Below are positions 1 to 64,000 of a DNA stretch of 64,000 nt, piece after piece. The position numbers and the translations under genes are program-made. Position 1 is the stretch's first letter. Each line of letters opens with the position of its first letter. Under the pieces are notes generated by a model, which ran no database searches, was not told the origin of the DNA, and was given only the letters and a program-made list of their open reading frames with translations. The stretch spans positions 1 to 64,000 of the forward strand of contig JACMQL010000011.1 in NCBI GenBank assembly GCA_014377015.1, written 5' to 3'. The stretch comes from Actinomycetota bacterium. GTDB lineage: Bacteria; Actinomycetota; Actinomycetes; Nanopelagicales; Nanopelagicaceae.

Positions 1-285
1 CAATTTGGAGAGTCTTTAGGAATTTCTATTCTCTTGATGTGCGCCGGAGTGGTGACAGTCTTTCCATTGCTTTTATTCAATGGTGCAACAACACGATTGC
101 CATTAGCCGTGACTGGCTTGCTCCAATACATCACCCCAACCATCATGTTCTTTGTTGGAGTTCTGATCAATCATGAAGAAATGACGCCCGGGCGACTCTT
201 CGGATTTAGTTTCATTTGGATAGCGCTTATCTTCCTCGGTGCAGATCTGGTGCGATCTAACCGAGCAGAATTGCGGGATTTTTAA
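1..285 (+). CDS. RarD/EamA-family membrane transporter, C-terminal part
   Basis: This is the last 94 codons of a gene that begins before the window. The visible residues form three hydrophobic segments and contain the stretches PLLLFNGATTRLPLAVTGL and QYITPTIMFFVGVL, which match the C-terminal helices of RarD-type EamA permeases (drug/metabolite transporter superfamily, ten helices). Family knowledge gives an inner-membrane transporter of uncertain substrate. The charged tail RSNRAELRDF follows the last helix. The stop codon overlaps that of the convergent ppdK gene (TTTTTAAG, stops at 283-285 and 282-284), so the two transcripts meet with no spacer. The substrate cannot be told from this fragment. 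Confidence 0.75.
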   Translation, partial: QFGESLGISILLMCAGVVTVFPLLLFNGATTRLPLAVTGLLQYITPTIMFFVGVLINHEEMTPGRLFGFSFIWIALIFLGADLVRSNRAELRDF

Positions 286-2987
286 GCGCTCGCCGAATCT
301 TCGGCAGTCTTGAGCACCTTGGCACGACCTGCTTCCAAACGCGCAACTGGTACGCGAAACGGTGAGCACGAGACATAGTCCAGACCGAGTTCGTGAAAGA
401 AGTGAATACTGCGCGGATCTCCGCCATGCTCACCGCAAATGCCGAGTTTGAAATCCGGTCGCACTGTGCGCGCCAACTCACAAGCGTTACGAACCAAAAT
501 TCCTACGCCAGCTTGATCCAGAGATTCGAACGGATTGAATGGAAGAAGTTCGAGATCCATGTAGCGAGGCAAGAAGGTGGACTCGACATCGTCACGACTA
601 AATGCCCAGGTAAGTTGCGTCAAGTCATTGGTACCGAAGGAGAAGAAGTCTGCGTAATTACCCAGGCGATCTGCAGTAATTGCCGCACGTGGTGTTTCGA
701 TCATTGTTCCGATAGGGATATCGATGCTTTGACCTGTACCTACAAATGTCTTCTTGATTTCGGCCTCAAGTGTTTCGCGCAAATACAACAACTCGCGCTG
801 TGTTGCGACGAGAGGAATCATTACCTCTGGCTTTGGATTGTGTCCAAGCTTCTTCACCTCGAGGTAGGCATGGACCAAGGCGCGAACCTGCATTTGATAC
901 AACTCTGGAATCAAAATGCCAAGACGTACGCCACGCAAACCAAGCATTGGGTTTGCTTCATGTAGCCGCTTGACCGCTGCGAAAATAGCTTGATCGCGCG
1001 CGGGAACTTCTTCGCCGAGTGCTTCGGCGCGTGCTATCTGCGCTGTGAGGTCAGCAAGTGGTGGCAAGAACTCATGTAGAGGTGGATCTAGTAAACGCAC
1101 TGTCACTGGCAGGCCCGACATAGCCATCATGATGCCGACGAAATCTGCGCGTTGCAGCGGCTCCATTTCGGCAATTACACCGTGCTGCACGTGCTCGTTC
1201 TCGGCAAGGACAAGACGTTCTACGTACGAACGGCGCGGTCCAAGGAACATGTGTTCGGTGCGGCAAAGGCCGACGCCTTCGGCTCCCAGAATTCTCGCGC
1301 GAATTGCATCTTCAGGAGTATCTGCGTTTGTACGAACTTGCAAAGTACGAATTTCATCGGCAAAACAGAGCACTCGATCCACGGCCTTTACAACTTTAGA
1401 GGCTTCATCACTTGATGCAGATAGTCGACCTTCAAGATAAGAAGTAACAGGAGATGCAATTACCGGAACTGTGCCCAAGTAAACGCTGCCAGTGGTGCCA
1501 TCTATGGAGATCGTCTCGCCCTCATAGACAGTTAAGTTTTCGGCAGTAAATAGGTTGGCTCGCTCATCCACTGAGATGGATTCAGTACCGCACACGGCGG
1601 TCTTGCCCATTCCACGTGCAACTACCGCGGCGTGTGAAGTCTTGCCGCCGCGGCTAGTCAAAATGCCTTCGGATGCAACCATTCCAACTAGGTCATCTGG
1701 GCTGGTCTCGCGACGCACCAAAATTACTTTCTTGCCGCCACGTGCAAGATCGAAGGCGCGCCGGGAATCAAAGACAACTTCACCGACTGCCGCGCCAGGT
1801 GAAGCAGGGATGCCACGGGCAATCTCTTTGAAGCCGGCCGCAAGGTCGAATTGCGGGAACATAAGTTGGGCAAGTTGGTCACCGGAGGTGCGCACCAGCG
1901 CCTCTTCCATAGAGATTTTGCCTTCATCTACAAGTTGGGTTGCGATTCGAAATGCTGCTTCAGCAGTGCGCTTTCCCACGCGGGTTTGCAGAATCCAAAG
2001 TTTGCCTTTTTCAACGGTGAATTCGATATCGCATAGGTCGCGGTAGTGATCCTCGAGCAGCGCCATCACGCTATCGAGTTCGCCCGCTACCACTGGTGAG
2101 CGATCTGCAAACTCTGCCAATGACATGGTGTTGCGGATACCAGCGACAACATCTTCGCCTTGCGCGCGCTCTAGGTAATCGCCGTAACTGCCCTTGGATC
2201 CAGTGGAAGGGTCGCGGGTGAAGGCAACTCCAGTACCAGAATCTTCGCTGAGGTTGCCAAATACCATGCACTGAATGTTGACTGCGGTACCAAGGTCGGA
2301 AGGGATGCGCTCACGACGACGGTAAACATTGGCCCGCTCAGAGTTCCAGGAAAGAAATACCGCTTCTACTGAACGAATCAGATGTTCGCGTGGATCGGTC
2401 GGAAACGGCTTTCCGGTGATTGATTCAGTTTCATGCATGTAGCCCTCGGCAAGTGCCTGCAATCCTTCAACAGTTAACTCTTGAATGCTTGCGACGCCAA
2501 AGTGCGCGAGTATGCGCGCTTCAATGCGGTGAAATTCTGATACCGGAACATTACACACGGTGCGGCCGAACATGTCGATGAAGCGACGGTAGGAATCCCA
2601 TGCAAAACGCGGATTGCCGGTCTGCTCGCCGAGGGCTTGGGCAACCTCGGGAGTGATTCCAACGTTCAATACTGTTTCCATCATTCCGGGCATTGAGAAT
2701 TTTGCACCAGAACGAACGGAGACTAGAAGTGGCTTTGCCGGATTGCCGAATTCTTTACCAAGACTTTTTTCTAATTCCTTGAGTGCAACATCCATCTCGG
2801 CTTGCAGAGTAGCGGGGATTTTTCCAGTTGAAAGAAATTCGCGACAAGCCTCTGTTGTGATTGTAAATCCGGGAGGCACGGGAAGTCCGATGCGGACCAT
2901 CTCAGCTAAGTTGGCACCTTTTCCGCCAAGCAAATCGGATTTTGTGCGATCACCATAAGTAAATGGGTAGATGAATTGCGTTGCCAT
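282..2987 (-). CDS. ppdK: Pyruvate, phosphate dikinase
   Basis: This cytoplasmic enzyme of about 901 residues interconverts pyruvate, ATP and Pi with PEP, AMP and PPi. The N-terminal nucleotide-binding domain contains GGKGANLAEM (about residue 21). The phosphohistidine domain has GGKTSHAAVVARG with the swivelling His near residue 452. The C-terminal PEP/pyruvate barrel ends with GICGEHGGDP and the catalytic Cys near residue 851. The length matches the family. The frame stays open to an ATG at 3020, but family members start at MAT just before the YxF...GGKG segment, so I chose the ATG at 2987 (weak AAGGG upstream). No regulatory kinase/phosphatase (PDRP) gene lies next to it. It is downstream of grcC on the same strand after 68 bases and is probably expressed separately. 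The role is gluconeogenic or pyrophosphate-linked. Confidence 0.95.
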   Translation of the reverse strand: MATQFIYPFTYGDRTKSDLLGGKGANLAEMVRIGLPVPPGFTITTEACREFLSTGKIPATLQAEMDVALKELEKSLGKEFGNPAKPLLVSVRSGAKFSMPGMMETVLNVGITPEVAQALGEQTGNPRFAWDSYRRFIDMFGRTVCNVPVSEFHRIEARILAHFGVASIQELTVEGLQALAEGYMHETESITGKPFPTDPREHLIRSVEAVFLSWNSERANVYRRRERIPSDLGTAVNIQCMVFGNLSEDSGTGVAFTRDPSTGSKGSYGDYLERAQGEDVVAGIRNTMSLAEFADRSPVVAGELDSVMALLEDHYRDLCDIEFTVEKGKLWILQTRVGKRTAEAAFRIATQLVDEGKISMEEALVRTSGDQLAQLMFPQFDLAAGFKEIARGIPASPGAAVGEVVFDSRRAFDLARGGKKVILVRRETSPDDLVGMVASEGILTSRGGKTSHAAVVARGMGKTAVCGTESISVDERANLFTAENLTVYEGETISIDGTTGSVYLGTVPVIASPVTSYLEGRLSASSDEASKVVKAVDRVLCFADEIRTLQVRTNADTPEDAIRARILGAEGVGLCRTEHMFLGPRRSYVERLVLAENEHVQHGVIAEMEPLQRADFVGIMMAMSGLPVTVRLLDPPLHEFLPPLADLTAQIARAEALGEEVPARDQAIFAAVKRLHEANPMLGLRGVRLGILIPELYQMQVRALVHAYLEVKKLGHNPKPEVMIPLVATQRELLYLRETLEAEIKKTFVGTGQSIDIPIGTMIETPRAAITADRLGNYADFFSFGTNDLTQLTWAFSRDDVESTFLPRYMDLELLPFNPFESLDQAGVGILVRNACELARTVRPDFKLGICGEHGGDPRSIHFFHELGLDYVSCSPFRVPVARLEAGRAKVLKTAEDSASA

Positions 2988-3055
2988 TGCGGACCAGCCC
3001 TTCGCGCTGAGATGTTGCATATCCTATAAGGTCAAAAACTCACCACATACATGAA

Positions 3056-4045
3056 TTAATTAGAACGTTCGATTACAGCATCGCAGAGAGAGTAGAGCGC
3101 CGAAGTAGCGTCGCAGTTGGGCAACGGAGCAAGGGCGGTGCGGGCACCCTGCGCCACTTGCAGAAGTTGCTGGCGCGACTCTTGCAGAGCCTTGTGATTT
3201 CGCAAGGCAAGAAGAACTTGCGCCACCACTGTGTCAGACTCGATCGGTGCAGCGAGTAAGGCCTGGAGTTCGCGATCTGCCGGATCTTGCGATGCCATCA
3301 CACGTAAAGTAACTAAGGTTGGCACTCCCTCACGAAGATCAGTTCCAGGCGTCTTTCCAGAATCTTTCGAATCACTGGAAATATCAATCACGTCATCGGC
3401 CAATTGGAAAGCAATTCCGATCTGCTCACCGAAAGCGGTAACAGTTTCCAGAACTTGCGAACTCGCCCCTGATACCAGAGCGCCGTAACGGGCAGATGTT
3501 GCAATCAATGAGCCAGTCTTATCCGCAACTACTTGCAAGTAATGCGCGAGCGGATCTTCTCCGACTTTTGGACCTTGGGTCTCCATAATCTGACCGATGA
3601 CGAGTCTTTCAAAAGTCTGCGCCTGTAATCTAACGGCCTCCGGGCCGAGGTCAGCAAGTAGAGCCGAACACTTTGCAAAGAGGTAATCACCCGTCAAGAT
3701 CGCAACCGTGTTGCCCCATCGAGAGTTCGCACTTTCGACTCCTCGTCGAAGCGGTGCCTCGTCCATGACATCGTCGTGATACAGAGTCGCTAAGTGGGTG
3801 AGTTCTGCCACCACCGCGGCCTGGATGACTGCGTAGCGACGGTGATCGCCATACTGAGCCGCCAATAAAGTGAGAAGCGGGCGAAGTCGCTTGCCCCCTG
3901 CCGCTACTAAATGGCGCGAGGTTTCTTCGACTAATGGGTACTTGCCTTTAATGTGATTGCTGAGCAACTCCTCAACCTGTGCTAGGCCGTCGGCAAGTTC
4001 CCTTTCTAGAGTCGGCGAAAGATCTGGAATGCCGAAGGAAGCCAT
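3056..4045 (-). CDS. grcC: Polyprenyl diphosphate synthase (menaquinone side chain)
   Basis: This trans-polyprenyl synthase of 329 residues condenses isopentenyl diphosphate onto an allylic primer to build the menaquinone tail. The first aspartate-rich motif DDVMD is at residues 91-95 and the second, DDVID, at 217-221. GGKRLRP, the usual substrate-binding stretch, is near residue 50. Chain length cannot be read with certainty; hepta- to nonaprenyl is usual for this group. Its ATG overlaps the nuoN stop (TGATG), so it is translationally coupled as the last gene of the complex I operon. That position supports a quinone role rather than carotenoid or geranylgeranyl synthesis. Confidence 0.92.
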   Translation of the reverse strand: MASFGIPDLSPTLERELADGLAQVEELLSNHIKGKYPLVEETSRHLVAAGGKRLRPLLTLLAAQYGDHRRYAVIQAAVVAELTHLATLYHDDVMDEAPLRRGVESANSRWGNTVAILTGDYLFAKCSALLADLGPEAVRLQAQTFERLVIGQIMETQGPKVGEDPLAHYLQVVADKTGSLIATSARYGALVSGASSQVLETVTAFGEQIGIAFQLADDVIDISSDSKDSGKTPGTDLREGVPTLVTLRVMASQDPADRELQALLAAPIESDTVVAQVLLALRNHKALQESRQQLLQVAQGARTALAPLPNCDATSALYSLCDAVIERSN

Positions 4046-5565
4046 CAGCGGATGAAGGTTGCCGTGGATGAAATGAAGTTAAGGAATGGAGATGGGAAGA
4101 CTCCGAGGAAGAGGGTAATCACGAAGGCGGAGATGATCGTGGCACTTGTTAGGAAGGATGGAATCACAACACTCGTCGCATCCTCGCTTGGATTGGTGAA
4201 GAACATCAGCACGATCACGCGGATATAGAAATAGGCGGCAATCGCACTCGACAGTACACCGACGATAACCAGTAACGTGTTTCCGCTTTCGTAGGCAGCA
4301 GAGAAGATGGAAAACTTCCCGATGAAGCCGCTCGTGAGCGGAATTCCGGCGAAGGCCAATAGAAAAAGTGAGAATGCGGTCGCGACCATGGGAGAGCGTT
4401 TTCCAAGTCCAGCCCAACGATTGATATCGGTAACCTCGCCCTGCGAATCACGTACCAGAGTCACGACCGCGAAAGCACCGATTGTCACAATTCCATAGGC
4501 GAAGAGATAGAAGATTGTCGCCTCGAGTCCGGCCTTATTGAGTGCTATTACTCCTGAGAGTAGGAATCCAGCGTGCGCGATGGACGAGTAAGCCAGCATG
4601 CGCTTTACATCCCTCTGTGCGATTGCCACGAAAGATCCAAAGAGCATCGTGATAATTGCAATCGTGGTGATGACCGGGCGCCACTCCCAGTATGCGTTAT
4701 CAAAAGCGGTGTAGAAAATTCGCAACATCGCACCGAAGGCGGCAACTTTAGTGGCCGCCGCCATGAATGCGGTTACCGGAGTTGGTGCGCCTTGGTACAC
4801 ATCCGGAACCCATGCATGGAAAGGCACGGCACCGACTTTGAAAAGCAATCCAACTGAGACGAATGCGATTCCAATGAAGAGAAATACCGAGTTGCCCGAA
4901 CTAGAACTTACCGCGGCTTGGATTCCGGAAAGCGAGACGCTGCCGGAATATCCGTACAAGAAGGAAGAACCGAAGAGAAAGAAAGTTGACGAGAATGCCC
5001 CGAGGAGAAAATACTTAAGGGCAGCTTCTTGAGAAAGCAGGCGGCGGTGACGGGACAGACCTGCCATGAGGTAGAGCGGAAGCGAAAGTACTTCGAGGGC
5101 AACAAATAAAGTAATCAGATCAGTCGCAATCGGAAAGAGCATCATGCCCGCAACTGCGAACAAGGTCAGCGGATAGACCTCTGTCATCTGCTCGCCGCTT
5201 TGCAAGGACTCTCGCTCTTCTGAAGAACCTGGCAAGGTCGAAGCCACAACCGTGAAATGTTGTTGGTCTGCAATGAGAAATACTCCCAGCAGAGCCATAA
5301 TGAGAATCGATCCCTGGAACAAGATTGCTGGACCGTCAATTGCTACCGACCCCATTGCCGCATCCATGGTTGTTGCACCGCGGATTCGCCACAATTGAAC
5401 GAGGGCCGCAACCAATGTGACCAGAGTGATCCCTAGTTGCACTTTCGGACGTGTTCTACTCGACAGGAATGCCTCTACCACTACGGCGAGAACAGCACCA
5501 CAGAGAACGATAAGGATCGGTCCAAGAAGGAAATAAGAGAGTTGTGGGATGTCGAACGAAACCAT
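4045..5565 (-). CDS. nuoN: NADH-quinone oxidoreductase subunit N
   Basis: This is a 506-residue antiporter-like membrane subunit of complex I, homologous to NuoL and NuoM and to Mrp antiporter subunits. About 14 hydrophobic helices are visible. The conserved segments include VALEVLSLPLYLMAGLSRH with the membrane glutamate, GAVPFHAWVPDVYQGAPTP and AQRDVKRMLAYSSIAHAGF with its lysine, which belong to the proton channel. It starts directly after the nuoM stop (TAA then ATG) and its own stop overlaps the grcC start. It is a core proton-pumping subunit of the respiratory NADH dehydrogenase. Confidence 0.97.
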   Translation of the reverse strand: MVSFDIPQLSYFLLGPILIVLCGAVLAVVVEAFLSSRTRPKVQLGITLVTLVAALVQLWRIRGATTMDAAMGSVAIDGPAILFQGSILIMALLGVFLIADQQHFTVVASTLPGSSEERESLQSGEQMTEVYPLTLFAVAGMMLFPIATDLITLFVALEVLSLPLYLMAGLSRHRRLLSQEAALKYFLLGAFSSTFFLFGSSFLYGYSGSVSLSGIQAAVSSSSGNSVFLFIGIAFVSVGLLFKVGAVPFHAWVPDVYQGAPTPVTAFMAAATKVAAFGAMLRIFYTAFDNAYWEWRPVITTIAIITMLFGSFVAIAQRDVKRMLAYSSIAHAGFLLSGVIALNKAGLEATIFYLFAYGIVTIGAFAVVTLVRDSQGEVTDINRWAGLGKRSPMVATAFSLFLLAFAGIPLTSGFIGKFSIFSAAYESGNTLLVIVGVLSSAIAAYFYIRVIVLMFFTNPSEDATSVVIPSFLTSATIISAFVITLFLGVFPSPFLNFISSTATFIR

Positions 5566-7095
5566 TTACTCCCCTACCTTTGCAGTTGAATGAGTCTCAA
5601 TAGTCGGAAGCGGATCGCTGAATCCCGCTTGGGAAATCGAATGCTGTGCGGCGGGGTTGATCACGTTGAGCAGGGGTGAAGGATAGAACCCGAGCACAAG
5701 AATCACGGCGAGCACTGGCGCGATCGCGATCTTCTCGCGAAGATTCAAATCACTCAGTGATTCGTTGCCAGGAGTTGTTGGCCCGTGCAGGGCGCGTTGT
5801 ATCGGAATCAAAATGTAGAGAGCGGCCAAGACGATTCCGAATGCGGCAATGATCGCCGCAACTGGATAACGCGTGTACGTGCCGACAAGCACCAGGAATT
5901 CACTGACGAAACTGGAGAGACCCGGAAGAGCCAAACTCGACATTCCGGCGAAGAAGAAAGACCACGCCATGATCGGAGTGACCCTTTGCAATCCTCCAAA
6001 ATCAGAAATGGTGGAGGACCCGCGCCGCGCAGCCATCCAACCAGCGACTAAGAAGAGCGCTGCTGTGGAGAATCCATGATTAAACATGTAGAGAGTCGCA
6101 CCTGATTGCCCCTGCGTGGTCATTGCGAAGATTCCCAAGGTGATGAAACCGAAGTGGGATATAGAGGTGAAGGCGATCAAACGCTTGAAATCCTTTTGAC
6201 CGATGGCGAGCATCGCTCCATAAATAATCGAAATCACTGCCAGAGTAATGATGAGCGGCGTGAAAGTTTTGCTGGCATTCGGGAACAAGACTAGGCAGTA
6301 CTTGATCATTCCGAATGTTCCGACTTTGTCGAGAACGCCAAGCAGTAGTACAGAAGTACCTGGGGCCGCGGAATCTGCGGCATCCGGCAACCACGTATGG
6401 AAGGGCCACACCGGCGCTTTTATAGCGAAGGCGATGAAGAATCCGAGAAAGAGAAGATTTTCTGTGGTGCTACTCATCTGCAAATTGCTTAGCGCAGCGA
6501 TGTCAAAGGTGTGTCCGCCTTGTTCGCCGCTTAGAACATAGAGCCCGATAATTGCAGCCAGCATTAGCAACCCACCGAAGAGGCTGTAGAGAAGGAACTT
6601 CACTGCAGCAGCAGCCCGTGCACCTGTGCCGTAACCGCCGATGAGGAAGTAAACCGGTATCAGCATCGCTTCAAAGAAAACATAGAAGAGGAAAACATCG
6701 GAAGCGCTGAAGACTCCGATGATCATGGTCTGGAGAATGAGAATCAGAATGTAGAAAGTCTTGACGCTCCAGCGTCCACCTGCTGCTTCGTTCCAGCCGG
6801 CAAGAACAACAACGGGAGCTAGCAAACTTGAGAGCAGAATTAGTACAAGTGCGATTCCATCAATGCCTACCGCGAAATTTATTCCGAAGGTCGGGATCCA
6901 GGAATACGACTGCACGAACTGTGGATCTACATTATCGCGCTGGAACTGCGTCGCCATTGCGATTGCTACTCCAGCCACCGCCAGGGTAGTAACCAACGCA
7001 ATTCGCTTTGCCAGCAACTCGCTTGCTGCAGGGAGTGCACTCAGCACGAATGCACCAGCCAATGGAATTAACCCGAGAATTATCAACCAGTTCAT
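5566..7095 (-). CDS. nuoM: NADH-quinone oxidoreductase subunit M
   Basis: This is a 509-residue antiporter-like proton-pumping subunit. Signatures are [18 protein letters not shown] with the channel glutamate, [19 protein letters not shown] and [19 protein letters not shown]. The open frame extends 18 codons upstream, but the ATG at 7095 forms an ATGA overlap with the nuoL stop and gives the standard start [12 protein letters not shown], so that start was chosen. The C-terminal tail after the last helix is hydrophilic and includes [14 protein letters not shown]. It is cotranscribed with nuoL and nuoN. Confidence 0.97.
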
Positions 7096-8984
7096 AGCGT
7101 CACTATCCAAATCGTGGCCACGAGGCCAATTGCTCCGAGCAGAATCCACATCGCATAACTGCGTACGTAACCGGTTTGGGTTGTGCGAAGTGCCGAACCA
7201 GAACCTTGGGTCAGGCGGGCTACTCCACGCACTGCGCCGTCGATAACGAATTTGTCGATATCCACTAATGCTGCGGTGACTTTCTGTCCAGGTCGCATAA
7301 AGACTGCCTCGTTAAAGGCATCCTGCATCAGGTCGCGACGGGCAATCTTTGTGAAGATAGAAACGTTCTCCGGAGCTTCGCGCAAAACCTCGGTTCGCAA
7401 ATATTTCATTACTGCAATTCCAACACCAAGGGCCACTAGCAGCAGGGCAAGAATCGACACCACTGCCGGGCTGAGAAGTTCTACTTCTACTTCGTGCTCA
7501 TGTTCGACAACGGGAGCAAGCCAATTACGAAGCGAGTTTCCTTGCGAGAAAATGAATCCCGATGCGACCGATCCCACTGCAAGGAGCACCATCGGAATCC
7601 ACATCAGGGCGGGAGATTCATGCGGGTGAGCCTTTGCATCCCAACGCTTGTTTCCCGCAAAAGTCATGATGACAAGTCGCGTCATATAGAAGGCGGTTAT
7701 TGCTGCGCCAAGAAGTGCAGTACAACCGAAAATCCATCCCTTGACACCGCCTGCATTGAAGGCGACTTCAATAATTTTGTCCTTGGAGTAGAAGCCTGCG
7801 AACGGTGGGACTCCGATGATTGCAAGATAGCCGATGCCAAATGTTGCGAAAGTGATCGGCATGAACTTTCGCAGTCCGCCAAATCGTCGCATGTTTACTT
7901 CATCATCCATGCCGTGCATGACAGATCCAGCACCGAGGAACATTCCAGCTTTGAAGAAGCCGTGTGTCAGCAAATGCATGATCGCGAAGGCATAACCAGC
8001 AGGTCCAAGGCCCGCGCCGAGAATCATGTAACCGATCTGCGACATGGTTGAAGCAGCAAGGGCTTTCTTAATGTCATCTTTGGCCATACCGATGATGGCA
8101 CCGAAGAGCAGTGTTATGGCACCGACGATTGCGACCATCAATTGCGCGGTCGGAGCAGCATCGAAAATAAAATTAGAACGCACGATTAGGTAAACGCCCG
8201 CGGTAACCATTGTTGCCGCATGGATGAGAGCTGATACTGGCGTAGGACCCGCCATTGCATCTCCGAGCCATGCCTGCAATGGGAATTGCGCCGACTTGCC
8301 GGTGGCGGCTACCAAAAGCATGATTCCGATTGCGGTGAGAGCGCCGGTGGATGCATGCTCCGCCTGCTCTTTGACCCCGGAGAATGAAACTGTCCCGAGA
8401 GTTGCGAAGGAGATCATGATTGCAAGAGATAGCCCAAGGTCACCGACGCGGTTGGCTATGAATGCCTTCTTTGCCGCTGTGGCATAAGTTGGCTTTTGAT
8501 TCCAGAATCCGATGAGTAGGTATGAGGCAAGGCCAACTCCTTCCCAACCTACATACAAGTTGAGATACGAATCTCCGAGAACCAGCAGGAGCATTGCCGC
8601 GATAAATAGATTGAGGTATGCAAAGAATCTGCGTCGATCAAGGTCATGTGACATGTAGGCGATCGAATAAATATGGATCAGCGTTCCGACGCCGGTAATG
8701 AGCAAGACGAAGCAGATCGAAAGTTGATCTAGCATGAGCGCCGCATCCACTTTGAATGAGCCGACAGATATCCAACTAAAAAGTTTCTGAGTGACGGCAC
8801 GCTCTTCGCCAGAGCGCGCGAGCATTTGACTGAATTGATAAAGACCGACGACGAATGATGATCCTGAGGCAAGGGTGGCAAGCACGTGGCCCCAGCGATC
8901 CGCCCGGCGCCCGGCAAGTAGTAGAACAGCCGAGCCAATGAGCGGTAGTGCAATCAGGTAGACCAAAGAATTACTTGTCATCAC
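7092..8984 (-). CDS. nuoL: NADH-quinone oxidoreductase subunit L
   Basis: This 630-residue subunit is the distal antiporter-like subunit and carries the long C-terminal amphipathic helix that braces the membrane arm. Signatures include [37 protein letters not shown] and [19 protein letters not shown]. The listed start is a GTG at 8984, immediately followed by ATG at 8981; either may be used. The nuoK stop is just upstream. The region before the last helix holds the run EHEHEVEVE, probably an external loop. The length matches actinobacterial NuoL. Confidence 0.97.
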
Positions 8985-8985
8985 A

Positions 8986-9285
8986 TCACCGCTTCAACAA
9001 GTTAGCATCGTCAACCGATGCAGATCGACGTGTCCGATAAATCGTCACGATAATGGCTAAGCCGATAACAACTTCGCAGGCAGCAACAACCATCGTGAAG
9101 AAGGCAATCACTTGGCCGTCAAGATTTCCGTTAATCCGAGCGAAGGTGACAAATGCTAGGTTGGAAGCGTTGAGCATGAGTTCGATGCACATAAAAACAA
9201 CGATCGCATTTCGACGAACAACAACTCCGATAGCTCCAATGACGAAAAGGAGCACGGAAACGTATAAATAATTTGCTGGATTCAT
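8986..9285 (-). CDS. nuoK: NADH-quinone oxidoreductase subunit K
   Basis: This is a 99-residue, three-helix membrane subunit of complex I. It contains the two buried glutamates of the proton path in the second and third helices ([16 protein letters not shown] and [15 protein letters not shown]). The start NPANYLYVS is typical. Its ATG overlaps the nuoJ stop as ATGA, and the nuoL start follows its stop at once. The C-terminal [16 protein letters not shown] is a short cytoplasmic tail common in actinobacteria. Confidence 0.96.
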
Positions 9286-10061
9286 TTTGGTTCCTCCTCC
9301 AATTTCTCGAGTTGGAATGGCGCTGAATCGATAACGTCACCGCGCGCCTCCAGAGTTGCAGAGATAGAGGCTTGGGCGATCGAGCCATCTGGCAGAAGCG
9401 CTGGAACATCGACCGCGTTGTGCAAGGCGTAGACACCAGGACCGGGCAGGCCGGCGGCCGTAGCCAGTGAGCCAGTGCGGAACCGCCTGACCGCACGATC
9501 GCGCTGCGTTGGACGAGCAACAACTCGATGGTTGTGCGCTAAAACCATAGCGCCGAGTGCAGCGGTAATGAGTAGCGCTGAAACAACTTCAAATGCCCAC
9601 ACGTAACGCGAGAACAAGAGTTGCGCAAGGGCAGGAACGTTTCCGTCAATATTAGCGGCCGTCAATCCCGCGAAATCGTGATCCAAGGTGGCTCTTCCGA
9701 GAAGAGAAACCAGCAAGCCACCAAAGCCAAGCGCCGCGGTAATCGCGATGGGGCGCAATCCGGGAATTGTCTCGGTGAGCGAATCAGAAGAATCGACGCC
9801 AACGAGCATAAGAATAAAGAGGAAGAGCATCATCACAGCACCCGTGTAGACGACGATCTGAACGATGCCCAGGAACGGTGCATCTTGTGCGATGTAGAAA
9901 ATAGCCAGTGAAATCATCACCGCTGCTAGCAAGATGGCTGAATGAACTGCCTTCTTTACTAACAACATCGAGAGCGCGGCCAAGACCGTCAATGGAGCAA
10001 GAATCCAGAACAGAACTGCTTCAGGACCTGAGGTCTTTGTTAACTCAAGTGCTAGATACAT
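9282..10061 (-). CDS. nuoJ: NADH-quinone oxidoreductase subunit J
   Basis: This is a 259-residue membrane subunit with five predicted helices in its first 180 residues. It includes the conserved [20 protein letters not shown] segment that forms part of the quinone-to-channel link. A hydrophilic C-terminal tail of about 75 residues follows (from [16 protein letters not shown]) and appears unstructured; such tails are seen in actinobacterial NuoJ. Its ATG shares one base with the nuoI stop, and its stop overlaps nuoK by four bases. Confidence 0.95.
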
Positions 10062-10741
10062 CAGGGCTGCACCTCCTGTGAAGGATGCGCTCCCGGAACT
10101 TCGCCCTTGTAATAGTTGCTTTCATCCATATCTGGGTACATCGGATGCGGCGGCATTAGCATTCCTTGCCGAAGCGGAGCGAGTAGATCAGCCTTCTCGA
10201 AAATCAATTTGGATCGTGAATCATCAGCAAGTTCGTACTCATTTGTCATAGTGAGAGCGCGCGTAGGACAGGCCTCGATGCAGAGTCCGCAAAAAATACA
10301 GCGCAGATAATTGATTTGGTAAACCTTGCCGTATCGCTCACCCGGAGACATGCGATTCTCTTCAGTGTTGGATTCACCTTCAACGTAGATCGCATCAGCC
10401 GGGCAGGCCCATGCGCACAATTCGCAACCGATGCACTTCTCAAGTCCATCTGGATGTCGATTGAGTTGATGGCGACCATGGAAACGCTCCGCCGTTGGCT
10501 CTTTTACTTCCGGATATTCAATAGTGGTTGGCTTCTTGAACATCGCTTTAAATGTGACCCAAAAACCCCCGAGTTGTTTTCCAAAACTTCGCGCGCCTGC
10601 AGTGCTTACTCCGACCGATTGCGCAGCGGCCAACCCGAGATCTCTTCCAAGGAGGGATGAGGGAGGGACGTTACTTACTTCACTGACTTCACTGAATTCA
10701 TTAGGAGCCTCTGACGAAGAGAGATCTTGTGGATCAACCAC
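10061..10741 (-). CDS. nuoI: NADH-quinone oxidoreductase subunit I (two [4Fe-4S] clusters)
   Basis: This 226-residue ferredoxin-like subunit carries clusters N6a and N6b. The two binding motifs are [12 protein letters not shown] and [12 protein letters not shown]. The N-terminal extension of about 50 residues is rich in Ser, Glu and Val ([13 protein letters not shown]) and precedes the conserved [10 protein letters not shown] helix; such an extension is longer than in E. coli. The start is a GTG that lies 8 bases inside the nuoH 3' end, so translation is coupled. It passes electrons from the NuoG arm to NuoB. Confidence 0.96.
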
Positions 10742-11969
10742 GCTGCACCGTCCCTTCGATTTCTGAAGTAGTAGATAACGAGGGAATCATGGGAACTGGG
10801 AATGGGGCTGCTTCGTCGGGAAGCGGTGCGAGGGCTGCCTTCTTTTTGGCGCTGTCAAAGCCAGCGCCAATCAACAGCACGATCAACACAATTGCGCTGG
10901 CGAATGAAATCACAGTTAGGCGCGAGGCTCCCTGAAGGGAGAGGACGCGCATTGTCGCAACAATCATGATCCAGAAAAGACTAGCTGGGATAAGGACCTT
11001 CCAGCCGAATTTCATGAACTGGTCATAACGCATACGCGGCAAAGTGCCGCGCAGCCATACGAAGATGAAGAAGAAGAAGATAACTTTTGCAAAGAACCAC
11101 ACGAGGGTAAACCAACCGCCGAGCCATTGCTCAGTGAAAGTCAATCCAGGAAGTGCGTGATAACCGCCCAGGAATAGTGTGGTTGCAAGTGCCGAGACTG
11201 CGACGATGTTCACGTACTCGGCAAGGAAGAAGAGTGCGAACTTCAGCGATGAATACTCAGTGTGGAAACCACCGACAAGTTCGCCTTCGGCTTCTGCTAA
11301 ATCGAATGGCGCGCGGTTTGTTTCACCGACCATGGAGATTGCATAAATAACAAAAGAAGGAAAGAGCACGACGCCGAACCACCACTTGTGCTGGGCTGCC
11401 ACGATTTCAGAAGTCGACATGGATCCTGCGTAGATAAAGACAGCCACTAGCGAAAGCCCCATCGCAACTTCGTAGGAAATAACTTGCGCGCTGGAGCGCA
11501 ATCCGCCCAGGAGGGGATAGGTAGAACCGGATGACCAACCGGCGAGCACAATTCCGTAAACACCAACAGATGCGATCGCCAATACATACAGCACGCCAAC
11601 TGGAAGGTCGGTTAGTTGCATCGCAGTGCGATGGCCGAAGAGTGAGACTTCACCCGACATCGGAATGACGGCGAATGACATAAAGCAAGCAGTTGCACTA
11701 ATGATCGGGGCAATGATGAAAACAATTTTGTCTGCCGCAGCAGGAACGAGATCTTCTTTCAGTGCCAATTTCACGCCGTCGGCAAGTGCTTGGATCAATC
11801 CGAAAGGACCGACTCGGTTTGGTCCAAGGCGCATCTGCATGCGGGCGACAATTCTTCGCTCGCCCCAGACGGCCATCAACGTCAGCAGAACGCAGACTGC
11901 AAATACGAGAACGCCCTTGACGGCAATCAGCCAGCCAGGATCTTGTCCGATTAATTCAGCTGTACTCAT
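10734..11969 (-). CDS. nuoH: NADH-quinone oxidoreductase subunit H
   Basis: This is a 411-residue, eight-helix membrane subunit that forms the quinone chamber with NuoB and NuoD. Signatures are [19 protein letters not shown] near the N-terminus, [21 protein letters not shown] and [13 protein letters not shown]. The frame is open 29 codons further upstream inside nuoG, but the ATG at 11969 overlaps the nuoG stop (TAATG) and gives the normal start MSTAELI, so it was chosen. The C-terminus has an acidic, proline-rich tail ([15 protein letters not shown]). Confidence 0.97.
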
Positions 11970-14335
11970 TAGTCCCTCACCACCGTTACGACGGCACCGC
12001 TTGCAACGCTGAGAGTTGCGAGAAGGTGCGAACCTTGTGAATTTCGCGACATCCAAACTGCGTCATCGCTGATCGATTCGATGAAAGATGGAAGAACAAT
12101 CGCACCGTGAGAATTCGAGATGCGAATTGCGTCGCCATCTACAACACCCAATTGTGCAGCTCGGCTTGGCGAAATTATCGCTACCGCCTTGCGAGCAGTG
12201 CCTGCCAAATTTTCCTCACCGTCCTGCAACGAGCCGGAATCAAGAAGGCGTCGCCAAGAAGTAAGGCGAGCTTCGTTGACTCCTAGTGTTACAAGTGCTG
12301 GGGCGACAACGCTTACAAACTTAGCCTTCTCGCCGTCCCACATTCCGATAGATGCGAATTCCTTGGCTGCGGCCGTTACCGACGACAGTCCAATTGGTCG
12401 TGACATCTCTTCAGAGATCATTGAAAGGATTCGTACATCCGAACGCTGGAGAGAATCGACTGCGGCATCAAATGATCGAGCGCGACCCTCCCAACTCATG
12501 AATGAACCTGACTTCTCAGTTACTGCGGCCACGGGAAGAACAACATCTGCAATCTTCGTGACTGCACTTGGTCGAATCTCAAGGCTGACGACGAATGTGT
12601 TCTTCATTGCAACGAGTGCATCGTGACTCTTCTCTGCATCGAGTGGATCGACTCCGCCGACAACTAAAGCTTGGATGTCACCGCTCATAGCCAAAGAAAT
12701 AATCTGTTGCGCATCTGCTCCGACACCTGATGGCAGCGCGTCAACGCCCCACGCGGTCTGCATATCAATTCGTGCAGCAGCGACATCGACTGGACGGCCG
12801 CCAGGCAACAAGTTTGCGATTGCGCCGGCATCGAGTGCGCCCCGCTCCCCAGCACGACGAGGAATCCATGCAATGGTCGCACCTGATTTTTCAGCAAGTG
12901 CAACCACTGCGGAAAGTGCACCAGCACTTTCACTCGCGCGCTCACCCACGAGGATGACTGACATGGCAGACAACTCTTGAGCCGCGATAGCCGCGGCTTC
13001 TGCACCTGGTGAGACGCAGACAAAAGTTGCGCGCAATTTCGCGTTGCCAACTGAAAGTTTGCTCGCGATTGCAACGACTTTAAGTCCTCGCTTGCGTACC
13101 TGCTTGTTAATTCTCAAGAAAACAATCGGTGATTCTTCTTCAGGTTCAAAACCGACCAACAGAACGGCATCAGACTTATCAATATCTTGGTAGGAAGGGT
13201 TGCTTCCAACAACTTTCGCGGCCAAGAAATCGCGCTCTTCAGTTGAGGACACGCGTGAGCGAAAATCAATGTCGTTTGTTCCCAATGAAATGCGCGCAAA
13301 TTTGGCGTAAGCGTATGCATCTTCGACAGTGGCGCGACCGCCGACCAAGACACCCGCGCGCTTCCCCTGCAATCCTGCCGCGGCCGCAGCAATGGCTTCT
13401 GGCCATGATGCTGGTTGTAGATCTCCCGCTGCATCACGCACTAGCGGCTGTGTTAAGCGATCATTAGCCGTCACATACTTAAACGCCCATCGACCCTTGT
13501 CGCAGTTCCATTCTTCGTTGACGGTCGAATCATCGCCGGCGAGGCGACGAAGCGTCTTGCCGCGACGAACATCAGTACGCAAAGAACATCCCGATGCGCA
13601 GTGCTCGCAAGCGGACGGAGTTGAAACCAAATCGAACGGACGAGCGCGGAATCTATAAGACGCCCCGGTTAGTGCGCCGACTGGGCAGATTTGAACTGTG
13701 TTTCCGGAGAAGTAACTTTCGAATGGTTGCTTCTCATAAATTCCAACTTGTTGAAGTGCGCCTCTCTCATTGAGCGTGATGAAAGGATCCCCTGCGATTT
13801 GATCAGAGAATCTGGTGCAACGCGCGCAAAGAACGCAACGTTCACGATCAAGGAGAACTTGCGACGAAATATTGATCGGCTTCTCAAAAATTCGCTTGGT
13901 TCCGGTAAAACGCGTATCGGCCTGGCCAGTGCTCATTGCCTGATTCTGCAACGGACACTCACCACCCTTGTCGCACACGGGACAATCAAGCGGGTGATTG
14001 ATGAGCAAAAATTCCATCACACCACGTTGTGCTTTCTCGGCAACCGGCGAGGTCAATTGGGTCTTCACGATCATGCCTGGTTCTACGGGAATGGTGCACG
14101 AAGCTTGTGGCTTTGGAAAAGCACGACCGTTGATCTCAATTTCGACCAAACATTGGCGACAGGCGCCGACTGGATCGAGCAGCGGATGATCACAAAAACG
14201 AGGAATCTGGATGCCGAGCTTTTCTGCTGCACGGATCACCAATGTGCCCTTTGGCACTGATACTTCGAAGCCATCAATTACGACAGTGATCAGATCGACC
14301 ATAGCGGTGGTCTTATCTTCTTGTGCTGTGGTCAT
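11969..14335 (-). CDS. nuoG: NADH-quinone oxidoreductase subunit G
   Basis: This is a 788-residue iron-sulfur subunit of the peripheral arm. It has an N-terminal [2Fe-2S] domain ([18 protein letters not shown]), the His/Cys-ligated cluster region with [17 protein letters not shown], the [4Fe-4S] motif [10 protein letters not shown]...CPVGAL, and a further four-cysteine site CEHCASGC, the N7-like cluster found in many bacterial NuoG proteins. A molybdopterin-oxidoreductase-like domain without visible cofactor chemistry fills the rest. Its start overlaps the nuoF stop as ATGA. It channels electrons from NuoE/F to NuoI. Confidence 0.96.
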
Positions 14336-15642
14336 TTGGCATCAACTCCGGCAGTAGCAAAAAGTGTCGCGGCGCGCGGATCAAAAGGACAACCGCCGTT
14401 TGTCAGATGTGCGATGTATTCGTCACGGAAATATTGAATTGAAGAAGTAATTGGACTTGTTGCACCATCACCGAGTGCGCAGAAAGAACGGCCGAGAATG
14501 TTCTCGCAGAGATCAAGCAATTTATCCAGATCTGCTGCAGTTCCCTTGCCGTTTTCCAGATCGCGAAGGATCTGGACCAACCACCAGGTGCCTTCACGGC
14601 AGGGCGTGCACTTTCCGCAAGATTCGTGCTTATAAAACTCAGTCCATCTCAAGACCGCACGAACAACGCAAGTTGTCTCATCGAATATCTGAAGTGCCTT
14701 TGTGCCGAGCATTGAACCTGCCGCTGCAACACCTTCGTAATCCAAAGGAGTATCCAAGTGTGCCGCAGTGAATAGGGGTGTCGAAGAACCGCCCGGTGTC
14801 CAGAACTTGATTTCATGACCAGCGCGTACGCCGCCGGCAAGCTCGAGTACTTCGCGCAGCGTAATTCCAAGAGGTGCTTCAAATTGTCCAGGGCGCGTTA
14901 CGTGACCCGACAATGAATAAAGCGTCATGCCTTTGCTCTTCTCGGTGCCCATGGACGAGAACCATTCCGCGCCGTTGGCAATAATTGACGGAACGGATGC
15001 GATCGATTCGACGTTATTTACCACAGTCGGGCGCGCATACAGTCCTGCAATCGCTGGAAATGGAGGACGCAAACGAGGTTGACCACGAAATCCTTCGAGA
15101 GAATCAAGGAGGGCAGTCTCCTCACCGCAGATGTAAGCACCCGCACCCACGTGGAGAACTAATTCGAGATCCGTTTCAGTTTTGAAAATACCTTTACCTA
15201 GATAACCAGCTTTGTACGCATCTTCAATTGCTTGCTGAACGCGACGGACTACATGTGTCACTTCACCGCGAATGTATATGAATGCATACTTGGCACGAAT
15301 CGCATACGAGGCGATGATCATGCCTTCAATAAGTACATGCGGATTGGCCATCAGCAATGGGGTGTCTTTACATGTGCCAGGCTCGGATTCGTCCGCATTC
15401 ACAACTAAATAGTGTTCCTTGTCATCACCCTGTGGGATAAATCCCCACTTCATTCCGGTTGGGAAGCCGGCACCGCCGCGGCCGCGCAAACCAGAATCCT
15501 TAACGATTTGAATAACTGCGTCGGGCTCCATGGCCAGAGCTTTTTCGACGGCCTTGTATCCACCGTGGCGCTTATAGGCGTCAATAGTGAATGAATCTTT
15601 CTCATCCCAATGCGCCGAAAGTACGGGAGTTAAAGTCGTCAC
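14332..15642 (-). CDS. nuoF: NADH-quinone oxidoreductase subunit F (FMN, NADH site)
   Basis: This is a 436-residue flavoprotein subunit that oxidises NADH. Visible sites are the NADH-binding glycine loop RGRGGAGFPTGMKWGF, the FMN region GAGAYICGEETALLDSLEG and the [4Fe-4S] motif ESCGKCTPCREG with its distal Cys in CALGDGA. The length is normal. It overlaps nuoE upstream and nuoG downstream by four bases each. Confidence 0.97.
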   Translation of the reverse strand: MTTLTPVLSAHWDEKDSFTIDAYKRHGGYKAVEKALAMEPDAVIQIVKDSGLRGRGGAGFPTGMKWGFIPQGDDKEHYLVVNADESEPGTCKDTPLLMANPHVLIEGMIIASYAIRAKYAFIYIRGEVTHVVRRVQQAIEDAYKAGYLGKGIFKTETDLELVLHVGAGAYICGEETALLDSLEGFRGQPRLRPPFPAIAGLYARPTVVNNVESIASVPSIIANGAEWFSSMGTEKSKGMTLYSLSGHVTRPGQFEAPLGITLREVLELAGGVRAGHEIKFWTPGGSSTPLFTAAHLDTPLDYEGVAAAGSMLGTKALQIFDETTCVVRAVLRWTEFYKHESCGKCTPCREGTWWLVQILRDLENGKGTAADLDKLLDLCENILGRSFCALGDGATSPITSSIQYFRDEYIAHLTNGGCPFDPRAATLFATAGVDAK

Positions 15643-16271
15643 GACTTGCCTGCTTTCTTGGAAATTTCCAAACCGAGGAGAGAAGGCTCTCCAGCTTGCA
15701 CACCCTCAAAAGCATGACCGTCATTTAATCCAGCCAGGACTGCCGAATTCTCTTTCCATGTCGGAAGAGCATTCGGTCCGCGCGTTGGCGCGGGTGGATT
15801 TCCTTGGCGAGCGCCGTCGACTAGTGCCTTGGCGGATTCAACTGTTTGATTGTCGTAGAACTCCCAGTTAGCCATGACAACAGGTGCATAGTCGCATGCC
15901 GCATTGCACTCAAGATGCTCAAGTGAAACTTTGCCATCCGCGGTTACTCCGTCATTTTCCAAATCGAGATGTTCTTTAAGTGCGGCGAAGATTTCGTCCC
16001 CACCCATGACCGCGCAGAGCGTATTTGTACAAACTCCGACGTGGTACTCGCCCACCGGCTTGCGCTTGTACTGCGTATAGAAAGTTGCCACTGCCGAAAC
16101 TTCTGCGGTCGCAAGACCTAATTTTATAGCCAAGGTCTCGATGCCGTCGCTGGTCACAAAGCCGTCCTTTGATTGCACGAAATGCAGCAAAGGCATAATT
16201 GCTGATCGTGATCGTGGGTATCTGGCAATGATCGAATCCATGATCACTAGATCTTCTTCGTTATAGGCCAT
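15639..16271 (-). CDS. nuoE: NADH-quinone oxidoreductase subunit E
   Basis: This 210-residue thioredoxin-fold subunit carries the [2Fe-2S] cluster N1a. The four ligands are visible in VCTNTLCAVMGG and LECNAACDYAP. The N-terminal helical region with YTQYKRKPVGEYHV is typical. The C-terminal 45 residues (PPAPTRGPNALPTW onward) form a low-complexity extension that actinobacterial homologues often carry. It works with NuoF and NuoG as the NADH input module. Confidence 0.96.
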   Translation of the reverse strand: MAYNEEDLVIMDSIIARYPRSRSAIMPLLHFVQSKDGFVTSDGIETLAIKLGLATAEVSAVATFYTQYKRKPVGEYHVGVCTNTLCAVMGGDEIFAALKEHLDLENDGVTADGKVSLEHLECNAACDYAPVVMANWEFYDNQTVESAKALVDGARQGNPPAPTRGPNALPTWKENSAVLAGLNDGHAFEGVQAGEPSLLGLEISKKAGKS

Positions 16272-17623
16272 TAGCGATCAACTCCTCCCATAACAGGGTC
16301 AATGGAGGCAACCGCTGCAACGATGTCGGCAATCAAACTTCCTTCGCACATAGCGGAGGTTGACTGCAAATTATTGAAAGATGGTTCGCGGAAATGCATA
16401 CGGTACGGACGGGTTCCGCCATCTGAAACTACGTGCGCACCTAGCTCGCCGCGAGGTGATTCGACGGTTGCATAAACTTCGCCAACTGGAACCCGGAAAC
16501 CTTCTGTCACAAGTTTGAAGTGGTGGATAAGCGATTCCATTGAGGTACCCATGATCTGACGGATATGTTCGAGCGAGTTGCCTATTCCGTCACCGCCGAG
16601 TGCTAATTGGGAAGGCCAGGCAATCTTCTTATCGGCAACCATGACTGGAGCCCCTGCAAGTCCTTCGAGTTTGTCGACGCACTGTTCGATGATGCGAAGA
16701 GATTGCTCAAGTTCTCCCATACGAATCAGAAAACGACCGTAAACATCGCAAGTATCTGCCGTGATGACATCGAAGTTGTAATTCTCGTATCCCGAATACG
16801 GCTGCATCTTGCGCAGATCCCATGGCATACCTGTTGAACGAAGCACAGGTCCGGTGATGCCAAGGGTCGTACAACCAGCCAAATCAAGGTATCCAATGCC
16901 TTCGGTCCGCTTCATCCAGATGGTGTTACCGATGAGCAACTTGTCATTGTCCTGAAAATCGCGGCGTAATTCTTTTACGGTTTCGCGAATCTTCGTGAGA
17001 GCTTCTGGTGGCAAATCTTGGGCAACTCCACCTGGGCGGATGTACGCCATGTTCATACGCAAGCCCGAGATCATTTCGAATACATCTAGAACTTTTTCGC
17101 GTTCGCGGAAGCAGAAGATCATCGGGGTAAGTGCGCCAAGTTCAAGTGCACCGGTGCCGAGTGCAACCATGTGAGAAGAAATTCGATTGAATTCCATCAT
17201 CAAAACGCGAATAACACTGGCACGCACGGGAACATCATTTGTGATGCCCAATAATTTCTCAACTGCTAAGCAGTATGCGGTCTCGTTAAACAAAGGGGCC
17301 AAATAATCCATACGGGTTACGAAAGTGACCCCCTGCGTCCAATTTCGATATTCCATGTTCTTCTCGATACCAGTGTGCAGGTATCCGATGCCACACCGAA
17401 CCTCTTGAACAGTTTCGCCTTCGAGCTCGAGGACGAGGCGAAGTACACCATGGGTAGAGGGATGTTGAGGTCCCATATTTACGACGACGCGCTCTTCCTT
17501 CGATGCGCCAATTTCTGTTACCAGTGAATCCCAATCTCCACCGGTGACAGAGAAGACAGTTCCTTCAGTGGTCTCGAGTGATGGCGCGTACGGATCGATA
17601 ATCGGATCTGTTGAATTACTCAT
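16271..17623 (-). CDS. nuoD: NADH-quinone oxidoreductase subunit D
   Basis: This is a 450-residue 49-kDa-type subunit related to the [NiFe]-hydrogenase large subunit. It lines the quinone pocket with NuoB. Signatures include [14 protein letters not shown], with the quinone-ligand histidine, [14 protein letters not shown], and the C-terminal MGGVDR. It is a single-domain NuoD, not fused to NuoC. Its start overlaps the nuoC stop and its stop shares a base with the nuoE start. Confidence 0.97.
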
Positions 17624-18264
17624 CGATAAGACCTCCTCTCGTCTGGAGGGGGCACGGTGGCACCTTTGTACTCAACGGGAATTCCACCGAGTGGATAATC
17701 TTTGCGTTGCGGATGTCCACGCCAGTCATCTGGCATTAAAATTCGAGTCAGACCTGGATGTCCGTCGAAAATAATTCCGAACATGTCGAAAGTTTCGCGT
17801 TCGTTCCAATTGTTACCGGCCCACACCTCAACCAGTGATGGCACATGCGGATCGCTGTCAGGAATACAGACTTCGATTCGGATACGGCGATTGTGTGTCA
17901 TCGAAAGCAATGGGTAAACGGCATGAAGTTCGCGGCCAGTTTCATCCGGATAATGAACTCCGCTAACACCCATGCACATTTCGAAAAGCAGTTTGTCACG
18001 AAGAATAAGTGCGACATCAAATAACTTTTTACGCTTGACAAATAAAGTCAGCTCGCCTCTATCAACGACTACGCGCTCAATTGCATCCGCAAAATCCGGG
18101 TACGCGCGCTCTAATTCATCAGCAACTTCATCGAAATAACTTCCGTAAGGGCGCTCACTCGATCCAGTAAATGCCGGCGTGTGAACAAGTCCGCCGTATC
18201 CCGAAGTGTCTCCAGTGTCGTGAGTTCCAAACATTCCTTGATCAGTTGTCGTGTTCTCGCTCAC
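17620..18264 (-). CDS. nuoC: NADH-quinone oxidoreductase subunit C
   Basis: This is a 214-residue 30-kDa-type structural subunit of the peripheral arm. The family signature [20 protein letters not shown] and the closing [13 protein letters not shown] are present. The first 60 residues are a variable, Gly/Thr-rich extension. The C-terminus ([14 protein letters not shown]) matches actinobacterial NuoC. It overlaps nuoB and nuoD by four bases on each side. Confidence 0.96.
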
Positions 18265-18827
18265 GCTAGCAACCCCTTCAACTGATGGGTTGGCTTGGCG
18301 GCAAGTGCTGCAGCTTCAACGTCTCTGATCACCTGGGCTCGATTAGATCCCAACTTCTCGTCGTAAATTGATGCATGCAGTTTCAAAATCGCATCCATGA
18401 GCATTTCTGGACGTGGCGGGCAACCTGGCAAGTAAATATCCACTGGCACAACATGATCAACACCCTGCACAATCGCGTAGTTATTGAACATTCCGCCGGA
18501 GGATGCGCACGCGCCCATTGCAATTACCCATTTTGGGGCGGCCATTTGATCGTAAATCTGACGCAGCACTGGCGCCATCTTGTTAGAGACGCGTCCGGCA
18601 ACGATCATCAAATCTGCTTGTCGTGGGGAAGCGCGAAAAACTTCCATTCCAAATCTTGCTAAGTCGTATCGACCACCGCCGGCTGCCATCATCTCGATAG
18701 CGCAACACGCTAAACCAAAAGTTGCCGGCCACAATGAATTTTTACGCATGTAACCAGCAAGTTTTTCAACGCTGGTAAGAAGGAATCCACTCGGTAACTT
18801 TTCTTCTAGACCCACAATTAATCCCAT
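18261..18827 (-). CDS. nuoB: NADH-quinone oxidoreductase subunit B (cluster N2)
   Basis: This subunit of about 188 residues holds cluster N2, the last electron carrier before the quinone. The tandem cysteines are in LACCAIEMM, and the others in GRVSNKMAP...MGACASSGG and [11 protein letters not shown]-type sequence (here [11 protein letters not shown]). The frame is open to 18848, inside nuoA. I chose the ATG at 18827 ([15 protein letters not shown]), which overlaps the nuoA stop; a GTG at 18815 giving [10 protein letters not shown] is also possible and would match relatives that start directly at this motif. The identity is secure and only the first few residues are uncertain. Confidence 0.95.
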
Positions 18828-19189
18828 TCCAATCCGCCGCGGCGCCACACATAGGCGTACGCGACGAAAACAGTTGCGATAAAAATTCCCATTTCAGCGA
18901 GTCCGAATAGTCCGAGCTTGTCGAATGTCACGGCCCACGGATAAAGGAAGACGATTTCGATGTCGAAAATAATGAAGAGCATCGCCGTTAAAAAATATTT
19001 AACTGGGAATCGCCCGCCTTCAGCGGCCTGCGGACTTGGCTCGATTCCGCATTCGTATGCAGAGAGCTTGGCGCGGTTGTACTTCTTTGGCCCCGTGATT
19101 GCGGCGATGCCGACAGAAATGACGGCGAAACCAAATCCGATGGCACCGATCACGAGGATCGGGATATATGGATTTCCAGTGCTTGTCAT
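18818..19189 (-). CDS. nuoA: NADH-quinone oxidoreductase subunit A
   Basis: This is a 123-residue, three-helix membrane subunit at the junction of the two arms. It has YECGIEPSP, the conserved loop with Cys, and [12 protein letters not shown] with the acidic residues of the second helix. It lies 43 bases downstream of menG with no visible terminator between them, so the whole nuo operon is probably read from the menG promoter. Confidence 0.96.
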
Positions 19190-19232
19190 GATGAACGAAA
19201 TCCTATGGTCGCCAAGGCTCTACCTCTAACCC

Positions 19233-19925
19233 TTAAGCCTTTTTCGCCTTGTGAACTGCAACAACCCCACCGGTCAAATTTTCCCATTCGGCCTCGCCCC
19301 ATCCGGCAGCTGTTATACGAGCCGCTAGGGCGGCCTGATCTGGCCAGGCTCGGATCGACTGGGCAAGATAAATATAGGCATCTGGATTGCTGGAGGTAAT
19401 GCGTGCGATAACGGGCAGCAGACGCATCAGGTAATTGGTATAAATGGTGCGAAACGGACGCCAAACTGGGTGGGAGAACTCCACCACCACCAGCCGACCA
19501 CCCGATTGCGTCACGCGCAGAGCCTCGCGCAACGCTTTGTCGATATCGGCCGTGTTGCGCAGCCCGAAAGAAATAGTGACAACATCGAATTCGGCGTCGG
19601 CAAAGGGCAAATTGAGGGCGTCGGCTTTGGTAAAAGGCAGGTGCGGACGGGCTTTTCTCCCTGCCGCCAGCATGCCTTCCGAGAAATCGACCGGAATTAC
19701 CTCCGCCCCAGCTGCCGCCAGCGGTTCACTTGATGAACCTGTGCCAGCGGCAAGGTCCAAAATCTTCATTCCCGGCTTGGGGGCGATGATTGCGGTGGCG
19801 GCGCGGCGCCACGCTTTAGCGCGACCCAGACTAAGCAGATCATTTACCAGGTCGTAGCGCTTTGCGACCCCGTCGAACATGGCGGCAACTTCATCTGGAT
19901 CTTTATCAAGATTGGCGCGCGACAT
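19233..19925 (-). CDS. menG: Demethylmenaquinone methyltransferase
   Basis: This 230-residue class I SAM-dependent methyltransferase of the UbiE/MenG family makes menaquinone from demethylmenaquinone. The SAM-binding loop [12 protein letters not shown] is at about residues 55-66. The family signatures [18 protein letters not shown] and VVVEFSHP are present. It is the first gene of the minus-strand block that continues into nuoA, placing the last step of quinone synthesis in the same transcript as the quinone-reducing complex. Its upstream region is shared with divergent bioY. No ubiquinone genes are present, so the menaquinone role is preferred. Confidence 0.94.
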
Positions 19926-19941
19926 AGCGATATTGTCCTGC

Positions 19942-19951
19942 AGAGTAGGCT
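19942..19951. promoter_or_regulatory. Divergent overlapping -10 elements, menG and bioY
   Basis: On the plus strand TAGGCT at 19946-19951 lies about 60 bases before the bioY ATG. On the minus strand TACTCT at 19947-19942 lies 16 bases before the menG ATG. Both fit the TANNNT form of the main sigma factor -10, and they overlap by two bases. I see no convincing -35 on either side. Confidence 0.45.
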
Positions 19952-20011
19952 CGCTTCCAAATCCATTCTTGCTAACTCAGATCCCATGCCGTGAAAAACG
20001 AAGGAGTCAAG

Positions 20012-20590
20012 ATGTCTTTCAGTGCTACTACAACTTTACGGGCTGCCGTTTTTCCCCGTACCTCAGCGATTACAAATATTGTCGCCGTTGTGGGCGGAGC
20101 AGCTTTGCTCTCGATCTTGGCGCAGATTGCCTTTCCGATTCCAGGATCACCCGTGCCAGTCACTGGTCAAACACTCGGCGTCCTCCTTATTGGTGCCAGT
20201 TATGGAGCCAGACTAGGGCTGGCCACTTTTCTCACCTACCTTCTCGTTGGTATTGCTGGGGCACCCGTCTTTGCCGATGGTGCGAGCGGACTGTCACGCT
20301 TAACTGGACCGACCGGCGGTTACCTCGTCGGCATGCTCGTCGCCACCTATCTAGTTGGCGCGCTCGCAGGTCGTCGCTGGGATCAGCGACTTCGTACCGC
20401 GTTGCCAGCAATGCTCCTTGGCAACGTAGTTATCTTCGGTTTCGGAATGTTCTGGCTACATCACTACACCGGCAAGAGTTGGTCGTGGACCGTTTCGGCC
20501 GGACTGACCCCATTCATCATCGGTGAAATTCTCAAAATTGCTATCGCAGGAACTTCGTTGCCCCTCGTGTGGCGCTTCGTCCAGAAATAA
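20012..20590 (+). CDS. bioY: Biotin transporter BioY (ECF S component)
   Basis: This membrane protein of about 192 residues has six hydrophobic segments and captures biotin as the substrate-specific part of an ECF transporter. Signatures are PGSPVPVTGQTLGVLLIG and GPTGGYLVG. The frame is open from a GTG at 19991, but AAGGAG sits 6 bases before the ATG at 20012, so that start was chosen. The EcfA/EcfT energising subunits are not in the window and may be shared elsewhere. The gene is followed after 6 bases by menF. Confidence 0.93.
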   Translation: MSFSATTTLRAAVFPRTSAITNIVAVVGGAALLSILAQIAFPIPGSPVPVTGQTLGVLLIGASYGARLGLATFLTYLLVGIAGAPVFADGASGLSRLTGPTGGYLVGMLVATYLVGALAGRRWDQRLRTALPAMLLGNVVIFGFGMFWLHHYTGKSWSWTVSAGLTPFIIGEILKIAIAGTSLPLVWRFVQK

Positions 20591-20596
20591 AACTGA

Positions 20597-21823
20597 GTGA
20601 GTCCATTAACTCAGGTCACTACCGCACGCCTTGGTGACCACCTTCCGCTGATTGAACTGATTCCTGATACCGATGCATTGGCGTGGGTGCGACGCGGTGA
20701 AGGTTTAGTCGGTTGGGGAATTCACGCTAAGACCAGCGTTAAAGGACCGCACCGATTTAAAGATGCACGCGAGTGGTGGCATCAGCACCTCGAGCAATTT
20801 TCCGTAACAGATACGGTGCATGGCACTGGCACTGGTCCCATCTTGTTCACTTCATTTTCCTTCGACGAAGAAGACGATTCCGTTTTAATTATTCCTGAGG
20901 TAACAGTTGGAATGCGCGGCGGACAATCGTGGATCACTTGGATCGGCGATGCACCGCAACCATCGTTAGCAGACCAAGTGGAACTTCTTACTTCACTGCA
21001 ACTTTCCTGGAGCGATGGAACCCTGAGCACCGATCTCTGGCAAGAAAGAGTCTCTAGTGCGATTTCTCGGATTCAATCAGGTGCTATCGACAAGGTTGTG
21101 TTAGCGCGCGATCTCAACGGCACTGCTGAAGCGCGCATTGATCCGCGTTCAGTTTTGCGCAATTTGGAAAGTGAATACCCCTCGACATGGTGCTTCGCTG
21201 TTGGCGAACTCGTCGGTGCTACTCCTGAACTACTGCTCCGCTTAAATAGATCCATGGTTACCTCTCGCGTGCTTGCCGGAACAATCAGTAGAACCGGTGA
21301 TGATGAAAAGGATTTGGCACTTGCTGCCTCTCTAGCCAGATCATCAAAAGACCTGGAAGAACATGTTTATGCAGTTCGTTCAGTCGCAGATTCGCTGGCT
21401 CCATTTTGCTCATCGACTAACGTGCCAGACTCGCCATTTGTTTTGCACTTAGCGAATGTCATGCATTTAGCAACTGATGTGACAGGTGCGATCGCGGAAA
21501 CTTCGCAACACATCGATACTTTTTCAATTCTGGAAAAACTTCATCCCTCGGCAGCGGTGTGCGGTACCCCGACCGCTGCTGCAGCTGCTGTCATTTCTGA
21601 ATTAGAGGGAATGTCGCGCGGCAGATATGCCGGACCTGTCGGCTGGATTGATGCACGTGGAGATGGAGAACTTGGGATTGCCCTTCGTTGCGGGCAGATC
21701 GAAGCGAATCGCATAAAGATTTACGCGGGGTGCGGGATCGTCTCAGGTTCAGATCCTTATCGTGAACTCGCGGAAAGTCAGGCCAAGTTTACGCCGATGA
21801 TAAGTGCGTTAAGTCGGGATTAA
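20597..21823 (+). CDS. menF: Isochorismate synthase
   Basis: This is a 408-residue chorismate-utilising enzyme that opens menaquinone synthesis by converting chorismate to isochorismate. The C-terminal chorismate-binding domain shows KVVLARD, VGATPELLLRL, SRVLAGTISRTGDD, HPSAAVCGTPTAAA and GPVGWIDARGDGELGIALRC, followed by IYAGCGIVSGSDP. The start is a GTG at 20597. An isochorismate synthase is preferred over an anthranilate or salicylate synthase because menD lies next to it. Its TAA overlaps the convergent menD stop in GATTAAAG. Confidence 0.92.
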   Translation: MSPLTQVTTARLGDHLPLIELIPDTDALAWVRRGEGLVGWGIHAKTSVKGPHRFKDAREWWHQHLEQFSVTDTVHGTGTGPILFTSFSFDEEDDSVLIIPEVTVGMRGGQSWITWIGDAPQPSLADQVELLTSLQLSWSDGTLSTDLWQERVSSAISRIQSGAIDKVVLARDLNGTAEARIDPRSVLRNLESEYPSTWCFAVGELVGATPELLLRLNRSMVTSRVLAGTISRTGDDEKDLALAASLARSSKDLEEHVYAVRSVADSLAPFCSSTNVPDSPFVLHLANVMHLATDVTGAIAETSQHIDTFSILEKLHPSAAVCGTPTAAAAAVISELEGMSRGRYAGPVGWIDARGDGELGIALRCGQIEANRIKIYAGCGIVSGSDPYRELAESQAKFTPMISALSRD

Positions 21824-23397
21824 AGATTCTCGATTAGAGAATAAATCTCTTTGATGGTCCGTGCGTTTGTTGCACGGTCGGGAACATCAGCGACAACTAC
21901 TGACAACCCTCTAATCGGCATCGTGAGTTTCTCCAGCAAATCATCTATGTTTTCTACTTTTGCGGTGGGAATTCCCATTGCCTGCGCAATTGCAGCCGGA
22001 TCCTTACCGTGCGGAGTTCCGAAAATTTCCTCAAAGCCCACAACATTTGCTTGCGGCAACGTGGAAAAAATCCCGCCGCCGTCATTGTTGATTACCAGAA
22101 TTCTCAGGTCAATATTCTCTGCACCGATCAGTCCGGTGATGTCGTGCAGAAAGGAGAGATCTCCAAGAATCGCAAGTGTGGATTTTCTTTGAGAAGCAAC
22201 TCCAAGTGCCGAAGAAATGTTGCCGTCGATTCCTGCCAATCCGCGATTTGCAAAGACTTCTAAACCTTCGCGCGGCTGGGCAAACGCTTCTATGTCGCGC
22301 ACAGGCCTTGAGGACGCTACGTATACAGAAGTTCCTGCCGGAAGCGCTGCGGCAACATGTCGGGCAATACTCGGCTCTGACCAAGCGGGCAATCTGTCGA
22401 ACAGGGCAGATGTACGCTCGCTGTATTGTTGCCACTGGCTCAGCCAGGCTGCGTCGTTCGCGATAGATCTTTTCAGAATTGGCAACTGTGAGAACAGTTC
22501 GTCAGCTTGTCGTCGAAAATCCACGGTTGAGATCTTCGGGTCAATCACGATTTCACGAACTGCTAACTTCACAAAGGCGTTGGTCGAACGAGAAAGAGTT
22601 GACCGTCCGATCACAATTACAACGTCAGCCTTGAGAATTTGACGAATAGTCTCGGAAGCAAGAAAGAGCGCGCTATGCGCAACCGTTCCAGGAAATGAAA
22701 GTGGGTCTTCGGCAATAACTGGCCAGCCGAGTTCATTCGCGAACGTTTCTACGTCGCCGGCATTAATGCCACCATGATCATGGCCGATGACAAGGACACC
22801 GCGAGATTGTGTGATTTCACATATCTCGCGGGGCTTTATTGCCTCGTCTGGGATCGTCGGAACTTCAAGTCCGGTCAACCAATCGTTGTCATCATCGGGA
22901 AGAAGCGGCTCATCAAACTGCACGTTGAGATGGACTGGTCCTGCACTGAGTGCAGCAAAAGCCGCAGACAAATCTACTTCCGAATCTGCAAGATCAAGGC
23001 TGCACGTTACCGCGCTGCCGAAGAGCGATGCCTGCAAGGTAGTTTGATTGGCGCCTGTTTCGCGCAAACGTGCCGGGCGATCAGCAGTGATTGCCAAGAG
23101 TGGCACCTTGGAATGTCGAGCCTCAAGAATTGCTGGATGGTAGTTGGCCGTTGCCGTGCCACTCGTACAAAGGATGGCTACTGGACGTTGAGTGGCCTTG
23201 GCAATTCCTAACGCGAAAAAACCAGCAGTGCGTTCATCGATTCGGACATGAAGCTTGAGCAAACCCTTTTCTTTCGCTTGAAAAAGTGCAATCGACAACG
23301 GAGCGTTCCGCGATCCCGGTGATATAACGACATCCGTGATTCCACTGCGGATAAGGTCAAGAGTTATTTTCCGAGCCAGAGTTGTTGCGGAGTTCAT
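21820..23397 (-). CDS. menD: SEPHCHC synthase (MenD)
   Basis: This is a 525-residue thiamine diphosphate enzyme that joins 2-oxoglutarate to isochorismate. The N-terminal half has VVISPGSRNAPLSIAL and IDERTAGFFALGIAKA, with the glutamate that activates the cofactor. The C-terminal half has FANRGLAGIDGNISSALG and the ThDP-binding region GDLSFLHDITGL...NNDGGGIFS. The frame is open to 23445, but the ATG at 23397 overlaps the menC stop (ATGA) and gives the usual short start, so it was chosen. The order menB-menC-menD reads as one minus-strand operon. Confidence 0.95.
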   Translation of the reverse strand: MNSATTLARKITLDLIRSGITDVVISPGSRNAPLSIALFQAKEKGLLKLHVRIDERTAGFFALGIAKATQRPVAILCTSGTATANYHPAILEARHSKVPLLAITADRPARLRETGANQTTLQASLFGSAVTCSLDLADSEVDLSAAFAALSAGPVHLNVQFDEPLLPDDDNDWLTGLEVPTIPDEAIKPREICEITQSRGVLVIGHDHGGINAGDVETFANELGWPVIAEDPLSFPGTVAHSALFLASETIRQILKADVVIVIGRSTLSRSTNAFVKLAVREIVIDPKISTVDFRRQADELFSQLPILKRSIANDAAWLSQWQQYSERTSALFDRLPAWSEPSIARHVAAALPAGTSVYVASSRPVRDIEAFAQPREGLEVFANRGLAGIDGNISSALGVASQRKSTLAILGDLSFLHDITGLIGAENIDLRILVINNDGGGIFSTLPQANVVGFEEIFGTPHGKDPAAIAQAMGIPTAKVENIDDLLEKLTMPIRGLSVVVADVPDRATNARTIKEIYSLIENL

Positions 23398-24383
23398 GCA
23401 ATCCACTCCTCTCGTGCCACTTGATCGCGAGCGCCTGCATCCCACGTCTGCATCACTCTCTCACGCCAGAAGGTATACCGATCAGGTGTCGCTTCATACT
23501 TTGCGAGCGCTTCGAGAGTGGGCATCACTTGCGCTACCTGTATTCGACCATCGACGAGTGGAAATTCTGCGACATCGCCCGCCAGCAACTGACCAGTGGC
23601 TAACCCAGCGGAGAATGTTTGACTATCGAAAGATGCGGCAAGGCGTAAGCCAGTGGAAATACCCACCGCCGAATCCAAAGCGCTCGACACAACACTCGGA
23701 AGACCGTGGTGATCAGCGATTTCGCGCGCGCGCCGAATTCCGCCAAGAGGAGCGACTTTGAGCATTACGACATCTACTGCGCCGCGCAGATCTAGAGCAA
23801 ACGGGTCTGCCGATTTTCTGATTACTTCGTCGCCCGCGATCAAAAATGGGAAACCTATTTTCTTCTTTAATTCTCGTAATTCATCCAGCGTTGCGCATGG
23901 TTGTTCGACGTATTCGATTTCTCCAAAGTTTTCGTAGGTGGCTCGCAGCGCCGTGACAGCTTGGTCCACACTCCAATTTCCATTCACATCCAATCGAATT
24001 CTGGCAGAGGGCCGAGCAGATTTTGCGTGCGAAATTCTGACTAAATCCTCTTGCAGATTTGCACCAACTTTTATTTTTATGGTGTCACATCCTGGAAACC
24101 ACGACAAAATTTCGGCAACCTTTTCCTGACCGTTGACAGCAGGCAGCGTTGCGTTGACACGAATCCACTCGTGCTTCGCAATTGGAGCCGGGACACAAGC
24201 TGATTCAATTGCGCTGACCAACCAAGGAATACTCTCGCGCGGACCGTATTCCAAAAATGGTGCGAACTCACCCCACCCGGCAGCTCCGCTGAATAACGCC
24301 ACCTCTCGATGGGTTATCGAGCGAAAATCTGTTTTAGTCGGAAGGTTTACTACGCGAAGGGATTCAAGAATTGAATCAAGCAT
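23394..24383 (-). CDS. menC: o-Succinylbenzoate synthase
   Basis: This is a 329-residue enolase-superfamily dehydratase that forms o-succinylbenzoate from SHCHC. Catalytic elements in order are the lysines of KIKVG (103 and 105), the metal ligands in RLDVNGNW (Asp132), EQPC (Glu160) and AGDE (Asp185), and a C-terminal KVAPLGG lysine. The start follows the menB stop directly (TAA ATG), and the stop overlaps menD. Confidence 0.93.
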   Translation of the reverse strand: MLDSILESLRVVNLPTKTDFRSITHREVALFSGAAGWGEFAPFLEYGPRESIPWLVSAIESACVPAPIAKHEWIRVNATLPAVNGQEKVAEILSWFPGCDTIKIKVGANLQEDLVRISHAKSARPSARIRLDVNGNWSVDQAVTALRATYENFGEIEYVEQPCATLDELRELKKKIGFPFLIAGDEVIRKSADPFALDLRGAVDVVMLKVAPLGGIRRAREIADHHGLPSVVSSALDSAVGISTGLRLAASFDSQTFSAGLATGQLLAGDVAEFPLVDGRIQVAQVMPTLEALAKYEATPDRYTFWRERVMQTWDAGARDQVAREEWIA

Positions 24384-25262
24384 TTATGGTCGCCTTGGAA
24401 ATTTCCCAAAGTCCGGTGGGCGCTTCTCTTTATACGCATCTCTTCCCTCTTGACCTTCTTCAGTCAAATAGAAAAGCAGCGTTGCATCGCCGGCAAGTTG
24501 TTGAACTCCGGCTAGGCCGTCGTCGGCCGCATTCAAACTGGCCTTCAGTAATCGCAACGCCATCGGGGAATTGCGCAGCATCTCGCGACACCACGAAACG
24601 GTTTCGGCTTCTAGTTCGGAGACAGGAACAACTGTGTTGACCAATCCCATCGCGAGGGCTTCACTTGCGGAATATTCGCGAGTGAGAAACCAAATCTCAC
24701 GCGCTTTCTTCTGACCAACATGCGCCGCCAACAATCCGGCTCCGTATCCGCCATCGAAGGATCCGACCTTAGGTCCCGTTTGACCGAATTTGGCGTTTTC
24801 GGCCGCGATCGTGAGATCGCAGACCACATGCAGAACATGTCCGCCACCAATCGCCCAGCCAGCAACCATCGCAACAACTGGCTTAGGAGTGCGCCGAATC
24901 TGGACTTGCAAATCCAGAACATTTAGTCGCCCGATGCCTTTCTTGCCAAGTGCATCGCTTCCTAAGTAGCCGTCATCACCGCGTACGCCGATGTCGCCAC
25001 CCGAGCAAAATGCATCCGTGCCTGCACCGGTCAAAATAATGACTCCGACACTTTCTTCATCGCGGGCAAGTGAAAATGCCGCTTGCAATTCAATAATTGT
25101 TTCTGGTCGGAATGCATTCCTTACATGTGGTCGGTTAATGGTGATTTTGGCGATCCCCTCACCCACCTGGTACAAAATATCTTCAAAGTTTTCGCCACCC
25201 GGACCGACTTCCCAGTCTGGAATAACTCGACTGCCGAACTCTCGCTTGATTGGTCTGCTCAC
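24384..25262 (-). CDS. menB: 1,4-Dihydroxy-2-naphthoyl-CoA synthase
   Basis: This is a 292-residue crotonase-fold enzyme that closes the naphthoquinone ring. Signatures are [32 protein letters not shown], the oxyanion segment [16 protein letters not shown] and [13 protein letters not shown]. The start is GTG, with a strong GGAGGA site just upstream. It opens the menB-C-D transcript, diverging from menE. The N-terminal 25 residues before the crotonase core are typical of MenB. Confidence 0.95.
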
Positions 25263-25288
25263 ATTTCCTCCTGCGTAGTCACACCCGA

Positions 25289-25295
25289 TAGCCTA
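25289..25295. promoter_or_regulatory. Divergent overlapping -10 elements, menB and menE
   Basis: The heptamer TAGCCTA at 25289-25295 reads as TAGCCT toward menE on the plus strand and TAGGCT toward menB on the minus strand. It lies 9 bases before the menE ATG, leaving almost no leader, and about 27 bases before the menB GTG, where a GGAGGA site fits in the leader. Confidence 0.5.
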
Positions 25296-25303
25296 CGGCG
25301 GTA

Positions 25304-26392
25304 ATGGAACAGTCAACAAAAGAGCTGCGGCTCATACGCGAATCTCCCGACCTGGATGTGGCACATCTGATGGCCGATCTGGCTCGTGCCCTCGCCGGAA
25401 CTGGCCCCGCACTGGGATTTGGAGACGTTGCGGTGACGCAGGTCTCTCGAAATATATCCGTAGTCATTGCCACAAGTGGATCTACTGGACGTCGAAAAGA
25501 GGTCGGGCTCAGCGCCTCAGCTTTGTTGGCATCTGCGGCGGCGGCAAATAAGAACTTGGGTGCGCATCTCGGACAGGTGTGGTCCTTGCTGCTTCCACTT
25601 ACACACGTGGCAGGGGTCAATGTATTGGTGCGATCCCTGGAGTTAGGCACTCTACCGATCGATCTACGTCATACGAGTAATTATCCAAAAGCAGATTTTA
25701 CGGCGATCGTTCCAACTCAACTTTTTCGCGCACTCAACGGAGATGAAAAACTTCTTGGACATCTGCAGCGCTGCAAAAAGATTCTTGTCGGTGGCGCCGC
25801 ACTCACATCTGACCAAGCCGAAGCGGCGCAATCAAATGGACTCGCAATCATTCCAACGTATGGAATGACGGAAACAAGCGGAGGCTGCGTATACGACGGC
25901 TATCCGCTGGAAGGCGTACAACTACGAATTGTAGATGGCGTAATTCAGATCAAGGGTCCGACTCTTGCCACAACTTATCTCAACGATGCCGAGAAATGGC
26001 ACGACTCCCTTAACGATGGCTGGTTCGTAACCAATGATCTTGGTGAATATCGTTCTGGCAGATTGCATGTACTCGGACGATCCGATGATGTCATCGTCAC
26101 CGGAGGAGAAAAAGTTTCGCTACGTGAAGTTGAAGAATCTCTCTCGCAAAGATTTCCGCAAACACAATTCTGCGCCTTCGTAGTTAAGGACGATGAATGG
26201 GGAGATGCGCTACACGTGGCCCTAGCACCCACGGCTCTGCCGACGGATGAAGAGATTGCAACGCACTTGAATTCCACTTTAGGACCTGCTGCAAAACCGA
26301 AGGGAATCATCCGACTCAGCGAAATTCCGCGCACCGAAATCGGCAAGGTTGATTCTTTGGCGTTGGCTTCACTAGTAAAACTAGACGGATGA
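25304..26392 (+). CDS. menE: o-Succinylbenzoate-CoA ligase
   Basis: This is a 362-residue acyl-CoA synthetase of the ANL superfamily that activates o-succinylbenzoate with ATP and CoA. The phosphate-binding loop TSGSTGRRK is at residues 57-65. Other signatures are IIPTYGMTETSGGC, the hinge region GWFVTNDLGEYRSGRLHVLGR with the conserved Asp, and a C-terminal lysine in TEIGKVDS. It is shorter than E. coli MenE but normal for actinobacteria. No Shine-Dalgarno site is visible and the -10 sits close to the ATG. Its stop overlaps menA as ATGA. Confidence 0.92.
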   Translation: MEQSTKELRLIRESPDLDVAHLMADLARALAGTGPALGFGDVAVTQVSRNISVVIATSGSTGRRKEVGLSASALLASAAAANKNLGAHLGQVWSLLLPLTHVAGVNVLVRSLELGTLPIDLRHTSNYPKADFTAIVPTQLFRALNGDEKLLGHLQRCKKILVGGAALTSDQAEAAQSNGLAIIPTYGMTETSGGCVYDGYPLEGVQLRIVDGVIQIKGPTLATTYLNDAEKWHDSLNDGWFVTNDLGEYRSGRLHVLGRSDDVIVTGGEKVSLREVEESLSQRFPQTQFCAFVVKDDEWGDALHVALAPTALPTDEEIATHLNSTLGPAAKPKGIIRLSEIPRTEIGKVDSLALASLVKLDG

Positions 26393-27240
26393 CATTGGAC
26401 ACCTGGATAAAGGGTGCGCGTCCGCGGACACTTCCTGCTGCCGTCGCACCCGTTGTACTGGCCACCGCACTTGCGGGCAGCAAATTCAAACCCCTTGAGG
26501 CACTCCTTGCGCTGGCCGTCAGCCTCCTTCTGCAAATTGGAGTCAACTACGCCAATGATTACTCCGACGGAATTCGTGGTACCGATAGCGATCGCGTCGG
26601 TCCGCTCAGACTCGTCGGAAGTGGTCTCGCTACTCCAACATCAGTTAAACGCGCCGCCTTCGGTTGCTTCGCGCTGGCTTGTTTGGTCGGATTTTTCCTC
26701 GCTGCGCGCACCTCGTGGTGGATCATTGCGGTGGGCGTCGCCGCGATTGGTGCGGCTTGGTATTACACCGGCGGTTCGTCTCCTTACGGCTACAAAGGAC
26801 TTGGTGAAATCTCCGTCTTTGTATTCTTCGGGATCGTGGCAACTATGGGGTCGTATTACGTGCAAACAGGACAACTAACGCGCCAGAGTTTTCTACTCTC
26901 AATTCCTATGGGCTCTTTGGCTTGCTCCTTGCTCGCGATCAATAATCTTCGGGATCGCGCTAAAGACGAATTGGTAGGAAAGCGCACGCTCGCAGTTCGT
27001 CTTGGAGACAAAGCCAGCCGATACTTTTTTGTGTTGCTTCTGCTTTCTGCTCATGGTGCAGCGATCTTGGTCACACCTTGGGCGCTGCTGACCCTCTTAC
27101 TTCTCCCGCTCACAATCAGACTGATAATTCCAGTCATGCGAGGTGCATCCGGACGCGACCTGATTCCTTTATTGGGTAAAACAGGACAATTCCAAATCCT
27201 CTTCGCAGCCTTGTTAGCAACTATTCTCTGGCTCTCATAA
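26389..27240 (+). CDS. menA: 1,4-Dihydroxy-2-naphthoate polyprenyltransferase
   Basis: This is a 283-residue UbiA-family membrane enzyme that attaches the polyprenyl tail to the naphthoquinone ring. The first aspartate motif NYANDYSDGIRGTD is at about residues 53-66 and a second region NLRDRAKDELVGKRTLAVRLG follows. Eight to nine hydrophobic helices are apparent. It is coupled to menE by a four-base overlap. Its polyprenyl substrate is probably made by the grcC product encoded in the same window. Confidence 0.95.
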   Translation: MTLDTWIKGARPRTLPAAVAPVVLATALAGSKFKPLEALLALAVSLLLQIGVNYANDYSDGIRGTDSDRVGPLRLVGSGLATPTSVKRAAFGCFALACLVGFFLAARTSWWIIAVGVAAIGAAWYYTGGSSPYGYKGLGEISVFVFFGIVATMGSYYVQTGQLTRQSFLLSIPMGSLACSLLAINNLRDRAKDELVGKRTLAVRLGDKASRYFFVLLLLSAHGAAILVTPWALLTLLLLPLTIRLIIPVMRGASGRDLIPLLGKTGQFQILFAALLATILWLS

Positions 27241-27248
27241 CCTGCTAC

Positions 27249-27254
27249 TAGACT
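27249..27254 (+). promoter_or_regulatory. TAGACT -10 element of a leaderless promoter
   Basis: TAGACT ends exactly 6 bases before the ATG at 27261, and no Shine-Dalgarno sequence is present. The predicted transcript therefore begins at the start codon. Confidence 0.4.
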
Positions 27255-27260
27255 TGCACC

Positions 27261-27521
27261 ATGCGTTACTTGATCATCATTGTTCCGATTGCCTTCACCA
27301 TTTATTCATTGGTGGATTGCGCGGGAACTTCTCTAGGAGAAATTCGGAATCTGCCTAAGTGGGCATGGATACTCATCATTCTCTTGGTAGCCCCCTTTGC
27401 CGGGCTTGGTTCAATTGCGTACTGGATTGCTGGACGTCCTCGTCGTCGCGGAGCGGGCGGCGGACCGAAGCGACGCGTGCTTCCTCCAGATGATGATCCA
27501 GATTTCTTGCGTCGCCTCTAA
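27261..27521 (+). CDS. Small membrane protein with PLDc_N-like domain
   Basis: This is an 86-residue protein with two hydrophobic segments (about residues 3-22 and 33-55) separated by a short polar loop GTSLGEIRNLPKWAW. A basic tail GRPRRRGAGGGPKRR follows, then an acidic end PPDDDPDFLRRL. The IIVPIAFTIYSLVDC...LPKWAW pattern matches the phospholipase D N-terminal-like membrane domain (PLDc_N) found as a stand-alone protein beside menaquinone genes in many actinobacteria. No catalytic residues are present. The role is unknown; the context suggests a respiratory or cytochrome-related membrane function. Confidence 0.75.
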   Translation: MRYLIIIVPIAFTIYSLVDCAGTSLGEIRNLPKWAWILIILLVAPFAGLGSIAYWIAGRPRRRGAGGGPKRRVLPPDDDPDFLRRL

Positions 27522-27553
27522 ATAACTCGCGTCGCCATGTTCATCTTGAATAC

Positions 27554-28474
27554 CTAAAGCCCAGAATAAGTATGTTTTCCTGAACCCCAAATATTCACGT
27601 AGACATAATTAAAAAGGAAAGTCGATCCCGCAAAGAGGCAGAGCCAAGCGGCTTTTCTTCCGCGCCACCCGACCGTCACCCGCGCATGTAAGTAGGCCGC
27701 ATAGGCAACCCAGGTGATAAAGGCCCATGTCTCCTTTGGATCCCAACCCCAATATCTCACCCATGCGTTCTCCGCCCAGATTGCGCCGGCGATGACCGCA
27801 AAAGTCCACAGTGGAAAAACAAACGCGACGAGACGGTATGAGAGTTGATCTAAAACTTCTAAGCTCGGCAATCGTTTCGCCCATGCTTTGCGCTCACCGC
27901 GCATTTCCATTGCATCCAGGAGTAGGTATGTCGCAGCAATCGCGTTGGCAAGTAGGAAAACTCCACCAGAAATAATCGCAGCCGAAACATGGATGACTAA
28001 CCAGGTGGATTTCAGCGCTGGCACGAGCGGTGCGCTTGGTCGGTAGAGAATTGTGATTGCAGTGCCGAGAGTGAGCAGCACTGCGATTGAAACCGGCAAT
28101 CCCAACCAGCGCAGATCGTATTTGCGAAGTGCCACTAAATACGCGCCACAGAAAGCCATCGCGCCGGTGATAGAGAATTCGTACATGTTGCCCCAGGGGA
28201 CGCGTCCGGCAGAGACTCCACGCGCGACCACGCCTGCAACTAAAAGTAGAAATCCCAGGATCATGAAAGAGGTTGCGATACGTGCGACTTTCTCAGTCCG
28301 TGTGTAATCCATTGTGCGAGTAAGTGTGTTGCCCGTCTTTGGAGTTGATTCAAGTTCTGGAGTTCGAACCGACCATGCGGTTTCGTAAGCATGTGCAAAA
28401 AATGCCAAAGTGAAAACGGCCATGGATGAATAGATCAAGTAGTTCGATAGATAAGCCCACGAGGAGTTCGTCAT
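27554..28474 (-). CDS. ccsB: Cytochrome c synthase subunit CcsB/CcsA (system II)
   Basis: This is a 306-residue membrane protein of the CcmC/CcsA family that delivers and attaches haem to apocytochrome c. It has about eight helices. The tryptophan-rich WWD-type haem-handling segment is at residues 233-255 (ending RYWGWDPKETWAFITW), and conserved histidines are present in LVIHVSAAI and in the terminal GKHTYSGL. It overlaps resB by ATGA, its partner in the synthase. Naming of this subunit differs (CcsA or CcsB) between groups. Confidence 0.93.
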   Translation of the reverse strand: MTNSSWAYLSNYLIYSSMAVFTLAFFAHAYETAWSVRTPELESTPKTGNTLTRTMDYTRTEKVARIATSFMILGFLLLVAGVVARGVSAGRVPWGNMYEFSITGAMAFCGAYLVALRKYDLRWLGLPVSIAVLLTLGTAITILYRPSAPLVPALKSTWLVIHVSAAIISGGVFLLANAIAATYLLLDAMEMRGERKAWAKRLPSLEVLDQLSYRLVAFVFPLWTFAVIAGAIWAENAWVRYWGWDPKETWAFITWVAYAAYLHARVTVGWRGRKAAWLCLFAGSTFLFNYVYVNIWGSGKHTYSGL

Positions 28475-29949
28475 TTTCCACCTTTCTGTAAATCAGCTAC
28501 CAAATCGCGAATCTCATTCTCAAGTCCTGGCGCACCGTTTTTCGCCAGTCCCGCCACTTCCATTGTGCCGTCTTCTCGGTAGCGAATCCAAATCCTGCGG
28601 CGCCGCGTGAAGAGAGAAGCCAACAAACCGAAGATCGCAACAATTGCACCAAGGAGGGCGTACCTCTTTCCGGGATCTTGGACTATCTGCACATTTACCC
28701 ATGGAGTGACCCCATCGAAACGGATGCTGCCTTCGGTGAAGGTGTAGGTCTGCCCGATTTTCAAAGATTTCAGCCCGATCTTCGCTAATTTGCTGGTGTC
28801 TAATCGGTAGACCGACTGTGGGATTCCTGTATCTAGTCCCAAATCGCCTTTCCAAATTGAAAGAAGTAGTTCAGGGTCTAGCGCCTCAGGAAATGAGGAG
28901 ATTCCCGCACCAGCTTTGGTCCGTGCCTGAGTGGGCAGCAGTGTTGCCACAAAACCCAACTGCGGCTGCGAATCTGGAACCTTTATTGCGCCGAGGGAGG
29001 TCAGATTTCCATCCTGTGGCAATAGCGGGATTGGTCCTTGTAGAACTATCTCTCCAGCGGAATCGCGCACGGTGACATTGACGGAATATCCATTCGCTTG
29101 CAAGTACACATTGGTGTTGCCGAAAGACAGCGGACTATTTACTTTGATGACTTTTTGGAAGGCGGGCGTGCCCGGTTCGGACACTGCGCTCACCGTCAAG
29201 GTGTAGTCCTCCGGCGCATTTGTGATCAAGTTGTACTTGGCAACGAAATCATCCACGGTAATTACAAATGGCGGAAGATTTGTGTCGCGGAAAAGTTTTC
29301 CAAAACTCAAACTATCGTATGTCGTTGGCGTGTTTGTGAATCGTTCCCCCACGTTAACGATCGCTTCACCTTTCATACCGAAGAGAGCACCGAAACTCAC
29401 GCCGATCAAAACAAGTATCAGTGCTAAATGGAAAAACAAGTTTCCAGTCTCACGCAGGTAGCCTTTCTCCGCAGAGATTGCCCCTTCAAACTCACGAATC
29501 CGGAACCTCTTCGCCTTCAACCATGTACGCCCGGCATCAAGTTGATCGCTTCCACCGCTCCAGAATTGGTAGTACTCCATCTTGTCGAGATACTTCGGAG
29601 TCAACGGCGGAAGCGCACGTGCAGCTTTAAAGTGTTCGAAGGTACGAGGGAGCACGCAACCGATAAGCGAAATGAATAACAAGATATAAATTGCGCTAAA
29701 CCAAGGTGAGCCATATACATCGAATAGTGAGAGGCGATCCAAGATCTTTGCCACAGTTGGATCGTTTGCGAAATATTCGCGTACCTTCATCGGATTTTGA
29801 CCGCGCTGAGGAATGAGCGATCCTGGAACTGAAGCGATGGCTAGGAGGAGCAGAAGAATGAGTGCGGTGCGCATACTCGTCAATTGACGCCATAAGAAAC
29901 GAAGGAGGCTACCCGCCCCCAACTCTTGCATTGTCACTTGTTCGCTCAT
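28471..29949 (-). CDS. resB: ResB-like cytochrome c biogenesis protein
   Basis: This is a 492-residue membrane protein with three N-terminal helices, a large extracytoplasmic domain of about 240 residues and a C-terminal helix. It forms the cytochrome c synthase with CcsA. Signatures include SMRTALILLLLLAIASVPGS and HLALILVLIGVSFGALFG. It lies between ccdA and ccsB in one minus-strand operon and starts directly after the ccdA stop. The arrangement resA-ccdA-resB-ccsA is the same as in Mycobacterium Rv0526-Rv0529. Confidence 0.92.
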   Translation of the reverse strand: MSEQVTMQELGAGSLLRFLWRQLTSMRTALILLLLLAIASVPGSLIPQRGQNPMKVREYFANDPTVAKILDRLSLFDVYGSPWFSAIYILLFISLIGCVLPRTFEHFKAARALPPLTPKYLDKMEYYQFWSGGSDQLDAGRTWLKAKRFRIREFEGAISAEKGYLRETGNLFFHLALILVLIGVSFGALFGMKGEAIVNVGERFTNTPTTYDSLSFGKLFRDTNLPPFVITVDDFVAKYNLITNAPEDYTLTVSAVSEPGTPAFQKVIKVNSPLSFGNTNVYLQANGYSVNVTVRDSAGEIVLQGPIPLLPQDGNLTSLGAIKVPDSQPQLGFVATLLPTQARTKAGAGISSFPEALDPELLLSIWKGDLGLDTGIPQSVYRLDTSKLAKIGLKSLKIGQTYTFTEGSIRFDGVTPWVNVQIVQDPGKRYALLGAIVAIFGLLASLFTRRRRIWIRYREDGTMEVAGLAKNGAPGLENEIRDLVADLQKGGK

Positions 29950-30675
29950 CTAAATCACCGGAATAAAATTGCTAATAAATGAGCGAAGTGCATTCATTAT
30001 CTCATTCCAGAAACCGAAGACCTGCAAGAGCCCGATGAGGATCATCGTGACACCTCCTATATTTGTGATCACATTGCCGTGCCGTGACATAAAGTGACGT
30101 AGGCCATGAGACTTATCTAGGAAGAGTCCAGATAAAAGAAAAGGTATTCCAAGTCCGAGGCAGTAACCCAGGGAGAGGATCGCACCGCGCAGCGCGCTGG
30201 CTTCTTGAAATGCGAGCGTCTGTACAGTTGCTAACGCTGGTCCGATGCAGGGCGTCCACCCGACGCCGAAAAGAAAGCCCATTATGGGAGCGCCGAGCAA
30301 TCCTCCCGTTGTCGAAATCTTCGGACGGATCTCTGGCAACATCGGAAATTTTCCCATGAAGACTAGGCCTAAACCGATTGTGAAAACTCCCAGGACGCGC
30401 GTAATGACTTCCTCATGGTTTAGTACTTGCGATCCGATTCCGCCGAAAAGCGCACCGTAAGAGATAAAAAGCGCACTGAATCCCGCAATAAAGAGAAGAG
30501 AGCCGAGGAAAACTTTGCCACGGTTCTTCGACATGCCCGCCGCGTATGAGAGATAGCCCGGCACTAGTGGAAGTACGCACGGCGAAAGAAATGAAATGAG
30601 TCCGGCAGTCAGCGCAAAGAGAAAGGCGACAAGCATCGCGCCATCCAAAAGCTGATTTACAAATAACTCTTTCAC
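29950..30675 (-). CDS. ccdA: CcdA-type thiol-disulfide transmembrane protein
   Basis: This is a 241-residue, six-helix membrane protein that carries reducing power across the membrane to the cytochrome c thioredoxin. The redox cysteines are visible in FLSPCVLPLVPGYLSY (Cys33) and VGWTPCIGPALA (Cys143). The start is a GTG overlapping the resA stop (GTGA). It supplies electrons to ResA so that the haem-binding CXXCH cysteines stay reduced. Confidence 0.94.
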   Translation of the reverse strand: MKELFVNQLLDGAMLVAFLFALTAGLISFLSPCVLPLVPGYLSYAAGMSKNRGKVFLGSLLFIAGFSALFISYGALFGGIGSQVLNHEEVITRVLGVFTIGLGLVFMGKFPMLPEIRPKISTTGGLLGAPIMGFLFGVGWTPCIGPALATVQTLAFQEASALRGAILSLGYCLGLGIPFLLSGLFLDKSHGLRHFMSRHGNVITNIGGVTMILIGLLQVFGFWNEIMNALRSFISNFIPVI

Positions 30676-31223
30676 TTGCCTGCCTTAATTTTATTGATGA
30701 GATCAGTAAGGGAAGCCACGGTTATCTCACCCGAGATGCGGGCGGCAACTTTCCCATTTGCATCAATGATTAATGTTGTGGGAATTGCATTTGCAACTAA
30801 TGTATTTCGAAATTTAATAAGGATCGATTCGTCTACCAAGGTCGGGTAGGTGACTTTAAATCGTTTGACGAAAGCCCGCGCCGTTGAAAAGTTATCTCGT
30901 ATAAGTACACCTACGAAGCTGACTTCGGGATACATCTGAGAAAGTGAAACTAACGCCGGTGCTTCGGCTCGACATGGCGCACACCATGATGCCCAAACAT
31001 TAAGAATCACTACCTTCCCTCGCGGTTGCAGGTATGTGGCTCCCTCCAATGTTTTTCCCGAGATTACTGGGGCAGGCTTTCTTTCCGCCGGTTTGATAAA
31101 TGTGACTACACCATTTCCTGCCACGAAATTCTCAGCCGTACTCGATGATCCCCCACCGGCGCATCCCGAAAGCAGAAGCGCAGAAACGACGACGCTGATG
31201 AGAGAAAGTTTGGACCGCGTCAT
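30672..31223 (-). CDS. resA: ResA/TlpA-like lipoprotein thioredoxin
   Basis: This is a 183-residue lipoprotein with a lipobox LLSGC (Cys21) after a hydrophobic signal. A thioredoxin fold follows, with the redox pair WASWCAPCRAEAP (Cys81 and Cys84) and the cis-proline region NAIPTTLIID. It would reduce apocytochrome c on the outer face of the membrane, taking electrons from CcdA. It overlaps both neighbours by four bases. Confidence 0.92.
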   Translation of the reverse strand: MTRSKLSLISVVVSALLLSGCAGGGSSSTAENFVAGNGVVTFIKPAERKPAPVISGKTLEGATYLQPRGKVVILNVWASWCAPCRAEAPALVSLSQMYPEVSFVGVLIRDNFSTARAFVKRFKVTYPTLVDESILIKFRNTLVANAIPTTLIIDANGKVAARISGEITVASLTDLINKIKAGK

Positions 31224-31858
31224 CGCTTTTTCGGTGGCAGCAGATGTCGAGCAGGTTCCGAATAAGAAAAACCAGAAATCATTCCTTCTTCATCGAAATG
31301 GAAACTCGTTACAGATGCAAGGGAGCACTCGCGCTTGCGCGGATCGTGAATCATGTGCCGTCCTTCAACTGCACTTCGTAAAATCCAAATAGGCAGTTGA
31401 TGAGATACGCAAATCGCATCCTTGCCTTTCGCTGCCTCTTTCGCAGCAAAAACCGCCGCCAGCATTCGACTCACTTGTTCGTCATACGGCTCGCCCCATG
31501 ACGGCTTCCAGGGATTCCATAGATGCAACCAAGCTTTAGGGTGACGAAGCGCACCATCGCCGACGCTAAATTTCTGTCCTTCAAAAACATTGGCGGCTTC
31601 GATAAGGCGCTCATCAGTTGTAATAGCCAGATTATGTTCGCGCAAGATCGGAAATGCAGTTTCCTGAGCGCGTTGCAAAGGAGATACATGGAGGGCACCC
31701 AAGTCGATGGTTCTTGACCATTCAGCAACTGCCAGCGCCATTTGCTGTCCGCGATCAGATAGTCGCCAACCAGGAAGTTTTCCGTACAGAATCTTTTGCG
31801 GATTTTCCACTTCTCCGTGACGAACTACGTGAACGGTTGAAGGCATGAGGTAAAGCAT
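31220..31858 (-). CDS. Histidine phosphatase (phosphoglycerate mutase-like)
   Basis: This is a 212-residue histidine phosphatase superfamily protein. The catalytic RHG of VVRHGEVENP is at about residues 13-15, HVSPLQRAQETA holds the second conserved region, and CVSHQLPIW carries the C-terminal histidine. An Rv0525-like protein occupies the same place next to cytochrome c maturation genes in mycobacteria. The substrate is unknown. The start at 31858 has GGAGGT 11 bases upstream; a second ATG at 31846 lacks a site. The gene leads the ccs operon. Confidence 0.85.
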   Translation of the reverse strand: MLYLMPSTVHVVRHGEVENPQKILYGKLPGWRLSDRGQQMALAVAEWSRTIDLGALHVSPLQRAQETAFPILREHNLAITTDERLIEAANVFEGQKFSVGDGALRHPKAWLHLWNPWKPSWGEPYDEQVSRMLAAVFAAKEAAKGKDAICVSHQLPIWILRSAVEGRHMIHDPRKRECSLASVTSFHFDEEGMISGFSYSEPARHLLPPKKR

Positions 31859-31885
31859 AAAGCGTCGGGACCTCCGCGAGATCGC

Positions 31886-31892
31886 TAGGCTA
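31886..31892. promoter_or_regulatory. Divergent overlapping -10 elements, phosphatase and HAD genes
   Basis: TAGGCT at 31886-31891 ends exactly 6 bases before the HAD gene ATG (leaderless). Its near-symmetry gives TAGCCT on the minus strand at 31892-31887, which would start the phosphatase and ccs operon with a leader of about 20 bases holding GGAGGT. Confidence 0.5.
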
Positions 31893-31897
31893 GGAAC

Positions 31898-32662
31898 ATG
31901 GCCCCTTCCTCCAAAAGAGCGGCGTTCTTCGATGTCGATAACACGCTCATCAGGGGTTCGACCCTATATTTCCTCGGGCGCGGTATGTATCAACGCGGAT
32001 TCTTCACAAAAAAAGATATCTCTCGCTTTGTCCTAGCTAACCTGCGATTCAAGTTAACTGGCAAGGAGAATCCAGAAGAGTTGAAAAGGTGGCAGAAGGC
32101 TGCGACGGATTTCATCGGCGGTCATAAAGTTGATGAGATCGCAACCGTTGGTCAAGAGGTCTATGACCAGTATGTGTCCCCTGCTTTATGGCAGGGCACT
32201 ATCGATATTGCACAGACACATCTGCGCAACGACGAAGAAGTCTGGCTCATTACTGCCGCCCCGGAAGATATGGCAGATCTGATCTCAAAACGACTTGGCT
32301 TTACCGGGGCGATCGGAAGTAAGGCCGCTGTAAAAGACGGCGTCTACACGGGAGAAATGCTCGGGAATCTATTGCACGGTAAAGAGAAGGCAATCGCGGT
32401 CACAGAACTTGCCGAAGAACGCGGTTTCGAACTTGCGAACTGCTATGCCTATTCCGATAGTCATAATGATTTGCCGCTTTTGCTTGCGGTGGGTCATCCG
32501 AGTTCCATCAATCCAGATGGCATTCTTCGTCTGCGCGCGCTGCGCGAAAAGTGGCCCATCCATGACTTTCGCCGAGCTCGCGTACTCAATCGAATCCTTG
32601 GGCCCCTCATCAGTCGCGTGGCTGCCCTTGGCGCTTTCTTCACTCCCCGCGGCCGAGGGTAG
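31898..32662 (+). CDS. HAD-IB family hydrolase
   Basis: This is a 254-residue HAD phosphatase of the SerB-like subfamily IB. The nucleophile motif AFFDVDNTLIRGST has Asp12 and Asp14, motif II is ITAAPEDM and motif III/IV is YAYSDSHNDLPLL. The C-terminal third is basic and includes LREKWPIHDFRRARVLNRI, as in relatives fused to or found beside acyltransferases, although no acyltransferase domain is present here. The substrate is not known; a phosphoserine or lysophosphatidic-type phosphate is possible. Transcription appears leaderless. Confidence 0.88.
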   Translation: MAPSSKRAAFFDVDNTLIRGSTLYFLGRGMYQRGFFTKKDISRFVLANLRFKLTGKENPEELKRWQKAATDFIGGHKVDEIATVGQEVYDQYVSPALWQGTIDIAQTHLRNDEEVWLITAAPEDMADLISKRLGFTGAIGSKAAVKDGVYTGEMLGNLLHGKEKAIAVTELAEERGFELANCYAYSDSHNDLPLLLAVGHPSSINPDGILRLRALREKWPIHDFRRARVLNRILGPLISRVAALGAFFTPRGRG

Positions 32663-32710
32663 AAATAACGGTATCCGCACCTAAGCAAGAACCACTAATG
32701 TTGATAGGTT

Positions 32711-34906
32711 ATGGAAACGCGCTCATTCACCGACTATCTACGCGGGCTCAACGATGCCGCGTTGCTTTCGTTGTTCGAGCATCGGCCAGACCTCATGTCT
32801 CCGGTTCCACCAGATTTCGCATCGCTAGCGGTGCGTGCAAGTTCGGCGCCAAGTCTGGCGCGCGCGGTGGATTCCCTAAATGCATGGCAATTCCAAGTTC
32901 TTGAAGCATCCGCGGCAATCAAGGAACCGATGTCAGAGAAGGAAATTATCTCGGTAACTGACAGTTCCGCGAAATTTGTTATTCCATATTTGCAATCTCT
33001 CGCACTTATCTATAAATCCAATGACGGATATCGACTCCCGCACACCTTGCGGGATGTACTAGGAAACGAGCCCGCAGGTCTTGGACCAATTTCTATGGCG
33101 AAACTTTCTATGAAGAAACTCGAGGAAGCACCAGAACCGTCGAAGAAAGTTCTAGAAAAACTTGTATGGGGTCCGCCGCGCGGCAGTGTGGGAGATATTC
33201 GCAACCCCGGGCCAGGAATTGAATGGCTGCTTAAAGAGAATTTCCTCGTTCCCCTGGATCAACGCACGGTAGTTCTTCCGCGCAATGTGGCGATTCACCT
33301 GCGCGGCGGAAAGGTTCACAAGCACCCTGTCCCCAATCCTCCAGCACTAGAAGGTCGCAAAGTAAAACAAGATTTAGTCAACCACGCTGCCATCGCGAAT
33401 ATCGCAACCTTGCTGCGTTGGTGCGAAGAGATACTTAATTTTTGGTCAGAGGATCCACCCAGTGCACTTCGAGCAGGAGGGCTTGGAGTACGAGATTTAC
33501 GTGCTTGCGCAGAGCACCTCGGCGTGGAGGAAAGTTGTGCCGCGTTCATCGCTGAAATCGTCTACTTGGGTGGACTCGTAGTGATTGATAACGATGATCG
33601 AGTAATCCCGACCCATGCATTTGATCTGTGGCTCACCCAATCAGCAGAGACACGTTGGAGGACGCTGGCTTCACTGTGGCTCGTCACTTCTCGCGCGAGC
33701 GGGCTAGTTGGTCGGGCTGATTCGAAGAATATCTCAGCACTTGGACCAGAACTCGACCGAGTAAATGCTGCGTCCACTCGCAAACTATGCGTCGTCCTTC
33801 TCAATGAGAACCTTGAACTAGCCCCCGATGCCACGTCTTTTAACGCGCTCGCACAATGGCGCGCCCCTTCGCGAAGAAATCCTGGAATGCAGAAAGACCT
33901 TATCTCTTGGACGCTGCGTGAGGCCGAGTGGCTAGGTCTGACAGGACAAGGGGTTCTATCCAAGTACGGAAGAAATTTCAGCAACCAAGAAGATTCGCTG
34001 GGGATCGATAAAGACCTCCCTAAACCCGTTGACCACATTCTTATTCAGAGCGACAACACTGCAATTGCTCCCGGCAGACTTGAAGTCGAGATTGCCCGCA
34101 CTCTTGACTCCATTGCCGACATTGAAAGTCGCGGCGGAGCCACGGCTTACCGCTTCAGCGAAACGTCAATTCGTCGCGGTTTAGATCATGGCAAGACTGG
34201 CGAGGAGATTCGAGATTTCTTGCGCAAGACTTCAAAGACGCCGCTGCCGCAACCACTCGATTATTTAATTACCGATGTTGCAAAGCGCCACGGTCGTTTG
34301 AGAGTTGGAAACACCAGCGCTTACATCAGATGTGAGGATCCCACTCTGCTCACGCAAATCTTGAGCGACAAGAAAATTGAAGGTTTGCCATTGCGCCGAA
34401 TTGCACCCGAAGTATTAATTTGCGATCTCGACGCTAAAGATGTCATCGCAACCCTACGAAATGCGGGGTATTTGCCGGCGGCCGAATCCGGTACTGGTGT
34501 CCTGCTAACAGCGCAACGATTGAACAGAGCAAAATCAAAACCACGACCTCCGCGAGTTATTGGTGAGATCGAACGTCCGAGCGAGGATTCTCTTGCAGCG
34601 GCCGTTCGAACTTTGCAAGCAGGCGAGCGCTCAAGTCACAAGCAGAGTGCGCTACGTGAAATTGCCAATAACGCACTCGGGGCTTTACCGCGCACTACTG
34701 CGAATGAAACTCTGGAAATGCTCAATCAGTACATCAAGGAATCACAAACGCTTTCGATCGGTTACGCCGATAACAACGGTTCTGCAACGCACCGAATTGT
34801 CGACCCCTTGAGCATCAGCGCAGGTTCACTCATTGCGCGCGACCATGGCACTGGGGATGTACAAGCGTTTCGAATTCCTCGCATCACGGGAGTCGCCCCA
34901 CTATGA
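32711..34906 (+). CDS. Rv0862c-like helicase-associated protein with WYL-like C-terminus
   Basis: This is a 731-residue cytoplasmic protein of the Helicase_C_3 family, the actinobacterial partner of XPB (Rv0862c beside Rv0861c in Mycobacterium). The N-terminal 300 residues look like stacked winged-helix units, for example NAWQFQVLEASAAIKEPMSEKE and RWCEEILNFW. A middle region from about 440 (HILIQSDNTAIAPGRLEVE) matches the XPB N-terminal-like damage-recognition fold: HILIQSD is the usual signature. The last 67 residues (665-731) resemble a WYL domain: LSIGYAD, RIVDPLSIS, then AFRIPRITGV. The DNA-repair role and the WYL call are inferred from family and pattern. It is coupled to the next gene by ATGA. 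Confidence 0.8.
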   Translation: METRSFTDYLRGLNDAALLSLFEHRPDLMSPVPPDFASLAVRASSAPSLARAVDSLNAWQFQVLEASAAIKEPMSEKEIISVTDSSAKFVIPYLQSLALIYKSNDGYRLPHTLRDVLGNEPAGLGPISMAKLSMKKLEEAPEPSKKVLEKLVWGPPRGSVGDIRNPGPGIEWLLKENFLVPLDQRTVVLPRNVAIHLRGGKVHKHPVPNPPALEGRKVKQDLVNHAAIANIATLLRWCEEILNFWSEDPPSALRAGGLGVRDLRACAEHLGVEESCAAFIAEIVYLGGLVVIDNDDRVIPTHAFDLWLTQSAETRWRTLASLWLVTSRASGLVGRADSKNISALGPELDRVNAASTRKLCVVLLNENLELAPDATSFNALAQWRAPSRRNPGMQKDLISWTLREAEWLGLTGQGVLSKYGRNFSNQEDSLGIDKDLPKPVDHILIQSDNTAIAPGRLEVEIARTLDSIADIESRGGATAYRFSETSIRRGLDHGKTGEEIRDFLRKTSKTPLPQPLDYLITDVAKRHGRLRVGNTSAYIRCEDPTLLTQILSDKKIEGLPLRRIAPEVLICDLDAKDVIATLRNAGYLPAAESGTGVLLTAQRLNRAKSKPRPPRVIGEIERPSEDSLAAAVRTLQAGERSSHKQSALREIANNALGALPRTTANETLEMLNQYIKESQTLSIGYADNNGSATHRIVDPLSISAGSLIARDHGTGDVQAFRIPRITGVAPL

Positions 34907-36003
34907 ACGAAAAAAACTTAGCAAATTACGGCACAATTGCCCCCATGCTTAAATCCTTGGAGGCCCTGGTTCGGTGCGAGTCGCCGACCGAAGATCTGGT
35001 GGCCTGCCGCGAAGTCATCAGTTTGGCAAGTGAACTCGCGCGCGAAGTGCTGGGAGACCCAGGCAAGATTCTTGAGGTTAACGGTCGGCCGATTTTCTGG
35101 CTCGGGGACGAGAATCCTCGCGTTGTTCTCTTGGGTCACCTAGATACGGTCTGGCCGAAGGGTTCCTTCGAGCCGCTATGGGAAGTAAACGGTGACGTCA
35201 TTCGAGGTCCTGGAGTTTTCGATATGAAAGCGGGCTTTATCCAAGCGCTCTACGCCTTGCAGGGCATTCAGGGGCGAGTCGCACTTGTTGCGAGCAGCGA
35301 TGAAGAAACAGGAAGTGTGGCCTCCAAAGAATTGATTCAGAAGATATCGCAGGATTCGACCATCGTCTTGGTTCTCGAAGCCTCACTCGATGGCAAAGTG
35401 AAGACTGGTCGCAAGGGCACGTCGATGTACCAAATTGAAGTGCACGGTCGGGCCGCTCATGCTGGACTCGAACCTGAAAAGGGAATCAATGCCACCGTGG
35501 AAATTTCTCGCATTGTTCTTGATCTAGCAGCATTGGAAAATCCTGAATTCGGAACGACGGTGGTGCCAACAGTGATGCGATCGGGGAACACGACTAATAC
35601 TGTTCCTGATCATGCAGTTCTTGACATCGATGCGCGCTCATTCTCACAGGCGGAATTGATACGCGTGGATGCCGCGATTCGAAAGATCGCACCACTTAAC
35701 TCCGGCGCAACACTTGTCATCACAGGCGGCTTGAATAGACCACCGATGGATCCAACTTCAACTCAAGAAATCTACGCGGTGGCAGAGAAAGTGGCACAAC
35801 GAATAGGAATCACCTTGGGCTATGCAAATGTAGGTGGCGCAAGTGACGGAAATTTCGCAGCGGAAGCCGGTGCACGAGTGCTTGATGGTTTAGGTGCTAT
35901 TGGAGCAGGAGCACACGCACAGAATGAATGGGCGAGTGTGTCGGCACTCGAAGAGCGCACCGAATTTCTTCACGAACTAGTTCTGGAGTTGTTGCATGAC
36001 TGA
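34903..36003 (+). CDS. M20-family zinc carboxypeptidase
   Basis: This is a 366-residue metallopeptidase of the M20 (CPG2/ArgE/DapE) family. The metal-site motifs are GHLDTVWP (His79, Asp81), GPGVFDMKAG (Asp107), SSDEETGS (the catalytic Glu pair near 134-135) and the C-terminal HAQNEWAS histidine. A dimerisation lid is inserted in the middle (HGRAAHAG). The GHLDTV and GPGVFDMKxG forms are closest to glutamate carboxypeptidases. It sits between the two helicase-related genes and overlaps both (4 and 8 bases), which is unusual because those partners are normally adjacent. The substrate is unknown. Confidence 0.87.
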   Translation: MNEKNLANYGTIAPMLKSLEALVRCESPTEDLVACREVISLASELAREVLGDPGKILEVNGRPIFWLGDENPRVVLLGHLDTVWPKGSFEPLWEVNGDVIRGPGVFDMKAGFIQALYALQGIQGRVALVASSDEETGSVASKELIQKISQDSTIVLVLEASLDGKVKTGRKGTSMYQIEVHGRAAHAGLEPEKGINATVEISRIVLDLAALENPEFGTTVVPTVMRSGNTTNTVPDHAVLDIDARSFSQAELIRVDAAIRKIAPLNSGATLVITGGLNRPPMDPTSTQEIYAVAEKVAQRIGITLGYANVGGASDGNFAAEAGARVLDGLGAIGAGAHAQNEWASVSALEERTEFLHELVLELLHD

Positions 36004-37645
36004 TGGGCCACTGATTGTTCAGAGTGACAAAACACTCTTACTCGATATCGACCATCCGCTCAGCACCGAATGTAGGCGGGCTATCGCACCTTTTGCAGAG
36101 TTGGAGCGCTCTCCTGAGCACATTCATACCTATCGACTTACATCACTCGGCTTATGGAATGCACGTGCTGCCGGCCATGATGCCGAGCAAGTTATCGATA
36201 CTCTGCTTAAATATTCACGTTACGCAGTGCCGCACTCCATTCTTGTCGACGTCGCAGAAACCATGTCGCGGTACGGACGCCTTCGACTCGAGTCTGACCC
36301 AATCCACGGACTTGTTCTCGTCACAACAGATACCGCAGTACTTGAAGAAGTAATCCGCGCTAAGAAAATAGCCCCCCTGCTCGGAAAGCGCGTCGACGCA
36401 GAAACGATCGTGATCCATCCAGGACAACGTGGACACATCAAGCAGTCCTTAATGCGCTTGGGTTGGCCCGCCGAAGATTTCGCGGGCTATGTGGACGGAG
36501 AGCACCACGAGATCGCATTAGTTGAAAATGGTTGGAAAGTAAGGCCATATCAAGCACTTGCCGCCGAGGGTTTCTGGCATGGCGGCTCAGGAGTAGTCGT
36601 TCTTCCCTGCGGAGCTGGAAAGACAATTGTAGGCGCAGCGGCAATGGCTCATGCCAAAGCGACAACTCTAATTCTCGTGACCAACACGATTGCCGCACGT
36701 CAATGGCGCGATGAGCTCCTAACTCGCACAACACTGACAGAAGATGAGATCGGCGAGTATTCGGGATCCAAAAAAGAAATTCGCGCAGTCACCATCGCCA
36801 CTTATCAAGTGATGACCAAGAAAAAGAATGGCGTGTACGCCCACCTCGATCTATTTGATACCCATGACTGGGGATTGATTATTTACGACGAAGTTCACTT
36901 GCTTCCCGCGCCAATTTTTCGATTTACAGCTGACATCCAGTCGCGTCGGCGACTCGGCCTTACTGCAACCCTCGTACGCGAAGATGGTTTGGAAGGTGAA
37001 GTATTTTCACTCATCGGACCTAAGCGTTACGACGTGCCTTGGAAGGAAATCGAGTCACAAGGTTACATCGCCCCCGCTGAGTGCATTGAAGTACGAGTCA
37101 CTTTGACTGAAGCGGAGCGACTCGCATACGCAACTGCCGAACCCGAAAATCGCTATCGCTATTGCGCCACCACTGCCACAAAAAGAAAAGTGGTTGAGAC
37201 CCTCACAAAAATGCATGCAGATGATCAAGTTCTAGTAATCGGACAGTACATTGATCAACTCGACGAATTATCTGAAGTGCTTAAGGTTCCCCTTATCAAA
37301 GGTGATACTCCAATAAAAGAGCGCGAGCGCCTCTTTAATCTTTTCCGCACCGGCGAAATAAAATGCCTCGTTGTTTCGAAAGTCGCCAACTTCTCAATTG
37401 ATCTTCCTGATGCGACAGTAGCGATTCAGGTTTCGGGCGCCTTCGGCTCGCGTCAAGAAGAAGCCCAACGTTTAGGCAGAATTCTGCGCCCCAAAGCTGA
37501 TGGTCGTACGGCGCGTTTTTATTCCATAGTTTCGCGCGACACCATTGATCAAGATTTTGCGCAGAACCGCCAACGATTCTTAGCTGAGCAAGGCTACTCG
37601 TATCGAATTATTGATGCTGACGACGTTTCGCAAGGGAAGATTTAA
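35996..37645 (+). CDS. xpb: XPB/ERCC3-type DNA repair helicase
   Basis: This is a 549-residue superfamily 2 helicase. The N-terminal damage-recognition domain spans about residues 1-175, followed by the DEAD-like core with Walker A VLPCGAGKT (206-210 GAGKT), Walker B IIYDEVHLL (298-301 DEVH), motif III LTATLVREDGL, which includes the XPB RED motif, and motif VI in QRLGRILRPKADGRTARFYS. It is a 3'-5' helicase by family and probably acts in nucleotide excision repair or transcription-coupled remodelling. Its last 38 bases overlap the convergent glutaredoxin-like gene on the other strand. Confidence 0.95.
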   Translation: MTDGPLIVQSDKTLLLDIDHPLSTECRRAIAPFAELERSPEHIHTYRLTSLGLWNARAAGHDAEQVIDTLLKYSRYAVPHSILVDVAETMSRYGRLRLESDPIHGLVLVTTDTAVLEEVIRAKKIAPLLGKRVDAETIVIHPGQRGHIKQSLMRLGWPAEDFAGYVDGEHHEIALVENGWKVRPYQALAAEGFWHGGSGVVVLPCGAGKTIVGAAAMAHAKATTLILVTNTIAARQWRDELLTRTTLTEDEIGEYSGSKKEIRAVTIATYQVMTKKKNGVYAHLDLFDTHDWGLIIYDEVHLLPAPIFRFTADIQSRRRLGLTATLVREDGLEGEVFSLIGPKRYDVPWKEIESQGYIAPAECIEVRVTLTEAERLAYATAEPENRYRYCATTATKRKVVETLTKMHADDQVLVIGQYIDQLDELSEVLKVPLIKGDTPIKERERLFNLFRTGEIKCLVVSKVANFSIDLPDATVAIQVSGAFGSRQEEAQRLGRILRPKADGRTARFYSIVSRDTIDQDFAQNRQRFLAEQGYSYRIIDADDVSQGKI

Positions 37646-37862
37646 ATCTCTCAATGTTGACTCGGTAATAATCGTGCAGCTCGCCATCAATAAACACCAC
37701 TGGTACAAATTCTCCGTGCTTCTCAACTAGCACGGGGTTGTCCTCAATAAAGATCATCTCCAAGTCGAAGTCCAACTCGAGGACCAGGAGTTCGAGTATT
37801 TCGTAGGCCACATCGCAAAGGTGGCAACCATGGCGAGAATAAATAGTGACCAAATTTCTCAT
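37608..37862 (-). CDS. Glutaredoxin-like protein
   Basis: This is an 84-residue thioredoxin-fold protein with the redox pair SRHGCHLCDVAYE (Cys13, Cys16) and a cis-proline in FVPVVFIDG. The pattern fits the actinobacterial glutaredoxin-family (DUF836-like) proteins, which are often found with HAD phosphatases or redox regulators. A purine-rich GGTGAGAAG site lies about 8 bases before the ATG. Its stop lies inside the 3' end of xpb, and both frames look genuine because each keeps its family C-terminus. Its reducing partner is not known. Confidence 0.85.
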   Translation of the reverse strand: MRNLVTIYSRHGCHLCDVAYEILELLVLELDFDLEMIFIEDNPVLVEKHGEFVPVVFIDGELHDYYRVNIERFKSSLAKRRQHQ

Positions 37863-37922
37863 TTGACCATCTTCTCACCGTTCTCTAACCCAAACCGTTA
37901 CTTTCCCCGCTACTCGTCCTGA

Positions 37923-37928
37923 TACGGT
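37923..37928 (+). promoter_or_regulatory. TACGGT -10 element before the metzincin-like gene
   Basis: TACGGT lies 8 bases before the ATG at 37937 and there is no Shine-Dalgarno site, so a very short leader or a leaderless transcript is likely. Confidence 0.3.
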
Positions 37929-37936
37929 TTCCTAAT

Positions 37937-40309
37937 ATGCACGCGCGTTTGAAATTCCGATTCTCCGGCTTGGCGATACTTGCTGTATCCGCGGGCCTCT
38001 TTTTCGCGCCACCTGCAACTGCGCTCAAGAATTTCCGCGAAATCCCTTCCACGGTATGGGGTCACACATACGCAGGCGCGACGGGCGGGAACGTCACCGC
38101 ATCACGATCGGATGTTGCGAAGGTCGAAGGAAGCACAGTTTTCAACGTCACGTACACAAATTTTCCTGCGTGGGCAAAGCGCGACGTCCAGGCTGCCATA
38201 GATGTCTGGGCAGCGAATTTTCCTTCAACAGTACCCATCTCAGTTGAAGCGACGTGGGTACGACAAAGCGGTGGAATCTTGGGCAGCGCACGCCCCGGCA
38301 GTTTTTTCGCCAGTTTCAACGGTGCTCCAGATTCTTCACTCTGGTATGCCTCCGCTTTGGCTAATGCCCTTGCGGGTCAGGATCTCGATCCCGATAATCC
38401 GGAGATCGTGATTCAGGCAAACGCACTTGCTAACTGGGATCAACGAAACGACGGGCGACCAACGACGAGCGAATACGATCTTATGTCAGTCTTCATCCAC
38501 GAAATCGCACACGGGCTTGGCTTCCTTTCCACGAATTCGTATGACACTTATTTCAAATACGGGATCCTCGATCAGCCCACAATCTTCGATGCCTATCTGC
38601 AAACAGCCGATGGTCACCGCGTATCTGACAGTCCCTCCCCTTCACTTGAACTCGGTCAGTCGCTCACCAGCTCTCTTGTCTGGGCTGGTCCGCTAGGAAT
38701 CCTGGCAAATAACGGTGTTGCGCCGAAGATGTATACGCCAGCGCCCTACGAATCTGGCTCATCCGTAAGTCACCTCGATGAGGACACATTTTCATCTGCG
38801 GGGCTGGATTCAGTAATGACGCCCAACCTTGATGCAGGAGAAGTTTTTCATCAACCGGGTCCGCTGCTGCTTGCAATGCTTGCTGATCTGCGCAACAAAC
38901 CACCAGTTGGCATAGTCACCGACGTTCCCCTGCCACCGCAGAACGCTTTGGCTCTCATCGGTGATAGTTCGGCCATCGTGACTTTTGATCCACCTACCAA
39001 TGTTCGACTCGCGCAAGTATTGGATTACACGATAACTAACAACAAAACGCAGCAGTCAATCACTTCAAATACGAGTCCTGTCGTTATGTCGGGACTTCAG
39101 AACGGCACCCCCTACAACTTCTCCGTCACTGCACGGAACGTGATTGGCACATCACAAGCGGTTTCAACGAACACAATCACGCCGACAAACACGTGGATTC
39201 CCACTTACCTTGATAAAGGTGCGGATGGAAAACACATTGCGACTGCGACCTTCCGCGGCATGCCTGCGGTTGTCTACACCGACTCTCCTTCGGGAGATGT
39301 GAAACTCGCACTTTGGACTGGTAGGACGTGGAATCGCGTTCTCATTGATGGTCGAGGTGGAACGGCTGGTCGCACAGCTGATGATGTCTCTGGCCCCGTC
39401 TCGGTATGCGTCAGTGGCGCCGGTGCGAAACAAATTATGCATATCTTCTACACAGATGTCACCACCAGAGATATCCATTACGCCTCATATGACACAAAGA
39501 AATTTTTATACGCCGTGGTTGATGGAGACGGACCAATTGTCCAGCCATACGATCAAACTGCGCGGGTGCGTACTGCTAGCGATGTCAGTGTCAGTAATGC
39601 ATGCGCATCAACTGCAGCGGGAATACAAGTCTTCTATCGTGATGAATCTCAAGGCATTCTCCTCGGCGCCCATAAAGCGCCCGGTGCAAATTGGGTTTAC
39701 GAACTCATTGACGGAGATCGCAAAACAAATAACAGAACGACCGGCGACGTCGCAATGAAACTTCGAGCCGTCGCAGTCGGTTCTAAAGTGACAATAATTT
39801 ATTCTTCAATCATCAACATGAATTCACAAAAAGTGGCCACAAACGGCGAAGTCCGCTTAGCCACTCGTATCGGAACGACTCCCCTCTGGAACTATCAGAC
39901 CCTTGACAAAGCAACTTCCACTGTCGCCGTTGCCGGATACGACGTTGCGCTAAGTAAGACGGCCAACGGAGTGATCGCTTCGTGGATGACATCTAGTCGC
40001 TTGAGCTTGGCACACCCAAACCAGATTCGCTGGGTAAATACCGATGCTCCCTCGCTCCTGCATACTTTGACCACCGGCGCGTTTGGAAGTCCTTCCAGCC
40101 CCATGAGCATTGATGCCACTTCTTTACTCTTTGGGTGCCAAGAAAGAATCTGCGCAACGAAGTTGGATGCCGACCCAACAAAACAATCGATAAAGTTAGT
40201 ATCGAACTCGCGCATGGTTCCTGATATGGATGTCTTGTGGATTACCATAAAAAAGATTCGTTATGCACTTGCTTCCGTGGACGGAAAACTCACGTTACTT
40301 AAACCTTGA
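37937..40309 (+). CDS. Secreted metzincin-like metalloprotease with FnIII and propeller-like C-terminus
   Basis: This is a 790-residue exported protein. A signal peptide covers about residues 1-30 (ends PPATALK). The protease domain (about 40-320) has HEIAHGLGF at 188-196. Residue 198 is Ser instead of the usual third ligand, but VSHLDEDTF supplies His279, and DSVMTPNL gives a Met-turn at Met294; this layout resembles the M8 (leishmanolysin) group. A fibronectin type III domain is at about 335-415. The remaining 370 residues have repeated aromatic/Gly-Asp units (YDTKKFLYAVVDGDG, WVYELIDGDRKTNNRTTGDV) suggesting a beta-propeller. The substrate is unknown. A TACGGT -10 lies at 37923-37928. The stop codon lies in the loop of a hairpin shared with the bS22 transcript. 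Confidence 0.78.
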   Translation: MHARLKFRFSGLAILAVSAGLFFAPPATALKNFREIPSTVWGHTYAGATGGNVTASRSDVAKVEGSTVFNVTYTNFPAWAKRDVQAAIDVWAANFPSTVPISVEATWVRQSGGILGSARPGSFFASFNGAPDSSLWYASALANALAGQDLDPDNPEIVIQANALANWDQRNDGRPTTSEYDLMSVFIHEIAHGLGFLSTNSYDTYFKYGILDQPTIFDAYLQTADGHRVSDSPSPSLELGQSLTSSLVWAGPLGILANNGVAPKMYTPAPYESGSSVSHLDEDTFSSAGLDSVMTPNLDAGEVFHQPGPLLLAMLADLRNKPPVGIVTDVPLPPQNALALIGDSSAIVTFDPPTNVRLAQVLDYTITNNKTQQSITSNTSPVVMSGLQNGTPYNFSVTARNVIGTSQAVSTNTITPTNTWIPTYLDKGADGKHIATATFRGMPAVVYTDSPSGDVKLALWTGRTWNRVLIDGRGGTAGRTADDVSGPVSVCVSGAGAKQIMHIFYTDVTTRDIHYASYDTKKFLYAVVDGDGPIVQPYDQTARVRTASDVSVSNACASTAAGIQVFYRDESQGILLGAHKAPGANWVYELIDGDRKTNNRTTGDVAMKLRAVAVGSKVTIIYSSIINMNSQKVATNGEVRLATRIGTTPLWNYQTLDKATSTVAVAGYDVALSKTANGVIASWMTSSRLSLAHPNQIRWVNTDAPSLLHTLTTGAFGSPSSPMSIDATSLLFGCQERICATKLDADPTKQSIKLVSNSRMVPDMDVLWITIKKIRYALASVDGKLTLLKP

Positions 40310-40330
40310 AAGCGGCTTAAGTTACGTGAG
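40289..40330. terminator. Bidirectional hairpin terminator between bS22 and the metzincin-like gene
   Basis: The arms at 40289-40305 and 40314-40330 pair over 17 positions with two mismatches, around an 8-base loop. On the minus strand the hairpin is followed by TTTTCC, giving a proper intrinsic terminator for bS22. On the plus strand a weaker T-rich stretch follows. The hairpin begins inside the last codons of the plus-strand gene, whose stop codon is in the loop. Confidence 0.75.
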
Positions 40331-40364
40331 TCGTCCTACAATTTCTTTAAGTAATTCCTAGATA

Positions 40365-40463
40365 TTACTTGGCGTTACGACGCTGAATACGGGTCTTCTT
40401 TAGAAGTTTCTTATGCTTCTTCTTAGCCATCCGCTTACGTCGCTTCTTGATAACTGAACCCAT
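40365..40463 (-). CDS. Small ribosomal subunit protein bS22
   Basis: This gene is too short to be noticed by usual length limits: 32 residues, starting [20 protein letters not shown] and ending TRIQRRNAK. About half of the residues are Lys or Arg. The sequence matches the AURKAIP1/COX24-type small protein known from mycobacterial ribosomes as bS22. GGGAG lies about 10 bases upstream of the ATG, and a TAAAAT -10-like element lies at 40498-40493. It is alone in its transcript, between the secreted proteins, and ends at a strong hairpin. Confidence 0.92.
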
Positions 40464-40523
40464 ACGCCACTATCTCCCTATTAAATCCCTAAATTTTAGA
40501 GCGATTCACTCCAAGGGGTTAGG

Positions 40524-41756
40524 TTAGCGCGTAAGTGCATGAAAAATCGAAACGCCTTCTGCCCCCCGCGCAAGAAGGACTGCCCCTAACTCAGCGCTAA
40601 AACCTGCAGCGATCGGGCTAACCATCCCTTTCGCGCTGAAAGCTGCAGTAATCAGCCCGCTTTTATCGAATACGAGGGAGATTGCTTGAGCTTGACTCGG
40701 CTTCCATGACCTGATTCCAGCGATTGGCGCAGTTGATGAAAAAGTTGCTAATTGCACCAATGCCGAATCGGCCGTGATAGCCGGACCAGCGCTGGAATAT
40801 CGGGAAGTCCAGACAGGTGAAAGCGCAGAACTGTATTTGGTGACAACTGCTTCACCTTTCGTTCCGGTGACCTCATCTCCGCTGATCACGTACGCACTCG
40901 TGCCGCTCTGCCAGGTACGTGCAGCGCCAGTTTTGAAACTGCGCAGAATCGCGACAAATGATCCAGCCGTTGTATACCTCGCAAGAATGGCATCACGAAT
41001 CCCCGAACGAGTTTTTCCGAAAAGACTCTCACTGCTGCTGCCAAGTAAAAGTAGATACTTTCCGCTTTTCACTACCGCATTAATTTCAGTATCGCGCTGG
41101 CCGATAATTGACATCTTGCCAAAAGCACCTCTGCGCGTGCTCTGAATGAAAAATCCAGCGCTACCTAATGCCGTTACAGCAACACCGACAATGGAAATTG
41201 TCGCCGCACTGGCGCTAATTCCCTTGACCAAAATCGTACGTCCGACATCCTTCGAATATGTTGCGATCAACTCGCCCTTTGGGGAAATCAACCACGTCGT
41301 CACCAAATTTGGATCACCCCGCAGCGGAATTTTAGGAACGGTTGTCACGGAATCCGGATTGAGTGCAGATGAAGTATCCGAATTCACCGGGTCAGGTGCA
41401 TCACTTGGTAGCGCGGAAGATCCAGCTACCCAAATATTGCCAAATGGATCCAATCCCGCAGCGGTCGCAATATCGTCTCCGCCAGTATCGAGAGCCAGAT
41501 TCCACATCTGAGTGCCCGTTGCATCAAAGGCCTTCACGAAACCATCAGTGGCGGATGTATCGTCAACGGTGGTACCGAAGACGTACACAACGCTCTTTTT
41601 TACAAGTATCCCTTGCGCGTTTTCCGCCGCATCCAAGTTCGCGATGAGCGACATTGGTTTTACCCATGTCAGCGGGGTTGCCGCAGAGGCACTTTGAGAT
41701 ACCAATCCAGCCATCAAAGAGACGGCAAGCAGAACTCGTACTGTTCTGGATGACAA
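40524..41756 (-). CDS. Secreted repeat protein of unknown function
   Basis: This is a 410-residue exported protein with a signal peptide (about residues 1-25, ending SASA). The start is a TTG 5 bases after the proC stop, chosen because it is the only position that gives a complete signal peptide. The body shows repeated beta-propeller-like units with W/G/D-rich turns (GFVKAFDATGTQMWNLALDTG, GDDIATAAGLDPFGNIWVAG, and several SGKYLLLLGSS-type strands), like SBBP or PQQ-type propellers. No enzyme motif is present. Its position after proC probably reflects shared transcription. The function is not recognised. Confidence 0.6.
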   Translation of the reverse strand: MSSRTVRVLLAVSLMAGLVSQSASAATPLTWVKPMSLIANLDAAENAQGILVKKSVVYVFGTTVDDTSATDGFVKAFDATGTQMWNLALDTGGDDIATAAGLDPFGNIWVAGSSALPSDAPDPVNSDTSSALNPDSVTTVPKIPLRGDPNLVTTWLISPKGELIATYSKDVGRTILVKGISASAATISIVGVAVTALGSAGFFIQSTRRGAFGKMSIIGQRDTEINAVVKSGKYLLLLGSSSESLFGKTRSGIRDAILARYTTAGSFVAILRSFKTGAARTWQSGTSAYVISGDEVTGTKGEAVVTKYSSALSPVWTSRYSSAGPAITADSALVQLATFSSTAPIAGIRSWKPSQAQAISLVFDKSGLITAAFSAKGMVSPIAAGFSAELGAVLLARGAEGVSIFHALTR

Positions 41757-41761
41757 GTCTT

Positions 41762-42574
41762 TTACGCTAACTCTTGTGATCTATCACGAGCAGCGGTCAT
41801 AGCCTTGTCAACGATTCCTGCCAAATCTGATTTAGTAAACGATGCAAGCGCAGCGGCCGTAGTTCCATTTGGGCTTGTGACATTTTCACGAAGCGTCTTA
41901 GCAGTTTTACCAGAGGTATCTAACAACTTAGCCGCGCCCACCAACGTTTGCACCGAAAGTTGGGTGGCAATATCTTCGGGCAAGCCCAGTTCCTTTCCAG
42001 CTTCGACCATCGCCTCAACAAAAGCAAAAAAGTATGCTGGCCCAGAACCGCTTACTGCGGTAACTGCATCTTGAAGTTCTTCTGCAACTACTACAACCTG
42101 ACCAGTAGCCGAAAGAAAGTCCTTCACAAATCCAACTTGAGATGCCGATACACCGGTTCCGATTGAGATTGCTGCCATACCTTCGCCCACTAGCGTCGGT
42201 GTATTCGGCATGACACGAATGACTGGTATGGCCGAGCCCAGTCTGGAATTGACAAATTCAATCCGTTTGCCAGCGGCAAAGGAAATTACAAGGGTTGAAG
42301 ATCTGATTGATTCTTTCATCTCATCAAGGGTCGTAGCCATATCCTGCGGCTTAACAACTAAGAGAATCGCATCAGAAGATTGCACGTTGGCGCGGAGTGA
42401 TGCAGCCCGTACTCCGTACTTCTCTATGAGCTCTGCGGCACGTTCTTCACGCTTCTCGGAAATGGTTATCGTTGCGGGTTGGCGACCGGATGCAATTAAC
42501 GCACTAATCAAAGCTTCGCCCATGATTCCCGCGCCGATAACACCAATTAGTTGTGGTCCGCCTTCATTTTCCAT
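41762..42574 (-). CDS. proC: Pyrroline-5-carboxylate reductase
   Basis: This is a 270-residue NAD(P)H-dependent reductase that makes proline. The Rossmann loop IGVIGAGIMGEALISALI is near the start. The family signature AVSGSGPAYFFAFVEAMVEAG and the TSPNGTTAAAL segment near the end are present. A -10 element, TAATCT, lies 6 bases before the ATG and there is no Shine-Dalgarno site, so the message is predicted to be leaderless. It diverges from the cysteine-rich unknown gene. Confidence 0.95.
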   Translation of the reverse strand: MENEGGPQLIGVIGAGIMGEALISALIASGRQPATITISEKREERAAELIEKYGVRAASLRANVQSSDAILLVVKPQDMATTLDEMKESIRSSTLVISFAAGKRIEFVNSRLGSAIPVIRVMPNTPTLVGEGMAAISIGTGVSASQVGFVKDFLSATGQVVVVAEELQDAVTAVSGSGPAYFFAFVEAMVEAGKELGLPEDIATQLSVQTLVGAAKLLDTSGKTAKTLRENVTSPNGTTAAALASFTKSDLAGIVDKAMTAARDRSQELA

Positions 42575-42580
42575 GACCGA

Positions 42581-42586
42581 AGATTA
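42581..42586 (-). promoter_or_regulatory. TAATCT -10 element of proC (leaderless)
   Basis: TAATCT ends exactly 6 bases before the proC ATG at 42574, with no ribosome binding site in between. Confidence 0.45.
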
Positions 42587-42643
42587 CCGCGCTATCTTCT
42601 TTGAGACGTATCTGGCAGATGTGCGTTGGCAGTGAATTGCCCG

Positions 42644-42649
42644 TAGGCT
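42644..42649 (+). promoter_or_regulatory. TAGGCT -10 element of the cysteine-rich gene
   Basis: TAGGCT ends 8 bases before the GTG at 42658. It supports that GTG as the start instead of the upstream TTG at 42601 or ATG at 42619, which would lie before the transcription start. Confidence 0.45.
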
Positions 42650-42657
42650 CTACAACT

Positions 42658-43476
42658 GTGTCTGAAATCAAGTCCGGGTTTGCGCGCGATTGGATTGAAT
42701 TCAGCGACCCGAATGACGAAACTGAAATCCTCAAATGCGATCTCACCTGGCTCACGTCATATTGGTCATGCATCTACGGAGACGGTTGCAAAGGCGTTTT
42801 TGCTGATCGCCCGAATGATGGTTGTTGCACTGAAGGTGCCATGTATTCCGATAGCGAAGATGAGCTCCGCGTATTAAATTCTGCCGCAGATCTCACCCCA
42901 GCTATGTGGCAGTTTTACGATGAAGCTCGCACTGACAATATCGGTAGCACACTTAATATTTCCGACGTTGACGAGGACGGGGATCGTAAGACCCGCACCA
43001 TAAATGATTCGTGCATTTTTCTTAATCGCAAAGGATATTCAGCCGAAGGGTTCACGGGATCATTCGGTTGCGTCCTGCACCACCTCGCTCAAAAGGAAGG
43101 GCGCCACTTCGTAGACACCAAGCCGGATGTCTGTTGGCAACTTCCGCTGCGACGTAGCTTTGAAACTCGCGAAGTGGGTGACCGCCAATATTCCATCACG
43201 GTAATTGGCGAGTACGAACGGTTGGCCTGGGGCGATGGGGGCGAAGATTTCGATTGGTACTGCACCAGCAATACCGAGGCACATGTTGGCAGCGAACCGG
43301 TTTACATTTCAAACCGAACCGAGTTAATCGCGTTGATAGGAATCGCGGCTTACGAAATACTGGCCAAGCACTGCGATGACCGCATTGCAGTGCTTAACGA
43401 AATCGACAGCCGGCGACTTCCTCTCTTTGTCATCTCGCACCCGGCTTCTGCCCAGCGTTACCAGAGGAACAACTAA
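42658..43476 (+). CDS. Cysteine-rich conserved protein of unknown function
   Basis: This is a protein of about 272 residues with no signal peptide. Conserved-looking cysteines are at 27, 38, 44, 56 and 57 (CDLTWLTSYWSCIYGDGCKG, then DGCCTEGAMY), followed by DSCIFLNRKGYS, GSFGCVLHHLA and DVCWQLPLRR. This spacing recalls the DUF3109/YkgJ-type metal-chelating (zinc or iron) proteins, and relatives with RDWIEF...DLTWLTS are widespread in actinobacteria. It is highly acidic. I chose the GTG at 42658 because of the -10 element upstream. No function is known and none is proposed beyond probable metal binding. Confidence 0.7.
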   Translation: MSEIKSGFARDWIEFSDPNDETEILKCDLTWLTSYWSCIYGDGCKGVFADRPNDGCCTEGAMYSDSEDELRVLNSAADLTPAMWQFYDEARTDNIGSTLNISDVDEDGDRKTRTINDSCIFLNRKGYSAEGFTGSFGCVLHHLAQKEGRHFVDTKPDVCWQLPLRRSFETREVGDRQYSITVIGEYERLAWGDGGEDFDWYCTSNTEAHVGSEPVYISNRTELIALIGIAAYEILAKHCDDRIAVLNEIDSRRLPLFVISHPASAQRYQRNN

Positions 43477-43522
43477 GCGACTAACCGATACTTGCGTGTG
43501 GTCGTGAGTCGGCGGCGCACTC

Positions 43523-43528
43523 TAGGCT
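43523..43528 (+). promoter_or_regulatory. TAGGCT -10 element of radA (leaderless)
   Basis: TAGGCT ends exactly 6 bases before the radA ATG, and no Shine-Dalgarno site is present. Confidence 0.5.
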
Positions 43529-43534
43529 GTCTCC

Positions 43535-44911
43535 ATGTCAAAAGGTCCAAAACCCGAAAAGGATCCCTACCGCTGCTCCGAATGCGGTTGGACCAGCGCA
43601 AAGTGGATGGGTCGTTGTGGCGAATGTCAGGTGTGGGGCAGCGTCGAAGAAGTTGCTGCGCCTAAGCGCCTCTCCCTGGTCCCCGGTTCCGTGACTCGAG
43701 CAGCCTCGCCAATCGGCGATGTTGATCTTTCATCTGCAGCCGCACGATCCACTGGAGTAAGCGAACTTGATCGAGTTCTCGGTGGCGGACTTGTTCCGGG
43801 TGCAGCAATCCTCCTCGCGGGTGAGCCAGGTGTCGGTAAATCAACTCTTCTACTCACCGTTGCTGCTAAAAGTGCAGCGCGCGGTATTCGCGCGCTCTAT
43901 GTCAGCGGCGAAGAATCCGCTTCGCAAATACGTCTGCGTGCCGAACGAATCGGCTCAGTCGATCCGCTGCTCTGGATTGCTGCGGAAAATGATTTAGGTG
44001 CAACCATCTCTCACATTGATGCAGTTAAACCTGATCTACTCATCATCGACAGCATCCAAACGATGAGTTCCAGCGCAGCAGATGGTGCGTCGGGTGGAGT
44101 TACTCAAGTACGAGAAGTTGCCGCAGCACTCATCCGGATTGCAAAAGAGCGTGATATGACTTTGCTACTCGTGGGACATGTGACTAAAGATGGTTCTATC
44201 GCAGGTCCACGTCTGCTCGAGCACATCGTTGATGTTGTTCTGCAATTCGAAGGCGAGCGACATTCCAGGCTTCGCTTGATACGCGCAACAAAGAACAGAT
44301 TCGGTGCTAGCGATGAAGTCGGTTGCTTTGACTTGCACGATGGCGGAATCGAAAGCGTCGCAGATCCGACTGGTCTATTCACTACGCGACATACAGAGCC
44401 CGTCCCAGGAACGTGTGTCACTGTCACGCTCGAAGGACGGCGACCACTTCTTGCTGAAATCCAAGCGCTGGTGGGGCAAGGCCGCGATAACGATTATGGA
44501 AATGCGCGTCGCGTCACGAGTGGTCTTGATTCTGCACGCACTTCCATGACGTTGGCCGTTCTCGAACTTCGCGCGAATATTCGTATCGCGGGCAGAGATG
44601 TTTACGCCGCCACTGTTGGCGGAATGAAGATGACTGAACCCGCTGCTGATCTCGCTCTGGCTCTGGCAGTTGCATCAGCGGCTAAAGGCCTAGCCCTCCC
44701 ATCTGATCTAGTCGCAATCGGTGAAGTCGGTCTCGCCGGTGAGATCCGCAAAGTAAGTGGCGTCCAACGTCGTCTCGCCGAAGCCAGCCGGCTCGGATTC
44801 AAACGCGCGCTAGTCCCGCTGGGCAGTGATGTGAAGATTGATGGCTTTGAAATAGTGGAAGTGTCGCGTCTTGATCAGGCACTAGCGCGGGTAAAAATTT
44901 CGGGAGAATGA
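43535..44911 (+). CDS. radA: DNA repair protein RadA
   Basis: This is a 458-residue RecA-family ATPase that assists branch migration in recombination. The N-terminal zinc finger has CSECGWTSAKWMGRCGEC (Cys14, 17, 28, 31). Walker A is GEPGVGKST (about residues 97-105), the RadA-specific KNRFG motif is at about 251, and the C-terminal Lon-like (S16) domain shows the typical VGGMKMTEPAADLALALAV. The length is normal. In many actinobacteria disA follows radA; here a membrane protein follows instead. Confidence 0.95.
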   Translation: MSKGPKPEKDPYRCSECGWTSAKWMGRCGECQVWGSVEEVAAPKRLSLVPGSVTRAASPIGDVDLSSAAARSTGVSELDRVLGGGLVPGAAILLAGEPGVGKSTLLLTVAAKSAARGIRALYVSGEESASQIRLRAERIGSVDPLLWIAAENDLGATISHIDAVKPDLLIIDSIQTMSSSAADGASGGVTQVREVAAALIRIAKERDMTLLLVGHVTKDGSIAGPRLLEHIVDVVLQFEGERHSRLRLIRATKNRFGASDEVGCFDLHDGGIESVADPTGLFTTRHTEPVPGTCVTVTLEGRRPLLAEIQALVGQGRDNDYGNARRVTSGLDSARTSMTLAVLELRANIRIAGRDVYAATVGGMKMTEPAADLALALAVASAAKGLALPSDLVAIGEVGLAGEIRKVSGVQRRLAEASRLGFKRALVPLGSDVKIDGFEIVEVSRLDQALARVKISGE

Positions 44912-44938
44912 TCATGCTGCAATCTCGCTCGTAATAAG

Positions 44939-44944
44939 TAGGCT
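44939..44944 (+). promoter_or_regulatory. TAGGCT -10 element (leaderless)
   Basis: TAGGCT ends exactly 6 bases before the GTG at 44951, giving a predicted leaderless message for the membrane protein. Confidence 0.45.
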
Positions 44945-44950
44945 AATGAG

Positions 44951-45514
44951 GTGAGCAACTACTTTCTGGCTGCCCTTGTCATCCTCGTGGCTAACACTTT
45001 GCCTGCATTCGCGCCGCCAACCTGGTCAATCTTGGTTTTCTTTTCATTGCGCAATGGGTTAGATCCAATTGCGCTAGTTTTGATAGGAGTCACATGCGCC
45101 GTATCGGGTAGAGCAATTCTGGCTTATACATTTCGTGGGGTCAGAGGCTGGCTACCAAAAGGCTACGTAACAAATATGGAGAACATCGGTGTCTATATCG
45201 ATGGCCACTCACATCGCGTTATCGGATTACTCGCACTCTTCTTTCTCTCGCCGATTTCGTCCGCACAATTATTTGAAGCGGCTGGCATCATCAAGAGCAT
45301 CGATTTGCGTCCCCTACTCGCCGCATTTGCCGGGGGTCGCCTGATTAGTTATTCCATTTACGTCTCAGGTGCCGCAGCTCTTAGCGAGACTTCCCTAGGA
45401 GAGATCGCGAAGAAAGAATTAACCTCACCACAGGCGATCGCCATTCAGGTTTTACTCATCATCGGACTCATAGCTCTCGGGAATATCAAATGGAAGCCAC
45501 GCACCCCGAAATAG
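44951..45514 (+). CDS. Small integral membrane protein of unknown function
   Basis: This is a 187-residue protein with about five hydrophobic segments and a short amphipathic loop (PKGYVTNMENIGVYIDGH). The arrangement NTLPAFAPPTW...LRNGLDPIALVLIG and the second half LSPISSAQLFEAAGII weakly recall VTT/DedA-type membrane folds, but the family's key motifs are not clear. It begins with GTG. No enzyme or transporter signature is seen. It lies between radA and a beta-lactamase-like gene with its own promoter. Confidence 0.6.
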   Translation: MSNYFLAALVILVANTLPAFAPPTWSILVFFSLRNGLDPIALVLIGVTCAVSGRAILAYTFRGVRGWLPKGYVTNMENIGVYIDGHSHRVIGLLALFFLSPISSAQLFEAAGIIKSIDLRPLLAAFAGGRLISYSIYVSGAAALSETSLGEIAKKELTSPQAIAIQVLLIIGLIALGNIKWKPRTPK

Positions 45515-45530
45515 AGCTGCATGAGTTTGC

Positions 45531-45536
45531 TAGGCT
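45531..45536 (+). promoter_or_regulatory. TAGGCT -10 element (leaderless)
   Basis: TAGGCT ends exactly 6 bases before the ATG at 45543, without a Shine-Dalgarno site. Confidence 0.45.
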
Positions 45537-45542
45537 GACTTA

Positions 45543-46406
45543 ATGAATAAGTACTTCGTGCGTCGTGTAGTTGCGTCCTTAGTGCTTTTAGGATTATTCG
45601 CCTCTATCGGAAGCATCGTTAAATACGGGCTCTTACCTAATGCTGATGCCATCGCCGTTGAGAAAGTTGCGGTGAAGAAAGTAGCAGCGGAGCCGGAAGA
45701 TCCCTTCAAGTATCCGGCGCTGGCGAAATATTTGGCATCGCGGACAAACAAAGTCACGGCCGGTCTGTACGACGTAAATACTGGCCAGACTTTTCTCTAT
45801 CGACCAGGTGAGCGCCACGTCACGGCGAGCATGGTCAAGATCGACATCCTTGCCGCGCTTCTGTATTCAGCGAAGCGGTCAAACCGCTTGCTCACCAGCA
45901 GCGAGAGCCGCAATGCGAGAGTCATGATTCAACAATCTGACAATGCTGCTGCCACTGCGCTCTGGCCCAAGATTGGCTATTCCGCCGGGCTCAATGCCTT
46001 CAATGCCAAACTCGGATTCACCCAGACTAAAGCAGTGCCCTCATGGGGAATGGAGGCGACAACGCCAGCCGATCAATTGAAGTTATTAAAGGCGATTGTG
46101 CTACCAGATTCCTTGTTATCTGCGGATTCACAGAAGTACATCCAGAAACTGATGGAGAGTGTGGTGAATTGGCAGCGCTTCGGAATCCCGACGGGAGTGC
46201 CGACTACAGCAAAAGTTGGTGTGAAGAACGGCTGGTATCCAGTGCGTACTACGGGTTGGCAGGTAAATTCGGCTGGCTATGTTAAGACCGATGATCACTT
46301 CTATTTGGCGGTCATCATGACCGCGCACAATAAAAACCAGCAGTACGGAACAAATGCCGTCAACAAAATCTCGCAACTACTGTGGGCGTTTCAGTCCAGC
46401 CGTTGA
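45543..46406 (+). CDS. Class A beta-lactamase-like serine hydrolase
   Basis: This is a 287-residue exported or membrane-anchored protein with an N-terminal hydrophobic segment (about residues 8-30). It has the three serine hydrolase motifs in order: SxxK in TASMVKID (Ser96, Lys99), SDN in QQSDNAAA (132-134), and a KTG-like KNG in VGVKNGW (about residue 225). This layout is that of the beta-lactamase/DD-peptidase fold. No omega-loop ExxLN motif is obvious, so a cell-wall peptidase or regulatory role is as likely as antibiotic hydrolysis. Confidence 0.8.
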   Translation: MNKYFVRRVVASLVLLGLFASIGSIVKYGLLPNADAIAVEKVAVKKVAAEPEDPFKYPALAKYLASRTNKVTAGLYDVNTGQTFLYRPGERHVTASMVKIDILAALLYSAKRSNRLLTSSESRNARVMIQQSDNAAATALWPKIGYSAGLNAFNAKLGFTQTKAVPSWGMEATTPADQLKLLKAIVLPDSLLSADSQKYIQKLMESVVNWQRFGIPTGVPTTAKVGVKNGWYPVRTTGWQVNSAGYVKTDDHFYLAVIMTAHNKNQQYGTNAVNKISQLLWAFQSSR

Positions 46407-46427
46407 TTTACTCAGCAGTGCAGCGAA

Positions 46428-48929
46428 TTAAACGGTTGGTGTTTCCGTAAGGTCGCTTGGAGTATCTGGCAGCAGAGCTTTTGGAGTTCCTGCAAAAGTG
46501 AACTTGGCATCAGCGCCTTCGCCTTCGACATCAACAACGATGATTTCGCCGGCTTTGAGTTCTCCGAAAAGAATCTTCTCAGAAAGTCCGTCTTCGATCT
46601 CGCGTTGAATCGTACGGCGTAACGGACGCGCTCCGAGCAACGGGTCATAACCACGAGTCGCAAGAAGTTCTTTAGCGGTTGCAGTTAGTTCGATTCCCAT
46701 GTCCTTGGCGCGCAAACGCTCATCCAAGTTAGCAATCATTAGATCAACAATTTGAATGATTTCAGGCTTGGTAAGTTGATGGAAGACGATGATGTCATCA
46801 ATACGGTTAAGGAACTCCGGACGGAAGTGAGTCTTGAGTTCGTCTCCAACCTTTGCCTTCATGCGTTCGTAATTGCTCATCTCATCTGCAGAGTTTGCAA
46901 ATCCAAGACCAGCACCCTTAGAAATATCACGAGTTCCTAGGTTGGTTGTCATGATAATGATGGTGTTCTTGAAATCAACAGCGCGACCTTGTGAGTCAGT
47001 GAGGCGACCGTCTTCCAAAACTTGCAATAACGAGTTAAAGATATCCGGGTGCGCTTTTTCAATTTCATCGAAGAGGACAACCGAGAATGGACGGCGACGA
47101 ACCTTCTCAGTGAGTTGTCCACCCTCGTCATATCCGACATATCCGGGAGGGGCACCAAAGAGACGTGAAGCAGTGTGGCGCTCGGAGTATTCCGACATAT
47201 CCAACTGGATAAGTGCGTCGGCATCACCGAAGAGGAACGCGGCGAGTGTGCGAGACAACTCCGTCTTTCCTACACCGGATGGACCAGCGAAAATGAACGA
47301 GCCACCAGGGCGCTTTGGATCTTTCAAGCCAGCGCGCGTGCGACGAATAGCCTGTGAAAGAGCCTTAATTGCTTGATCCTGACCAATAACTCGGCGGTGG
47401 AGTTCATCCTCCATGCGCAAAAGTCGGGCAGTCTCTTCTTCAGTCAACTTGAATACCGGAATTCCGGTCGCAGTGGAGAGAACTTCGGCAATAAGTTCTT
47501 CATCAACTTCGGTGACCATATCAAGGTCGCCGGCCTTCCATTCCTTTTCGCGCTCGTGCTTCTCAGTGATCAATTGCTTTTCAGTGTCGCGAAGTCCAGC
47601 TGCCTTTTCGAAATCTTGCGAGTCAATTGCAGACTCTTTGTCGCGGCGCACATTGGCGATCTTCTCGTCATATGCACGCAACTCTGGAGGTGCAGTCATG
47701 CGACGAATGCGAAGTCGTGATCCTGCTTCGTCAATCAGGTCAATTGCCTTGTCCGGCAAGAAACGATCGGAGACATAACGATCTGCAAGTGTTGCGGCCG
47801 CAACGAGTGCCGCATCAGAAATCGATACCCGGTGATGTGTTTCGTAACGATCGCGCAGACCTTTGAGAATTTCGATGGTGTGAGCAAGAGTGGGCTCAGC
47901 AACTTGAATAGGTTGGAATCGGCGCTCGAGAGCAGCATCCTTTTCGAGATGCTTGCGATACTCATCAAGTGTGGTGGCTCCGATTGTCTGAAGTTCGCCA
48001 CGCGCGAGCATCGGCTTCAAAATGCTTGCTGCGTCAATTGCACCTTCAGCTGCACCCGCACCGACGAGGGTATGAATCTCATCAATGAAAAGAATGATGT
48101 CGCCGCGTGTACGGATCTCTTTAAGAACTTTCTTCAAGCGCTCTTCGAAATCTCCGCGGTAGCGACTACCTGCGACGAGTGCACCAAGATCGAGAGAGTA
48201 CAACTGCTTGTCTTTGAGAGTCTCTGGAACATCGCCCTTGACGATTGCTTGTGCCAGACCTTCGACTACGGCTGTTTTACCAACGCCGGGCTCGCCGATC
48301 AAAACTGGATTATTTTTAGTACGACGCGAAAGAATCTGCATCACGCGCTCGATCTCTTTCTCACGACCGATCACCGGATCAAGTTTGCCTTCGCGAGCGG
48401 CTTGCGTGAGATTGCGGCCGAATTGATCAAGCACCAAAGAAGTAGAAGGTGTGCCCTCGGCTGGACCGCCAGATGCGACGGTCTCTTTTCCTTGATATCC
48501 CGAAAGCAATTGGATTACTTGCTGACGTACCCGCGCCAAATCTGCGCCGAGTTTAATAAGAACCTGCGCCGCTACGCCTTCACCCTCGCGGATGAGGCCG
48601 AGAAGAATGTGCTCTGTACCGATGTAGTTGTGGCCGAGTTGAAGCGCTTCACGAAGTGAGAGTTCAAGAACCTTTTTGGCGCGGGGAGTAAATGGAATAT
48701 GTCCACTGGGGGCTTGCTGTCCTTGGCCGATGATCTCCTCAACCTGCGAGCGGACTGCCTCGAGGGAGATTGAAAGGGATTCCAGAGCCTTGGCGGCGAC
48801 GCCTTCGCCCTCATGGATGAGCCCAAGCAGGATGTGCTCGGTACCGATGTAGTTGTGGTTGAGCATGCGTGCTTCTTCTTGAGCCAGCACCACAACTCGT
48901 CTTGCCCTATCGGTAAAGCGCTCGAACAT
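46428..48929 (-). CDS. clpC: ATP-dependent Clp protease ATPase subunit ClpC
   Basis: This is an 833-residue AAA+ unfoldase. Two N-terminal Clp repeats (residues 1-145) each contain an [18 protein letters not shown] signature. The first ATPase has [13 protein letters not shown] (about residue 211), a UVR-like linker lies in the middle, and the second ATPase has [14 protein letters not shown] (about 540). The C-terminal domain carries [13 protein letters not shown]. ClpC delivers unfolded proteins to ClpP and is important for stress response and proteostasis. AGGAG lies before the ATG. The promoter region contains a -10 inside an inverted repeat. Confidence 0.96.
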
Positions 48930-48959
48930 TGAGTCTCCTCTGTTTTCCTTAACTTCAAC

Positions 48960-49020
48960 ATCTCCAAGCCTAACGGTCTGGAGATAAAGAGGCTAAATCT
49001 CGGTTATGACTTTTATAACC
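48960..49020 (-). promoter_or_regulatory. clpC promoter with two inverted repeats
   Basis: The clpC -10 candidate TAGGCT is at 48972-48967, leaving a leader of about 30 bases with AGGAG. It lies inside the spacer of the inverted repeat ATCTCCA (48960-48966) and TGGAGAT (48979-48985). About 40 bases further upstream a second inverted repeat, GGTTAT (49002-49007) and ATAACC (49015-49020), is separated by 7 bases. The first could be a repressor operator or a leader hairpin, the second an activator site. No known consensus is matched with confidence. Confidence 0.4.
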
Positions 49021-49055
49021 CCGAAGAGGTGGCATTTATGCCCACGAATTAATCT

Positions 49056-49170
49056 TTACAAGTATTTCAGCCATTCCGTCGTGCTGAATTACAGGTATTT
49101 CAGCCATTCCGTCGTGCTGAATTACAAGTATTTCAGCCATTCCGTCGTGCTGAATTACAAGTATTTCAGC
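49056..49170 (-). repeat. Tandem 33-base hairpin repeats at the 3' end of the argA-like gene
   Basis: Three full 33-base units lie at 49056-49088, 49089-49121 and 49122-49154; they differ at one base. A fourth partial unit of 16 bases (49155-49170) is the end of the upstream coding sequence. Each unit contains the arms GTATTTCAGC and GCTGAATTAC, which pair over ten positions with one mismatch around an 11-base loop. In the argA frame each unit reads FSTTEWLKYL followed by a stop, so the stop codon is repeated in phase. The array fills most of the gap to the clpC promoter. Confidence 0.9.
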
Positions 49171-49649
49171 ATGCGAGTATTGCCCAAAGTGTTCGGCTTC
49201 ACACTTTCCAAGTCCAGGAACTCAGCAATACCTGTGTCGTATGAATGGAGTAACTGGCTGTAAACCTCAGGATCGACGGGGGTTCCCTCGATCGCCTCAA
49301 AACCGTTGCGTCCGAAGAAATCCGTCTCAAAGGTGAGGCAAAAGATGCGCTCCACACCCAGACTCTTAGCTCGTTCCACGACCGCGGTGAGCAGACGCTC
49401 GCCGATCCCGTGTCGGCGCAACCGTTCTGAAACAGCAACGGTGCGGACTTCGGCCAGATCCTCCCAGAGCACGTGCAGACCAGCACAGCCGACGACTTCC
49501 TCACCATCGACAGCGACAATGAATTCTTGGACGCTCTCGTAGAGAGTCACTGTCTCTTTAGAAAGCAGGCGACGTTGCAAGGCATAACTATCGATGAGTT
49601 TGCGAATCCCTTTAATGTCGCTAGTACGCGCGGCACGAATCTCGATCAT
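49155..49649 (-). CDS. argA: Short-form N-acetylglutamate synthase (GNAT family)
   Basis: This is a 164-residue acetyltransferase of the Rv2747 type, which acetylates glutamate to start arginine synthesis. The GNAT acetyl-CoA loop is visible in VSERLRRHGIGERLL and the fold starts EIRAARTSDIKGIRKLIDSY. LHVLWEDLAEVRTVAV holds the beta-4 strand. The start is one base after the lysS stop. The last codons, LKYL and a stop, are also the first part of the downstream repeat array. Being in the lysS operon is unusual for an arginine gene but is consistent with shared translation-related expression. Confidence 0.85.
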   Translation of the reverse strand: MIEIRAARTSDIKGIRKLIDSYALQRRLLSKETVTLYESVQEFIVAVDGEEVVGCAGLHVLWEDLAEVRTVAVSERLRRHGIGERLLTAVVERAKSLGVERIFCLTFETDFFGRNGFEAIEGTPVDPEVYSQLLHSYDTGIAEFLDLESVKPNTLGNTRMLKYL

Positions 49650-49650
49650 G

Positions 49651-51171
49651 CTAATCCGATTCTGGTTTCACGAGTGGGAAAAGAATGGTCTCGCGGATTC
49701 CAAGTCCAGTCAGCGCCATGAGGAGTCGATCAACACCCATACCAAGGCCTCCCATCGGAGGCATCCCGTATTCCATAGCGCGCAAGAAATCTTCGTCGAC
49801 ATTCATAGCTTCAACATCGCCCTTTGCGCTGAGTCGCCCTTGTTCAACTAGACGTTCGCGTTGGATCACCGGGTCGATCAACTCTGAGTAGCCAGTAGCC
49901 AATTCAAAGCCGTCGACATACAAATCCCACTTTTCAACAACGCCAGAAATTGTGCGATGCTCACGAACAAGTGGTGCGTTGTCAATCGGGAATCCCATAA
50001 CGAAAGTGGGTTCGTTCAATTTTCCTTCAGTGACATGTTCAAATATCTCCTCGGCAAGTTTACCCGTGATCCAATTTGGATCGATCTTCATTCCTATGTT
50101 CACGGCAATTTTCTTCAACTCCGCAATCGGGGTCAAAGCAGTAACACTCTCGCCGACACCTTCAGAAATCGCGTCGTAAAGAGAAATCTCTTTCCACGTT
50201 CCGCCGAGATCTGAAACACGACCGTCGTGATGAGTAACTTTGGTCGAGCCGAAAATACTCATCGCACTTTCTTGTACCAATGCTCGCGCGAGGTCGGCCG
50301 TTGTGCGCCAATCACCGTAAGCCTCATAACTTTCAATCATTGCAAACTCAGGTGAGTGACTGGAATCTGCACCTTCGTTGCGGAAATTGCGATTAATCTC
50401 AAAGACTCGTTCGATGCCACCGACAACGCAACGTTTGAGAAAAAGTTCTGGCGCGATACGCAAAAAGAGATCCATGTCGTATGCATTGCTGCGAGTCTTG
50501 AAAGGACGTGCCGCTGCTCCCCCCGGTTGCACTTGCAGCATCGGAGTCTCAACTTCGAGGTAATCGCGCGCCTGGAAAGTCTGACGCAGCGAGCGCATAA
50601 CCGCCGGACGAAGGCGGGCGTTGAAACGCGCCTCTGGGCGCACGATTAGGTCCACATAACGCATGCGGACGCGGGTTTCCTCCGACATCGGCTTGTGGTC
50701 ATTTGGCAACGGACGAAGGGATTTTGCCGCTAGCGCCCAGGTGTTGGCCAAAATGGAAAGTTCGCCGCGCTTTGAGGTGATGATCTCCCCCGTCACGCTG
50801 ACGATGTCACCTAGATCGATTTCGCTCTTCCAGGAATTAAGTGAGTCTTCTCCAACTTTATCGAGAGAGAACATCGCCTGCAGTTCAGTTCCATCACCTT
50901 CGCGCAAAGTTGCAAAACAAAGTTTGCCCGTATCGCGTTTAAAAATAATACGACCAGTAACACTCTCAATATCACCGGTCGCGGTATCGATTGGTAACTC
51001 TATATAAGTAGCGCGAATCTGCGCCAAAGACTTTGTACGAGAAACACTTACTGGATAAGGCTCAACACCTTTTGCGATGAGCTCCGATCGCTTTTCGCGG
51101 CGGATACGCAACTGCTCGGGAAGATCATCCTCGATTGCAGTGGCAGGGCTATTTGGCGGAGTCTGTGTCAT
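49651..51171 (-). CDS. lysS: Lysyl-tRNA synthetase, class II
   Basis: This is a 506-residue class II aminoacyl-tRNA synthetase. The N-terminal anticodon-binding OB fold (VTGRIIFKRDTGKLCFATL) is followed by motif 2 FRNEGADSSHSPEFAMIE and motif 3 GGLGMGVDRLLMAL. The length and order are normal for LysS and it lacks the membrane domain of mycobacterial LysX. It is expressed with the NAD and CoA genes upstream (20 bases from coaX) and the argA-like gene downstream. Confidence 0.96.
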   Translation of the reverse strand: MTQTPPNSPATAIEDDLPEQLRIRREKRSELIAKGVEPYPVSVSRTKSLAQIRATYIELPIDTATGDIESVTGRIIFKRDTGKLCFATLREGDGTELQAMFSLDKVGEDSLNSWKSEIDLGDIVSVTGEIITSKRGELSILANTWALAAKSLRPLPNDHKPMSEETRVRMRYVDLIVRPEARFNARLRPAVMRSLRQTFQARDYLEVETPMLQVQPGGAAARPFKTRSNAYDMDLFLRIAPELFLKRCVVGGIERVFEINRNFRNEGADSSHSPEFAMIESYEAYGDWRTTADLARALVQESAMSIFGSTKVTHHDGRVSDLGGTWKEISLYDAISEGVGESVTALTPIAELKKIAVNIGMKIDPNWITGKLAEEIFEHVTEGKLNEPTFVMGFPIDNAPLVREHRTISGVVEKWDLYVDGFELATGYSELIDPVIQRERLVEQGRLSAKGDVEAMNVDEDFLRAMEYGMPPMGGLGMGVDRLLMALTGLGIRETILFPLVKPESD

Positions 51172-51191
51172 CGTGGCGCAACCCTACCTAA

Positions 51192-51959
51192 TCAGGCATT
51201 TTTCTCGTGAATCAAGCGCAGACCGATCAGCGTCAAATCGGGCTCATGATGTTGGATTGTTTCTGAAATTCCTAATACCAACGGTGCTAATCCGCCAGTT
51301 GCAATGACCGTGGGCTCGCCCTCATAAGTATCAGCGAGTTCGGCTGTGATGCGATGAACCAGGCCATCTACTTGACCAGCAAAACCGAAGATAGTCCCTG
51401 ATTGCAAGGCTTCGACGGTGTTCTTGCCTATGACCGAGCGCGGGCGGATGAGTTCCACTTTGCGCAACTGCGCGGCGCGTGCCGCCAGCGCATCGACAGA
51501 AATTTCAATGCCGGGCGCAAGCGCTCCTCCTAGGAATTCACCTTTCGGTGAGACAACATCTAAATTGGTGGACGTACCGAAGTCGACCACGATCGCCGGT
51601 CCGTGCGGATACATCGTATGAGCGGCCAACGTATTCACAATTCTGTCCGCGCCAATCTCTTTCGGATTATCAACCAGAAGAGGAACTCCGGTCTTGATTC
51701 CTGGCTCCACAATTGTCACTCGCGTCTTTGGGAAGTACCAAGCAATCATGGTGCGCAATTCGCGAAGAGTGGCGGGCACAGTCGAGCAGATACTGAGCCC
51801 GGAGATATCAAAAGATGCGACAAGGGCTGAATATTGCAACCAGAGTTCATCAGCGGTGTTGCGGGGGTCGGTCTTCACGCGCCATGAGCGCGTCATTACC
51901 TTCCCGTCGAATACTCCTAGAACCGTATTGGTATTTCCGACATCTATCGTAAGTAGCAT
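51192..51959 (-). CDS. coaX: Type III pantothenate kinase
   Basis: This is a 255-residue ASKHA-fold kinase for the first step of CoA synthesis. Motifs are DVGNTNTVLGVFDG (phosphate 1), GADRIVNTLAAH, VVDFGTSTNLDVV (phosphate 2) and VIATGGLAPLV. It begins directly after the nadC stop (TAA ATG). Type III kinases are not inhibited by CoA and resist pantothenate antimetabolites, according to family knowledge. Confidence 0.94.
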   Translation of the reverse strand: MLLTIDVGNTNTVLGVFDGKVMTRSWRVKTDPRNTADELWLQYSALVASFDISGLSICSTVPATLRELRTMIAWYFPKTRVTIVEPGIKTGVPLLVDNPKEIGADRIVNTLAAHTMYPHGPAIVVDFGTSTNLDVVSPKGEFLGGALAPGIEISVDALAARAAQLRKVELIRPRSVIGKNTVEALQSGTIFGFAGQVDGLVHRITAELADTYEGEPTVIATGGLAPLVLGISETIQHHEPDLTLIGLRLIHEKNA

Positions 51960-52853
51960 TTAGATCTCCGCCTTTAAGTCGAGTCCGATATCTAGAACTT
52001 TTGCAGAATGAGTAAGGGCGCCAACCGCTAAATATGTCACGCCAGTTTGCGCATAAGCACGCGCATTCTCAATCGTCAACCCACCAGAGGCTTCCAGCGG
52101 AAAACGCTTCGCCACTAATTTCACTGCAGCGGCGCATTGCTCGACACTCATGTTGTCCAACAAAACCAAATCGGGGTTGAGCGGAATTATCTCTCTTAAT
52201 TGATTTAGGTTATCTACTTCCACTTCAATTTCAATGGAGGGAAAACTTGTCCGAACATTCGCAAATGCCGCAGCGACTCCGCCAGCTGCCGCGATGTGAT
52301 TATCTTTAATTAGCGCGGCATCACGCAGCGACATTCGATGATTCACAGCACCGCCCATGCGCACGGCATATTTCTCAAGTTGGCGAAATCCTGGAGTCGT
52401 CTTTCGAGTATCCCGGATCTTCGTCTCTTTGTATTCCGCAATCTCATCAACCCACTTACGAGTCAACGTTGCGATACCACTCAGATGACCCAGGAAATTG
52501 AGCGAAGTTCTTTCGGCTAGCAGAATCTGGCGAGTGTTGCCGCTAACTCGAAGTGCAACGAACCCTTTCGGAACACGATCGCCATCACTGGCAAAAATTT
52601 CAATTTCAGAAAGCCCAAGCATTTCAAGAACTGCGACTGCTACATCGATACCAGCGACAATTCCGGCAACGCGTACTACGTACTCACCGCAAGAACGGTG
52701 ATCGGCGGGAATAGTTGCGAGAGAGGTGACATCCTCACCACCATCAAGATCTTCAAGTATCGCTGCTTCAACTAATGACACGATTCCTTCCGGAGTGAGT
52801 CCATCGCTTATCAAACGCTCGCGTGTCTGGCTACTCAAGTCATAGAAAATCAT
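51960..52853 (-). CDS. nadC: Nicotinate-nucleotide pyrophosphorylase (quinolinate PRTase)
   Basis: This is a 297-residue quinolinate phosphoribosyltransferase of de novo NAD synthesis. Motifs are ILEDLDGGEDVTSLA, ILLAERTSLNFLGHLSGIAT, IRDTRKTTPGFRQLEKYAV, AALIKDNHIAAAGG and LEASGGLTIENARAYA. It shares one base with the nadB stop. The product, nicotinate mononucleotide, feeds NAD synthesis. Confidence 0.95.
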   Translation of the reverse strand: MIFYDLSSQTRERLISDGLTPEGIVSLVEAAILEDLDGGEDVTSLATIPADHRSCGEYVVRVAGIVAGIDVAVAVLEMLGLSEIEIFASDGDRVPKGFVALRVSGNTRQILLAERTSLNFLGHLSGIATLTRKWVDEIAEYKETKIRDTRKTTPGFRQLEKYAVRMGGAVNHRMSLRDAALIKDNHIAAAGGVAAAFANVRTSFPSIEIEVEVDNLNQLREIIPLNPDLVLLDNMSVEQCAAAVKLVAKRFPLEASGGLTIENARAYAQTGVTYLAVGALTHSAKVLDIGLDLKAEI

Positions 52854-54475
52854 TACTGCACGACTTCTTCGGTTGACTGACTCCAGTTGCCCTGTGCGTC
52901 CATGTGTTGACGAATGCGCTTAGACCACTGAGATAGCATGTTGGGGAAATCTTCACGCCAGTGCGATCCACGCGTCTCTTCACGAGCTAAAGCGGAGCGG
53001 ACGATAGCCACTGCAAGTTGATAGAGGTTGGTGGTCTCCCATGCTTCTACGCAAGGTTCGTTGCTTTCGGCTTTGGCAATGATGGTCAGTTCATCGAGTG
53101 TGCGCTGTAAAGATACGGCTGAGCGCAAGACACCTGCCCCAGTGCTCATGCTTAATTGAATGGCTTTTCGAGCCTCTGGGCGTAGCAAAATTGATTTTCC
53201 AATTGACTTGTCAGAGGCGGGCAACGGCTCAGATAAAGGTGGAAGGTTGCGCGAAATGTCTTCTGCGATACGTGCGCTAAATACTAAACCTTCTAAAAGT
53301 GAATTTGATGCAAGACGATTAGCGCCATGTACTCCAGTGCAAGCAGTTTCACCACAAGCATAAAGTCCAGCAATACTCGATCGACCGTTAAGGTCAACAC
53401 GAACACCTCCGGATGCGTAATGAGATGCAGGTGCCACAGGAATTAAGTCTTTCAACGGATCAATCCCGTGTGACAAACAGGAGGCATAGATTGTCGGGAA
53501 GCGCTCTTGGAATCCCTCGATGGATCGCACATCCAGCCACACGTGATGTGCACCAGATTCATTCATGTGGCGCATGATCGCTTTTGCTACGACATCGCGC
53601 GGTGCAAGTTCGGCAAGCGGATGTTGCCCGACCATGAATCGATTTCCGTTGTCATCAACTAGTAGTGCACCTTCACCGCGCACCGCTTCGCTTATGAGCG
53701 GCTGCTGGCCAACAGATGCATCGCCTAGCCACAGCACTGTCGGATGGAATTGGATGAATTCGACATCAGCAACTTCGGCACCAGCACGTAGGGCGAGGGC
53801 AACTCCATCTCCAGTAGAGACAGAAGGATTTGTGGTCTGCGCAAATACTTGTCCGAGCCCGCCAGTTGCCAGAACTGTGGCTCGCGCGATGGCACGGCCG
53901 ACACCGTCGCGACTTCCTGCCCCGATAACGTGGAGTGTGACTCCGCAAATTTTTCCGTCAGCGTCCTTGAGTGCATCCAGAACAAGTGCATGTTCGACAA
54001 CTTCAATCGATGGGTCATTTCGAACTGCAGCCAGAAGCGCACGCGATACTTCTGCACCTGTTGCATCTCCACCCGCATGAAGAATGCGATTGCGTAAATG
54101 TCCGCCTTCGCGCGTGAGTGCAATTTCGCCACTGGCTTCCTTATCAAATACTGCACCGCGCGCGATTAATTTCCTGACCGCCGCGGGGCCTTCGGAGACA
54201 AGAACTTTCACTGCCTCCGCGTCGCACAAACCCGCGCCAGCAACGAGGGTGTCTTTCTCGTGCTGCGCCGGCGAATCACCAGGACCGAGGGCGGCTGCGA
54301 TGCCACCTTGCGCCCATTTGGTCGAACCTTCATCCACTCGAGCTTTTGTCACTAGCAAAACGGAGAGTCCGAAACTGCGCACTTGCAAGGCGGTAGTGAG
54401 ACCGGCCACGCCAGAGCCGACCACAATTACATCGGCGCGCGCCGTCCAACCAGGGTCTGGGGCAAGAAGTTTCAT
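52853..54475 (-). CDS. nadB: L-aspartate oxidase
   Basis: This is a 540-residue flavoprotein of the succinate dehydrogenase flavoprotein family that oxidises aspartate to iminoaspartate. The FAD-binding site is VIVVGSGVAGLTTALQ, the FAD region continues with STKWAQGGIAAALGPGD, and DVEFIQFHPTVLW and GVHGANRLASNSLLEGL follow. The frame extends to 54529, but the ATG at 54475 overlaps the panC stop (ATGA) and gives the usual start. The partner quinolinate synthase nadA is not adjacent, although it normally clusters with nadB and nadC. Confidence 0.95.
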   Translation of the reverse strand: MKLLAPDPGWTARADVIVVGSGVAGLTTALQVRSFGLSVLLVTKARVDEGSTKWAQGGIAAALGPGDSPAQHEKDTLVAGAGLCDAEAVKVLVSEGPAAVRKLIARGAVFDKEASGEIALTREGGHLRNRILHAGGDATGAEVSRALLAAVRNDPSIEVVEHALVLDALKDADGKICGVTLHVIGAGSRDGVGRAIARATVLATGGLGQVFAQTTNPSVSTGDGVALALRAGAEVADVEFIQFHPTVLWLGDASVGQQPLISEAVRGEGALLVDDNGNRFMVGQHPLAELAPRDVVAKAIMRHMNESGAHHVWLDVRSIEGFQERFPTIYASCLSHGIDPLKDLIPVAPASHYASGGVRVDLNGRSSIAGLYACGETACTGVHGANRLASNSLLEGLVFSARIAEDISRNLPPLSEPLPASDKSIGKSILLRPEARKAIQLSMSTGAGVLRSAVSLQRTLDELTIIAKAESNEPCVEAWETTNLYQLAVAIVRSALAREETRGSHWREDFPNMLSQWSKRIRQHMDAQGNWSQSTEEVVQ

Positions 54476-55296
54476 ATCGCGGCGACGCTCATAGGCATAT
54501 TGTCGAGCAATCTGACCCCATTTACCCAACCGGCGACTAAGCCCCGCTTCCGCGCCGTGCTCGGCACTGCCGGTGCAAAAGTGTCTTCGTCGATGATGAC
54601 CGCGTAATCGAGGACAAATCCCGGTTTGGTAGCAAGAGTGCTGCGCAGAACTTCAACCATGTTTTCACAATCACTTTGTGCGGCCGCTGCAATGAGGGCG
54701 CGCGAGATAACCAGCGCTGATGCTCGATCTTGAGGACTCAGGCGAACATTTCGCGATGAGAGCGCCAAGCCGTCCAGATCTCGCACTGTCGGGACCCCGA
54801 TAATCGAAATCGGAAGATTGTGCGCCGCAACCATCTGTCGCACTAGAAAAAGTTGTTGGAAATCCTTCTCGCCGAAAAGTGCCCAGGTGGGCTCGAGGAG
54901 TGAGAAGAGTCGATTAACGATGGTAAGTACGCCCGAAAAGTGTCCTTTTCGAGAGGCGCCTTCATACAGTTCACCGACGGGACCGGGCGTAATTCGCTCG
55001 ATTTCCTCATCTTGCGGGAAGATCTCCGCCAACCTTGGAAACCACATTTGCGTTGCACCTGCGGCAGCCGCAACCTCAATATCCTTTTCAGGAGTGCGCG
55101 GATATTTGGCCAGATCAGCTTCATCATTGAATTGCAGTGGATTGACGAAATCACTCACAACGACAGAGTCCGATAATTCTAAAGCCCGCGAAATAAGAGC
55201 GGCATGACCCTGATGCAAAGCGCCCATCGTGGGGACAAAACTCAACGGGCGGGCAAGGGAAATGCCTGGTTGCGCGAGATCACTGATTACTAACAT
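54472..55296 (-). CDS. panC: Pantothenate synthetase
   Basis: This is a 274-residue nucleotidyltransferase that joins pantoate and beta-alanine. Motifs are VPTMGALHQGHAALI with the HxGH, VSDFVNPLQF and LFGEKDFQQLFLVRQM, followed by the KMSKS-like SSRNVRLS. The next gene is nadB; panD is not present. The start is the ATG at 55296 with AAGGA and GGAG upstream. Confidence 0.94.
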   Translation of the reverse strand: MLVISDLAQPGISLARPLSFVPTMGALHQGHAALISRALELSDSVVVSDFVNPLQFNDEADLAKYPRTPEKDIEVAAAAGATQMWFPRLAEIFPQDEEIERITPGPVGELYEGASRKGHFSGVLTIVNRLFSLLEPTWALFGEKDFQQLFLVRQMVAAHNLPISIIGVPTVRDLDGLALSSRNVRLSPQDRASALVISRALIAAAAQSDCENMVEVLRSTLATKPGFVLDYAVIIDEDTFAPAVPSTARKRGLVAGWVNGVRLLDNMPMSVAAI

Positions 55297-55346
55297 TGCT
55301 CCAGTCCTTTCCGGTACCGGGCGAATTTACTATTCAATAAAAAAGA

Positions 55347-55802
55347 TTACTCGGCAAGGGGCAATTGCGCCAAAATTGCGGAGACGGGGCCATGACCGGT
55401 TAAGACTGCGGTGGGATCAATTTCCAGCCACGGCTCCAATACAAATCTTCTCTCATGTGCGCGCGGATGAGGCAAAGTTAATTCTTCATCATCCAAAATG
55501 AAATCGTCATATGCGATCAAATCGCAATCAATCACGCGAGGTCCCCATTTGACGTCGCGCACTCGACCCATACTTTTTTCAATACCTTGTAATACATGCA
55601 AAAGATCATGCGGCGGCAATTGCGTCTCAACTATGCAGACTGCATTTACATAGTCTGGTTGCTCCGGACCACCGACAGGTTTTGTTTTATATAGCGAAGA
55701 GCGCTCAACCAAATCCGTTGATTGGTCAAGTATGGAAATTGCTAACTCTACATTCTGCGCAGGCTCATCAAGATTTGCACCTAAGGCGATGATGGCCCTC
55801 AT
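55347..55802 (-). CDS. folK: 6-Hydroxymethyl-7,8-dihydropterin pyrophosphokinase
   Basis: This is a 151-residue enzyme transferring pyrophosphate from ATP to the pterin in folate synthesis. Signatures are ALGANLDEPAQNVELAI, the KWGPRVIDCDLIAYDD catalytic block and LTLPHPRAHERRFVLEPW. The start overlaps the folB stop. The order folE-folP-folB-folK is the standard actinobacterial folate cluster. Confidence 0.95.
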   Translation of the reverse strand: MRAIIALGANLDEPAQNVELAISILDQSTDLVERSSLYKTKPVGGPEQPDYVNAVCIVETQLPPHDLLHVLQGIEKSMGRVRDVKWGPRVIDCDLIAYDDFILDDEELTLPHPRAHERRFVLEPWLEIDPTAVLTGHGPVSAILAQLPLAE

Positions 55803-56161
55803 CTTGTGCGCCTTACCGTAACTGCCACATCGTGGAATTTAACGGTAAGTGGTGCTTGCGGTTTATGAACTGTAATGCTGACTTTTTTCACATCTAAAAA
55901 CATGGCAATGAGATCGTCGGCAATTGAGCCCGCTAATTTTTCCAGTAGCGCATAAGGCTTGCCCGTAATCGCCGCTCCAACAAGATTGCTTATTGCGCCG
56001 TAATCAACGGTGTCAGCTAAGTCATCAGAGGTTGATGCCTGGACCAGATCTAGATCAAGGCAGACATCAACTCGAAAGGTTTGGCCGTTCTGGCGCTCAT
56101 GATCAAATACCCCGTGGTATCCGAAAGCTTCGATTCCTATGATCTCTATGCGATCACTCAT
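55799..56161 (-). CDS. folB: Dihydroneopterin aldolase
   Basis: This is a protein of about 120 residues, an aldolase that makes 6-hydroxymethyl-dihydropterin. Signatures are IEIIGIEAFGYHGVFDHER, ADTVDYGAISNLV and LEKLAGSIADDL with the catalytic glutamate and lysine. The frame extends upstream to 56227, but the ATG at 56161 overlaps the folP stop as ATGA and begins MSDRIEI, so it was chosen. Confidence 0.94.
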   Translation of the reverse strand: MSDRIEIIGIEAFGYHGVFDHERQNGQTFRVDVCLDLDLVQASTSDDLADTVDYGAISNLVGAAITGKPYALLEKLAGSIADDLIAMFLDVKKVSITVHKPQAPLTVKFHDVAVTVRRTR

Positions 56162-56973
56162 GACATTCTCCCTGCAACTCTTACCGCATCTACATGGGCC
56201 TTCGCTCCGTGTACACGCACCGCCCAAACTCCACGTTGAGCCAACAACGCGGTCAGCGCTATTGAAGCGTTATTGCGATCGTCAGGTGAATCGCTACCGA
56301 CCAACGCACCCAAAAACCTTTTGCGCGATGCACCAATAAGCAAAGGAAAACCTAACTCTTTAATGTCTTCTAAGTGATTCAGTAGTTCCCAATTCTGTTC
56401 AGCATCTTTTGCAAAGCCCAAACCAGGATCAAGAACGATGTTGGTCTTATCTATACCCGCGGCGAGCGCAGCTTGTAGTCGTACCAGGAGTTCGCTCTTC
56501 ACTTCTGCTACAACATCTTGGTACTGATTTAGCGTCGTCATAGTCTGTGAATTTCCACGCGTATGCATTGCTATATAAGGGCAATTCAGCTGCGCAACGG
56601 TTGAAAGCATCTCATCGTCATAACGACCTGCACTGATGTCGTTGATGATCCTCGCCCCGGATGCGACCGCTTCCTTAGCGACGTGAGCCCTCGTTGTATC
56701 AATACTCACGACGACTTTTGAACCCAAAGCTTTAACGACTGGAATAACTCTACGCATCTCTTCTTCTTGCGACACTCGTTCAGCACCAGGTCGAGTTGAC
56801 TCTCCTCCTATGTCGATGATGTCGACACCTTCGGCGATCATCTGCAAACCATGCTCGATTGCCGAATTCTCAGTTGCATAGCGTCCGCCATCTGCAAATG
56901 AATCTGGCGTGACATTGAGAATACCCATCACCAGGGTTCGCTCATGCGACAATGGGAGATCGGAAATCGCCAT
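56158..56973 (-). CDS. folP: Dihydropteroate synthase
   Basis: This is a 271-residue TIM-barrel enzyme joining p-aminobenzoate and dihydropterin pyrophosphate, the target of sulfonamides. The pterin loop ILNVTPDSFADGGRY, IDIGGESTRPGAERV and the KRFLGALVG segment are present. The start is 4 bases after the folE stop. It is a canonical FolP1 length. Confidence 0.95.
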   Translation of the reverse strand: MAISDLPLSHERTLVMGILNVTPDSFADGGRYATENSAIEHGLQMIAEGVDIIDIGGESTRPGAERVSQEEEMRRVIPVVKALGSKVVVSIDTTRAHVAKEAVASGARIINDISAGRYDDEMLSTVAQLNCPYIAMHTRGNSQTMTTLNQYQDVVAEVKSELLVRLQAALAAGIDKTNIVLDPGLGFAKDAEQNWELLNHLEDIKELGFPLLIGASRKRFLGALVGSDSPDDRNNASIALTALLAQRGVWAVRVHGAKAHVDAVRVAGRMS

Positions 56974-56977
56974 GAAA

Positions 56978-57649
56978 TTACTTATTTGTGATCAGGCTTA
57001 TGGCTTCGGCTCGCGTTGCAGAATCTCGCAAGATTCCTCGCACCGCACTTGTAACAGTCTTCGCGCCAGCTTTGCGCACTCCGCGCATAGACATGCAGAG
57101 ATGTTCGCATTCGATGATGACAATCACGCCGGCTGGTTTCAAAATATCGATTAGTGCATCAGCGATTTGGCTTGTTAACCGTTCTTGCACTTGCGGACGG
57201 CGCGCGTACACATCAACCAATCGTGCAATCTTCGACAAGCCAGTAATTTTTCCCGACGGGATATATCCGACATGGGCAACACCATGAAACGGAGTCAAGT
57301 GATGTTCGCAGTGAGAAAAGACCTCTATGTCTTTCACAATGACGAGTTCTTCATGACCAATATCAAATGTCGTGGCGAGTACTTCCTGTGGCGTTTGCCA
57401 TAACCCGGCAAAATTTTCGGCAAGTGCACGGGCAACACGCGCCGGAGTATCACGTAAACCTTCGCGATCTGGATTCTCGCCTAGTGCAAGCAGGAGTTCG
57501 CGGACGGCTCGTTCAGCGCGTTCGGGATCGTAAGGACGGTCAGCGCGACCATCCTCGGGTCCCATCGTCACGGGGTTGATGGTCACGGGGTTGATGGTCA
57601 CGGGGTTGATGGTCACGGGGTTGATGGTCACTGGGCTGATGTCAGTCAC
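56978..57649 (-). CDS. folE: GTP cyclohydrolase I with repeat-encoded N-terminus
   Basis: This enzyme has a core of about 195 residues that makes dihydroneopterin triphosphate from GTP. The zinc and active-site segments are [19 protein letters not shown] and [19 protein letters not shown]. The core begins at the ATG at 57565 ([18 protein letters not shown]). Upstream in frame, from a GTG at 57649 that overlaps the ftsH stop and has GGAAG 9 bases before it, lie 28 codons made of repeats of INPVT. I annotated the longer form because no ribosome site precedes the ATG, but the ATG may be the true start. Extension to 57772 would run into ftsH and is not supported. Confidence 0.88.
57567..57641 (-). 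repeat. 15-base tandem repeat between ftsH and folE
   Basis: Four perfect copies of a 15-base unit (GTCACGGGGTTGATG on the plus strand) cover 57567-57626, with a fifth copy carrying two mismatches at 57627-57641. The array starts one base after the folE ATG complement and ends exactly before the ftsH stop codon. In the folE frame it encodes NPVTI five times with no stop. Confidence 0.92.
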
Positions 57650-59792
57650 TAGCAGGTTTCTTCCGCGCAGCCCGCTTGACCGGTTTCTTTGTCGGCTTGT
57701 CTTCAACCTCGCCTGGTTCGGCTGTCGGCTTGTCTTCAACCTCGCCTGGTTCGGCTGTCGGCTTATCTTCAACCTCGCCTGGTTCGGCTGCCGGCTTGTC
57801 TTCTTCGACGATCTTGCCGTTGCTCAACGCAGGACGCGTCGCAATCGGTGGAATGTCGGAAGGCGCGCGAGTTGTCGAACCAGTCCAGGCCGGACGAGGA
57901 GGCCATGGGGTGACCTTCGCAAAAATTTCCGCGATCTCTTCTTTATTGAGGGTTTCGCGCTCCAAAAGTTGAACAACCATCTCATCGAGGATGTTGCGGT
58001 TTTGCACCAAAATATCGAAAGCCTCTTGATGAGCGTTCTCGATCAGCGAACGGATTTCCGAATCTACAATTGCCGCAACGCTCTCGGAGAAGTCGCGCAT
58101 ATGTCCGTAATCGCGGCCCATGAAAGGCTCTGAAGAATCAGTACCCAGTTTCACTGCGCCAAGGGCGGCGGTCATTCCATATTGCGTGACCATTGCCTTA
58201 GCCAGTGCGGTAGCTTTTTCGATGTCATTGCTTGCCCCAGTTGAAGGATCGTGGAAGATCAACTCTTCAGCTGCTCGGCCTCCCAGCGAATAAGAAAGTT
58301 GATCGAGTAGTTGATTTCGAGTTACTGAATACTTGTCCTCGTCAGGTAAGACCATCGTGTAACCAAGGGCACGACCGCGTGGCATGATCGTGATCTTGTG
58401 AACTGGATCTGTATGCGGCAACGCATACGCGACAAGTGCGTGACCCGCCTCATGGTAAGCAGTGACCCGTCGTTCGGCTTCACTCATTAAACGACTCTTG
58501 CGTTGCGGACCAGCCATCACACGATCAATGGCTTCGTCGAGTTCGCTATCTGAAATCTCAGTCTTGTTCTCACGTGCCGTGAGGAGTGCCGCTTCATTGA
58601 GCACGTTCGCTAAATCTGCACCCGTGAATCCTGGGGTACGTCGGGCGTAGGTAAGTAGTTCGACATCCTTACTGATCGGTTTACCCTTTGCATGAACGGC
58701 AAGAATTTGTTCGCGTCCCTTTAGGTCTGGGCGTTCAATAGGAATCTGTCGATCAAAGCGACCAGGACGCAAAAGCGCCGGATCCAAAATATCTGGTCGG
58801 TTAGTTGCGGCGATAAGAATTACGGAGCCGTTAGATTCGAAGCCGTCCATCTCAACAAGAAGTTGGTTGAGAGTCTGCTCACGCTCATCATGTCCTCCAC
58901 CCATTCCTGCACCGCGCTGGCGACCGACTGCATCGATTTCATCAACGAAGACAATTGCCGGGGCGTTCTCTCTGGCTTGATTGAAAAGATCGCGCACACG
59001 CGCAGCACCGACCCCCACAAACATTTCAACAAAGTCAGATCCGGAAATTGAATAGAAAGGTACATTCGCTTCGCCCGCAACCGCGCGCGCCAAGAGAGTC
59101 TTGCCTGTACCTGGAGGACCGTAAAGCAAGACGCCTTTGGGAATCTTTGCCCCGAGTGCCTGGTACTTGGGTGGGTTGGCGAGAAAATCCTTGATTTCAG
59201 CTAGTTCTTGAATAGCTTCATCAGCACCGGCTACATCAGCAAAAGTGGTTTTAGGAACATCATTGCTCTGCAGTTTTGCACGCGAACGCCCGAAGGAGAA
59301 TGCGCGATTGCCGCCCTGCGCCTGACTCATCATGAAGAAGAAGAGGAACCCGATGAGAAGAATTGGCGCTAAAGAGAATAGGAAAGTTACGAATAAAGAT
59401 TGTGAGGCTACGCGGACGGACCACGATCCCGGAGGTGGATTGCTGGTCAACAAGTCAACGAGAGTCGGCTCCTGACCTTTGATGTAAGAAGCCTCGACTT
59501 TGTTCGCACCGTTGATCAAATTGCCAGTTTTGAGAATAAGTTGAATTTTTTGATCTCTATCAACCAGTACCGCAGATTGAACTTCACCTTTTGAAATCGC
59601 AGCAAGAATCTCCGAGGTCTTTGCTTGCGTGTATTTATTGTTGGCGCTGGAAATCTGCCCAAACAGGGTAACGCCAATAATCGCAGCAACAATCCAGAAG
59701 AGCGGACCGCGTAGAATTTTCTGCGTACGCGTTGTCGGCGGCTTGCGCGGTTCCTTCTTCTTTGACTTCTTTGGAGATTTCATTTCAGCCAT
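57642..59792 (-). CDS. ftsH: ATP-dependent zinc metalloprotease FtsH
   Basis: This is a 716-residue membrane AAA+ protease. Two transmembrane helices are at about residues 31-48 and 133-153. The Walker A site GPPGTGKT is at 225-232, and the second region of homology [19 protein letters not shown] is at 331-349. The zinc site HEAGH is at 447-451 with a downstream [13 protein letters not shown]. The last 50 residues carry an acidic, proline-rich repeat ([11 protein letters not shown]) ending in a basic [11 protein letters not shown], probably a flexible cytoplasmic tail. It degrades membrane and some soluble proteins. Confidence 0.96.
57691..57803 (-). repeat. 33-base in-frame repeat in the ftsH 3' end
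   Basis: Three 33-base copies lie at 57691-57723, 57724-57756 and 57757-57789, with a partial fourth copy to about 57803. They encode 11-residue units [11 protein letters not shown] in the FtsH tail (about residues 668-701). Copies differ by one base, so the expansion is recent. Confidence 0.9.
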
Positions 59793-59834
59793 GATTTGTT
59801 GGGGATCCTTTTCTAGGGTTTCGAATAAATCTTT

Positions 59835-60398
59835 TTAGGCGTACATATGCTTGGCGAGAACGCCGACAAAAGGAAGATTGCGATACTTCTCGTCGAAGTC
59901 CAATCCGTATCCGACAACAAAGTCGGTGGGAATATTGAAGCCAACATATTTCACGTTAACGTCGACCTTGGCAGCTTCGGGCTTTCTTAAGATCGCCAGA
60001 ATCTCCACACTCTTTGCTCCGCGAGATTCGAGGTTAGATTTCAACCACGAGAGAGTGAGCCCAGAATCAACAATGTCCTCCACGATAAGCACATCACGTC
60101 CCGTGATGTCGCGATCTAGATCTTTCAAGATTCGCACAACTCCACTTGATTTTGTGCCGGAACCGTAAGAAGAAACTGCCATCCAATCCATGTCTATGTG
60201 ACGCTGCAGGGCACGTGACAAATCTGCCATCGCCATAATTGCGCCCTTGAGAACTCCGACCAACAACAAATCACGACCGTCATAATCAGATTCAATCGCA
60301 CGTGCCAATTCGGCTACTCGCACCTTGAGCTCGTCTTCGGTGACAATCATTTTTTCGATGTCGCTATGTACAACAGAGAGTTCCACTGTGCCTCGCAT
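59835..60398 (-). CDS. hpt: Hypoxanthine-guanine phosphoribosyltransferase
   Basis: This is a 187-residue purine salvage enzyme. The PRPP-binding motif is VLIVEDIVDSGLTLSWL (about residues 100-116), with VGVLKGAIMAMADL before it and VGYGLDFDEKYRNLPFVG after it. It lies between tilS and ftsH as in many Gram-positive bacteria. It converts hypoxanthine and guanine to IMP and GMP. Confidence 0.95.
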   Translation of the reverse strand: MRGTVELSVVHSDIEKMIVTEDELKVRVAELARAIESDYDGRDLLLVGVLKGAIMAMADLSRALQRHIDMDWMAVSSYGSGTKSSGVVRILKDLDRDITGRDVLIVEDIVDSGLTLSWLKSNLESRGAKSVEILAILRKPEAAKVDVNVKYVGFNIPTDFVVGYGLDFDEKYRNLPFVGVLAKHMYA

Positions 60399-60422
60399 TT
60401 CGTCTTTGGGCTCAGGCGAGCC

Positions 60423-61406
60423 CTAATGAGGATGGGGTAAGAACGAAAGTCTGCCTGATAAACGGCCTGCCTTCACACCGCCCGGCAGGCTGACCTCCCC
60501 TTGACCGTGCCAGTTAGAGACGAGCGCCTCCACGGCCGCCACATGATCGGCACTTAAGGTCCCGGCTGGGGTCCCGGCTCGGTAGATAGCCAGCCGAATA
60601 ACGCGGGTCCGAATCGCGCGCGGCAAGGCGGCCAGCGCGCGGATATCTAGGGAATTTGCCTCCAAAGTCTGGAATTCGCGCGTGGCCCAACCGTCCAAGG
60701 CGTCCGCATCATCACGGGAGAGGGCCGCGCTGCGGGCCAAAGCCGCTCGCACCCCTGGACCCAGCGCGGATTCCAGAACTGGAATTACCTGCTTGCGCAC
60801 CCTCACCCGAACCAGCGAGAGGTCGTCATTGTGTGGATCCGACCACGGCATAAGCCCAACTTCGGCACAAGCAGCCTCAGTCTGCAGACGCGTAATCCCC
60901 AAAAGTGGTCGCAGGTAGCGCCCCGTATCGGCGGCCATGCCTGATAGAGATCGCACGCCCGAGCCGCGCCCCAGTCCTAGCAGGACAGTTTCCGCCTGAT
61001 CATCTCGCGTGTGGCCGAGAAAGATCTTTCGCGCTCCGTATTTCTCACTGGCCAGTCCGAGAGCGAGATAGCGCGCGCGGCGGGCCGAAGATTCCAGGCC
61101 ATCTGTGAGATCGACCCTCACCTGTATCGCCTCTGCGGGTGAGATTGCCATATCCGCGAATTGTTCGAGAACGCGTCGCGCCTGTCCCCCCGAATTGAGC
61201 TGCAGTTGATGATCAATTGTGATGCCGATGACTGAGATGGCAAATTTTGGTGCTTCTTGGGCCAGGGCGTGACTCAATGCGAGGGAATCAGCGCCGCCCG
61301 AGCAGGCGACGATGACTTTCTCTCCGACTTCCATCTTCAAAAGGGTGCTCCGTACCGCCGCCCGAACAGCAACCATTGCGGGTGTCACTCCGGGACCAGC
61401 AGCCAT
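60423..61406 (-). CDS. tilS: tRNA(Ile)-lysidine synthetase
   Basis: This protein of about 327 residues modifies the wobble cytidine of the isoleucine tRNA that reads AUA. The ATP pyrophosphatase P-loop VIVACSGGADSLALSHALA is in the first 50 residues, and HTRDDQAETVLLGLGRGSG follows. The frame opens with a TTG at 61433 inside the NlpC gene; I chose the ATG at 61406 because it begins MAAGPGV and avoids a long overlap, but the ATG at 61376 is also possible. It lacks the long C-terminal domains of E. coli TilS, as usual in actinobacteria. Confidence 0.92.
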   Translation of the reverse strand: MAAGPGVTPAMVAVRAAVRSTLLKMEVGEKVIVACSGGADSLALSHALAQEAPKFAISVIGITIDHQLQLNSGGQARRVLEQFADMAISPAEAIQVRVDLTDGLESSARRARYLALGLASEKYGARKIFLGHTRDDQAETVLLGLGRGSGVRSLSGMAADTGRYLRPLLGITRLQTEAACAEVGLMPWSDPHNDDLSLVRVRVRKQVIPVLESALGPGVRAALARSAALSRDDADALDGWATREFQTLEANSLDIRALAALPRAIRTRVIRLAIYRAGTPAGTLSADHVAAVEALVSNWHGQGEVSLPGGVKAGRLSGRLSFLPHPH

Positions 61407-61416
61407 GCCGATAAGA

Positions 61417-62631
61417 CTAGACCCGACCCCCAAATGGCAAAAGTCCTTTAATGCTGTACATGTTTGCGAAAGTTAATCCGCTTCGAGTTGAGTTTGCTTG
61501 CCAGATCATTCCGTCGCCGGCGTAAATTGCCATGTGATGAATATTGCTAATTGTTCCGTTGTATGAATAGAACAAGAGATCGCCCGGAACAAGATCTGCA
61601 AATGTTACGTGCATCGTCGCAACTGAGTACAACGCAGAGTTGAGTCGATCCCAATTTGGCCAACCAAGTCCGGCAGATCTATACGCGGCATATACCAAAC
61701 CAGAACAGTCAAATGAATTGGGACCTTCCGAGCCCCAGACGTAAGGCTTTCGCGCCAGCACTTGTTTCTTGGCATATTCAACGGCAGCCGCGCGAATCGC
61801 TGGTGTTGATCGGAATGTGGTGCGACCTTTGAATCCGAGATCAGGCCACACGCTCTTTTGTCCTGAGGTCTGCGCCGCGCGGGCTGCGGCAGCTTCTTCC
61901 AAAAGAGCCAACTGACGTTGTTGCTCAAGAGTCGTACGCACTCGCTTGGCGCTTAAGAGTTCTTGCATCAATTGATCTTGAACGCGTTGTAACTTCTTGA
62001 CCTCGACTTGCTGCGCGGCCTTTGCAGTGTCGGCTTCGTTTTTTGCTGATGCCACTTTATTGGTGGCTTTCTGTTGGGCAATCTTCGCGTTCAGCGCCTT
62101 GCGCTTAGCTTCGCGCGCCACAACTTCGGCTGCTTTGTACCGATCTAGCGCAGTTGAGTTGTTAGATCCCAATGTTGTGAGAGTTGAAAGGCGATCAACC
62201 AAGTCCTGTGGTCCGTTGGAACTTAACAAAGGCTCGATATCAGTTAAACCGCCGCCCATGATGTAAGCGTTCGAAGCGAGTCGACCAATAGTGCGATGGG
62301 CAGCACTAACCGACTGGGCAGTTCTCTTGGCATGAATGCTTGCCGTCAAAGCAATTCGCTTGGCAACTACTAATTCCCGCTGTGCGCGCTGATATCGATT
62401 TAGCGCAGATTGCGCACGTGAAGTTAAAGTACGCAAAGTTTGGGTTGCCTCAGCAAGTTTGGCTGACGCCATTCGTGCGGCGGCGCGCTTAGCATCTTCT
62501 GCTTTCTGCGCAGCCTCGATCTGCGCCAGAGTTGGCTTAGGAGTCTTAGCCAGCGCAGGAGTGGTCGTGAAAATCAGACCTGTGGCCACGACAATTGAAG
62601 TGGCAAGGATTCCGTATCTTTGGGGACGCAA
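61417..62631 (-). CDS. NlpC/P60 cell-wall hydrolase with coiled coil
   Basis: This is a secreted peptidoglycan hydrolase of about 404 residues. AGGAGG lies 6 bases before the TTG at 62631, which decides that start over a TTG at 62652 located upstream of the site. A signal peptide ends TPALAKTPK. A long Ala/Lys/Arg-rich coiled coil spans about residues 30-230. The C-terminal NlpC/P60 domain has the catalytic Cys309 in SFDCSGLVY and His366 in IHHMAIYAGDG. The layout resembles PcsB and RipA-type division hydrolases. Substrate by family: peptide stems of peptidoglycan. Confidence 0.93.
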   Translation of the reverse strand: MRPQRYGILATSIVVATGLIFTTTPALAKTPKPTLAQIEAAQKAEDAKRAAARMASAKLAEATQTLRTLTSRAQSALNRYQRAQRELVVAKRIALTASIHAKRTAQSVSAAHRTIGRLASNAYIMGGGLTDIEPLLSSNGPQDLVDRLSTLTTLGSNNSTALDRYKAAEVVAREAKRKALNAKIAQQKATNKVASAKNEADTAKAAQQVEVKKLQRVQDQLMQELLSAKRVRTTLEQQRQLALLEEAAAARAAQTSGQKSVWPDLGFKGRTTFRSTPAIRAAAVEYAKKQVLARKPYVWGSEGPNSFDCSGLVYAAYRSAGLGWPNWDRLNSALYSVATMHVTFADLVPGDLLFYSYNGTISNIHHMAIYAGDGMIWQANSTRSGLTFANMYSIKGLLPFGGRV

Positions 62632-62700
62632 GGGGAACCTCCTAAGGCGCAAATAGTAAGCGCCTGGGCTGAGAATTCAGCCGATATCGGGGTTGTGTCT

Positions 62701-63492
62701 TTAGTTTGATACATCCCGGTGCCGAAAGAGCACCGCAACAACAAGAACTCCGAACGCTAGGTATCCCAAAAGAGTTGTAATCGCATGCGAGTAGGAGGCA
62801 TTGAAATCGCCGCCAGATGCAATCGAATTTATCAGTTGGCCCGGCATCCACTGCGCCGAATTTTTCACCACCGCTGACAGGATTGTCTCAATCACAAGCA
62901 ACCAAGCAACGCCGATAGAGATTGCGCTAATAGGCGAGCGCAGAAGAAGGCCGAGAATCATTCCGATCGTCCCGAAGGCGATGACCGAGAGGAACACATT
63001 TATAAAAGTGTGAATCAACGCTGTGCGTGCATCTGCGGTAGTCCATAGCTCGCTGCTGACTTTGGCCCTCTCGGCAAGAGCAAATGCAAGACCGATGCTT
63101 ACTGCCGCTGACAAGATCACAGAGATTAATGAGAACAGCGCCATTGAAATGAATTTTCCGGCCAACAGCGTCATTCTCTTCGGCTGTCTGACCAGCAAAT
63201 TACGCAAAGTGCCGTAGGTGTATTCCTGAGCCGTTTGCGATGCGAAAACACATAATGCAACCAAGCCGAGCAAGCCAGCCGAGCCGCTAAAGCCAATCGT
63301 TATTCCTTTAAAGGACGAAAGAACTTGTCGATTGATCAGTTGACCTTCGCGCGAATTTCCATTTCCAGAATCAATCATGAGAAAAAGAAGTGAAGTGACT
63401 AACGCTGTCACTCCCATAACTGCAATCAGAGTTCCGTAGAAAAGCGTTGGTCGGCGCAGTTTGCGCCATTCAGCTCGAAACACTCGATTCAT
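62701..63492 (-). CDS. ABC transporter permease (ABC-2 type)
   Basis: This is a 263-residue membrane protein with about six helices and the ABC-2 permease pattern (MNRVFRAEWRKLRRPTLFYG, then QEYTYGTLRNLLVRQPKR). It overlaps the ATPase gene by ATGA. It is likely an exporter subunit; the substrate is unknown, and relatives include bacitracin or lantibiotic immunity exporters and others. Confidence 0.88.
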   Translation of the reverse strand: MNRVFRAEWRKLRRPTLFYGTLIAVMGVTALVTSLLFLMIDSGNGNSREGQLINRQVLSSFKGITIGFSGSAGLLGLVALCVFASQTAQEYTYGTLRNLLVRQPKRMTLLAGKFISMALFSLISVILSAAVSIGLAFALAERAKVSSELWTTADARTALIHTFINVFLSVIAFGTIGMILGLLLRSPISAISIGVAWLLVIETILSAVVKNSAQWMPGQLINSIASGGDFNASYSHAITTLLGYLAFGVLVVAVLFRHRDVSN

Positions 63493-64000
63493 TTCTGATC
63501 TCCTGTCATCTCGAAGAATGTCTCCTCAAGTGATGGAAGCACTGGGGCCAACTGGGCGAGGACAATTCCAGAATCAAAGGCCAATCTATTAAGCACTGGT
63601 GCCCATTGCGTCGGACCGAGGATGTGGGCAGTGTCGTTGATGATTGAACCTTCGTGACCTGCATCGTGGGCTATCTGCACAAGGCGCAACAAATCCTTGG
63701 GGTCCAGACTTCTTGCCATGATCGTTGGTTGCTGTCGCAGCAAGAGATCTTGTGTTTTACCCGCGAAGATCACTTCGCCTTTACGTAGCATGACGAGGGA
63801 ATCACTGATCATCTCGATTTCTGAAAGTAGATGCGACGATATAAATACCGTTGTTCCGTCATCGGCGAGGGTTCGCAGCAACTCACGAATTTCTTGAATC
63901 CCCGCCGGATCAAGTCCGTTTGTGGGCTCGTCCAAAACCAACAAATGTGGATTGGGTAGTAATGCTGCTGCTATTCCCAAACGTTGCTTCATTCCAAGTG
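63489..64000 (-). CDS. ABC transporter ATP-binding protein, partial
   Basis: The gene runs off the window end, and only its last 170 codons or so are visible. The first visible residues are the ABC signature LGMKQRLGIA, followed by Walker B HLLVLDEPTNGLDPAG and the H-loop VFISSHLLSEIE. The C-terminal domain (residues after about 90 here) fits drug or peptide export ATPases. The ATG at 63992 is inside the signature motif, so it is not the true start. Confidence 0.9.
   Translation of the reverse strand, partial: LGMKQRLGIAAALLPNPHLLVLDEPTNGLDPAGIQEIRELLRTLADDGTTVFISSHLLSEIEMISDSLVMLRKGEVIFAGKTQDLLLRQQPTIMARSLDPKDLLRLVQIAHDAGHEGSIINDTAHILGPTQWAPVLNRLAFDSGIVLAQLAPVLPSLEETFFEMTGDQK

Follow-up and report, generated by a model that had tools for sequence, protein, structure and literature searches.

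A gene-end tandem repeat between an argA-like gene and clpC in a Nanopelagicaceae genome looks like a local minisatellite

The locus between lysS and clpC

The window, that is, the whole stretch of 64,000 nucleotides analysed here, carries a tandem array at 49056..49170 (minus strand, in gene direction). The array overlaps the 3′ end of an argA-like amino-acid N-acetyltransferase gene of the GNAT type (49155..49649, minus strand), a label that an earlier sequence-only reading had given and that was upheld by NCBIfam NF005921 (258 bits, cut-off 180) and by Pfam GNAT; the stop codon of this gene (49155-49157) falls within the first array unit. Directly upstream of the acetyltransferase gene lies lysS, encoding lysine-tRNA ligase (49651..51171, minus strand; TIGR00499, 452 bits, cut-off 427.6), and the next gene downstream of the array is clpC, encoding a Clp ATPase (ORF at 46428..48929, minus strand; ClpA/ClpB-type family matches). 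The acetyltransferase–clpC gene pair is kept over most of the family. The array had been described as separating the lysS operon from clpC, and it does lie between them; in most relatives, however, these genes are set apart with no array between them.

Upstream of clpC, a conserved stress-type (ECF sigma) promoter-like motif, GGCAT-N18-GTT, was found at 49014..49042 (minus strand), 13 bp from the array edge. The pattern GG[AC]AT-N18-GTT, mostly in the form GGCAT, precedes clpC in 80 of 84 distinct intergenic regions, versus 0.65% of shuffled sequences. It resembles the sigma H/E promoters of Corynebacterium (GGAAT or GGAAC, N17-19, GTT; PMC10012870), a genus in which clpC is reported to be under sigma E control, but differs in that GGCAT and not GGAAT is the common form here, so we infer the sigma factor assignment. 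Nearer to clpC, TTAGGCT at 48967..48973 (minus strand), matched as TTAGGCT or GTAGGCT by 77 of the clpC-containing regions retrieved, is by inference likely the housekeeping -10 element. Of more use than the array itself is this motif, conserved family-wide ahead of clpC.

Structure of the array

Tandem Repeats Finder (TRF) returned a period of 33, 3.5 copies, 97% match and a score of 223 over 115 bp, confirming the 33-base tandem units noted after the argA-like gene. In gene direction, the full units occupy 49138-49170, 49105-49137 and 49072-49104, followed by a partial unit at 49056-49071, and the gene strand thus reads three times GCTGAAATAC[T/C]TGTAATTCAGCACGACGGAATG and then GCTGAAATACTTGTAA. 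The one T/C position is the sole difference inside the units, which argues against simple assembly stutter as the source of the array; its 115 bp would probably also fit within a single sequencing read. Near-identical units of roughly 10-100 bp arranged head to tail, as found here, are what defines a minisatellite or VNTR.

The array starts 13 nt ahead of the stop codon of the argA-like gene, so that unit 1 opens with 16 nt that belong to the gene, namely the final 13 coding nt plus the stop, and it ends 13 bp before the clpC promoter-like motif. Each unit is composed of the arm GCTGAA, the loop ATACTTGTAA holding the stop codon, the arm TTCAGC and the spacer ACGACGGAATG. For the 23-nt core, 0.00 chance matches were expected (100 shuffles). 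In the frame of the argA-like gene, the sequence after its stop codon reads FSTTEWLKYL and a stop three times, just as the sequence-only reading had it. The plus strand is also open through the array (ORF 49006-49263, 85 aa, with YKYFSHSVVLN repeats); a coding repeat on this strand was rejected, as the ORF had no family match and its openness was taken as chance.

Confinement of the unit to one locus

A pattern search allowing up to 3 mismatches matched the unit in its own genome only at the three copies of the array, and a DNA search of the same genome placed it at one site only. Among 296 family genomes searched with up to 3 mismatches, the own genome alone matched and the unit was absent from the other 295; viral contigs gave no exact match, and a looser spacer pattern (2 mismatches) showed no excess over the reversed control across the genus. 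The searches of the own genome, the family genomes and the viral contigs rule out a dispersed repeat. The occurrence at many unrelated loci that marks interspersed repeats of the REP/MIRU type, and that would have contradicted the local duplication proposed from the letters alone, was not seen.

Scanning roughly 1.69 Mb of the own genome gave 71 tandem arrays whose unit is 10 bp or longer. Most of these are coding, and among the non-coding ones the strongest is that at 49056-49170. When genes were taken simply as the longest ORFs, 488 gene ends of this genome were followed by a gap of 60 nt or more; 4 of them, the present one included, have a tandem repeat that touches the stop codon or begins immediately after it.

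The same locus in relatives

The relatives were sampled with one genome per species, and the copy-number comparison is accordingly one between species. At the same spot, three of the genus's 20 other members carry copies that are shorter or decayed, with periods of 37-38: G002 carries a gene-end repeat of 37 bp in 2.3 copies, and decayed repeats of 38 bp and 37 bp are present in G004 and G005, respectively. Copy number within the genus is about 3.5, 2.3 and, in two species, a decayed 1.3; the sequence-only reading had suggested that it could vary between strains. Two more distant species also have duplicated gene ends at this spot, one (L081) with a period of 38, the other (L091) with a period of 34 and from a different segment that begins 27 nt before the stop codon. 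Most of the relatives' intergenic regions that were retrieved are without a repeat, including that of L024 from the same subclade. A tree built from ClpC, LysS and the acetyltransferase, read without branch support, groups the own genome, G002 and G004 with the arrayless L024 and places G005 near this group and L081, L091 and G033 elsewhere. The last of these, from another genus, has an unrelated GGTGAGCGGCGAGTCCCCTCAC hairpin array with 33- and 24-bp units just after its acetyltransferase gene (locus L029).

The downstream copies are similar to the gene end of their own host (AAATACTTG in the own genome, AAAATTCTC in G002). Only the spacer, AGCACGA..GGAATGGCT, is shared, being common to the own genome, G002 and, in part, G004. 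A shared spacer combined with arms that copy the host's own gene end suggests that this branch has probably had the hairpin-plus-arm arrangement for a long time and that it was repeatedly re-copied or converted within single lineages. Separate gene-end duplications probably occurred in at least two other lineages.

Hairpins and terminator features

The sequence-only reading had each unit fold as a 10-position imperfect hairpin. The inverted repeat is present, but the arms (GCTGAA/TTCAGC) are of 6 bp, and the loop is either 10 nt with the stop codon inside or, when an arm pairs with the neighbouring unit, 11 nt (ACGACGGAATG). Within the array, an arm has a partner on both sides, and both hairpins are possible. 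A single hairpin is weak (about -4.8 kcal/mol). The whole array folds better than shuffled sequences (z = -3.96), in part because the repeats pair mutually, as repeated inverted repeats tend to.

The GC-rich stem followed by a T run that characterizes an intrinsic terminator was found nowhere in 48900-49300 (0 sites, no stem with a T run), and an Rfam search of 48800-49800 gave no match at E values up to 1. With the expected features lacking, the stacked transcription roadblocks proposed earlier are unproven as terminators. The stop-spanning hairpin is present in the own genome, G002, G004 and G005, and one arm pair has changed on both sides, between C-G and G-C; this is a single event and no more than suggestive. 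Over 108 loci, stems formed between the gene end and the downstream sequence were not longer than those formed with swapped partners, and a general gene-end hairpin in the family was rejected on this ground.

A probable gene-end minisatellite and its alternatives

The repeat derives from the gene end, is confined to a single locus and differs in copy number and state between species. We consider it to be a locally generated intergenic minisatellite that arose from the gene end and a small inverted repeat, with a probability of roughly two in three (about 0.68), and it has the look of such a repeat more than of a novel genetic device. The duplicated stretch would comprise the last 16 nt of the gene with its stop codon, the 3′ arm that completes the hairpin and the 11 nt of the spacer. 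The tandem duplication probably arose by slippage during replication, which the inverted repeat would have favoured, and expansion or homogenisation may have followed inside each lineage, the array being probably near-neutral. The earlier proposal of a local duplication of the gene 3′ end together with its hairpin is thus borne out by the undispersed unit and by the copy number that varies between species. As a function the array is of little importance; it is a small, clear case of a gene 3′ end seeding a tandem repeat, whose amplified, short, decayed and absent stages are visible among relatives, and it could act as a typing locus for its own lineage of uncultured freshwater actinobacteria.

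The nearest precedent is the intergenic VNTR/MIRU loci of Mycobacterium, such as VNTR3239 between rnc and fpg1 (PMC2734929), which are likewise tandem repeats of tens of bp in an actinobacterial gene gap, beside the start of a downstream gene and with lineage-variable copy number. In contrast to MIRUs, which are dispersed over many loci, the unit described here is found at one locus only and stems from the 3′ end of the adjoining gene, and unlike in the Mycobacterium VNTRs its copy-number differences are between species. It shares with REP, BIME and ERIC elements a short palindromic repeat in an intergenic gap, but these are not confined to one locus. As in tandem or single intrinsic terminators, hairpins lie just past a gene, yet the array has no T run, a weak stem and poor conservation across relatives. 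A literature search on minisatellites at stop codons yielded mostly eukaryotic work.

Two observations stand against the minisatellite reading. On the one hand, the shared spacer and the two-sided arm change could mean selection on the hairpin. On the other hand, gene-end duplication recurs in the own clade, L081 and L091 although only 4 of 488 own gene ends with a gap show a tandem repeat at the stop, which suggests that the spot may be special, in a sample that is small and at a locus picked because it bears an array. The hairpin could be a selected 3′-end element of the lysS-argA transcript, either a terminator or an RNA-stabilising stem, strengthened by its tandem copies. We regard this as unlikely, though the foremost of the alternatives: the stop-spanning hairpin of four genomes with its compensatory arm change and the folding of the array beyond shuffles speak for it, whereas the missing T tract and terminator-like site, the weak single stem of the own genome and the swapped-partner result, by which the stem is not a conserved feature of the acetyltransferase gene, speak against it.

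Since its position is within the 3′ UTR and 13 bp ahead of the stress-type clpC motif, the array may mildly influence mRNA 3′ ends or clpC output. That it is an upstream cis-element tuning clpC, through binding sites or the spacing of the stress promoter and with copy number changing the output, seems improbable to us. Such a role would fit the closeness of the array to a motif kept in 80 of 84 relatives, and upstream of fpg1 in M. tuberculosis longer repeats of VNTR3239 went with higher expression (PMC2734929); nevertheless, most relatives retain the promoter motif without an array, and the unit spacing varies (33, 37, 38). A comparably long shot combines both ideas. In it, the stop-spanning hairpin of the argA-like gene would be a maintained regulatory element in one Nanopelagicaceae branch; repeated re-copying would hold its copies to the exact sequence of the host's own gene end, and the number of units would tune the border at which the lysS-argA transcript meets the clpC stress promoter.

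Least credible, and in our view very nearly negligible, is read-through of the stops with a stepwise FSTTEWLKYL extension of the acetyltransferase. The period does equal 11 codons in the own genome and an in-phase stop ends each unit there, as the sequence-only reading had stated. The other carriers, however, have periods of 34, 37 and 38, which are not multiples of three and put the stops out of phase, so the 11-codon coincidence is private to the own genome and read-through is unsupported. A programmed read-through repeat would be a multiple of three with its phase kept in relatives; here, the phase is broken, the peptide is not repeated in the frames of the other carriers, and the protein end is conserved as MLKxL-stop in most relatives.

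Other tandem repeats in the genome

A second 33-bp array of 3.5 copies lies in the window at 57690-57803, in frame within the C-terminal tail of an FtsH-like protease. At 57567-57641, between ftsH and the next gene, a 15-bp repeat in 5 copies (VTINP) probably extends the N terminus of that next gene. On another contig of the own genome (C7; L143, 11722-11771), a 13-bp unit is repeated 3.8 times over the stop codon of another gene.
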